Shown here one piece after another: positions 1 to 34,309 of a stretch of 34,309 nucleotides of DNA. The notes under the pieces were generated by a model. The model did not search any database. It saw nothing but the letters and a program-made list of their open reading frames with translations, and was not told the origin of the DNA. Location of the stretch: contig DYOU01000014.1 of the NCBI GenBank assembly GCA_020720365.1, positions 1 through 34,309 on the forward strand, written 5' to 3'. A program made the translations under genes and the position numbers. The stretch is from Candidatus Elulimicrobium sp. (lineage in GTDB: Bacteria; Omnitrophota; Gorgyraeia; Zapsychrales; Fredricksoniimonadaceae). Within the stretch, counting starts at the first letter, position 1. Each line of letters opens with the position of its first letter.

Positions 1-2
1 AT

Positions 3-46
3 TAGGACATTTTTGATTTGGTAGAACTAGGACATTTTCAATTTGG
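3..46. repeat. Two direct repeats, TAGGACATTTT-type, 25 bp period
   Basis: Two 19-bp copies (3-21 and 28-46) share TAGGACATTTT followed by ATTTGG and differ at only two central positions. A third GGACA occurs at about 49. Closely spaced repeats of this kind are typical of transposase-binding ends of some insertion sequences (for example the multiple end repeats of the IS21 family), so this may be the end of an element lying left of the window. No transposase is visible inside the window, so the assignment is inference. Confidence 0.45.
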
Positions 47-70
47 CTGGACAAAAGCAATTCTTTCCTC

Positions 71-98
71 TTGACAGGAACGAGATATTCATTAAAAT
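71..98 (+). promoter_or_regulatory. Sigma70-type promoter for rpmB
   Basis: A consensus -35 box TTGACA (71-76) is followed after 16 bp by TAAAAT (93-98), one mismatch from TATAAT. This places transcription start near 105, about 37 nt before the rpmB ATG. A 7-bp inverted repeat, AACGAGA (79-85) and TCTCGTT (104-110), straddles the -10 box and the start point. It could be an operator or a small leader structure; nothing in the window identifies a regulator. Confidence 0.6.
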
Positions 99-141
99 CT
101 ATTTCTCGTTAAGAAACTATAAAATACTTAAGGAAGAAGTT

Positions 142-417
142 ATGGCTAAAGTTTGTGTTATTTCCGGTGCTAGACCCACTTCAGGGCGTAAATATAAAAG
201 ACGCGGTATGATCCGCCGCAAGGGCGGTGCCGGTTCCAAGATCGTAGGAAAGACATTGCGCGTGATTAAACCAAACCTTCAACGCGTCAAGATCGTTGAT
301 GGCAAGGGTACCGTCAAACGCGTGTGGGTCACAGCCCGCATGATTCGTGCCGGAAAAGTAAAAAAAGCCGGCAAAGCCTCTTTCCATCGCGCAACCGCAT
401 CCGCTAAAAAAGCTTAA
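142..417 (+). CDS. rpmB: 50S ribosomal protein bL28
   Basis: Large-subunit ribosomal protein bL28, 91 aa. The start MAKVCVISGARPTSG and the basic core (RRKGGAGSKIVGKTLRVIKPN) fit the family, although the usual early CxxC-type zinc cysteines are reduced to one visible Cys at residue 5. The C-terminus has an Ala/Lys-rich tail beyond the usual approximately 78 aa. I chose the ATG at 142 over the upstream ORF-track start at 43: a Shine-Dalgarno AGGA (131-134) sits 7 nt before it, and the extra N-terminus would cover the promoter. It is the only confident plus-strand gene here. It is monocistronic, with its own promoter and a strong hairpin just after the stop. Confidence 0.93.
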   Translation: MAKVCVISGARPTSGRKYKRRGMIRRKGGAGSKIVGKTLRVIKPNLQRVKIVDGKGTVKRVWVTARMIRAGKVKKAGKASFHRATASAKKA

Positions 418-446
418 TAAAACATAAAAATAATTGAGACAAAAGT

Positions 447-505
447 AATTGGGACACATTGACTTTTCTGAAGAAATCCAAAAGAAAAGTCAATGTGTCC
501 CAATT
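447..505. terminator. 23-bp perfect hairpin between convergent rpmB and recJ
   Basis: AATTGGGACACATTGACTTTTCT (447-469) is the exact reverse complement of 483-505, with a 13-nt loop. T-rich DNA follows on both sides (ATTTTTAATTATTTTT on plus; TTTTGTCTCAATTATTTTTAT on minus), so it can terminate rpmB and recJ in both directions. The stem is much longer than most intrinsic terminators. A second copy of AATTGrGACA lies at 432-441, 15 bp from the one in the left arm, which hints that the structure derives from a mobile-element end. Confidence 0.7.
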
Positions 506-519
506 ATTTTTAATTATTT

Positions 520-2205
520 TTATTTGGCAGGACGTAAGTCTTTAAGCATAAGCTGAACTTGTGGGGCCTTATTCCAATCATCAATACCTAATGTATACGC
601 AATATCAACCGCCTGACCCATGCCAAGATCCGGAAAATCCGCACCCATCCCAAAACCAACAACAGACAATGAAACGCGTCCATCCGTCACCCATAATTTA
701 AGCGTGCCCTTACCCATAACCTGAGGGCGTGCCTTGATCATTAAACGCCGCGTCGCAAAAACCGGTAATGGATTGCCCTCTCCATATGGAGCCAAAGAAT
801 CAATCGTCTTAACCAAATCCATCGTTGTCTGCGACAATGAAAGCTCCGCATCTATTTCCAAAACAGGTACCAGATCCTGGTCATCGGGCCGTTCTTTAGC
901 AAACGCATTCACCCTGGCACGAAACTCAACGATCATCTCTGCTCGTAAACGAACACCTGCCGCCCTCTGATGCCCCCCAAAACTTTCCAGAATATCTGCA
1001 CAATGTGCAAATGCCTCATTCAAAAAGAAACCGGCTACCGAACGTCCGGAACCAACAGCCATCCCATCTTGAACTGATATCACTACGGCTGGACGATTGA
1101 ATTTCTCTGTTATCCTGGATGCCGCAATACCCAAAACTCCTTTATGCCAGCCTTCTTTATAAACAACAATGACCAGCTCATCGGCATAAGCCGTATCTGT
1201 ATTAATGATCGCCATTGCCTCTTCTACCAGGACTGCTTGCAAACGCTGGCGGTCACGATTATACGATTCCAATGTCTGCGCTAACGCCATGGCATTATCT
1301 ATATCTTCCGACAACAAAAGATCCAGGGATGTAGTCGCTGTGCCCATACGCCCTGCCGCATTCAATCTGGGGCCAAGTCCAAACCCAACTGAGAACGGCG
1401 TCATTGCTTTCCCGGTCAGACGAGCAATATCCATCAGGGCACAAAGGCCAGGTTTAGTTGTCCTGGAAAGAACCGGCAGCCCCGCACTCACAATGATCCG
1501 ATTCTCTCCAGTTAAAGCCACCACATCCGCAATCGTCCCCAGAGTAATAAGATCCAAATCTTCTACCGGAAAATCTCCCGTTACTGCTTGCACAAACTTG
1601 GCGGCTACTCCCACTCCCGCAAGCTGCGGACAAAGATACTTACAGTCTGGACGCTTTGGATCCACAACGGCCACAGCCTTTGGAATACGCCCGCCTTCCG
1701 GTTCATGATGATCCAAAATGATCAGATCGATCCCCTCTGTTTTCAAGGCTTCTGCTTCATCAAAAGCCGTTATCCCGCAATCAACTGTTATGATCAACGA
1801 CACGTCCTCGGATCTGGCTAACGGAATAACTTCAACATTAAGACCATACCCCTCGTCCATACGATGAGGGATATACGTCAGCGCCCGAATCCCCAACTTG
1901 CGCAGCAGGCGATAGACAACAGCCGTTGCTGTAACCCCATCCACATCGTAATCACCAAAAACAAGCACCTTCTCCCCGCGTTCATGCGCCATACGTAACC
2001 GAGCCACCGCCAGATCCATATCTTTCAACAAGAATGGATCCAACAGACATTCAAGGGACGGGGTCAGAAAAGTCCTGGCTTCAGCCGCATCCAGAACCAT
2101 CCGATTAATCAATAGCTGTGCCACAATAGGATGAACTGACAGTTCGCCTACAAGGAAAGCCTGACGTTCCGGGTCGGGCTTCTTAAGGCGCCATTTTTTA
2201 CGCAT
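520..2205 (-). CDS. recJ: Single-stranded-DNA-specific exonuclease RecJ
   Basis: 5'-3' exonuclease on single-stranded DNA, acting in recombination, mismatch and base-excision repair; cytoplasmic. 561 aa, near the E. coli length. DHH-family motifs are all visible: GDYDVDG (about 84-90), TVDCGI (about 140-145), the metal-binding DHH in LIILDHHEP (165-167), a VVDPKRPDC segment, and the DHHA1 signature GSGRS...ESFGGHQRAAG in the middle third, followed by the OB-fold C-terminal region. The ATG at 2205 lies 1 nt after the argS stop, with GGAG about 10 nt upstream inside argS, so translation is probably coupled. It is the last gene of its operon and ends at the shared hairpin. Confidence 0.95.
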   Translation of the reverse strand: MRKKWRLKKPDPERQAFLVGELSVHPIVAQLLINRMVLDAAEARTFLTPSLECLLDPFLLKDMDLAVARLRMAHERGEKVLVFGDYDVDGVTATAVVYRLLRKLGIRALTYIPHRMDEGYGLNVEVIPLARSEDVSLIITVDCGITAFDEAEALKTEGIDLIILDHHEPEGGRIPKAVAVVDPKRPDCKYLCPQLAGVGVAAKFVQAVTGDFPVEDLDLITLGTIADVVALTGENRIIVSAGLPVLSRTTKPGLCALMDIARLTGKAMTPFSVGFGLGPRLNAAGRMGTATTSLDLLLSEDIDNAMALAQTLESYNRDRQRLQAVLVEEAMAIINTDTAYADELVIVVYKEGWHKGVLGIAASRITEKFNRPAVVISVQDGMAVGSGRSVAGFFLNEAFAHCADILESFGGHQRAAGVRLRAEMIVEFRARVNAFAKERPDDQDLVPVLEIDAELSLSQTTMDLVKTIDSLAPYGEGNPLPVFATRRLMIKARPQVMGKGTLKLWVTDGRVSLSVVGFGMGADFPDLGMGQAVDIAYTLGIDDWNKAPQVQLMLKDLRPAK

Positions 2206-2206
2206 A

Positions 2207-3880
2207 TCACATTTTCTCTGGAGAAGTAATCCCTAGGATGGCAAGGCCATTCGACAAAACAATTCGCGCGGCATCAACAAGAGCTAACCGTTCAGCAGAA
2301 AGCTCCCGATCTTCATCAATAACACGGCACTGGTCATAAAATTTATGAAAAGCCGCTGCCAATTCCTGCATATACCGGGGAAGCGCCGCCGGATCCAGCT
2401 GTCCCGCGCAAAAATCCAGCACGTCCGGAAACTGAAGCAGCTTACTAATAAGATCGATCTCTACCCTTTCCTTTAAACGAACAAAAGGCGCCTCTGAAGG
2501 AACCAATGAGGCGTCTTCTTTTGCTTTCCTCAAAATACTGCACACTCTGGCATGCGCATACTGAATATAAAAGACCGGATTCTCCGGGGCCTGTTTCTTG
2601 GCCAGATCAATATCAAATTCCAATTGTTGATTCACCTGACGCATCAACATAAAATAACGCCCGGCATCCGTTCCTACCTCCTGAACAACTTCTCGCAGGC
2701 TGATAAACTCTCCGGCCCGAGTTGACATCCGAAGCTGTTTTCCTTCACGAAAAATCGTTGCCAATTGAATAATAAGCCCTTCCAATGCTTTGGCATCTTT
2801 CCCCAACGCCTGCGCTGCTGCCTTTATACGAGGGATATAGCCATGATGATCCGGACCAAGAATATCCACCAGAAGGTCAAAGCCGCGATCATATTTGTAC
2901 TTATGATAAACGATATCCGGCGCAAGATAGGTATAGAACCCATCCGACTTCTTGACTACCCGATCCTTATCATCTCCAAACATCGTTGACGCAAACCACA
3001 AGGCGCCGTCCTTTTCATAAATAAAACCTTTGGCTTTTAAATCATTCAGGGTCGCCGCGATATTCTCCGTCGTCGAAATCCTGGACTCAAAGGACCAATT
3101 ATCAAACTTTACCCGAAAAAGACGAAGATCCTCACGGATCACATCCATGAGATAATTCTTTGAAAACTCACAATACTCTTCTAATGAAACAGCATTCGCC
3201 GCATTCAGATCCTCCAGGCCGCGTTCCTTAACAAAGATCCCGGCCATATCACTGATATAAACACCCTGATAACAATCCTCAGGATAAATGATCGTTTCAC
3301 CCAATTGTTCTTTTGTACGTAGCTGAACCGAGAGGCCTAATGTTCTGATCTGATTGCCGCCATCGTTCACATAAAACTCACGCTGGGCATGATGCCCTGT
3401 TGCATTCAACACATTCACCAGAACATCCCCAACAGCCGCCTGACGCGCATGCGCTACCGTTAAAGGACCCGTCGGATTCGCCGAAACGAATTCCACCAGA
3501 ACTTTCTTCCCTTTCCCCAAAGCCGTACGTCCATAAGAGGCCCCCTGTGACAAAACACTTCCAAGCTCATCACAATAAACCTCTGGGGTCAGACGGAAAT
3601 TCAAGAACCCTGGTTTGACGACTTCAACAGAAATGATCTTATCCCGGATCAATGATTGCTGCACCCGGATATTAAACGCACCCCTTATATCTTCCGCTAA
3701 TCCAAAAGGATTACGCCGAAGGCTTTTAGCAAGCAATAAAGCAATATTACACGCCAGATCACCATGCTCTTTTAAAGCCGGCGCTTCCAGCTGCACGTCT
3801 ACCGTTGAGGAATCTCCACCGATATCCCCTGCACTCGAACGGATCAATACCTGAATTTCTTGCTTTAACTGCGGTAACAT
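2207..3880 (-). CDS. argS: Arginyl-tRNA synthetase
   Basis: Class I aminoacyl-tRNA synthetase charging tRNA-Arg. The protein has an N-terminal Add-1-like domain, then the nucleotide-binding core with SANPTGPLTVAHARQ (about 133-147). This occupies the place of the usual PLHIGHxR motif, with the first His replaced by Thr and the Gly by Ala, while the second His is kept. A KMSKS equivalent (LRMSTRAGEF) and a C-terminal DALR anticodon-binding domain follow. The ORF track begins at a GTG (3919) inside rsfS; I prefer the ATG at 3880, 2 nt after the rsfS stop, giving 557 aa and a normal N-terminus. No clear Shine-Dalgarno is present, so coupling to rsfS is likely. Confidence 0.93.
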   Translation of the reverse strand: MLPQLKQEIQVLIRSSAGDIGGDSSTVDVQLEAPALKEHGDLACNIALLLAKSLRRNPFGLAEDIRGAFNIRVQQSLIRDKIISVEVVKPGFLNFRLTPEVYCDELGSVLSQGASYGRTALGKGKKVLVEFVSANPTGPLTVAHARQAAVGDVLVNVLNATGHHAQREFYVNDGGNQIRTLGLSVQLRTKEQLGETIIYPEDCYQGVYISDMAGIFVKERGLEDLNAANAVSLEEYCEFSKNYLMDVIREDLRLFRVKFDNWSFESRISTTENIAATLNDLKAKGFIYEKDGALWFASTMFGDDKDRVVKKSDGFYTYLAPDIVYHKYKYDRGFDLLVDILGPDHHGYIPRIKAAAQALGKDAKALEGLIIQLATIFREGKQLRMSTRAGEFISLREVVQEVGTDAGRYFMLMRQVNQQLEFDIDLAKKQAPENPVFYIQYAHARVCSILRKAKEDASLVPSEAPFVRLKERVEIDLISKLLQFPDVLDFCAGQLDPAALPRYMQELAAAFHKFYDQCRVIDEDRELSAERLALVDAARIVLSNGLAILGITSPEKM

Positions 3881-3884
3881 CGCT

Positions 3885-4319
3885 TTACTTATTATTCCAC
3901 TCAACCTGCTTGGCTTCACACCAAAGATGATCTAAAGCGTAGAATTCACGCGACTCGCCCTCAAATATATGAACAACAACATCGCCCATATCCAGCAGCA
4001 TCCAGGCGCCACTAGCCATGCCAGCATCCCCTGACGGCGAAGGAAAGGCCTGCCCGCCCAAAACAAACCCCTTGGAACGGGAAATACTATCCTCTCCCTG
4101 CTTCATCTTGACCTTGATCCCAAGATCTGCCAGACCATCTTCAACCCCGTCCGCGATAGCTTTCACATGACGAGAAATTGAACCTGAACATATAACAAAA
4201 TAATCACAAAAATTCGCGACTCCGCCCATATCCAAAATAACAACATTTTCTGCTTTCTTATCAAAGGCAAAATTTGCCGCTTTCTTAGCTACTTCTAATG
4301 ACGATAATAAACGTGCGAT
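3885..4319 (-). CDS. rsfS: Ribosomal silencing factor RsfS, probable AUC start
   Basis: RsfS/Iojap protein, which binds bL14 (uL14) on the large subunit and blocks subunit joining when nutrients are scarce. Core motifs FCDYFVICSG, SRHVKAIADGV and the C-terminal DMGDVVVHIF...REFYALDHLW are present. The ORF-track start (TTG, 4235) would delete the first helix and first strand of the family fold. The frame stays open upstream and encodes LEVAKKAANFAFDKKAENVV, as expected for RsfS, until a TGA at 4334-4332. No ATG, GTG or TTG lies in that stretch. The codon ATC at 4319 has GAAAGG 8 nt upstream, so I annotate initiation there (144 aa). A small hairpin (CCAC/GTGG core) followed by TTTTT lies between the upstream ORF and this gene and may attenuate transcription. 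Confidence 0.85.
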   Translation of the reverse strand: MARLLSSLEVAKKAANFAFDKKAENVVILDMGGVANFCDYFVICSGSISRHVKAIADGVEDGLADLGIKVKMKQGEDSISRSKGFVLGGQAFPSPSGDAGMASGAWMLLDMGDVVVHIFEGESREFYALDHLWCEAKQVEWNNK

Positions 4320-4375
4320 AAAAACAACCTTTCAAAAATACGCCCTTCCACAAAAGAGTGGCAGGGGATCCTGAC

Positions 4376-4546
4376 TTATTTCTTCAACTTGGCGGCCTGA
4401 TCCTTACCAAGCACGCGCCAGCATTCATGTTCACCAACAGGAGATTTCACAACGGCGAAAAAACGACCACTCTTTTCTTCAACACGATACGCGGCAGAAT
4501 CAAATTTCTTCTTGGACTTTACATCATAGAATGACAAACTTTCCAT
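4376..4546 (-). CDS. Small basic protein, 56 aa, unknown function
   Basis: A short ORF absent from the ORF track. The translation begins MESLSFYDVKSKKKFDSAAY and ends GKDQAAKLKK. It has a strong Shine-Dalgarno (AAGGAGG) 4 nt before the ATG at 4546; an overlapping ATG at 4550 opens only a short frame. The product is lysine-rich, predicted soluble, with no signal peptide or membrane segment, and has a single Cys next to a Trp (HECWRVLGK). The -YDVKxKKKF- / -GRFFAVVKSP- / -WRVLGK- pattern resembles small conserved hypothetical proteins in my memory, but I cannot name the family. It has its own promoter, and rsfS follows after about 57 nt, so the two are probably cotranscribed. Confidence 0.75.
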   Translation of the reverse strand: MESLSFYDVKSKKKFDSAAYRVEEKSGRFFAVVKSPVGEHECWRVLGKDQAAKLKK

Positions 4547-4580
4547 ACATCCTCCTTAAAATTATAAAAATGTTAAATAG

Positions 4581-4609
4581 AGTGTATCCATCTTTATACA
4601 CACTGTCAA
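4581..4609 (-). promoter_or_regulatory. Promoter with operator-like palindrome before the 56-aa ORF
   Basis: On the minus strand, TTGACA (4609-4604, consensus) is followed after 17 bp by TACACT (4586-4581, 4 of 6). An inverted repeat GTGTAT-N8-ATACAC overlaps the spacer and the -10 box and could be a repressor site. Together these indicate a new transcription start after the M16 peptidase gene start region for the small ORF, rsfS, argS and recJ. Confidence 0.5.
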
Positions 4610-4625
4610 TCTCAAAACCAGAAGT

Positions 4626-5891
4626 TCATTCTATAAGCGCCCGTAAAGCTGCTTCCTGATCCTCCTTGAGAGCTCCAACGACAGATAAATTCAATCGACG
4701 TTCTTTTAGTATATCCCCGGCCACACGCTGAATATCATCAGGAGTCAGGGCATTAACCCTATATACGACTTCACCTAAAGTCCTTATACGGTCACGCTCG
4801 ATCATGGATTCTCCGATCCACATCATATGCTCCATGGTATCTTCCAGTCCTAGCACAAACTGACCAAGAAAATATTCCCGCGCGCGAATGAATTCATCTT
4901 CCTTGATCGCTCCGCGCTTAAGGTGACGCAATACTTTTAACACCAGCTCAACCGCTTCAACCAGTTTTTTATTATCCACACCAGCCTTTACCATAAAAAG
5001 ACCGGTATCATCATAGCTTTTTACACTACTATAGATAGAATACGCCAAACCACGTTTTTCTCGCACTTCATCAAACAAACGGCTCGACATATTACCACCC
5101 AACAGAATATTTAATATCGCCAAAGCATAAATATCCTGATGATCTGCTTTTAAAGCCGGAAACCCAAGAGCCACATGCATCTGCTCGGTCTGCTTACGGT
5201 GAAACTTTATCCGGGGCTTTGTTTGGGCACCTTTAAAAGGCACCGCCAACGGACGCTCGGTAGAACGGAAATTTCCCAATTTATCACCCAAATAAGCCAC
5301 CGCCTCATCATGCACAAAATTACCGCAAAGAGAAATAACTACATTATCCGGCGCATAATACTGGCGATGAAATTTTCTCAACCCTGCCTGTGACATATCC
5401 CCGACTGTTGCTGCAGAACCTGCCAGGCTTTGCCCCAAAGGATGATCTGGCCATACCAAGGCGTCCAAAAGTTCAAGAACATAATATTGAGGAAGATCTT
5501 TATACATCTTGATCTCTTCCAGAATAATCGACCGCTCACGTTCCAGGTCATTCTTCTGAATAAGCGGGAAAAAAACCATATCCGACAGAATATCCAGAGT
5601 CGTTTCAAAATGTTTAGCGGGAACTTTCGCATAATAACAAGTCTGCTCTTCTCCCGTAAAGGCATTCAGTGTTCCACCAACACCTTCAATCGACGCTTTA
5701 ATATTATTACAGGAATATTTAAGGCTGCCTCGAAAAAGAACATGTTCAAGAAAATGTGCCGCGCCCTTAATAGACTCGTCCTCAAAACGTCCACCCACAC
5801 CAGCCCAAATACCAATGGCAACGCTCTCGCGGCCTTTCAGTTCATTGGATATCACACGCAAGTTATTCGACAGGATCGACTTTTTATACAT
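4626..5891 (-). CDS. M16 family zinc peptidase (insulinase / processing-peptidase type)
   Basis: A single-unit M16B metallopeptidase of 421 aa, the usual length. The inverted zinc motif HFLEH (46-50) is followed by a distal glutamate in IILEEIKMYKD. The C-terminal half carries the ALGFPALKADHQD and GGNMSSRLFDEVREKRGLAYS signatures, including the conserved RGLAYS. Such proteins cleave small peptides or leader sequences; the cellular substrate is unknown. No signal peptide is visible, so it is likely cytoplasmic, as for Bacillus YmxG/MlpA-like proteins. It lies 3 nt after trpA with a weak GG upstream and is the last gene of the trpBA operon before the small-ORF promoter. Confidence 0.9.
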   Translation of the reverse strand: MYKKSILSNNLRVISNELKGRESVAIGIWAGVGGRFEDESIKGAAHFLEHVLFRGSLKYSCNNIKASIEGVGGTLNAFTGEEQTCYYAKVPAKHFETTLDILSDMVFFPLIQKNDLERERSIILEEIKMYKDLPQYYVLELLDALVWPDHPLGQSLAGSAATVGDMSQAGLRKFHRQYYAPDNVVISLCGNFVHDEAVAYLGDKLGNFRSTERPLAVPFKGAQTKPRIKFHRKQTEQMHVALGFPALKADHQDIYALAILNILLGGNMSSRLFDEVREKRGLAYSIYSSVKSYDDTGLFMVKAGVDNKKLVEAVELVLKVLRHLKRGAIKEDEFIRAREYFLGQFVLGLEDTMEHMMWIGESMIERDRIRTLGEVVYRVNALTPDDIQRVAGDILKERRLNLSVVGALKEDQEAALRALIE

Positions 5892-5894
5892 ACC

Positions 5895-6686
5895 TTATAA
5901 TACCGATGCCAGACGACCGACGAATTTCGCCACGGCTGACGGCATATCCTTAGATCCCGAGTTCTTTTCGATCTCTTTAATGATCGCACTGCCTACTATA
6001 ACGCCATCTGAGAAGGCCGCTACATCTCGCACCTGCTCTGGAGTAGAAATCCCAAAACCAACACAAACAGGAACACGGGTCATCTCTCGTGCTTTATTAA
6101 CATGCCGGGCAATATCGGTCGGCAATGCAATACGCGCGCCCGTAACCCCTGCAACCGCAACAAAATAAATAAACCCGCTGGCCGCCTTCACAATACCGGC
6201 CATGCGTTCGTTAGACGTTGTTGATGAAAGAAAGAAAACTAAGGACAAGTCATTCTTCTGCGCAGCCTTACGCAGACCTCCTGCCTCTTCAACCGGCAGA
6301 TCAGGAATGATCAATCCATCCACCCCTGCGGCTTTGGCCGCATGCACAAAATCTGTATCCCCCAAAAAACACACCGGATTGTAATATGTCATTAACGCGA
6401 TCGGGACCTGCGATACCCTCCGGATCCGGCGCACTAGGCTCAATATCTTTTTGGGTGTTGTCCCACGCTGAAGAGAACGAAATGAAGCCGCCTGGATGGT
6501 TGCCCCGTCAGCCATAGGGTCAGAGAACGGCACTCCTAATTCAATAATATCCGCTCCTGACTTTTCCATCTCTACAACAAGCTTTTCTGTCGCCTCCAAA
6601 GACGGATCTCCTGCCGTAATAAAAGCAATGAACGCCTTCTTTTGCCTCTTTCGAAGCTCAATAAACTTTTGATCAATCCTATTCAC
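5895..6686 (-). CDS. trpA: Tryptophan synthase alpha subunit
   Basis: Cleaves indole-3-glycerol phosphate to indole and glyceraldehyde-3-phosphate; indole is channelled to TrpB. 263 aa, a TIM barrel. Visible motifs are AFITAGDPS near residue 20, the catalytic Glu in [15 protein letters not shown] (about 46-60), the DLPVEE loop and the phosphate-binding VGFGIS / GVIVGSAI segments. The start is GTG at 6686, overlapping the end of trpB by 8 nt, as expected for a coupled alpha2beta2 complex. Confidence 0.96.
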
Positions 6687-7866
6687 CGTTCAAAACCTCA
6701 GCAATAGTGCCCATATCCTTGTCACCCCGGCCGGAAAGACAAACAATAACAGTTTTTAACCCTTTCACCCGGCGTGCCAACTTAGGCAAATAGGCCACAG
6801 CATGCGAAGACTCCAACGCCGGAATGATCCCTTCTATCTGCGAAAGAGCTTTCAACGCGTCTATAGCTTCTTTATCTGTAATCCCCACATATTCTGCAAC
6901 CCCGATCTGACTGAAATAGGAATGCTCCGGACCAACCCCTGGATAATCCAAACCAGCCGCAACAGAATGAGCATTCGTCACCTGGCCATTCTTATCCTGT
7001 AAAAGATAACTCTTGCACCCGTGAAGGACCCCTGGCCGCCCCGCGCAAATCGCCGCTGAATGAGCGCCTGAATGGATCCCATGGCCTGCCGCCTCAACCC
7101 CGATAATATGTACTCCCTTATCCTTATGAAACGGATAAAACAGGCCCATCGCATTTGACCCTCCACCCACACACGCCACCAAATAATCCGGCAACCGTTT
7201 TTCTTTACGCCAAAATTGCCGGCGAGCTTCAATTCCGATCACCGACTGCAGTTCACGAACCATATAAGGATAAGGATGAGGACCCGCTACTGTCCCGATC
7301 AAATAATACGTATCTTTTACATTAGTGACCCAATCACGGATCGCCTCGTTCATTGCATCTTTTAATGTTTTCGAACCACTCTCAACAGAAACAACCTCTG
7401 CACCCATTAACTTCATCCGCACAACATTCATAGCCTGGCGCTTGATATCCTCCGACCCCATATACACAACACACTTCAACCCGAATAGCGCGCATACCGT
7501 CGCCGTTGCCACGCCATGCTGACCTGCTCCGGTTTCTGCAATGATCCGCCGCTTTCCCATCCTCCGCGCCACCAGGATCTGCCCAAGAGTATTATTCACT
7601 TTATGAGCACCTGTATGCAGCAGATCTTCCCGTTTTAAATACACTTTCAACGTTTTAAGCTGCCGGCTTAAACGTTCGGCATAATACAGCCTGGTCGGCC
7701 GTCCCGCATATTCTTCGAGATAAAACCTGAACTCTTTCTTAAAAGCGGGATCTTTCCAACAAGCTGCAAATTCTTTTTCAAGATCAAATAAAAGCCCCCT
7801 TAACGTCTCCGGAACATAACACCCGCCAAACTCTCCAAAATGTCCATTCTTGTCCGGCATGTTCAT
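6679..7866 (-). CDS. trpB: Tryptophan synthase beta subunit
   Basis: PLP enzyme condensing indole with serine to give tryptophan. 395 aa. It shows the [13 protein letters not shown]-terminus, the PLP lysine in [16 protein letters not shown] (about residue 85), the catalytic Glu in [13 protein letters not shown], and the phosphate-binding [10 protein letters not shown] loop. It is the TrpB1 type that pairs with TrpA, not the stand-alone TrpB2. ATGA overlap with the upstream DUF3108 gene. It sits apart from the trpGDCF block by about 3 kb and is cotranscribed with peptidase and zinc-ribbon genes. Confidence 0.97.
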
Positions 7867-8567
7867 TGGGCCTCGTATCCGGTCATAACCATTACAGTAT
7901 TCGATAGCCCCAGAGAACCAACAATGCGCAATGGCAGTTTCTCTGGGCCTTGATCAAACCAAATTGTATATTTCGCCGGAACGCTTCTGAAAAGAACCGA
8001 CCGGTACGATTTTCCCGCCGCCTTAAAATTCACCTCTGAAACACCTTCCATCTTCACATTAAGCGTTGTAAGATTCAGATCAAAGAATTTCCCGACCTGA
8101 ATATTTTCACGCAAGCGCGTCCGATAAAGAAATCCATAAATATTATCAACCGCGCCCTTTTTGCTGATATCCTGAACTGTCGTCTTGCCGCCAGCTGTTT
8201 TAGTAATTCGAATAAGCCCATCCTTAAGAAAATATTCTTCCATAATATTCTCTTTATTCCCGAAAATATTCAGATCTCTCAACACTCTAACCGGCTGAAA
8301 ACTTTCAGGATCCACATAGATCCGTTCTTCGTCAAAAAAATTAAACCCTTTAGCCGTAAAGACGATCAAAGAATATTTTTTACCTTCCAGGTATGCCTCT
8401 CCCTTAAACTGCAGGACCGCGTCACCCGCTTTTACTCCCAGCTGCTTCACTGAATAATAGATCTTCTCACCAGGAAGGAAAGGAACAGTCTCTGCCATAA
8501 GGGAAGATGTCGGCAAGCTGACAGCCGCTGTCAATAACACAAAAAAAAGAAACTTACATTCGATCAT
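7863..8567 (-). CDS. Exported DUF3108 domain protein
   Basis: 234 aa with a clear N-terminal signal peptide: charged start MIECK, a hydrophobic stretch to about residue 20, and a likely cleavage after SSLMA at about 25. The rest reads as a beta-rich DUF3108 domain: [20 protein letters not shown] at the start, [18 protein letters not shown] in the middle, and [11 protein letters not shown] near the end. Members are predicted periplasmic or outer-membrane-associated; no biochemical role is known. The ATG at 8567 overlaps the end of the M20 peptidase gene by 14 nt. It lies immediately before trpB, with no obvious functional link to tryptophan synthesis. Confidence 0.8.
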
Positions 8568-9696
8568 AATGTTTTATAAACTCCTCAAGAACCTTTGTTC
8601 CATTGTAAAGTGTCTTGATCTCCGCGTATTCATCATTCGCATGCAGCGTACCGCTCTTTCCAAAACCTGTGGCAAAGGCCGCAATATTATAATGCTGAAA
8701 AAAAGAAATAACCGTTGCTCCGTCAGAACCTTTCAGCCGCGGAATTACACCGATTTTCTTGGCTGAAGCTAGAAAAGCTTTAACATATGCATTCTCGGCA
8801 CTGATCTCAAACGGCAGCTGAAGATCCTCAACCTCAAGCTTATATTTTCTTGTCACACTGGCCACGATCTTTTTAACCGTCCGGACAATCTCTTTCGGAT
8901 CCATTCCAGGCATATACCTTAAATCAACCGTAAACTCACAAAAATCCGCAACCATATTCACCTTATCACCGCCGGTGATCGTCCCGATATTCACCGTCGG
9001 ATGATTTAACAGTGCATGTGGGCTGAACTTAAACCGATGAGCTTTCAAAAGCCGGATGATCTCGGCTGCCTGCTCAATGGCATTGACCCCTCTCCAATTC
9101 GTCGCCCCATGGGCTTTCCGCCCAAACACACAAATACGTGAATGAAAAAGGCCTTTTTGAGCAATAACCGTATCATAATCCACTGAATCAAGGACTAAAG
9201 CCAGCCTTGGACGCAGCACACCTTTTATAAGAAGCGGCTTGATCCCCATGTGACTGCCCGTCTCTTCATCAGCGGTTGCAGCCAGAACAACGTCTCTTTC
9301 AGGGCGATAACCATCCTCTATCAACGACCGCATAGCTTCCATCGCACATGCCAAATTGCCTTTATCATCCGAAGCCCCGCGGCCATAAATCCGGCCATTC
9401 ACCACATCCCTGCCAAAAGGACTGAACTTCCACCCCTTACCGATCGGCACAACATCCGTATGCGGCGTTAATAAAAGAGCCTCACGCGCCGCCTTCTTGC
9501 GCGGTAGAGACCCCTTTAAAGTCATGATAAGATTCGGCCGATCCTTCTGATACATCACCTCCTTCATATCCAATCCCAAAGGCTTCATGTCCTTTATAAT
9601 AAAATCACATATAGCCTTCTCGTACCCAGGAGGATTTTGAGAATCGATCGATAATACTTTTTGTGTCAATTGAATAAGACGTTCTTTATTGACCAT
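8554..9696 (-). CDS. M20 family metallopeptidase (ArgE/DapE/dipeptidase type)
   Basis: Zinc-dependent amidohydrolase or peptidase of 380 aa. Di-zinc ligands are visible: H79 and D81 in LTPHTDVVP, D110/D111 in GRGASDDKGN, the catalytic pair E144-E145 in TADEETGS, and the C-terminal His in KSGTLHANDEYA (about 352). A lid or dimerisation domain lies between about 190 and 300. The family includes succinyl-diaminopimelate desuccinylase, acetylornithine deacetylase and di/carboxypeptidases; the sequence does not decide between them. Good Shine-Dalgarno AGGGG 4 nt before the ATG at 9696; it is 7 nt after the zinc-ribbon gene. Confidence 0.88.
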   Translation of the reverse strand: MVNKERLIQLTQKVLSIDSQNPPGYEKAICDFIIKDMKPLGLDMKEVMYQKDRPNLIMTLKGSLPRKKAAREALLLTPHTDVVPIGKGWKFSPFGRDVVNGRIYGRGASDDKGNLACAMEAMRSLIEDGYRPERDVVLAATADEETGSHMGIKPLLIKGVLRPRLALVLDSVDYDTVIAQKGLFHSRICVFGRKAHGATNWRGVNAIEQAAEIIRLLKAHRFKFSPHALLNHPTVNIGTITGGDKVNMVADFCEFTVDLRYMPGMDPKEIVRTVKKIVASVTRKYKLEVEDLQLPFEISAENAYVKAFLASAKKIGVIPRLKGSDGATVISFFQHYNIAAFATGFGKSGTLHANDEYAEIKTLYNGTKVLEEFIKHYDRM

Positions 9697-9703
9697 AAAA
9701 CCC

Positions 9704-10006
9704 CTAACCTAAAATACTGCGAGCCTTTTGCTCGCCTTCAATACGTTTAAAATCCTGATAATCGATAAACTGAACTTCCGGCCGTTCACATGAAATACGG
9801 ATCATTTTCGGCAAATGCTCTCTCACATTCTGAAAAGCGATATATTTAAACGGTGTATTACACTGCGGACATTTCAATGCATCTAATTTAACATTGAATT
9901 CCTTACACTTTGAACACACTCCCGACAATGCCCCGTATTCAAGGGTATGCTGTTTGACTTCATCAAAAAATAAATTGCGATAGACACGAATAAACTGCTT
10001 TGACAT
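9704..10006 (-). CDS. Small zinc-ribbon protein, unknown function
   Basis: 100 aa from the ATG at 10006. Two CxxC pairs, C31-x2-C34 and C46-x2-C49 (VCSKCKEFN and KCPQCNTPF), form a typical zinc ribbon; the rest is soluble with no signal peptide. I do not recognise a named family. The ORF-track start (10033) would run through a consensus promoter, so I use the internal ATG at 10006. There is no Shine-Dalgarno in front of it and the promoter places transcription start within a few nucleotides of the ATG, so the message appears leaderless. It is the first gene of the M20-DUF3108-trpBA operon. Confidence 0.75.
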   Translation of the reverse strand: MSKQFIRVYRNLFFDEVKQHTLEYGALSGVCSKCKEFNVKLDALKCPQCNTPFKYIAFQNVREHLPKMIRISCERPEVQFIDYQDFKRIEGEQKARSILG

Positions 10007-10015
10007 AAGGCGGGC

Positions 10016-10045
10016 ATTATAACACAAGGACATTTATCCTCGCAA
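10016..10045 (-). promoter_or_regulatory. Promoter for the zinc-ribbon/trpBA operon, leaderless
   Basis: Minus strand: TTGCGA (10045-10040, 4 of 6), an 18-bp spacer, then a perfect TATAAT (10021-10016). Transcription would start about 6-9 nt past the -10 box, at 10009-10007, immediately before the ATG at 10006. No ribosome-binding sequence fits in the remaining GCCCGCCTT. Confidence 0.6.
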
Positions 10046-10054
10046 CTTTGATGC

Positions 10055-10208
10055 AATTATTCACTTGTATGGCGCTTATTCGCTCTCGGGTCGTGCCTAC
10101 TGCGGCACCTTATTTCTAAAATGGGACCCTACCCATTTTAGAAAACAAGGTATCCACCTTCGTCGTCACCCGTTCGCTCATGCGCACCATGGACACGAGT
10201 GATGAATT
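10055..10208. repeat. Long imperfect palindrome with nested hairpins
   Basis: This gene-free stretch folds as one large structure. The outer arms match in order (AATT, TCACT, GT, ATGG, CGC at 10055-10075, against their complements at 10181-10208), with CGGGT/ACCCG further in. Inside are a 5-bp hairpin GTGCC/GGCAC (10093-10108) and a strong hairpin TTCTAAAATGGG/CCCATTTTAGAA (10114-10125 and 10132-10143, 13 bp with the flanking T-A pair, 6-nt loop). No T-run follows on either strand, so it is not a standard terminator. It may be a dispersed intergenic palindrome (MITE- or REP-like) or a transcribed processing structure after the YcgN-like gene. Confidence 0.6.
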
Positions 10209-10238
10209 AACCCCACTCACTAATATAATACTCGTTAA

Positions 10239-10505
10239 TTAACGATTGTAGGCGCAATGAATATCACCCGGCCAGGATTGACCGAACTTTTGACGAATAT
10301 TCACGCAATTGAACGACTGCCCCGATACAGTCTTCTGGGGACCAATTCGATTTTCATAAACAAGGCAACAGCTTTTCTTATCCAACCCAATAAACAAATG
10401 TTCACAGGGGTCTTCAAAGGCACCGCAACACGCTCCGCAATGACAGCACAATGATTCCCATTCATCTTCTTTAACGGCCAGCCATTGATTTAACGAATCT
10501 GCCAT
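10239..10505 (-). CDS. YcgN-like (UPF0260) CxxCxxCC metal-binding protein
   Basis: 88 aa from the ATG at 10505. The cysteine pattern follows E. coli YcgN closely: DEWESLC-x2-CGACC (C20, C23, C26, C27), then C34 in PCEHLFIGLDKK, C46-C47 before LVYENR, C67 in SFNCVNIRQ, and CAYNR at the C-terminus. These proteins are thought to chelate iron or zinc; the function is unknown. It is shorter than YcgN (about 150 aa) by lacking the tail. The ORF-track start is a GTG inside the terminator loop and is rejected. The gene begins 18 nt after the U-run of an intrinsic terminator that ends the upstream RNA, so expression may need read-through. Shine-Dalgarno is weak. Confidence 0.75.
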   Translation of the reverse strand: MADSLNQWLAVKEDEWESLCCHCGACCGAFEDPCEHLFIGLDKKSCCLVYENRIGPQKTVSGQSFNCVNIRQKFGQSWPGDIHCAYNR

Positions 10506-10522
10506 ATACCCGGATTTCTGCT

Positions 10523-10559
10523 TAATAAAAAAACGGAGCCCAAACACTACTGGGCTCCC
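10523..10559 (-). terminator. Intrinsic terminator ending the structured RNA
   Basis: Minus strand: stem GGAGCCCA/TGGGCTCC (10558-10551 and 10542-10535) with an 8-nt loop, followed by GTTTTTTTATT. The 5' arm GGGAGCCC (10559-10552) can alternatively pair with GGGTTCCC (10610-10603) near the 3' end of the upstream RNA domain: 8 bp with one G-U. This is a possible antiterminator, the arrangement expected of a transcriptional riboswitch controlling the YcgN-like gene. Confidence 0.8.
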
Positions 10560-10581
10560 AAAAGATAAGTATTATACCATT

Positions 10582-10791
10582 AGCCGATAAAGTGGGGAAC
10601 GGGGGAACCCCAACTCGCTCTTCGGCAACGCAGCCACCATCTCACCCACGTCTCACATCCCCTAACTCGCGCCCAAAAGGGCCGAACCCAAGATGCCACC
10701 AAGGCCTACGGGTCACGCACAGGGAACAACAGGATGAATTAGGTCTGTCGCTTTGCGCCCTTGGCTTTCGCCAAGTTTACCTTTATCGGCT
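10582..10791 (-). ncRNA. Structured RNA with cyclic-di-GMP-I (GEMM-I) riboswitch-like core
   Basis: The 5' part (10791-10737) aligns element by element with the GEMM-I consensus: AAAGGtAAAC, a CTTGGC-GAAA-GCCAAG tetraloop hairpin, GGgCGCAAAGC, and the CCTAA arm expected for the tetraloop receptor. A closing helix of 11 perfect pairs joins AGCCGATAAAG (10791-10781) to CTTTATCGGCT (10592-10582), making a domain of 210 nt, over twice the usual 80-100 nt. A compact alternative 3' boundary (GGGTT...CCCTTTT near 10670) also exists. The receptor partner may be GTAGG near 10701-10697. A promoter puts the 5' end at about 10791 and a terminator follows. RNase P, tmRNA, 6S and SRP RNA signatures were looked for and not seen. 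The ligand assignment is inference from the motif. Confidence 0.62.
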
Positions 10792-10797
10792 TCTTGA

Positions 10798-10826
10798 AAT
10801 ATAGCATCTGAATTCACCAATAACAA
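10798..10826 (-). promoter_or_regulatory. Promoter of the structured RNA
   Basis: Minus strand: TTGTTA (10826-10821, 4 of 6), exactly 17 bp, then TATATT (10803-10798, 5 of 6). The predicted start, about 7 nt downstream, coincides with the first base of the closing helix AGCCGATAAAG. This supports an independent RNA transcription unit separate from trpF, whose stop is 41 nt upstream of the -35 box. Confidence 0.55.
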
Positions 10827-10866
10827 GGGGTCCGCTCAAGAAAATCTTACTTTTTCTGAAAAAACA

Positions 10867-11484
10867 TCAACCTTTTGCCCGACGGATAAACTCAGCCATC
10901 TTCTTGTGATCTTTAACTCCAGGGCTCACCTCAACTCCGCTCGATACATCGACTGCAAATGGCTTCAACGCCACAATCCCCTCTACCACATTATCAACGG
11001 TCAAACCACCGGACAAGATTCGTGGAACAGGCGTATGCAACCCTTTCAGGATCTCCCAGGCAAAAACCTTGCCACTACCGCCATACTGACCTTCTGTATG
11101 CGCATCAAACAAATGAGCATCCACACGAAAAGAGCCAACATCTGAAACATTAAAATCTTCTTTAACACGAAACCCTTTAATGATCTTAAGCCCATATCTT
11201 TTCAAACGATGACAATAATGATTGTCCTCTTCCCCATGAAGCTGTACCGCATCCAACGCACAAAACCCTGAAATATCGCGAATAGCTCCCGTACGTTCAT
11301 TAACAAAAACCCCCACCTTGCTTATGAACGGAGGTAAAGCCTCCAGGATCTTCAGTGCTTTGGACGGAGATATATATCTCGGGCTTTTACGATAAAAAAT
11401 AAACCCCAAAGCATCCGCCCCCAACCGCACGGCAGCCTGCGCATCTTCCATCCGTGTAATTCCGCAGATCTTAACTCTGACCAT
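10867..11484 (-). CDS. trpF: Phosphoribosylanthranilate isomerase
   Basis: Third committed step after anthranilate: isomerises PRA to CdRP. 205 aa TIM barrel. Catalytic Cys7 in VKICGITR and the catalytic Asp in HLFDAHTEGQYGGSG (about 127) are present, as are the phosphate-binding LSGGL and VDVSSGVEVSPGVKD segments. The ATG at 11484 overlaps trpC by 14 nt and has GGAAG upstream inside trpC. It is the last gene of the trpGDCF block; the next transcription unit is the structured RNA. Confidence 0.96.
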   Translation of the reverse strand: MVRVKICGITRMEDAQAAVRLGADALGFIFYRKSPRYISPSKALKILEALPPFISKVGVFVNERTGAIRDISGFCALDAVQLHGEEDNHYCHRLKRYGLKIIKGFRVKEDFNVSDVGSFRVDAHLFDAHTEGQYGGSGKVFAWEILKGLHTPVPRILSGGLTVDNVVEGIVALKPFAVDVSSGVEVSPGVKDHKKMAEFIRRAKG

Positions 11485-12277
11485 ACATCACTTCCTTTAC
11501 CTTTCGGGCCACATCCTTCTCCCGCATGAACGTTTCTCCAATAAGCACCGCATTGGCCCCTAGATCTTTTAAGTGCTGCACCTCTTTATAGGTAGAGATC
11601 CCGCTCTCAGATACAATGATTTTATTTTTCGGGATCCTGGGGATCAAGCGCTCCGATACACTTAAATTAACATCAAATGATCGCAGATCCCTGTTGTTAA
11701 CCCCCACAATTTCAGCTCCCGCGGCCAAGGCCCGGTCAAGGTCCTGATCATCATGAACTTCAACCAAACAATCCAGATCCAGCGCATGCGCCTTATCCAG
11801 CATTGTTCTTAACTGCCAATCATTCAACGCGGCCACAATCAACAAGACCGCAGATGCACCGCAAAGCCTCGCTTCAAAAAGCTGAAGCTCATCAATAAAA
11901 AAATCTTTCATCAAGGCCGGTAAATTATACTCTTCCGTTATTCGCCTCAAATAGGCCGGCTTACCTTGAAAAAAATCTTCTTCTGTCAGAACAGAAAAAG
12001 CCGCCGCTCCACTTTGCTGATATTCCTTTGCCAGCATCCCCGGATTAAAATCTTCACGGATCAACCCTTTGGAGGGCGACGCTTTCTTGATCTCTGCGAT
12101 CAAATTAACCTGTCCCGGCTTAGAAATAACTCTTTTAAAGATCGCATAACGAGAATATTCTGAACGCTCAAGGTTCCGTCTAATATTCTCGAAATACGAC
12201 CGGCGCTGAGCAATAATCTCTCTTTTTCTGGCCACAATCTTTTCAAGAAAATTATTAAGCACGGTGTGTGAACTCAA
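11471..12277 (-). CDS. trpC: Indole-3-glycerol phosphate synthase
   Basis: Closes the indole ring of CdRP to give IGP. 268 aa, with LIAEIKKASPSKG (catalytic Lys), the ALMKDFFID Lys-Asp segment, VEVHDD, GVNNRDLRSF and VSESGI motifs. The start is uncertain: the ORF-track TTG at 12277 lies inside trpD, and a GTG at 12262 is also possible. Either overlaps the 3' end of trpD, suggesting coupled translation. Not fused to trpF, unlike in E. coli. Confidence 0.95.
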   Translation of the reverse strand: MSSHTVLNNFLEKIVARKREIIAQRRSYFENIRRNLERSEYSRYAIFKRVISKPGQVNLIAEIKKASPSKGLIREDFNPGMLAKEYQQSGAAAFSVLTEEDFFQGKPAYLRRITEEYNLPALMKDFFIDELQLFEARLCGASAVLLIVAALNDWQLRTMLDKAHALDLDCLVEVHDDQDLDRALAAGAEIVGVNNRDLRSFDVNLSVSERLIPRIPKNKIIVSESGISTYKEVQHLKDLGANAVLIGETFMREKDVARKVKEVMYGQS

Positions 12278-13265
12278 TTAATTTTTCAAGAACATTAAGC
12301 GCATCGCTTCGATCAATGGACTGGCCGGCGCGAATAAACCCCTCATCTGGAGATGGAACAACTCCTGCGGCATACAGAGCAAACGCTGCATTAATCTGAA
12401 CAATCGTCCGCTGAGGCCCTCGATCCCCCTTCAGGACATCACGAATGATCCTCGCATTTACCTTCTTATCCCCGCCTTTAAGACTTTCCTCCGGTGCTCG
12501 TTTAAGGCCAAATTCTTCAGGCACGATCTCATAAGACCGGACATCTACCCCATCGAATTCACAAATAAACGTTTTATCCGTCGTTGTTATTTCATCAAGC
12601 CCGTCAGAACCATGGACAACAATCGCTCGTTTAGTCCCCAGATTCTTAAGAACATGCACCAGCTGCTCAGCCAAATGCTTGCTGTAAACACCCATCATCT
12701 GATGATCGGCATGGGCCGGATTGGTCAAAGGCCCCAAAACATTAAAGATCGTCTTTACGCCTAACCCCTTACGGACTGCCGACACATGTTTCATCGCCGG
12801 ATGATGCCGCTGGGCAAAAAGAAATACCAGCCCAACATGTTTCAAACACAATGAAAGCTGCTCATGCGGCATCTCAATATTCACTCCCAACTCCTCCAGA
12901 ACATCCGCGCTTCCGCACAAGCTGGAGACGGAGCGATTCCCATGCTTGGCAACCCCGACACCTGCCCCTGCTACCACAAAAGCAACCGCTGTTGAAATAT
13001 TAAAGGTGTGCTTCCCATCTCCGCCAGTCCCACAAGTATCCAAAATAACTTTACGGTTACTTTCAACAGGCAATACAAATTTTCGCATAACCTGCGCGGC
13101 ACCGGTGATCTCTTCAATCGTCGGCCCTTTCGCATTCATCGCCAAAAGGAAGTCCCGCATATCAACTTCACTCGCCCGACCGGACATGATCTCCGTCATC
13201 ACGCCCTGCATTTCACCACGCAATAAATTCTTATGACTGCTGAGTTTATCGATCATTTCACGCAT
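12255..13265 (-). CDS. trpD: Anthranilate phosphoribosyltransferase
   Basis: Transfers phosphoribosyl from PRPP to anthranilate. 336 aa, normal for the stand-alone enzyme. The PRPP-binding GTGGDGKHTFNIST (about 81-94), the KHGNRSVSS loop, the anthranilate-side RHHPAMKHV and GVKTIFNVLGPLTNP segments, and the magnesium-site VVHGSDGLDE are visible. Start ATG at 13265, 7 nt after the trpG stop, with GAGG in front. Not fused to trpG, unlike the enterobacterial TrpGD. Confidence 0.96.
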   Translation of the reverse strand: MREMIDKLSSHKNLLRGEMQGVMTEIMSGRASEVDMRDFLLAMNAKGPTIEEITGAAQVMRKFVLPVESNRKVILDTCGTGGDGKHTFNISTAVAFVVAGAGVGVAKHGNRSVSSLCGSADVLEELGVNIEMPHEQLSLCLKHVGLVFLFAQRHHPAMKHVSAVRKGLGVKTIFNVLGPLTNPAHADHQMMGVYSKHLAEQLVHVLKNLGTKRAIVVHGSDGLDEITTTDKTFICEFDGVDVRSYEIVPEEFGLKRAPEESLKGGDKKVNARIIRDVLKGDRGPQRTIVQINAAFALYAAGVVPSPDEGFIRAGQSIDRSDALNVLEKLIEFTHRA

Positions 13266-13272
13266 GAACGCC

Positions 13273-13839
13273 TCATAGCCTAATAAAATTCTTCAAGATA
13301 TTGATCCCCATCTGTGTCAAGATCGACTCAGGATGGAACTGCACTCCCCATAAAGGCAAAGACCTGTGCCGAATGCCCATGATCTCCTGATCATCTTCAG
13401 CCCGTGCCGTGACCTCAAGGCAATCAGGCATTGAACTCTCATCGATCACAAGAGAATGATAACGGGTCGCTTCAAATAATTTCGGCATACCTTTGAAAAT
13501 ATCCGTATTCTTATGATCGATCCGCGACACTTTCCCATGCATCAACTTTTTAGCTCCAACGATCTTTCCGCCAAACGCATAACCAATTGACTGATGCCCA
13601 AGGCAAACGCCAAGAATCGGCAGTTTACCCACAAAATGCCTGATCAAAGGAACTGAAATTCCTGCCTTCTCAGGATTGCTCGGCCCTGGCGAAACAACGA
13701 TCCGTTCCGGGCGCAATAACTCGATCTCTTTCAACGTGATCGCATCATTACGAAACACTTTAACCTCACAGCCCATCTCACCAAAATACTGAACAAGGTT
13801 ATAGGTAAATGAATCATAGTTATCGATCATCAAGATCAT
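13273..13839 (-). CDS. trpG: Glutamine amidotransferase TrpG/PabA
   Basis: Class I glutaminase subunit that supplies ammonia for anthranilate (and possibly aminobenzoate) synthesis. 188 aa. The catalytic triad is visible: Cys in [15 protein letters not shown] (about 79), and His and Glu in VQFHPES (about 168-170). The N-terminal [16 protein letters not shown] is typical. ATGA overlap with murA. Its synthase partner TrpE is not in the window, so the partner must be encoded elsewhere; a dual TrpE/PabB role is possible. Confidence 0.94.
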
Positions 13840-15098
13840 TCTTTTTCTCTCTTTATACTGGCGCCTAATGCCATTAATTTCTTATCAATATTCTCATATC
13901 CACGGTCGAGATGATACACACGGCGGATTTCGGTCCTTCCCCTCGCCACCAAACCAGCCATGACCAGTGCGGCTGATGCCCGCAAATCAGAAGCCACAAC
14001 AGGGGCTCCACAAAGCCCCTTAACCCCCTCAATGATAGCACTGCCGCCTTCACGACGAATACGAGCCCCCATACGATTCAGCTCGGCAATATGCATGAAA
14101 CGATCCGGAAAAACGGTATCACGAACAACACTGACCCCATTAGACAAAGACATCATAGCCATATACTGCGCTTGAATATCCGTCGGAAATCCCGGATACG
14201 GATACGTCGTTACACTGACTGGCCTCAACACTTTCGGTGCTTTAATGCGAACACTGTTGCGCTCAACAAGAACCTGAACCCCGACCTTCTTCAAGATATC
14301 ATCCAATGCCGTCAATTGATGATAATCAAAATCACGGATAATAATATCACTCTTCGCCATCCCCGCCAATAAAACAAACGTCCCCGCCTCAATACGGTCA
14401 GCTGACATCTTGTATTCCGCTCCATGTAATTTCTTAACACCATGGATAACAATTCTTGGGCCACCATGGCCTTTAATACGAGCGCCCATTTCATTCAAAA
14501 AATTAGCCAATTCCTCCACTTCAGGTTCACACGCCGCACACTCAATGATCGTTTCTCCTTCCGCTAAAGCAGCCGCCATCATAATATTAGCCGTGCCCAA
14601 TACGGAAGGACCTGAAGCCCCTCCGAGGTAAACACGATTCCCCTGTAGGCGTTTGGTTTTGGCTATGATATACCCGGCATCAATATCCACCTTGGCCCCA
14701 AGAGCTTCCACCCCCTTGATATGAAGATCCACCGGACGAACACCGATAACACAACCACCTGGCAGGGATACTTTAGCTTCTCCCAATTTGGCTAACAACG
14801 GCCCCAGCACGCAGATCGACCCTCTCATCGTCGACACAAGCTTATAATCCGCAACCGGATTGGCTTTACCATTCGACATAATGATCAATTTATCCTTGTC
14901 CCAATCCACATCCTTGCCCAGGGACTTCAATAATTTGACCATTGTATTCGTGTCCAGCAGTCTCGGGACATTGCTCAGGATACAAGTTTCATCCGTCAGC
15001 AAAGTCGCTGCCAGGACCGGAAGCGTAGCGTTCTTCGAACCAGAAATCCTTACTTCACCTTTTAAAGGCTTACCGCCTTCAATAATAATTTTATCCAT
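13836..15098 (-). CDS. murA: UDP-N-acetylglucosamine 1-carboxyvinyltransferase
   Basis: First committed step of peptidoglycan synthesis: transfers enolpyruvyl from PEP to UDP-GlcNAc in the cytoplasm. 420 aa, the usual length. It shows [20 protein letters not shown], the catalytic cysteine in [15 protein letters not shown] (about 115), so a fosfomycin-sensitive type, and [11 protein letters not shown] plus [12 protein letters not shown] near the end. It follows prmC after an 11-nt gap with no convincing Shine-Dalgarno. The prfA-prmC-murA order is common in diverse bacteria. Confidence 0.96.
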
Positions 15099-15109
15099 TG
15101 TTTTTGACT

Positions 15110-15916
15110 TTATTTTGATTGTTCGTTAATAGTTTTCTGCGCCATAACAATGCGGTCTTTACCGGCATTATCCTTAATGATGCGTATTTTATCCCACCCT
15201 CCCGTGATGATAAAGAGGTTTTCCAACTCTTTACGCTGACCATCACCGAATTCCATAGCGAGAAGACCTCCATCTTTCAACAATCGGAGTGCTTTCGGAA
15301 CAATCTGACGATAAAAATGCAACCCATCCGGGCCTCCGTCCAACGCCAACAGAGGCTCCTGACGAACATCCATCGGAAGCTGATCCAGCATAAATGAAGG
15401 AATGTATGGAGGATTCGACGTGATCACATCAAAGCGATCCGCCGTCTCATCCATATACCAGAACATATCGCGTTCCATCAAGCTGATCCGACCGGAAACG
15501 GCATTCATCTCCGTATTCCGACGAGCATAAAGTAACGCAGTCTCCGAAATATCTACCGCAACCACCTGACATCCCTCAACAGCTTTCACCAAGGCCACAG
15601 GGATACAGCCCGATCCCGTTCCAATATCCAGAATAAATAATCCTGTCGGCCTCTTGACATTCAACCAGCAGATCACAGCATCGGCCAGGACCTCAGTCTC
15701 AGGACGAGGAACGAGAACCCCCTTCCCCACCTCTATCCTATACCCCATAAAATCCGTAAACCCGCAAATATACTGAACAGGTTCGCCTGCCGCCCTTCGC
15801 CTATGCATATGAGCTAACCGTTGTTCCTGCCCCTCTGATAATGTCATTGACTGTGTAAACAATTCTGAACGAGAACAATTAAGGATCGCTGTAAGAAAAA
15901 GCTCATTGTCTGTCAT
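15110..15916 (-). CDS. prmC: Release-factor glutamine methyltransferase PrmC
   Basis: SAM-dependent methylation of the glutamine in the GGQ motif of RF1/RF2. 268 aa. The SAM site ILDIGTGSGCIPVAL and the catalytic TSNPPYIPS motif are clear. The N-terminal helical domain before the GEPVQYICG segment is about 20 residues shorter than in E. coli. No ATG, GTG or TTG upstream restores it, so the shorter form is probably real. The gene directly follows its substrate gene prfA with 19 nt between them. Only a weak AAGG far upstream serves as a ribosome site. Confidence 0.94.
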   Translation of the reverse strand: MTDNELFLTAILNCSRSELFTQSMTLSEGQEQRLAHMHRRRAAGEPVQYICGFTDFMGYRIEVGKGVLVPRPETEVLADAVICWLNVKRPTGLFILDIGTGSGCIPVALVKAVEGCQVVAVDISETALLYARRNTEMNAVSGRISLMERDMFWYMDETADRFDVITSNPPYIPSFMLDQLPMDVRQEPLLALDGGPDGLHFYRQIVPKALRLLKDGGLLAMEFGDGQRKELENLFIITGGWDKIRIIKDNAGKDRIVMAQKTINEQSK

Positions 15917-15935
15917 AAAAAAATAAAAGTATGCC

Positions 15936-17012
15936 TTAAGCCAGATCCCTGGAATCTTCTTCTGCTTTCAGAAGAGCATCGATCAAATCATCCAAAGCAC
16001 CTTCCATCACCGCGGGAAGCTGATGTGTTGTAAACCCGATACGATGATCCGTCACTCGATGATCAGGAAAATTATACGTCCGGATCTTTTCTGAACGATC
16101 ACCCGAACCAACCTGAGCCTTGCGTGCCGCCGCTTCTTTCTGTTCTTTTTCCTGCTGCATCAGATCCAGCAAACGAGCACGAAGGACTCGCATTCCCTTA
16201 ATCTTATTTTTTAACTGTGAACGTTCATCTTGACACGTCACGACCGTATTTGTGGGAAGATGTGTAATACGAACCGCTGAATCGGCTGTATTAACTCCCT
16301 GCCCGCCAGGGCCCGAAGCACGATAAACATCGATCTTGAGATCCTTGACATCAATGAACAAATCTACTTCTTCAGGTTCCGAAAGCACGGCAACGGTGGC
16401 CGCTGATGTATGAATACGGCCCGAAGCCTCTGTTGCGGGAACCCTCTGAACCCGATGAGTTCCGCTCTCCCTTTTCAATCTCTGCCAAACTTTCTTCCCT
16501 GAAACGCTAAAAATGACTTCCTTTACGCCGCCATTCTCTGATTCACTAAAAGCGATCGATTCAACCTTCCATTTCCGGGAGGCTGCATACCTGTTGTACA
16601 TCCGGAAAAGGTCATTCGCGAAAAGACTGGCCTCAAGCCCCCCCGTTCCGGCACGAATTTCCATAATAACATTCCGGTCATTCTCTTTACTCTCAGGATT
16701 AAAGAACTCATTAATACGAGACTCAATTTCCAGCATTCTTTGATCAAGATCAACCCGTTCAAGCTCTGCCATTTGGCGAAGATCCGGATCTTTTTCAACC
16801 TCAAGAATATGACGCACCTCTTCTATCTGAGAAATAAGCTTCTCATAATGGAGATGATCTTCAATGACGGGCGATAGATCGGAAAACTCTTTGGCAAGCT
16901 TCTGGTAGGCATTCTGATCGGCAATAACATGAACATCGGCCAGCTTCTCTTGAAGCTCGGTGAGGCGTTTTTTCGCCTCACCGAGTTTACGCAGATTACT
17001 TGCCTTTAGCAT
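15936..17012 (-). CDS. prfA: Peptide chain release factor 1
   Basis: Recognises UAA and UAG stop codons and triggers peptidyl-tRNA hydrolysis. 358 aa from the ATG at 17012 (E. coli RF1 is 360). The anticodon-like PAT tripeptide in [14 protein letters not shown] marks RF1 rather than RF2, and the GGQ motif in [14 protein letters not shown] is intact. The ORF-track start (17153) reads through rpmE in another frame and adds 47 unrelated residues. The ATG at 17012 overlaps the rpmE end by 17 nt, so initiation is probably coupled. Confidence 0.95.
16956..16985. other. 12-bp perfect hairpin within the first codons of prfA
   Basis: CTCGGTGAGGCG (16956-16967) and CGCCTCACCGAG (16974-16985) pair perfectly around a 6-nt A/T loop. 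On the prfA mRNA it covers about codons 10-19, starting 26 nt after the ATG and 10 nt after the rpmE stop. There is no U-run, so it is not a terminator in the prfA direction. Confidence 0.7.
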
Positions 17013-17199
17013 AACGCTTCTGGAAGCGTTCAATACGACCCGTTGTATCCAGGATCTTTTTGTCACCCGTAAAGAACGGATGGCAACTGGAACAGATCTC
17101 CACACGCATATTCTTTTTTGTCGCACGCGTATGAAATACTTTACCGCAGGCACAGGTAATGATTGTTTCCGTATTCTCAGGGTGTATCGCGGCTTTCAT
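16996..17199 (-). CDS. rpmE: 50S ribosomal protein bL31, zinc-binding form
   Basis: Large-subunit protein of 67 aa, [20 protein letters not shown] onward. The four zinc-binding cysteine positions (CACGK and [12 protein letters not shown]) show the C+ form expressed under zinc sufficiency. The ATG at 17199 is preceded by GAGGAG with 7-nt spacing, so the ORF-track start at 17226 is rejected. It has its own promoter at the end of rho and about 63 nt of leader. L31 next to rho and prfA is a frequent bacterial arrangement. Confidence 0.95.
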
Positions 17200-17268
17200 T
17201 ATGTTACTCCTCTTTGATTTTTCCAAAATTTGAATATCTGATTATTTTTACCTTGATTGAAGCGTTAA

Positions 17269-17297
17269 ATTATACATTATCTATTCATATTTTGCAA
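17269..17297 (-). promoter_or_regulatory. Promoter for rpmE-prfA-prmC-murA-trp
   Basis: Minus strand: TTGCAA (17297-17292, 4 of 6), 17 bp, then a perfect TATAAT (17274-17269). It overlaps the last codons of rho, so rpmE and the following genes can be transcribed independently of rho. Confidence 0.6.
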
Positions 17298-18644
17298 GAA
17301 CTCAACATTGTTCTTGGATTGAGACATCTTTTCGATCAAAAGTTCCATTGCTTCCGCGGAGTTCAGGTCATTGAACGCCTTGCGCAAAAGCCAAACACGC
17401 TGCAGCGTATCTTTCTCCACCAAAAGCTCTTCATGACGAGTATTAGACCGTTTGATATCAATCGCTGGATAAATACGACGTTGAAATAATGAACGATCCA
17501 GCTGAAGTTCCATATTACCGGTCCCCTTAAACTCTTCAAAAATAACTTCGTCCATACGACTGCCCGTATCCACCAACGCCGTTGCAATGATCGTCAACGA
17601 CCCACCTTCTTCAATATTACGTGCGGCACCAAAGAAGCGTTTCGGCTTATGCAGAGCATTGGAATCCACTCCTCCGGAAAGGATTTTGCCAGAATGCGGC
17701 ACAACGGTATTATAAGCTCGCGCCAGACGCGTGATGGAATCCAACAAAATAACAACATCGCGCTTATGCTCCACCAGCCTTTTGGCTTTCTCAATAACGA
17801 TCTCCGCTACCTGAACATGACGCTCAGCAGGTTCATCAAACGTTGATGAAACAACTTCCGCTTTCACGGAACGTTGCATATCCGTGACTTCCTCCGGACG
17901 TTCATCGATCAAAAGAACGATCATCACAACTTCCGGATGATTAAGAGTGATCGCATTCGCTACTTTCTGTAAAAGAACCGTCTTACCGCTATAAGGTGGT
18001 GCAACAAAAAGAGCCCTTTGCCCTTTGCCGATAGGCGCCAGCAGATCAAGCACACGCGTTGAAACCTCATTAGGGGTTGTTTCAAGCTTGAGGCGTTGAT
18101 TCGGATATAATGGTGTCAGATTATCAAAAAGGATCTTCTCCTTACACTTTTCAGGATTCTCAAAATTCACTGCTTCAACTTTCAACAAAGCAAAATATTT
18201 CTCACCTTCCTTGGGCGGACGGATCTGACCGCTCACCGTATCTCCAGTTTTAAGGTCAAAACGCCGGATCTGCGAGGGCGAAATATAGATATCGTCGGGG
18301 CACGGCAGATAATTATATTTATAACTTCTCAAGAAACCAAAACCCTCGGTCAATATTTCAAGAACTCCGGATCCGAACATCAATCCTTCTTTCTCTGCCT
18401 GGGCTTGAAGGATCTTGAAAATAAGGTCATACTTTCTGAGCGCACTGACACCCTCAACATTAAGGTCCTGCGCGATCTTGGAAAGATCCGCCATTTTCAT
18501 TTCTTTAAGAACCTCAATATTCAGGCTCTTCCCATTCGTGTTCCCAATCGGAGCTAACACAGGAGCGGCCGCCGCAACAGCAGTCCCATTCTCCATAGCC
18601 TCTTCATTTAACTGAGCTTTTGCCGCATTCTTTTCCCTGGTCAT
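17277..18644 (-). CDS. rho: Transcription termination factor Rho
   Basis: Hexameric RNA-dependent ATPase that ends transcripts. 455 aa. Domains in order: an acidic/Ala-rich N-terminal extension of about 35 residues, the Rho N-terminal helical domain ([17 protein letters not shown]), a cold-shock-like RNA-binding domain ([15 protein letters not shown], with [15 protein letters not shown]), and the RecA-like ATPase with Walker [25 protein letters not shown] and the Q-loop segment [21 protein letters not shown]. The usual PPKAGKT reads PPYSGKT. Strong Shine-Dalgarno AGGAGAGG before the ATG at 18644. Confidence 0.96.
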
Positions 18645-18670
18645 AATCCTCTCCTATTTAAACTCACTTT

Positions 18671-19264
18671 TTAAATACCTTTTGTTTTCAAATCTTCAAC
18701 TATCCTTTGAACCTGTCTATCTGTATCGGACTGCCTGCCGCTATTATCAACGACATAATCCGCGTATTTGAGTTTCTCCTTCAAGGGCATTTGAACCCTC
18801 ATCCGTTTAATCGCCTGACCAGCACTGATCCCGGAACGTTTCAAGACACGGGCTAATTGCTGAGGTTTCCCTGCCTTCACAACAACCACGAGATCTACAA
18901 GGTCCTGCCACCCTGACTCAATCAGCAACGGCACATCCAGGATCAGCAAAGGATGCTTCTTGTTCAAACGGACAAACCGTTCCGCAGCCCGCCGCACTAG
19001 CGGATGAACTATATCCGTTAAACGCTTCATCTTGACCGGATCATTAAAAACAACCCGTGCCAGCCTGGCACGATCAATGCCTTCAAATCTCCCCACTCCG
19101 ACATCAAACGCCTTAATAATTTCCCGGACAGCCCGTCCTTTCCCGTTAAACAATTCATGGACCGTCTGATCTGCGTCAAATACCACGGCCCCGCGTTTAC
19201 TGAACATCCCCGCTACCAAAGTCTTGCCGGAACCAAAACTTCCCGTCACACCTATGATCGACAC
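18671..19264 (-). CDS. coaE: Dephospho-CoA kinase
   Basis: Last step of coenzyme A synthesis: phosphorylates the ribose 3'-OH of dephospho-CoA. 197 aa. P-loop GVTGSFGSGKT (5-15), DADQTVHELF, the IVHPLVRRAA segment and the VLDVPLLIESG lid region are visible. GTG start at 19264, overlapping glgA by 13 nt. It shares the polA-glgA-coaE transcript. Confidence 0.94.
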   Translation of the reverse strand: MSIIGVTGSFGSGKTLVAGMFSKRGAVVFDADQTVHELFNGKGRAVREIIKAFDVGVGRFEGIDRARLARVVFNDPVKMKRLTDIVHPLVRRAAERFVRLNKKHPLLILDVPLLIESGWQDLVDLVVVVKAGKPQQLARVLKRSGISAGQAIKRMRVQMPLKEKLKYADYVVDNSGRQSDTDRQVQRIVEDLKTKGI

Positions 19265-20646
19265 TGCTCGTAGACCTCAATATAATGTTTAGCCGACTCT
19301 TTCCATGTAAACCGATACGCCATGGCGTGAACGATCAACTCGGAAAACTTTTCTTTCTTGGAATACGCACCTACTGCCCGGTCTACTGCTTCCAACAGCC
19401 CTGATACACTATAAGAAGAAAGCACAAAACCATTCCCCTGTTTTCTATGCGATGAAACATCCGCCACCGTATCGATCAAGCCTCCAACAGCAGAAACAAT
19501 AGGAATTGTCCCATAACGTAAAGCGATCATCTGCGCTAACCCACAAGGTTCATAGACTGAAGGCATCAGGAAAAAATCCGCTCCCGCATAAATCTGATGT
19601 GAAATATCTTCATTATCCTTAACTAACGCTGAAAACTGGTGCGGATAACGCCTTGACAGATGTTTTAATAACTTCTGATATTTGTCATCTCCTACCCCAA
19701 GAAAGACCATCTGGATCGGCCTCTGCATTAACCCCTCAATCGAGCTCTCAATCAAGTCGATCCCTTTTTGATAACACAAACGACCTACAAAACCAAAAAC
19801 CGGGATATCCGATATTTGAGGTAACCCAAAAATCTTCTGCAATTTTTCTTTATGGATCTTCTTGGCTAAACGATCCTGCGATGAATAAGGAGGATCAATA
19901 TGCTCATCTTGCTCTGGATCCCAAATCCGATAATCCAACCCATTCAATATCCCCGCTAAGCAGGATCTTTTTGTCTGTAAAACCCCCTCCAGACCACATC
20001 CCCACTCTTTTGTCTGAATTTCCCTGGCGTACTGAGGACTCACGGTCGTTACATAATCACTGAAAACAATACCGGCTTTCATTAAATTAACCTTATCGTA
20101 AAACTCCAGCTGATGATCGTTAAACAACTTGATATCCACGCCAAGCTTGGGGTACGCTTCCATCGAAAAGAGCCCCTGATAAGCCAGATTATGTACCGTA
20201 AAAACTGTTTTTGTCCGTATAAAGAAAGGATCATTCGCTAAAGGGTCCTTCAAAAGAACCGGAATAAGGCCCGTCTGCCAGTCATGACAATGGATAATAT
20301 CCACCGGATCTCCGATATCTTTAAGCAACTGCAATGCTTCACGGCAAAAAAATGTAAATCGATCCAAATTATCCGGATAATCTTTCGCACTATCCCCATA
20401 CAATTGGGGACGATCAAAAAAGTCTTTATTCTCAATAAAAAAAACTTTTATACCCCGTCCCATCGTCGATAAAGAAGCCCGATCATTAAAAAAAGCCTTA
20501 TTCCCGACAACACGATAATGGGGCATGATAATCATCAACTCATGACCCAAGGCTTCCAATTCAAGAGGTAAAGTACCGCACACATCCGCTAATCCGCCGG
20601 TCTTAGCAAAAGAAACAATTTCAGAAGCAATAAAGACAATCCTCAT
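19252..20646 (-). CDS. glgA: Glycogen synthase (ADP-glucose type, GT5)
   Basis: Elongates alpha-1,4-glucan from a nucleotide-sugar donor, usually ADP-glucose. 464 aa from the ATG at 20646 (ATGA overlap with polA; the ORF-track start 21 nt upstream adds residues not found in the family). The N-terminal SEIVSFAKTGGLADV holds the sugar-nucleotide KxGGL motif, HCHDWQTGLIPV and FTVHNLAYQG are present, and the C-terminal PSVYEPCGLAQMIALRYGTIP carries the catalytic E-x7-E-type region followed by VSAVGGLIDTV. No glgB, glgC or glgP is in the window. Confidence 0.94.
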   Translation of the reverse strand: MRIVFIASEIVSFAKTGGLADVCGTLPLELEALGHELMIIMPHYRVVGNKAFFNDRASLSTMGRGIKVFFIENKDFFDRPQLYGDSAKDYPDNLDRFTFFCREALQLLKDIGDPVDIIHCHDWQTGLIPVLLKDPLANDPFFIRTKTVFTVHNLAYQGLFSMEAYPKLGVDIKLFNDHQLEFYDKVNLMKAGIVFSDYVTTVSPQYAREIQTKEWGCGLEGVLQTKRSCLAGILNGLDYRIWDPEQDEHIDPPYSSQDRLAKKIHKEKLQKIFGLPQISDIPVFGFVGRLCYQKGIDLIESSIEGLMQRPIQMVFLGVGDDKYQKLLKHLSRRYPHQFSALVKDNEDISHQIYAGADFFLMPSVYEPCGLAQMIALRYGTIPIVSAVGGLIDTVADVSSHRKQGNGFVLSSYSVSGLLEAVDRAVGAYSKKEKFSELIVHAMAYRFTWKESAKHYIEVYEQCRS

Positions 20647-23219
20647 ATCTTTTTCATCTCTGACCAATTCATTCCATATTTAACCGTTACATCGATCGGG
20701 ACAGAAAGCTTCACCGCCGTTTCCATAACAAGCCTTACAATACCAGAAAATTCTTGAATATCCTTCTTAGGCACGTTAAAAACCAATTCATCATGTACCG
20801 TAATGATCATTCGGCTGTCAAAGTTCCGACGGCTTATCTCATCAGCCATGCGAATCATGGCAATTTTGATAATATCCGCCGCCGTCCCTTGAACCGGCGT
20901 ATTGACAGCCTGCCGTTCGGCAAACTGACGAATAGCCTGATTCCGGCTATTAATTTCAGGAAGATACCTGCGTCTGTGAAAAAGAGTCTCCACATACCCC
21001 TGCGCATGAGCCTTCTCAATTTCCCGGTCCATAAACGCTTTTATCCCCGGATACCGCATAAAATACCGCTCAATAAACCCCTTCGCTTCTTTAGGGGAAA
21101 CTCCCAGGTCTTTCGCCAATCCAAAGGCACTCATACCATAAATAATGCCAAAATTGATCCTTTTCGCACTATAACGCATATCCGATGTCACATCTTTCTG
21201 TTCAACATCAAAAATCAATGCCGCCGTGAACGTGTGAATATCCTCACCCTTCAGGAATGCCTTTTTTAAATCCTGATCATCGGCCAAGTGCGCCAGCACC
21301 CGAAGTTCGATCTGGGAATAATCCGCCGACATCAAATAGCTCTCTTGACCGGAAGGAATAAACGCCCGGCGGATCATTCGCCCTTCCTCCGTGCGAATAG
21401 GAATATTCTGCAAATTCGGATGGCTCGAACTTAAACGGCCTGTTTCAGTACCTGCCTGATTGAACGAACAGTGTATTCGCCCCGTTAACGGGTCAACCAT
21501 TTTAGGCAAAGCATCAATATATGTTGATTTTAACTTCGCTAATTGACGATACTCAAGAATAAGCGCAGGAAGCTCATGTTGCGAGGCCAGGCGAGTCAGG
21601 ACTTCTTCATCCGTCGAAAACCCTGTCTTGGTTTTTTTGCTTCCCGACAACTTCAATTTCTCAAAAAGAATAACCCCCAATTGCTTCGAAGAATTACAAT
21701 TAAACTCTTCTCCTGCCAACACATAGAGCTTTTGAGTCATCGCACCGATCTTTTCTTCACTATCTCGGCTTAACCGCGCTAACAGCTCAACATCAAGACC
21801 AACGCCCTCTTTCTCCATTTGCAATAAAACCCCGCTCAATGGATATTCCATATCACTATAAAGATCCCAAAGGCCGCGGTCTTTAAGCATATTCACTAAC
21901 GGTTTATAAAGCGCTAACACAACCTCTGCCTCTTTTGCTAAAGAAACATCCTCATTCATCGGCCTCTTCAAAATACTCCACGCCAAAGCTTCCAGGGAAT
22001 GAGCGGACTGACCGGAACTCATCAAATATCCTGCTAAAAGAACATCGAAGATAGTCCCCTTGATCTTAATACCCGCCTGAGCTAAAAATCGACGGGAAAC
22101 TTTGGAGTCATACATGACTTTAATAACATCGTCAGATTCCAAAACCGCCCTCAGTGGCTCAAGCCCGCTTGACTCACTTTGAAAAGAAGCCGCTCCAACG
22201 GCGGCGGCAAACCCTCCCTTTTTATCAAAAATAAACGCAGCCTGACCTGAGCTTATAGCCTGCCTGACAAAAACAGAAACGTCGACCAAAGGCACCTCTT
22301 GTAGAAAGTCCGAATGAATGTGAGATCCCTGAGGATCGCTGAAAGACAACTGAAATTCTTCTTTTACCGGCTGTAAACCATCCAAGAGGACGCGAAACTC
22401 AAGCTGAGTGAATATTTGCTTAAGACGGTTTGTGTCGGCTCCATTCCACTGTAAATCACTCAACTGACAATCCACTGGCGTATCCATATCCAGCGTCGCT
22501 AATTCCCTGCTCAACAACGCCGCCCCGCGGCCTGCCTGGATCTTTTCTTTTAATTTTCCCTTTAACTCATCCGCATGTGACAAGAGATTATCCAGAGAAC
22601 CATACTGAACAAGCAATTTCTGTGCGGTCACTTCTCCGATCCCATCAACCCCGGGAATATTATCACTGGTGTCGCCTGCCAACGCCAGGTAATCAACCAT
22701 CTGAGATGGCGCTACACCAAATCTCTCCTTAGTATCGTCAGCATTCAACAGAGTATCCCTGCGGCTGTTATAGATGCTGATCCCCGGAGCTAAAAGCTGA
22801 TAAAGATCTTTATCATCTGATACGATAATAACCTCAACCCCACTCACGCTAAAGCGACGAGTCAGCACGGCGATTACATCATCTGCTTCATACCCCTCGA
22901 CTGCAAACTGCGGAATCCGAAACGCAGTCACGACCTCTTTAATAACCGGCATTTGAAGAAGCATATCCTCAGGCATTGCCGAACGATGTGCCTTATATTC
23001 CACGTATTTTTCTTTACGCTTTGAATAACGGCCAACATCAAAACACGCCGCGACAAAAGACGGCTGATAACGCGTAAGCAGCTTTTTTAAAATATTAACG
23101 AATCCAAAGACTGCGTTCGTAGGAGCGCCCTTTGAATTGCGCAGATCTTTAACAGCGTAAAAAGCCCTGTAACACAAGGCATGCGCGTCTATCAATATTA
23201 TTCTGGGCATCGAAGCCAT
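20643..23219 (-). CDS. polA: DNA polymerase I, 3'-5' exonuclease site degenerate
   Basis: Okazaki-fragment maturation and repair polymerase, 858 aa. The N-terminal 5'-3' flap-exonuclease domain is intact (ILIDAHALCYRAF, EGYEADDVIAVL, VSDDKDLYQLL, DNIPGVDGIGEVTAQKL). In the central proofreading domain the acidic residues are largely lost: motif I reads IFDKKGG where DxE is expected, and motif III has Glu for Asp. The C-terminal polymerase palm and fingers are complete (SADYSQIELRVLAHL, AKRINFGIIYGMSAFGL, MIITVHDELVF). So it likely polymerises without proofreading, like Taq or Bst enzymes. ATG at 23219 chosen, with AGG upstream; another ATG lies 3 codons in. Confidence 0.96.
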   Translation of the reverse strand: MASMPRIILIDAHALCYRAFYAVKDLRNSKGAPTNAVFGFVNILKKLLTRYQPSFVAACFDVGRYSKRKEKYVEYKAHRSAMPEDMLLQMPVIKEVVTAFRIPQFAVEGYEADDVIAVLTRRFSVSGVEVIIVSDDKDLYQLLAPGISIYNSRRDTLLNADDTKERFGVAPSQMVDYLALAGDTSDNIPGVDGIGEVTAQKLLVQYGSLDNLLSHADELKGKLKEKIQAGRGAALLSRELATLDMDTPVDCQLSDLQWNGADTNRLKQIFTQLEFRVLLDGLQPVKEEFQLSFSDPQGSHIHSDFLQEVPLVDVSVFVRQAISSGQAAFIFDKKGGFAAAVGAASFQSESSGLEPLRAVLESDDVIKVMYDSKVSRRFLAQAGIKIKGTIFDVLLAGYLMSSGQSAHSLEALAWSILKRPMNEDVSLAKEAEVVLALYKPLVNMLKDRGLWDLYSDMEYPLSGVLLQMEKEGVGLDVELLARLSRDSEEKIGAMTQKLYVLAGEEFNCNSSKQLGVILFEKLKLSGSKKTKTGFSTDEEVLTRLASQHELPALILEYRQLAKLKSTYIDALPKMVDPLTGRIHCSFNQAGTETGRLSSSHPNLQNIPIRTEEGRMIRRAFIPSGQESYLMSADYSQIELRVLAHLADDQDLKKAFLKGEDIHTFTAALIFDVEQKDVTSDMRYSAKRINFGIIYGMSAFGLAKDLGVSPKEAKGFIERYFMRYPGIKAFMDREIEKAHAQGYVETLFHRRRYLPEINSRNQAIRQFAERQAVNTPVQGTAADIIKIAMIRMADEISRRNFDSRMIITVHDELVFNVPKKDIQEFSGIVRLVMETAVKLSVPIDVTVKYGMNWSEMKKI

Positions 23220-23225
23220 AAAAAC

Positions 23226-24038
23226 CTAACGGGAAAAATCATTATCGAGGGCCTCAGAAACACTGCGGCTTTTACTTTCCATATGCCATTCTTTTGCCTG
23301 GACTTCCAGCAGGAACTTTTCTTTAGCGAACTGGGCACGTTTTAACGCCTGACGCGCCGCTTGACTCCTGGGATTAATCACAACAGCTGTTCCCAAGAGA
23401 TCAATCGCTTCATCAAAATTGCCAACTTCCAACATCTCCTGCCCTTTTTGATGCGCTGTTTCAAAATCCAATGCCTGATTACGCTCTGCCGTCCGTCTCA
23501 TTTTATTCTTTGCAGCAACAATACTCGAGGAAAACTCTTCTGCTTGATCCCGTATCCTGGCAGCCCCTGCCAATGGCACATGCTTATATGCCTTCATTAA
23601 TTCCTCTTGAGCTATCAATGTCCAAACATCATCTGCGCGGCCCTTATTAACCCTTTCCTGCAAATACTGAACCGCCAAAACGTACTTCCCCTGTTTAGAA
23701 TAAAGAGTACCTAAATTGTTATAGGCCGGAAGATAACGGGGATCAAGCTGTATCGCTTTCAAATAACTCGCTTCAGCTTCACTATTTTGATCAATAAATT
23801 CCTGCATCAAACCAACGTCATTGCAGATTTCCGCATTCTCGGGAAGGATCGCCAAGGCACTTTGATAAAAATAAAGCGCTTTCTTATAATTCCCCTGATT
23901 CTGATGCATAACGCCCTGCTGACGAAACTCGATCGCCGTATCCATATCAGATCCTGCGGAGGCTATGTACTGAAAAAAAACAACAATACAGAAAATCCCA
24001 ACCCAGGCCAACATGCGACCCCAATGGCTATTTCCCAT
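23226..24038 (-). CDS. Membrane-anchored TPR protein
   Basis: 270 aa from the ATG at 24038, preceded by an excellent Shine-Dalgarno (AGGGGGAG). An N-terminal hydrophobic segment (about 9-28) is a signal anchor or signal peptide without a lipobox Cys, so the rest faces the periplasm. Three tetratricopeptide repeats follow at about 35-140 (GNYKKALYFYQSALAILPEN, AEASYLKAIQLDPRYLPAYN, GKYVLAVQYLQERV) and another after a Lys/Arg-rich linker (GNFDEAIDLLGTAVVINPRS). TPRs scaffold protein contacts; no partner is apparent. It overlaps the upstream flavoprotein gene by 11 nt. Confidence 0.8.
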   Translation of the reverse strand: MGNSHWGRMLAWVGIFCIVVFFQYIASAGSDMDTAIEFRQQGVMHQNQGNYKKALYFYQSALAILPENAEICNDVGLMQEFIDQNSEAEASYLKAIQLDPRYLPAYNNLGTLYSKQGKYVLAVQYLQERVNKGRADDVWTLIAQEELMKAYKHVPLAGAARIRDQAEEFSSSIVAAKNKMRRTAERNQALDFETAHQKGQEMLEVGNFDEAIDLLGTAVVINPRSQAARQALKRAQFAKEKFLLEVQAKEWHMESKSRSVSEALDNDFSR

Positions 24039-25062
24039 CGCTCCCCCTTTCAAGTTGCGATACAATATCAATTGCAAAAATTGACTCAATCCTTTTTATA
24101 AGTTCCATTCGCTCCAATAGCCAGGGCTCTTCCACTCCAAGAATAGTTTTAGCCGCTACCTCTCCCTGACGAAGGGATAAGGCTGTTTCCATACTATAGG
24201 ACCCTAAGAATTTAGGATCTGCCAATTCCATCACCGCATCTGCCGCATACACATCAGGCCTATTGGAACGCATCGTTGTATGGACACAGATCCGATCCTG
24301 GATCAACAGGTCATCTTCAGCTAAAAAACGAAGATCAGGGGCTGCGTCCTCAACAACAAGCATCCCACAAGCCAGCACTTTCCCTGAATGAAGGCGCACC
24401 GCCTGAACCTCCCCTTCACCCAAAACATCTGTAATATTGTTATGCGGCATTATACGCAATCCACTCCCATCGATCAAAGACCTTAACATCTCATTCAAAG
24501 CACCCTCTACAACCTCCCCCTCCCCAGGAAGAATCTTTTCCTGAGATAAAACCAGGATCACTTCTTTTTCTGCTAACTTAAAAGCCAGCGCCATCTCGAT
24601 CCCCCGCAACGAGGTCGGCGCAACGACTACCGTCTCCACTTCGATCATATGCTTTAACATCTGGCGGATCGAATCCAGCCTGGAAAAGTGAAATACCCCC
24701 CGCCGGCGGGATCCCTTCACCTCAGGCAAGCGTATGTGAGGCGTGTCCGTGATCAATAAGGCATCATAATCAAGCTGCAATCGATCCGCTAAAAACAATT
24801 TACGGCGCTTCACATTAATGCGGGATAATTCTTTATCAAGGATAACTTCGACTTTATTATTCTTATAGAAATCGAACCCTGCACAAAAAACATCTTTCTC
24901 TTTATTCTTTCGGGTAACCATCCCGGGGAAAAAACTACGGTCATACGGCAATTCACCATCCGTGGAGACAAGCGTAATATCCCAATCAACGCCACCCGTA
25001 CGCATCGTACGTATCGCTGAAAAAGCTGCCGGAGATTGTCCAATAATAATTAGTTTTGGCAT
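24028..25062 (-). CDS. FAD-dependent pyridine-nucleotide-disulfide-type oxidoreductase, divergent
   Basis: 344 aa with the two-dinucleotide-binding fold of NirB / rubredoxin-reductase-like proteins. The FAD motif IIGQSPAAFSAIRTMR is at the N-terminus, followed by YDRSFFPGMV and the LDYDALLITDTP strand typical of the family. The second Rossmann motif, normally GxGxxGxE, reads APTSLRGIEMA and has lost its first two glycines. The YAAGD flavin motif reads YAADAVME, missing the glycine. No redox-active CxxC is seen. It may therefore not use NAD(P)H normally, or may be a structural or electron-transfer subunit. TGATG overlap with folD makes a folate-linked role plausible but unproven. ATG at 25062 preferred over the GTG one codon upstream. 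Confidence 0.78.
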   Translation of the reverse strand: MPKLIIIGQSPAAFSAIRTMRTGGVDWDITLVSTDGELPYDRSFFPGMVTRKNKEKDVFCAGFDFYKNNKVEVILDKELSRINVKRRKLFLADRLQLDYDALLITDTPHIRLPEVKGSRRRGVFHFSRLDSIRQMLKHMIEVETVVVAPTSLRGIEMALAFKLAEKEVILVLSQEKILPGEGEVVEGALNEMLRSLIDGSGLRIMPHNNITDVLGEGEVQAVRLHSGKVLACGMLVVEDAAPDLRFLAEDDLLIQDRICVHTTMRSNRPDVYAADAVMELADPKFLGSYSMETALSLRQGEVAAKTILGVEEPWLLERMELIKRIESIFAIDIVSQLERGSDGK

Positions 25063-25928
25063 CACACCATCTGCATCTGGGTTTTAAATGTTTCAATCCC
25101 GTTCTTCATCAACATAACCGCCGTCAAAGGCCCAACACCACCGGGAACTGGCGTAATGAATGCCGCACGCCTGGCCGCCTCATCAAACTCGACATCTCCC
25201 ACGATCTTGCCATTTACCGCATTGATCCCTACATCAATCACAACCGAGCCCTCTCGCACCCACGCACCTTTTATAAACCCTGGCTTTCCCATAGCAACTA
25301 CCAATACTTCCGCCCTCCCAACCTGATCAATCAACCGACCGGCCTTACTGGTCCCCCTATGACAGACAGTGACTGTTGCATTTTTTTCAAGCAGCAACAA
25401 CATCATCGGTTTGCCAACAATCTCGCTGCGTCCCACGATAACAGCCTCTTTACCTGCCAGATCGATCCCGCACGACAGCAGTAAAGCCATAGCCGCCGCG
25501 GAAGTACAAGGAATAATGTTCGTCCTTCCCAACATCAAAAGCCCAAGATTAGCAATATTCATCCCTTCAATATCTTTATGCGGAACAATACGATTAACAG
25601 CTTGCTGGAAATCGATCCCTTCTGGCACCGGCTTATGCAGCATGATCCCATGGATATCAGGATCTTCATTCAACCCATGAACATAATCCAACAATTCTTT
25701 TTGAGTCACCTGTGAAGATAAATAAGCAAACTGATAATCGATCCCGATAAAATCTGCTGCGCGCTTCTGAGACTTCCCATATGAACCAGCGCTCGGTTCC
25801 TGGCCAATCGTGATGTTCATAAAACGAGGAGTTTTCCCGAACCGCACACGAAGAAGCTCTACCTCATTCTTTAGCTCTTGCTGAAGCCTTTGCGCCAGCA
25901 TTTTTCCATCAAGGATCCGGGCACTCAT
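25062..25928 (-). CDS. folD: FolD-type methylenetetrahydrofolate dehydrogenase, cyclohydrolase residues lost
   Basis: 288 aa with the full FolD architecture: N-terminal folate domain, then a Rossmann domain with VIVGRSEIVGKPMMLLL, SVVIDVGINAVNGKIVGDV and ITPVPGGVGPLTAVML. By alignment with E. coli FolD, three catalytic positions differ: Lys54 to Gln in SYGKSQKRAADF (the Tyr is kept), Gln98 to His in GIMLHKPVP, and Asp121 to Glu in HKDIEGM. In human MTHFD1 the Lys56Gln change is reported to abolish cyclohydrolase while leaving dehydrogenase, so this enzyme is probably a monofunctional dehydrogenase. The adjacent fchA, with ATGA overlap, would supply cyclohydrolase. Cofactor preference cannot be read here. 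Confidence 0.9.
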   Translation of the reverse strand: MSARILDGKMLAQRLQQELKNEVELLRVRFGKTPRFMNITIGQEPSAGSYGKSQKRAADFIGIDYQFAYLSSQVTQKELLDYVHGLNEDPDIHGIMLHKPVPEGIDFQQAVNRIVPHKDIEGMNIANLGLLMLGRTNIIPCTSAAAMALLLSCGIDLAGKEAVIVGRSEIVGKPMMLLLLEKNATVTVCHRGTSKAGRLIDQVGRAEVLVVAMGKPGFIKGAWVREGSVVIDVGINAVNGKIVGDVEFDEAARRAAFITPVPGGVGPLTAVMLMKNGIETFKTQMQMV

Positions 25929-26413
25929 TGATTAGCTTCCACCATAGCTTGAGCGGCCTTAAGCCCCGCTGTTAAAAATATCTCTGCCGCAATCACATCA
26001 CTGATCAAATACCTGTTAGCTTCTTTCTTTAGGAAAGGGATCTGCTTCAACTGCACCTTACAGACCTTAATCAGCTGAACCGGAACTTTGGCGGCTTCCC
26101 GATTCGCGACCCGTAACACCGCCTTATCTCCTGATTTCCGGGCCGACACAACATCCAAATAAGCCTGGGCATCAGAACTGATCATCGTCAAAAAGAGTGC
26201 ACGGGCTTGCTCTGCGGAAACCATTGCTTTTTCAAAACGCTGGTCAATAACTTTTGATTTTCCTTTACCGATCGAATAGCGCATCGACATCACTAATAAA
26301 GAAGCCCCCATAGCCGCTGAGAGAGCCGCCGCCGATCCACCGCCAGGCACAGGCTCATGCGCTGCAAGAGACTCCAGATACTCAGATAAAGTGTGTGTTG
26401 CGTAACAAATCAT
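25925..26413 (-). CDS. fchA: Methenyltetrahydrofolate cyclohydrolase / cyclodeaminase-fold protein (FchA-like)
   Basis: 162 aa, all-helical FTCD cyclodeaminase domain. The folate-binding EPVPGGGSAAALSAAMGASL (about 20-39) is intact. Family members either hydrolyse methenyl-THF (FchA) or deaminate formimino-THF. Since no formiminotransferase is fused or adjacent and folD overlaps directly, the cyclohydrolase role is favoured. It is about 40 residues shorter than Clostridium/Moorella FchA, mainly in the C-terminal helices. First gene after a good promoter, with a roughly 70-nt AT-rich leader; no clear Shine-Dalgarno precedes the ATG at 26413. Confidence 0.85.
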   Translation of the reverse strand: MICYATHTLSEYLESLAAHEPVPGGGSAAALSAAMGASLLVMSMRYSIGKGKSKVIDQRFEKAMVSAEQARALFLTMISSDAQAYLDVVSARKSGDKAVLRVANREAAKVPVQLIKVCKVQLKQIPFLKKEANRYLISDVIAAEIFLTAGLKAAQAMVEANQ

Positions 26414-26489
26414 GAGGATTGAACAAAAAGTGAAAGGATGTTAGATATTTTACAATTTAAACAAAGAATAATTTTCCCTAATTAATTTA

Positions 26490-26518
26490 ATTCTATCGAA
26501 AAATACCTTCTTTGGCAA
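26490..26518 (-). promoter_or_regulatory. Promoter for the fchA-folD-polA-glgA-coaE operon
   Basis: Minus strand: TTGCCA (26518-26513, 5 of 6), 17 bp, then TAGAAT (26495-26490, 5 of 6). It lies in the 118-bp AT-rich gap between yraN and fchA, which otherwise holds only a weak GCC/GGT hairpin followed by TTTTT at the end of yraN. Confidence 0.6.
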
Positions 26519-26531
26519 TATTTGATTCATA

Positions 26532-26897
26532 TTATTTATAAAAAGCGTTTTTTATAAGATCTCCGCGAAAAGAACCATCTGGCCCAATGTAAACAGCCAA
26601 TACATCAAAACGCCCGTCCATATCCACTGATCCAAAATGCGCCAAAAGGAAATGCTCCGCCGTACGATATAACTTTTGTTGTTTCTGCGGATGAACAGCT
26701 TCAAACGCATCCCAGCCATCTTCCTGGCGTGTTTTAACTTCAATGAAAACAATGACACCAGCTTCACGCGCTACAATATCCACCTCTCCGCATTTCGCGC
26801 GATAATTTTTCTCAAGGATCTCATACCCCTGAGCTAAAAGAAACCTCAAAGCAAAATCTTCGCCTGCTGCTCCCAACTTTTTTCTAGCCTGGCTCAT
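26532..26897 (-). CDS. YraN-family (UPF0102) nuclease-fold protein
   Basis: 121 aa, the full usual length. It has a restriction-endonuclease-like fold with the catalytic signature GEVDIVAREAGVIVFIEVKTR (Glu-Asp...ExK), preceded by AGEDFALRFLLAQGYEILEKNYR. The function is poorly known; it is usually found beside rnhB, as here (ATGA overlap), which suggests a link to DNA-RNA hybrid or recombination intermediates. Last gene of the trmD operon. Confidence 0.92.
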   Translation of the reverse strand: MSQARKKLGAAGEDFALRFLLAQGYEILEKNYRAKCGEVDIVAREAGVIVFIEVKTRQEDGWDAFEAVHPQKQQKLYRTAEHFLLAHFGSVDMDGRFDVLAVYIGPDGSFRGDLIKNAFYK

Positions 26898-27550
26898 AAA
26901 ACATTAAACGATTTACGATGAATTGGTGAAAGCCCATGCGCTCGGATCGCAGCCCGATGCGCGGCAGTAGGATACCCTTTATGCTGACAAAAGCCATACT
27001 GAGGATAGATCGCATCATATTCATACAGAATACGATCCCGTGTAACCTTAGCAATAATACTGGCACAGGCGATTGAAAGGCTGCGAGCGTCCCCTCTCAC
27101 CACTGTCTGCACTCTGAATGGAACAGCGGCTGTAAAACAATTCCCGTCAACCAAAAGCTTTACCGACGCATCAAAGTACGGCAATAATCTTACCTCCTCC
27201 GGTAACCGCTCCCGTAAATCCATAACGGCCGCCGCCATCGCCAAATGAGAAGCCCGAAGAATATTGACTTCATCAATCACCGACTCACTCATGATCCCCA
27301 CACCGACATAAGCACGCGCGTGAATCTGTTCGAATGCTCTTGCCCTCTGAGCCGCACTTAAAACTTTGGAATCGCCGATCCGAACTGAGAAATCCGTGCC
27401 TCTTAAATATACAGCACCTGCCACAACCGGACCTGCTAATGGCCCCCGCCCGGCCTCGTCAACGCCAAAAACAAAACGAAAGCCGTTACCGGCTTTCGCT
27501 TGATGATCAAAATCAATTAATTCCTGAATATGACCTGACTTCAACTTCAT
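26894..27550 (-). CDS. rnhB: Ribonuclease HII
   Basis: Removes ribonucleotides embedded in DNA and RNA-DNA hybrids. 218 aa, with an N-terminal extension of about 25 residues before GVDEAGRGPLAGPVVAGAV, which carries the first Asp-Glu pair. Further acidic residues lie in LLVDGN and the HII-specific SIACASIIAKVTRDRI. The C-terminal GYPTAAHRAAIRAHGLSPIHRKSF is typical. TAATG overlap with rplS. Confidence 0.95.
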   Translation of the reverse strand: MKLKSGHIQELIDFDHQAKAGNGFRFVFGVDEAGRGPLAGPVVAGAVYLRGTDFSVRIGDSKVLSAAQRARAFEQIHARAYVGVGIMSESVIDEVNILRASHLAMAAAVMDLRERLPEEVRLLPYFDASVKLLVDGNCFTAAVPFRVQTVVRGDARSLSIACASIIAKVTRDRILYEYDAIYPQYGFCQHKGYPTAAHRAAIRAHGLSPIHRKSFNVL

Positions 27551-27936
27551 TAAACCGCTACAGGAACCGCGGCCGACTCTTTCACTGCCTCAGTCTCAAC
27601 ACGCGCTGATCTTCCGGTACGATCGCGCAGAAAGAATAATTTCGCGCGCTTCACTCGCCCCTTGCTGATAACCTTCAAACTATCAATCACTGGTGAATGA
27701 AGAGGAAACGACTTCTCCACACCCTCACCAAAAGAGATCTTACGCACAGTAAAAACTTCTTTGATCCCCGCACCGCGTTTACCAATAACGATCCCCTCCC
27801 AGGAATGAAGGCGAACCTTATCCGCTTCCTGAACCTTGATCTTCATCTTGACGGTATCACCGACTGCGAACAAAGGGATATCCTTACGAATAAAACCTGC
27901 TTCAAACTTCTTGAGTTTCTCAATACGACTTGCCAT
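27550..27936 (-). CDS. rplS: 50S ribosomal protein bL19
   Basis: Large-subunit protein at the 30S interface. 128 aa: the normal core (FAVGDTVKMKIKVQEADKVRLHSWEGIVIGKRG and SFGEGVEKSFPLHSPVIDSLKVISKGRVKRAKLFFLRDRTGRSAR) plus a C-terminal Glu/Val/Ala tail of about 15 residues. Shine-Dalgarno AGGGG 7 nt before the ATG. It follows trmD by 16 nt, the standard gene order, although rpsP and rimM are not upstream. Confidence 0.96.
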   Translation of the reverse strand: MASRIEKLKKFEAGFIRKDIPLFAVGDTVKMKIKVQEADKVRLHSWEGIVIGKRGAGIKEVFTVRKISFGEGVEKSFPLHSPVIDSLKVISKGRVKRAKLFFLRDRTGRSARVETEAVKESAAVPVAV

Positions 27937-27952
27937 TTTTTTACCCCTGCTT

Positions 27953-28633
27953 CTATTTTACATTTAATAAGTCCGGGCGAAATACCTTCGTGCGGGCCAA
28001 AGCCTGCTCGTTTCGCCATTTTTTTACGGCTTGATGATTGCCGGATAATAACACAAGAGGTGTTTTTTTTCCACAAAAATCTGATGGACGCGTATATTGC
28101 GGATATTCCAACAGGTTATGTTCAAAAGATTCATCTTCCAATGAGGTCTCTTTTCCAAGCACTCCGGGGATTAATCGCGTAAGGGCATCCACCACTACCA
28201 TTGCGGGCAATTCTCCTCCTGTCAGCACATAATCTCCGATCGAAATACTTTCATCAACCACCATTTCACGAACCCGCTCATCGATCCCCTCATAATGACC
28301 GCAAATAAAGATTATATTCTTTTCCTTTGCCAACTCTTTTGCTTTTGCCTGGGTAAACGTCGTTCCGCCAGGGCACATATAAATCACTTTAGCCTTCCTC
28401 CGCCCCTTGATCTTCTTCACTGCATCTACCAGCGGCTGAGGCGTCATCACCATCCCTGGGCCTCCGCCAAAAGGACGGTCATCCACCTTGCGATGCGGAT
28501 CTTTTGAGAAATTCCGTAAGTCATGGATACGAAAATCAATCAATTTCTTAGCCTGCGCCCGTTTCATTATCGACTCATCTAAAACAGGTGAAAACATATG
28601 CGGAAAGATCGTAATAATATCAATACACTGCAT
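27953..28633 (-). CDS. trmD: tRNA (guanine-N1)-methyltransferase
   Basis: Methylates G37 of tRNAs to prevent +1 frameshifting. 226 aa from the second ATG (28633), which sits 7 nt from AAGGAG and gives the expected MQCIDIITIFPHMF start; the ATG one codon upstream is too close. SPOUT trefoil-knot motifs are visible: DDRPFGGGPGMVM, ICGHYEGIDERV and SIGDYVLTGGELPAMVVVDAL. It is 36 nt after the MFS gene, so it may receive read-through from the efflux operon. Confidence 0.95.
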   Translation of the reverse strand: MQCIDIITIFPHMFSPVLDESIMKRAQAKKLIDFRIHDLRNFSKDPHRKVDDRPFGGGPGMVMTPQPLVDAVKKIKGRRKAKVIYMCPGGTTFTQAKAKELAKEKNIIFICGHYEGIDERVREMVVDESISIGDYVLTGGELPAMVVVDALTRLIPGVLGKETSLEDESFEHNLLEYPQYTRPSDFCGKKTPLVLLSGNHQAVKKWRNEQALARTKVFRPDLLNVK

Positions 28634-28672
28634 CATTCAGCTCCTTGAAATAATTTTTTCATAACGCACTGC

Positions 28673-29911
28673 TTATACTTCTGGGAAAATCCCCTTTGAC
28701 GCATAAATAGGCCTCACCTTCGAGCGAAAACGCGGAAGCCGAAACCAGAAAATAAATGAAGCGGCCAATGCAAAAAGACCAACGATCATCAACGCCGTCG
28801 ACACCCCTGACCGAACGGCAATAGCCCCCGCCGTCAAACTTCCAACCGGTGATATCCCTACCAAGGCAATGGCGTAAAGGCTCATGATACGCCCCCTTTT
28901 TTCTTCATCTATCAGCGTGTGAAGGATCACATTCATTCCGCCGATACTCATGATCATCGTCATTCCGCATAAAAAACTTGCCACCAACGCAAGCCGGATA
29001 TCCACTGTTACGGCAAACATCATTAATGATACCGCAGAACCAGCCGCCGCCACTGCGGCCACATTGCCCAAACCAATAACACTACGCCGGCTTGCCAAAT
29101 AAATAGCTCCCAAAAATGCCCCTGACCCAGAACAAGACAATAACAACCCCAGCGTTTTAGGCCCCCCGATAAAGACATCTTTGGCAAATACCGGCGCCAA
29201 AGCATGAAAAGCCCCGCTCAGCATGCTTAATACCGATACCATGATCAACAGCAAGCGAATCGGCATTGAATGATACGCATAACGAAAGCCTTCCATCAGG
29301 CTCCCTGTTGAGGATGCCGTCCGGCTTACTTTAAATATCGGTAACCGCATCAAACATAATGCCACTATGACAGGAAGAAAACTTAAAGCGTTCAACAAGA
29401 AACAAAAGCTTTCTCCAAAAGCAGCGATCATCAAACCTGCAACCGCAGGGCCAACAAGACGGGAACCATTAAAAACTGATGAATTCAATGCCACCGCATT
29501 GGCTAGGTCCTTCTGGTCATCGATCATTTTGCTGATAAAGGATTGACGGATCGGCAATTCATACGCCGTAATAATCCCCAAGCACACGCTCAAGGCCATA
29601 ATATGCCATACTTGCACAGCATTGGTGAACACCAGCACCCACAGAATAAACGCCTGGACCATGGCAAACGTATTAATCAGAACCAAAAGACTTCGACGAT
29701 CAAAACGATCTGCGACGACACCGGCCAAAGGAGAAAATATAAGAGATGGGAAATTCAATGCGAAAGCGAACGCCCCCAACAAAAACGCAGAATTCGTCAT
29801 ACGATAGATCAGCCAGCTGCCTGCGACGATCTGCATCCAGGAACCGATCAAAGATAATAATTGCCCCGCAAGAAAAAGGCGAAAATTATAATACTTCAAA
29901 GACCGAAACAT
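28673..29911 (-). CDS. MFS transporter, EntS/MFS_3-like
   Basis: Inner-membrane major facilitator of 412 aa with about 12 hydrophobic segments. It starts MFRSLKYYNFRLFLAGQ and has the loop 2-3 signature AGVVADRFDRRSLL. The N-terminal pattern resembles MFS_3 exporters such as enterobactin exporter EntS and macrolide-efflux-like proteins. The ATG at 29911 overlaps the RND stop (TAATG), so the ORF-track start 18 codons upstream is rejected. Substrate unknown; the pairing suggests the same or related compounds as the RND pump, or two-step export. Confidence 0.88.
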   Translation of the reverse strand: MFRSLKYYNFRLFLAGQLLSLIGSWMQIVAGSWLIYRMTNSAFLLGAFAFALNFPSLIFSPLAGVVADRFDRRSLLVLINTFAMVQAFILWVLVFTNAVQVWHIMALSVCLGIITAYELPIRQSFISKMIDDQKDLANAVALNSSVFNGSRLVGPAVAGLMIAAFGESFCFLLNALSFLPVIVALCLMRLPIFKVSRTASSTGSLMEGFRYAYHSMPIRLLLIMVSVLSMLSGAFHALAPVFAKDVFIGGPKTLGLLLSCSGSGAFLGAIYLASRRSVIGLGNVAAVAAAGSAVSLMMFAVTVDIRLALVASFLCGMTMIMSIGGMNVILHTLIDEEKRGRIMSLYAIALVGISPVGSLTAGAIAVRSGVSTALMIVGLFALAASFIFWFRLPRFRSKVRPIYASKGIFPEV

Positions 29912-32900
29912 TATTCCGCCTTCTTCACAGCCCAGCTGTCGCGTACGGTTAATTTGTAAACACACGGCACTACAAAAAGCGTAAAGAAAGTAGAAACCGC
30001 GACACCACCGATAACTGTAATAGCCATAGGCGCCCTCACCTCAGCTCCCGCACCAATCGCGACTGCCGGAGGGATTGCCGCCGCAATAGTCGCCAGGGAG
30101 GTCATTAAGATGGGCCGCAGGCGAATAGGACAAGCCCCAAGTAGCGCTTCATGAACTTTCTTGCCCTCTCCCCTCATCTGATTCGTAAAATCAACCAACA
30201 GGATCGAATTCTTCTTTACAATCCCCATCAATAGAATGATCCCGATCACACTATACAAATTAAGCGAAAGCTGAGCCATCAGCAATGCCATAAATGCACC
30301 TGAAAGGCTGAACGGCAGGGCCAGCAATACAATAAAGGGTTGCAAAAAACTGTTGTATTGCGAACCGATCACCATGTATGCGATCAATATCCCTAAAATA
30401 AAAACCATCCCCATTCCACTCGATGATTCCTGAAACGTTTTTGATGTACCACTCGGAATCGCATGATAACCTTCAGGTAAAACCTCATTCGCAATTCTTT
30501 CCGCAGCACTCAATGCGTCCGTCATGGACTTGCCTGCCGCAACATTCGCATAAACAGAAATGGCTCTTTCCCGAACACGGCGGGTAATCGTCAGCGCCGC
30601 AGGACGTTCCACCACAGTCACCAGATCCTTCAGTTGAACTCTTTCGCCGCGATTATTCCATACCCAAACCCCATCAATATTCGCCTGGCTCACGCGTTGA
30701 TCAGCTTCCAACTGAACTCGAATATCATAACGTCGGTCACCTTTCGAATACTTCCCGGCCAGATCCCCTCCAAAAAGAACATTGACCGCAGAACCAATGG
30801 TCTGCATACTAACGCCTCGATCGTCAGCCTTCTGACGGTCGGGTTCCACCCGGATCTCAAAAGCTCCGGGTTTGTAATCACTGTCCACATCGATCATAAA
30901 CCCTGTCACTTCCATCTTCTCCTGCATCAATGTCGCGTATTCAACCAGTTTCTCCCAATCAGGCCCGCGCACACTGAGCTCAACAGGAAAGCCTCTCTGC
31001 GAAGAAAACCCGCTCAACGACAGATCCTGCATTTTAGCCTTTAAGTCTTTATTCTTATTCAATTTCTGACGAAAAACATCCATCACTTCCAACTGTGACA
31101 ATCGATGCCCTGCTTTCACATCAACTGGCCGATCCTTAGGTTCCTTCAGCGTAACAAACAAACTTCCCTTATTAACTTCTCCTCCGTCAAAACCGCCTAC
31201 AGCCCCAAAATACCGCAAAACCTCCGGCCGGGAAGCCAAGAAAGCTTCTGCTTTCTTGAACTGATCATCTGTATACGTGATCGATGCACCCGCTGGAGCC
31301 TGAAGGCTGACAAGAAACATACTCTGATCCTGGGGAGGCACGAATTCCTTACGCAAAAAACCTATCAACTTCAATGACGCGGCGAAAATGCAAATCGACA
31401 CGATCACAACCAGCCACGCATGCCTCAGCGCCCAGGACAAAGCCTTAAGATACAACCCCGCAAAATGCTTGAACCCGACATCTACCGCCCGTCCAAAACC
31501 CGTCGCATGCCCTACCTGCAAGAACTGCGAACAACGCATGGGAGTTAACATTAACGCCTCAAGAAGTGAAAGGGCGACCGCGACCGCGATAGTGATCCCA
31601 AACTCAAAAAAGAATTTTCCCATAATCCCCGAAATAAAAATAACCGGCACAAAGATCGCCGTGATTGCCAATGTCGTTGCCAAAGCCGCCCCAGCGATCT
31701 GATTTGCCCCTTTAGCCGCCGCTTCCTTTCCTTCACCCATCTCACGGAACCGGACAATATTTTCCAGGACCATGATCGAATCATCCACCACAATACCTAC
31801 CGCCAAAGAAAGCCCTAAAACTGTAAACGTATTCAATGTGAAATTTAAGAAATAAATAATAATGAACGTTCCGAGAATAGAGGTCGGGATCGCCAAAAGA
31901 ATATTCAATGTTGCACTCCAAGCCCCTAAAAAGAACCAGCAAACCAATGATGTAATAAGCGCCGAAAGGATTAATGTAAATGTCAGATCATGTATGGATT
32001 CTTCAATAAATTTCGTCCGGTCCATGACTACATTCATCTGCAGATCCGACGGAAGTGTCTTTTGAACTTCTTTAAGGCGCTTTTTGACCGCATGCGCAAT
32101 AGCTACATCATTAGATCCGCTCTGTTTCTTAATCCCTAAACCTACTGCAGGTTTCCCATTAAACCTTGAAATACGCCTGATATCGGCAAGGCCATCCTCA
32201 ACTCTCGCTACATCCCTGAGCCGTATGGGCGTATAAATTGTCTTGCCGCCGCGCTTGGTTATCAAAATATTCCCGAATTCCTCCTGATTCTTAGCTTCTC
32301 CCATCACCCGGACACTTTGTTCTGCCTTATCTGTTTCAATACGACCGGCAGGAATCTCATTATGACCTTCTGCGATCGCATTCATCACATCATCAGCCGT
32401 CAACTCATACTGATCCAGCTTTAACTGATCGATCCACACACGAAAATTGGGATCAATATATCCTCCAAGAGAAACCTCTCCCACTCCGCTGATCCCAGAA
32501 AACTTGTCACGTAAATATTTCTCAACATACTCCATCAACTGAACCTTGGAACGCTCCCCGGTCACGGCGATCCATATGATCGGCTGGTCTGCCGGATTCG
32601 ACCGTGAAATAACCGGAGGATCAATATCTTTAGGCAACCGACGCTGGACCTGATTGATCTTGGTTTGAATATCCTGAACTGCCGCATCAATATCACGGCC
32701 AAGCTCAAGATCGATCGTCACGGACGCTTGCCCCTGACGAACGGTAGAAGAAACTTCCTTTACCCCCTGAACAGTCATAACCGTCTGTTCCACCGGGTCT
32801 ACCACATCTTTCTCCATAACCTCAGGAGCGGCCCCAGCCCACGTCAGGCTCACGCTTACAACAGGAAAATCAATATTAGGAAGCTGGCTGACTCCCATAC

Positions 32901-32991
32901 GGTTATAACTGATGAACCCAAAGATCATCAGTGCCGCCATCACCATCCAGGCAAACACAGGCCGGCGTATTGAAATATCAGATAAACTCAT
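29911..32991 (-). CDS. RND efflux pump, HAE1/AcrB-like
   Basis: Proton-driven trimeric inner-membrane pump, 1026 aa, the expected size. MSLSDISIRRPVFAWMVM and the FPVVSVSLTWAGAAPEVME porter start are typical. The proton-relay Asp pair in VGIVVDDSIMVLENI (TM4) and the Lys in LLMGIVKKNSILLVDF (TM10) are present, as are duplicated porter domains. It resembles the MdtB/MexF-like hydrophobe exporters rather than metal pumps (no Met pair or CusA-type motif noticed). ATGA overlap with the tolC-like gene. Its periplasmic adaptor is not encoded between or after these genes inside the window. Confidence 0.94.
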   Translation of the reverse strand: MSLSDISIRRPVFAWMVMAALMIFGFISYNRMGVSQLPNIDFPVVSVSLTWAGAAPEVMEKDVVDPVEQTVMTVQGVKEVSSTVRQGQASVTIDLELGRDIDAAVQDIQTKINQVQRRLPKDIDPPVISRSNPADQPIIWIAVTGERSKVQLMEYVEKYLRDKFSGISGVGEVSLGGYIDPNFRVWIDQLKLDQYELTADDVMNAIAEGHNEIPAGRIETDKAEQSVRVMGEAKNQEEFGNILITKRGGKTIYTPIRLRDVARVEDGLADIRRISRFNGKPAVGLGIKKQSGSNDVAIAHAVKKRLKEVQKTLPSDLQMNVVMDRTKFIEESIHDLTFTLILSALITSLVCWFFLGAWSATLNILLAIPTSILGTFIIIYFLNFTLNTFTVLGLSLAVGIVVDDSIMVLENIVRFREMGEGKEAAAKGANQIAGAALATTLAITAIFVPVIFISGIMGKFFFEFGITIAVAVALSLLEALMLTPMRCSQFLQVGHATGFGRAVDVGFKHFAGLYLKALSWALRHAWLVVIVSICIFAASLKLIGFLRKEFVPPQDQSMFLVSLQAPAGASITYTDDQFKKAEAFLASRPEVLRYFGAVGGFDGGEVNKGSLFVTLKEPKDRPVDVKAGHRLSQLEVMDVFRQKLNKNKDLKAKMQDLSLSGFSSQRGFPVELSVRGPDWEKLVEYATLMQEKMEVTGFMIDVDSDYKPGAFEIRVEPDRQKADDRGVSMQTIGSAVNVLFGGDLAGKYSKGDRRYDIRVQLEADQRVSQANIDGVWVWNNRGERVQLKDLVTVVERPAALTITRRVRERAISVYANVAAGKSMTDALSAAERIANEVLPEGYHAIPSGTSKTFQESSSGMGMVFILGILIAYMVIGSQYNSFLQPFIVLLALPFSLSGAFMALLMAQLSLNLYSVIGIILLMGIVKKNSILLVDFTNQMRGEGKKVHEALLGACPIRLRPILMTSLATIAAAIPPAVAIGAGAEVRAPMAITVIGGVAVSTFFTLFVVPCVYKLTVRDSWAVKKAE

Positions 32992-34241
32992 TGAAGATCC
33001 TCCCCTGCGGCCACTTTCAACCCCCAAAACGATCGGCCCGCTTCCACTTGAGCTGCCACACACTCTCGCTTGACATTCCCAAGATCCTCAAGCGATTGCA
33101 AGACTTCCAAATTATTAACCAGGCTCTTTTTAAAATCATCCGCCTGCATCCGATAATTCTTCTCTGATGCTGCCGAGGCTTTGATCAACGCCTCCAACTT
33201 CTTAAATGATGAAACTTTCTTTGAATACGCACTCTTCACTTCTAAAAGAGCCTTACGCCGGACCTGACTCAAGCGAAGATCTGCTGCATTCACCTGCGCC
33301 CTGGCCTGGACCACCTGACCAACATCACTCATCCCGTTAAATAAAGGAACATTCACACTCACCGTCGCATCCCAATCATTGCCTTCATTAGATCCGGAAC
33401 GCTTGGTATAAGAATTGCCTGTTAAAGCAACCGTAGGAAAAAACGACGACCTTGCCGCAGTTATATTATTTTTATAAGACTCCAACGATTCCTGAGCAGC
33501 AATAATATCCGGACGTTCACTCATACGGATCGCTAAAACTCCAAGATCCTCTATTTCCTTCGAAAGCGGCTCATTGACAACTTCATCAACAGGCTGCCCG
33601 ATCAGAAATTCCAATAACTGTCCGGCCACTTCCACCTGGCCTCGGATTGCTTCAACACCCGCCTCAGTCTTCAGGAGTTTCGCCTCAGCACTCGCCACCT
33701 CACTAGCCCGTGACTTTCCTAAACTCTCACGCTTTCTCAACTCCGCCACCCGATCCCTTAAAATCACCTGCATCTCCTGCTGAACCTTCAGATCTTCCTG
33801 ATAACCCCAATATAGGTAGAAAGCGTCCGATACATCCATAAAAAGAAGCTGCAAAGCCCTCTTAAGGGTCGCCGCATGCTGCCGGACAATCTGCTTGCTC
33901 GCCCGAATAGCTGCAAACTCTTTAAATCCTGTAAACAACGGCTGCGTAAATGTGAACTTACCTTCCGGTACAGAACCATCCAACCTATCATTGGGCCGAA
34001 CATCCTGCCATTTTTCAGAATACGCAAATGCAATCCTAGGTAAAGCCGTACTCAAAGACTGCTTCATCAGGCCTTCCGTTTCCTTGATCAACTCTTTCTG
34101 AATGCCTATAGATTCGCTACGAACCAATGCCAGCGTATAACAATCATTTAATGTTAACAGCCCTTGCTCCTGTGCCGTTGCATTCGATAGAATGATCAAA
34201 CCTAGCACTAAAAGAAAGAATAAAAACTTCTCTGTCTTCAT
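32988..34241 (-). CDS. TolC-family outer-membrane efflux protein
   Basis: 417 aa. Signal peptide MKTEKFLFFLLVLGLIILSNATAQ with likely cleavage near residue 23-24, then two OEP repeats rich in coiled-coil helix (LNDCYTLALVRSESIGIQK, LQLLFMDVSDAFYLYWG, VASAEAKLLKTEAGVEAI; second repeat from RPDIIAAQESLESYKNNI with NVPLFNGMSDVGQVVQARAQ). It forms the trimeric exit duct for the RND pump encoded next. GAGG 4 nt before the ATG. The 68 bp upstream to the window edge hold no recognisable gene; an adaptor gene could lie just outside. Confidence 0.92.
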   Translation of the reverse strand: MKTEKFLFFLLVLGLIILSNATAQEQGLLTLNDCYTLALVRSESIGIQKELIKETEGLMKQSLSTALPRIAFAYSEKWQDVRPNDRLDGSVPEGKFTFTQPLFTGFKEFAAIRASKQIVRQHAATLKRALQLLFMDVSDAFYLYWGYQEDLKVQQEMQVILRDRVAELRKRESLGKSRASEVASAEAKLLKTEAGVEAIRGQVEVAGQLLEFLIGQPVDEVVNEPLSKEIEDLGVLAIRMSERPDIIAAQESLESYKNNITAARSSFFPTVALTGNSYTKRSGSNEGNDWDATVSVNVPLFNGMSDVGQVVQARAQVNAADLRLSQVRRKALLEVKSAYSKKVSSFKKLEALIKASAASEKNYRMQADDFKKSLVNNLEVLQSLEDLGNVKRECVAAQVEAGRSFWGLKVAAGEDLQ

Positions 34242-34309
34242 AACACCTCATTCATCTTGTTTAACCACTTCTGATAAACAACTTATTACAGCAACCATAG
34301 CTATTATTT

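Follow-up and report, generated by a model that had tools for sequence, protein, structure and literature searches.

A probable AUC start codon for the ribosome silencing factor gene rsfS and a recurrent weak-start pattern in Omnitrophota

The window analyzed here is a stretch of 34,309 nucleotides from an Omnitrophota metagenome-assembled genome (1.9 Mb, ca 86% complete, 198 contigs). On its minus strand, rsfS (3885-4319) lies between a gene for a 56-residue protein (4379-4546) and argS (2207-3880). The upstream gene has an ordinary ATG preceded by AAGGAGG. The ATG of argS, at 3880, follows rsfS directly and argS is an ordinary neighbour. The rsfS frame reads TGA (4334-4332) AAG GTT GTT TTT ATC (4319-4317) GCA CGT TTA and ends with TAA at 3887-3885. 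With the ATC decoded as fMet, the product has 144 residues. The TGA closes the frame upstream. From there to a TTG at 4235-4233, which is codon 29 of rsfS, the frame contains no ATG, GTG or TTG. An earlier note on this DNA had described the frame in these terms and had proposed the ATC as start codon because GAAAGG precedes it at a good spacing. Both descriptions are correct: GAAAGG occupies 4333-4328, overlaps the TGA and leaves 8 nucleotides before the ATC. This Shine-Dalgarno (SD) sequence gives the ATC a score of 12, compared with 6 for the TTG, on a simple pairing score made for this analysis and applied with a threshold of 9 or 12. The ATC is the sole start-like codon of the open frame that has an SD sequence. 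Start calls here and below are made from the DNA alone. RNA folding of the rsfS leader in the window showed no remarkable structure (z -1.2).

The product translated from the ATC is a member of the RsfS/Iojap family, well above the curated cut-offs of PF02410 in Pfam (E=2.7e-28, 98.5 bits for a cut-off of 21.6) and of TIGR00090 in NCBIfam (97.9 bits for a cut-off of 56.9). RsfS binds to uL14 and keeps the ribosomal subunits from joining (PMC3400551). Judged from homology, the protein encoded in the window would do the same. In RsfS of this family, an insert of ~22 residues around SISRSKGFVLGGQAFPSPSGDAG (residues ~77-99, window ~4020-4090) separates the two domain halves; the distant RsfS used in the alignment does not have it.

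Translation might instead begin at the TTG at 4235, giving a shorter RsfS. It is the first canonical start, the one gene callers would choose, and the shorter product still matches Pfam. However, this TTG has no SD sequence and lies inside the conserved domain. Starting there removes the first 17 profile positions and lowers the score from 98.5 to 81 bits, in line with the view of the earlier note that the RsfS fold needs residues encoded upstream of the TTG. Alignment with solved RsfS proteins, such as the PDB relative 2o5a, begins at residue 6, and codons 2-24 are under coding constraint. We regard a start at the TTG as very unlikely.

Comparison of four genomes of the same genus (L001-L004) shows where coding begins. 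Upstream of the ATC, the differences at codon positions 1, 2 and 3 amount to 0.47, 0.58 and 0.49, without periodicity. From codon 2 onward they become 0.17, 0.13 and 0.53, which is a coding pattern. GAAAGG and the ATC are kept in all four genomes. The three sister genomes have a standard 16S end with a perfect anti-SD sequence, GGATCACCTCCTTT; no such end was seen in the incomplete genome of the window. Because codon-like substitution begins at the ATC and the SD sequence is retained, the comparison locates the start at the ATC. The same data bear on the possibility that an ordinary start is hidden by an error of sequencing or assembly, such as a base miscall or an indel. The source is indeed a metagenome-assembled genome in 198 contigs. 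However, the same ATC is found in independent assemblies from other studies (L031, L032 and L046), which contradicts such an error. Dozens of relatives also lack a canonical rsfS start, and from the ATC onward the frame is unbroken, with codon-like substitution. Thus, the check for an indel or miscall proposed in the earlier note revealed none when genomes were compared, and the probability of such an error is practically negligible.

Frameshifting or stop readthrough from the upstream gene could also bring ribosomes into rsfS. The 3' end of the 56-residue gene is located about 60 nucleotides ahead of the rsfS start. At 60 loci with forced starts, a possible connecting ORF exists in 8 cases for another frame and in 10 cases for the same frame. 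However, no such ORF exists in the remaining 52 and 50 cases, respectively, the distances vary, and the SD sequence before the isoleucine codon is retained. In the window, some 45 nucleotides separate the TGA from the end of the upstream gene, which is in a different frame. Entry from upstream is thus extremely improbable. The 56-residue protein itself (MESLSFYDVKSKKKF...ECWRVLGKDQAAKLKK), encoded directly upstream of rsfS, has matches at 88 of 188 rsfS loci (E<=1e-3), with an identity of at least 73% in the best 30 of these 88. From these alignments it seems to be better kept than RsfS. It has no match in Pfam or NCBIfam. Taken together, the comparisons give strong support to the proposal of the earlier note, and rsfS in the window very probably starts with the AUC at 4319.

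We then consider rsfS starts in Omnitrophota as a whole. The survey set comprises 165 distinct rsfS loci, identical sequences and frames running off a contig having been removed. A locus was said to have no canonical start when ATG, GTG and TTG were all absent from the in-frame stop to 13 codons before the DKKAED motif. Matches with good scores are favoured in the sample, and one large family (f15) is mostly absent from it. No canonical start was found at 62 of the 165 loci, and an SD sequence accompanies a start-like codon at 60 of these 62; 57 of the 165 are ambiguous under the SD rule. The earlier note had suggested looking for ordinary ATG starts elsewhere in related genomes. They were not found as a pattern, ATG being the best start at only 6 of the 137 loci with a usable SD call. 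In the window's order, ATC, ATT or ATA is found at most callable loci. The forced starts there lie some 20-22 codons ahead of the motif and comprise ATT (7), ATC (5) and ATA (2). Those of sister orders in the class comprise ATA (15), ATC (3), ATT (3) and CTG (1), and almost all of them are placed precisely 16 codons ahead of it. The other Omnitrophota class mainly uses TTG or GTG at the same column. Comparison thus shows a rule for the phylum, with predicted starts at AUC or AUU in the window's order, AUA, AUC or AUU in sister orders and UUG or GUG in the other class. The codon varies within this rule. Some relatives have TTG or GTG, in certain cases TTG with a poor SD sequence (e.g. genus g8), and a few have ATG (L080, L119). 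An approximate RsfS tree of 115 rows implies at least 33 changes of start codon, with ATG in 3 rows only.

The column 16 codons before the motif (column -16) allows a start codon to be told from a conserved internal isoleucine. Behind a strong SD sequence, this column holds ATA, ATC or ATT in 39 rows, TTG, CTG or GTG in 27, ATG in 2, other leucine or valine codons in 4 and anything else in 5. With a weak SD sequence, it holds NTG in 14 rows, other leucine or valine codons in 24, isoleucine codons in 4 and others in 22. NTG and the other leucine or valine codons are distributed differently between strong and weak SD sequences (Fisher p=2e-5), a p-value that describes the contrast and not independent events, the loci being related. 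The adjacent columns are start-like in only ~5-10% of rows. Since the codons found behind a strong SD sequence form the set of near-cognate starts, the column marks a start and not a conserved internal isoleucine. One locus (L130, G295:C1:610244-611534) has ACG behind AGGAGGTC near the start column, with no ATG, GTG or TTG in the open frame, and ACG is a possible start of this gene. In family f55 (genomes of ~0.9-1.3 Mb), rsfS was undetected in all four sampled genomes (G058, G061, G064 and G067); the two of them tested for frr and infC contain both genes.

The pattern reaches beyond what the earlier note had proposed, both across the phylum and, judging from alignments, in Chloroflexota. In eight Chloroflexota loci (L063, L290, L292, L303, L305, L306, L311 and L312), CTG occupies column -16 behind a strong SD sequence without a canonical alternative, and rsfS appears to start at this CTG. 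L313 has ATC at the start column and L310 probably has ATA. In alignments, the UUG annotated as the start of E. coli rsfS falls in column -16. TTG is also found there in Enterobacter, Aeromonas and, by SD sequence, Providencia. In Providencia alcalifaciens (L349:292-303), the annotated GTG of rsfS sits inside the SD sequence AAAGGTGA, the TTG at 301 being the homologous start. The rsfS genes in records of a plasmid collection appear to start with ATG in most Bacillota, Bacteroidota and Neochlamydia, with TTG in Listeria and with GTG in Nonomuraea. A scan of viral contigs for rsfS found none. A weak start in every bacterium was considered and rejected, as B. subtilis, Limosilactobacillus, Paenibacillus, Pseudomonas, Bacteroides, Prevotella and Neochlamydia appear to start rsfS with ATG. 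The alignments therefore point to a weak rsfS start that is common and recurrent without being universal.

Other genes of the phylum were examined in the same way. No locus without a canonical start was observed for frr (0/28, one further locus being masked), smpB (0/30) or raiA/hpf (0/22). A single frr flag was rejected as a run of masked bases, and four rbfA flags were an artefact of an anchor column that coincided with the ATG or immediately preceded it. The contrast between rsfS (62/165) and frr plus smpB (0/58) has a Fisher p of 2.5e-10; relatedness of the loci limits this value in the same manner. A frame that stays open for a few codons without NTG is not rare by chance. However, such frames are shared by the rsfS orthologues of the genus and the order and never by these controls, and this pattern is far beyond chance. 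In the positive control, infC, 15 of 30 loci have no canonical start and the best call is ATC, ATT or ATA in 24 of 30. Of the five other genes tested, only infC behaves like rsfS. As in the infC class, rsfS has no usable ATG, GTG or TTG, carries an AUH codon (AUU, AUC or AUA) at SD spacing and shows this trait with a conservation beyond that of ordinary genes. Two side observations concern the control genes. In the window's genome (G000), smpB is strongly matched on each of two contigs (G000:C118:2292-2717 and G000:C51:1705-2130), reflecting either a second copy or a binning artefact. Also, raiA/hpf was not found in this genome, ca 86% complete, nor in 14 of 37 other genomes. RsfS may be the main known silencing factor of genomes without raiA/hpf.

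The earlier note had drawn a parallel with infC, and the comparison supports it. In the window's genome, infC reads AGGAGGGTTTT ATC CAA AAA CGT, so that infC and rsfS share one start codon. Across genomes, an NTG start of infC combined with an AUH start of rsfS was found in none (one case is ambiguous), whereas both genes have NTG in about 10 genomes and both have AUH in about 9. The genomes with TTG or GTG in infC (family f52 and G073) have TTG or GTG in rsfS too, apart from the ambiguous G072. These alignments are suggestive of start codons that change together in the two genes, a correlation that is confounded by ancestry.

IF3 destabilizes initiation at codons other than AUG, GUG and UUG, and thereby represses infC, as autoregulation, and Streptomyces sigR (PMC5472188). 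This biology makes the control of rsfS by start-codon fidelity, put forward in the earlier note, plausible. By analogy, the AUC codon would keep RsfS output low and dependent on start-codon discrimination by IF3. When free IF3 drops, for instance because it is held by immature 30S subunits, the infC and rsfS mRNAs would both be relieved. IF3 on the 30S and RsfS on the 50S would then rise together and both subunits would be kept apart. In E. coli without RimM, IF3 and RsfS are indeed both up, occupying the two subunits (PMC13246957). In the same study, deletion of rsfS leaves the rimM recovery delay unaltered, which counts against this reading. RsfS may also damp its own synthesis by blocking 50S joining, because weak 30S complexes depend most on the prompt joining that RsfS prevents. 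On this analysis, the arguments for and against IF3-dependent control of rsfS are about evenly balanced, and autocontrol through subunit joining is rather doubtful. A wider picture can be offered only tentatively. rsfS and infC would form a small regulon of start-codon fidelity, in which loss of IF3 raises both and RsfS limits itself by withholding the 50S, the habit being ancient or repeatedly acquired (AUH in Omnitrophota, CUG or AUH in Chloroflexota, UUG in gammaproteobacteria).

A serious rival is that the non-AUG start is real and sets a low, constant level of RsfS, with no special control by IF3 or RsfS. In S. aureus, AUA and AUU starts yield ~10% of the output of AUG (PMC13009471). A single column holds AUH in some rsfS genes and UUG, GUG or CUG in others, so that selection may act on weakness rather than on one codon. 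Moreover, E. coli rsfS, with its UUG, is expressed most in exponential phase (PMC10917681). On the other hand, infC alone among the genes tested shares the habit of rsfS, and the codons of the two genes tend to change together, with the reservation about ancestry given above. We give this plain low-expression role somewhat less than an even chance. The preferred explanation as a whole, an AUC start placed by GAAAGG, a lineage-wide weak-start rule and a low, IF3-dependent output, is likely.

Several known systems can be compared with rsfS. infC and the rsfS of the window both have an isoleucine-codon start with a good SD sequence, kept in relatives, and both encode ribosomal anti-association factors. 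However, RsfS is a 50S-side factor, and IF3 control is established for infC whereas it is inferred for rsfS. The rsfS codon also wanders more than that of infC, between AUH, UUG, GUG, CUG and, rarely, AUG. E. coli rsfS (ybeB) is the same gene with a weak start at the same alignment column, but UUG is a standard start codon. This UUG was noted without comment on its conservation (PMC10917681) and no special status has been proposed for it. The starts of E. coli pcnB (AUU), Streptomyces sigR (GUC) and S. aureus ccpN (AUA) and cvfC1 (AUU) are, like that of rsfS, conserved non-canonical chromosomal starts that limit translation (PMC5472188, PMC13009471). These genes have other functions and their starts are experimentally proven, whereas the rsfS start is read from DNA.

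In the open-access literature, we found no published account of rsfS with an AUU, AUC, AUA or CUG start, or of start codons in Omnitrophota. Few chromosomal genes with conserved AUU, AUC or AUA starts are known. With strong comparative support, rsfS appears to join this small class, in which non-canonical starts are conserved, and the breadth of the trait across the lineage was unexpected. It would be the second translation-factor gene of the class, phylum-wide and echoed in another phylum. If the IF3-dependent reading is true, the level of a 50S silencing factor is tied to start-codon fidelity, and there is a simple cause for the parallel increase of the two factors in E. coli without RimM, IF3 and RsfS. 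A practical consequence concerns annotation: gene callers may misplace the start of rsfS in many genomes, here at codon 29.

Follow-up and report, generated by a model that had tools for sequence, protein, structure and literature searches.

Riboswitch aptamers are nearly always part of the mRNA that they control. The only precedent found for a stand-alone RNA with a c-di-GMP aptamer is merRNA of Bdellovibrio bacteriovorus, a massively expressed RNA of 445 nt that contains a c-di-GMP riboswitch and has no conserved downstream gene. It has been reported from no lineage other than Bdellovibrio, and a role as a c-di-GMP store was proposed (PMC3627812). For the pilM and Cd1 riboswitches, the 3′ strand of the aptamer or a switching strand was described to form a terminator (PMC9262584). 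A literature text search for Omnitrophota in combination with riboswitch or c-di-GMP, with most subscription journals outside its scope, found no paper.

The stretch of DNA analyzed here (34,309 nt, referred to as the window) contains an RNA locus on its minus strand between trpF (PF00697; 10867..11484, minus) and a gene for an 88-aa YkgJ/YcgN-like cysteine-cluster protein (10242..10505, minus). The name of the latter is based on the first-pass annotation and the sequence; no Pfam match was obtained for the gene at 10505-10242. Using cmscan, the RNA was assigned to the c-di-GMP-I (GEMM-I) family RF01051 with 63.1 bits against a gathering score of 35 (E 2.9e-10, model positions 1-87 of 87), a significant hit that bears out the GEMM-I assignment of the first-pass annotation. 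The aptamer is complete (10621..10791, minus), carries an 88-nt insertion in P3 and scored 134.5 bits with R1, a covariance model built on 64 members of the RNA family that includes the closing helix P0 described below.

The 5′ half of the aptamer is as first described, with the P2 hairpin and its GAAA tetraloop (10760..10775, minus, in the cmscan alignment), GCGCAAAGC and the CCUAA receptor arm. The first-pass annotation had seen about 120 nt of extra sequence behind this half. According to the RF01051 alignment, the 3′ half of the aptamer does exist (GUGAGAUGGUGGCUGCGUUGCCGAA; 10645-10621, minus), and the enlargement is the 88-nt insertion in P3, which extends past the tetraloop receptor (10646..10738, minus). 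The element GGGTTCCC is present as noted, but it belongs to a linker hairpin, P4 (10593..10614, minus), which folding places behind the aptamer and ahead of the closing P0 strand. The early picture of the locus was thus correct for the promoter, the closing helix, the 5′ half and the terminator and had overlooked the 3′ half.

The ligand-contacting positions were identified by alignment to the RF01051 model as G20 (G10781), A47 (A10754) and C92 (C10625), in a numbering which we take to be that of 3IRW. Since all three equivalents are canonical, c-di-GMP and not cGAMP is the predicted ligand, and we infer that the RNA binds c-di-GMP. Natural cGAMP-sensing GEMM-Ib riboswitches carry A20; the fold is common to both, whereas the window RNA has G20, and the cGAMP-type A20 was found in 1 of 127 members. 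A crystal structure of the G20A variant with 3′,3′-cGAMP is available (PMC6274999). The member with A20 is a distant one (L285, G171:C3) in which the C opposite in P0 is also replaced by U; G171 comprises two members, L285 and L246, the latter with G20. In the host genome, four GGDEF domain matches were found, which alone are no proof of c-di-GMP synthesis.

The c-di-GMP-I-GGC model (RF03167) gave 56.6 bits for the window, which is under its gathering threshold of 59, a value passed by three relatives (L082, L083 and L090). No other Rfam family was detected inside the window RNA and its relatives (19 members scanned). A two-part aptamer, which had been suggested earlier, does not agree with these results, since Rfam identifies one complete c-di-GMP-I aptamer and nothing else in the extensions. 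A new variant class, another early suggestion, applies to the architecture (P0, P3 extension and P4) and not to the ligand, in view of the canonical G20, A47 and C92 equivalents. With RF01051 aptamers the window RNA has in common the complete aptamer, the P2 with a GNRA loop, the receptor in P3 and the three ligand-contacting equivalents. It differs in lacking a canonical P1 next to the core, in place of which it has the outer P0, as well as in the hairpin-bearing linker, the P3 extension, a transcription start at P0 and the lack of a conserved regulated gene.

P0 ties together the two ends of the RNA. In the window it consists of 11 bp formed by the 5′ arm AGCCGAUAAAG (10781..10791, minus) and the 3′ arm CUUUAUCGGCU (10582..10592, minus), which pair as 10791-10781 with 10592-10582; the last four bases of the 5′ arm are A17-A19 of the aptamer and the ligand-contacting G20. 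Among the members, P0 is paired in 95.8% of the alignment cells and is present in 98% of the minimum-energy folds. Compensatory changes, the check proposed for the closing helix in the first-pass annotation, were seen at 6 of the 12 pairs over 127 members. They amount to 33 cells, compared to 8.5 in shuffles, and 0 of 1,000 shuffles reached this value; the shuffles do not model relatedness, but the two-sided changes fall in different lineages. Because the first 64 members were picked for a 5′ arm that matched exactly or nearly so, their P0 varies almost only on the 3′ side; the members found later via R1 are free of this restriction. Variants of the arms are ACCGAU/AUCGGU (L219), GCUGAU/AUCAGC (L278), GCCGAC/GUCGGC (L289) and AAGGG/CCCUU (L230 and others). 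Judged by this covariation, P0 is a real helix. The pair that covers G20 was GC in 119, GU in 6 and AU in 1 of the 127 members analyzed, the AU case being L285 with its A20.

Covariation was also found in P2, where 5 of the 6 pairs show compensatory changes, and in P3, with the core intact, and G20 and the parts of the GNRA receptor are kept throughout the members. The whole predicted fold is more stable than shuffled sequences (z −3.4; z −2.5 for the RNA without the terminator), with folding energies that are nearest-neighbour only and ignore tertiary contacts. Two further observations concern the arms of P0. In L222 and other members of family f10, a second copy of AAGCCGAU is located in the linker and is a possible partner of the 3′ arm AUCGGCUU in a local terminator that would compete with P0. 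A mimic of the anti-Shine-Dalgarno sequence at the 3′ arm was considered and rejected, as the upstream bases are too variable in the alignment.

Upstream of P0, a sigma-70-like promoter was found with the −35 element TTGTTA (10821..10826, minus), a spacer of 17 nt and the −10 element TATATT (10798..10803, minus), which is extended by an upstream TG (TGCTATATT). The predicted transcription start, 10791 on the minus strand, is the first base of the P0 5′ arm, in agreement with the first description of the locus. The lone match in the window is within chance level (1 found, 2.1 expected), but its position is kept in relatives, and its weight comes from these. The −10 element starts 12-11 nt ahead of the RNA in 80 and the −35 element is located at a spacing of 16-18 nt in 112 of 127 members.

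The controls for comparison were 28 ordinary GEMM-I taken from same-order genomes. A promoter within 14-9 nt was found in only 2 of these and was absent there in the other 26. The controls also lack P0: the score for a P0-type pairing (12-nt arm against the downstream sequence) was 5.5-13.5 for them, compared to a median of 18 for the members. By these sequence features, the RNA is distinct from ordinary GEMM-I riboswitches. In one ordinary GEMM-I (L281, G040:C13), the aptamer 3′ strand GCCGAAAAG can pair with the downstream sequence CUUUUUUCGGC beside a U tract, which resembles the pilM ON-switch.

A total of 128 distinct members was collected, nearly all from Omnitrophota and usually one per genome (two copies in G310), by a selection that favours the known 5′ arm and with P0 included in R1, so that the collection may lack members whose P0 is entirely different. 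The genomes surveyed are mostly MAGs; that of the window has a size of 1.9 Mb and holds one other GEMM-I, of the ordinary type. Of 55 related genomes searched at the DNA level, 34 contained a match, in most cases a single best one. Among the 40 genomes listed from the same order, 31 had a strong R1 match. In 384 genomes of the phylum, about 107 R1 matches of at least 90 bits were obtained in about 106 genomes, all within the class of the window. As a handful of these matches lack P0, roughly a quarter of the 384 genomes carry the RNA.

When 84,980 species genomes were scanned for exact matches to the 5′ signature, 86 contigs were obtained. Almost all of those from Omnitrophota have the promoter and the closing arm CUUUAUCGGC; those from outside the phylum have neither, except for an Auribacterota contig (L148) with a close version of both. 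The pattern matches in Chloroflexi, Mageeibacillus and Alkaliphilus were set aside, since most of them are ordinary GEMM-I that have neither the promoter nor the CUUUAUCGGC arm; two Chloroflexi sequences reach 75-85 bits with R1. A viral match (L188) was rejected as a repetitive, coding-looking stretch without a match from the P0 model. The length of the member RNAs ranges between 125 and 290 nt, with about 210 nt plus the terminator in the window. The distal P3 comprises 18-139 nt (median 74; 117 members), and a linker hairpin of at least 4 bp was found in 75 of 117 members. In L093, L095 and L112, the P3 extension is accompanied by a second large insertion, located between P2 and P3.

The closing strand in the window is followed by an intrinsic terminator (10527..10558, minus) with a 9-bp stem (10558-10535) and a T tract, the order given in the first-pass annotation. 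Among 124 loci, a hairpin terminator was found behind the RNA in 65 and a U-rich stretch directly past P0 in 100; one or the other is present in 122. P0 together with the U tract suggests constant termination. In the window, an extended −10-like sequence, TGGTATAAT (10577-10572, minus), lies downstream of the P0 3′ arm and ahead of the terminator, and a similar one occurs at the same place in the relatives L063 and L068-L073. It was rejected as a second promoter, since the terminator lies directly behind it and no sensible transcript would result. The sequence TCCCAAC follows P0 in 27 of 128 members; here a second palindrome, CCCAACA...TGTTGGG (seen in L290), lies behind P0 in one lineage and is probably a tandem terminator.

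The genes flanking the RNA change from lineage to lineage. Over 102 loci, 36 upstream and 40 downstream gene families were counted in 60 neighbourhoods, which are approximate numbers based on a simple ORF script and BLAST clustering. TrpF is the neighbour in a minority of lineages. The YkgJ/YcgN-like gene (10505-10242, minus), with its CxxCGACC motif, was found in 32 of 55 related genomes, adjoining the RNA or not, and is a neighbour not conserved together with it. In 85 of 95 loci, representing 32 of 40 families, the downstream gene has the same direction as the RNA, which is above the expectation for a fully neutral position, and in 10 it is convergent, for example a response regulator at a distance of 6 nt (L323) and an alanine racemase at 5 nt (L316). 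In G014, the gene order trpC-trpF-YkgJ-like is as in relatives, and only the RNA, situated between trpF and the YkgJ-like gene, has the opposite orientation, with the promoter and P0 intact. A conserved downstream gene or operon, as found behind the 5′ leader of a cis-regulatory riboswitch, was not seen. The promoter and terminator signals and the shifting neighbours point to a discrete unit without a conserved downstream gene, as described for merRNA. The aptamer falls in RF01051, whereas the whole RNA, by its gene context, does not appear to be a cis-riboswitch.

Sequence comparison thus argues for an own promoter, a start at P0, the helix P0 itself, termination signals, wide conservation and independence from the neighbours, and the suggestion of a GEMM-derived stand-alone RNA in the first-pass annotation is well supported. 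Our best explanation, held with slightly more doubt than trust, is a stand-alone Omnitrophota RNA gene that contains a c-di-GMP-I aptamer, has its ends tied by P0 and acts as a ligand-gated regulator in trans. Because A17-G20 are needed both by P0, where they pair with CUUU, and by the ligand pocket, the inner P0 and the bound ligand should exclude each other. Binding of c-di-GMP would unzip these inner four pairs, while the outer seven would keep the RNA closed. The released strand and the altered junction would then change what the RNA binds, an mRNA or a protein, making it a ligand-gated regulator in trans. In the constrained fold of the window RNA with A17-G20 free, the outer seven pairs stay. 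The cost of freeing these bases is 4.8 kcal/mol in the window and has a median of 6.1 kcal/mol across members, which a nanomolar ligand should be able to pay; an affinity for c-di-GMP of about 1 nM has been quoted (PMC3627812). The exclusion and this opening cost underlie the proposal that c-di-GMP opens the inner P0. That it gates a trans-acting RNA in this way, with the pairing partner covarying with the ligand-binding base, is put forward as a tentative possibility.

A passive sink or store would also explain much of the anatomy, i.e., a very abundant and stable RNA that buffers free c-di-GMP without a partner of its own. The stand-alone aptamer without a conserved downstream gene is the same as in merRNA, and the near-consensus promoter and helix-closed ends suit an abundant, stable RNA. 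However, a sink needs neither a conserved pair covering the ligand site (G20 with C) nor a near-invariant P0 sequence, and we regard this reading as unlikely. The sequence GCCGAU in P0 (121 of 128 members, partly a selection effect) is conserved past the need for pairing, and G20 is covered by P0 in the predicted ground state, as might be expected for a structural or protein-binding RNA that uses the aptamer fold as a scaffold and no longer senses c-di-GMP. The constancy of G20 and of the receptor parts, with P2 and P3 covarying around the intact core, makes such a loss of sensing highly doubtful.

A cis-acting switch, in which P0 and the U tract form a terminator and c-di-GMP alters the read-through into the next gene, has its main point in the excess of codirectional downstream genes, besides the U-rich stretch right behind P0. 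Pairing of the 3′ arm (UCGGC) with GCCGA, the 3′ strand of the aptamer, is also conceivable and would resemble the pilM ON-switch (PMC9262584). This alternative terminator was rejected on L278, where P0 covaries and the GCCGA strand does not follow. Against control in cis are also the 40 downstream families, with some convergent genes within 10 nt, the inverted yet intact RNA of G014 and the second, separate terminator in the window, which is beyond the control of P0; we therefore consider it clearly improbable. Altogether, we would rank a trans-acting or protein-binding role before a passive sink and the sink before cis termination.

What the RNA shares with merRNA is its stand-alone nature, the c-di-GMP riboswitch and the lack of a conserved gene behind it. 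MerRNA, compared here by its published description, was found by expression and in the Bdellovibrio lineage only; the Omnitrophota RNA (125-290 nt) is known from sequence, is defined by P0 and extends across many families. The pilM and Cd1 riboswitches have in common with this RNA a competition between strands of the aptamer and strands downstream of it, beside a U tract. In this RNA, however, the partner of the downstream strand is the 5′ strand of the aptamer, so that the pairing spans the entire aptamer, and the neighbours are not conserved.

The automatic label c-di-GMP-I riboswitch on such loci may point to the wrong regulated gene. If the explanation favoured here is true, second messengers can act through dedicated RNAs, and the idea derived from merRNA, an RNA as a store or regulator of c-di-GMP, could be tested by comparison across a family rather than in a single species.
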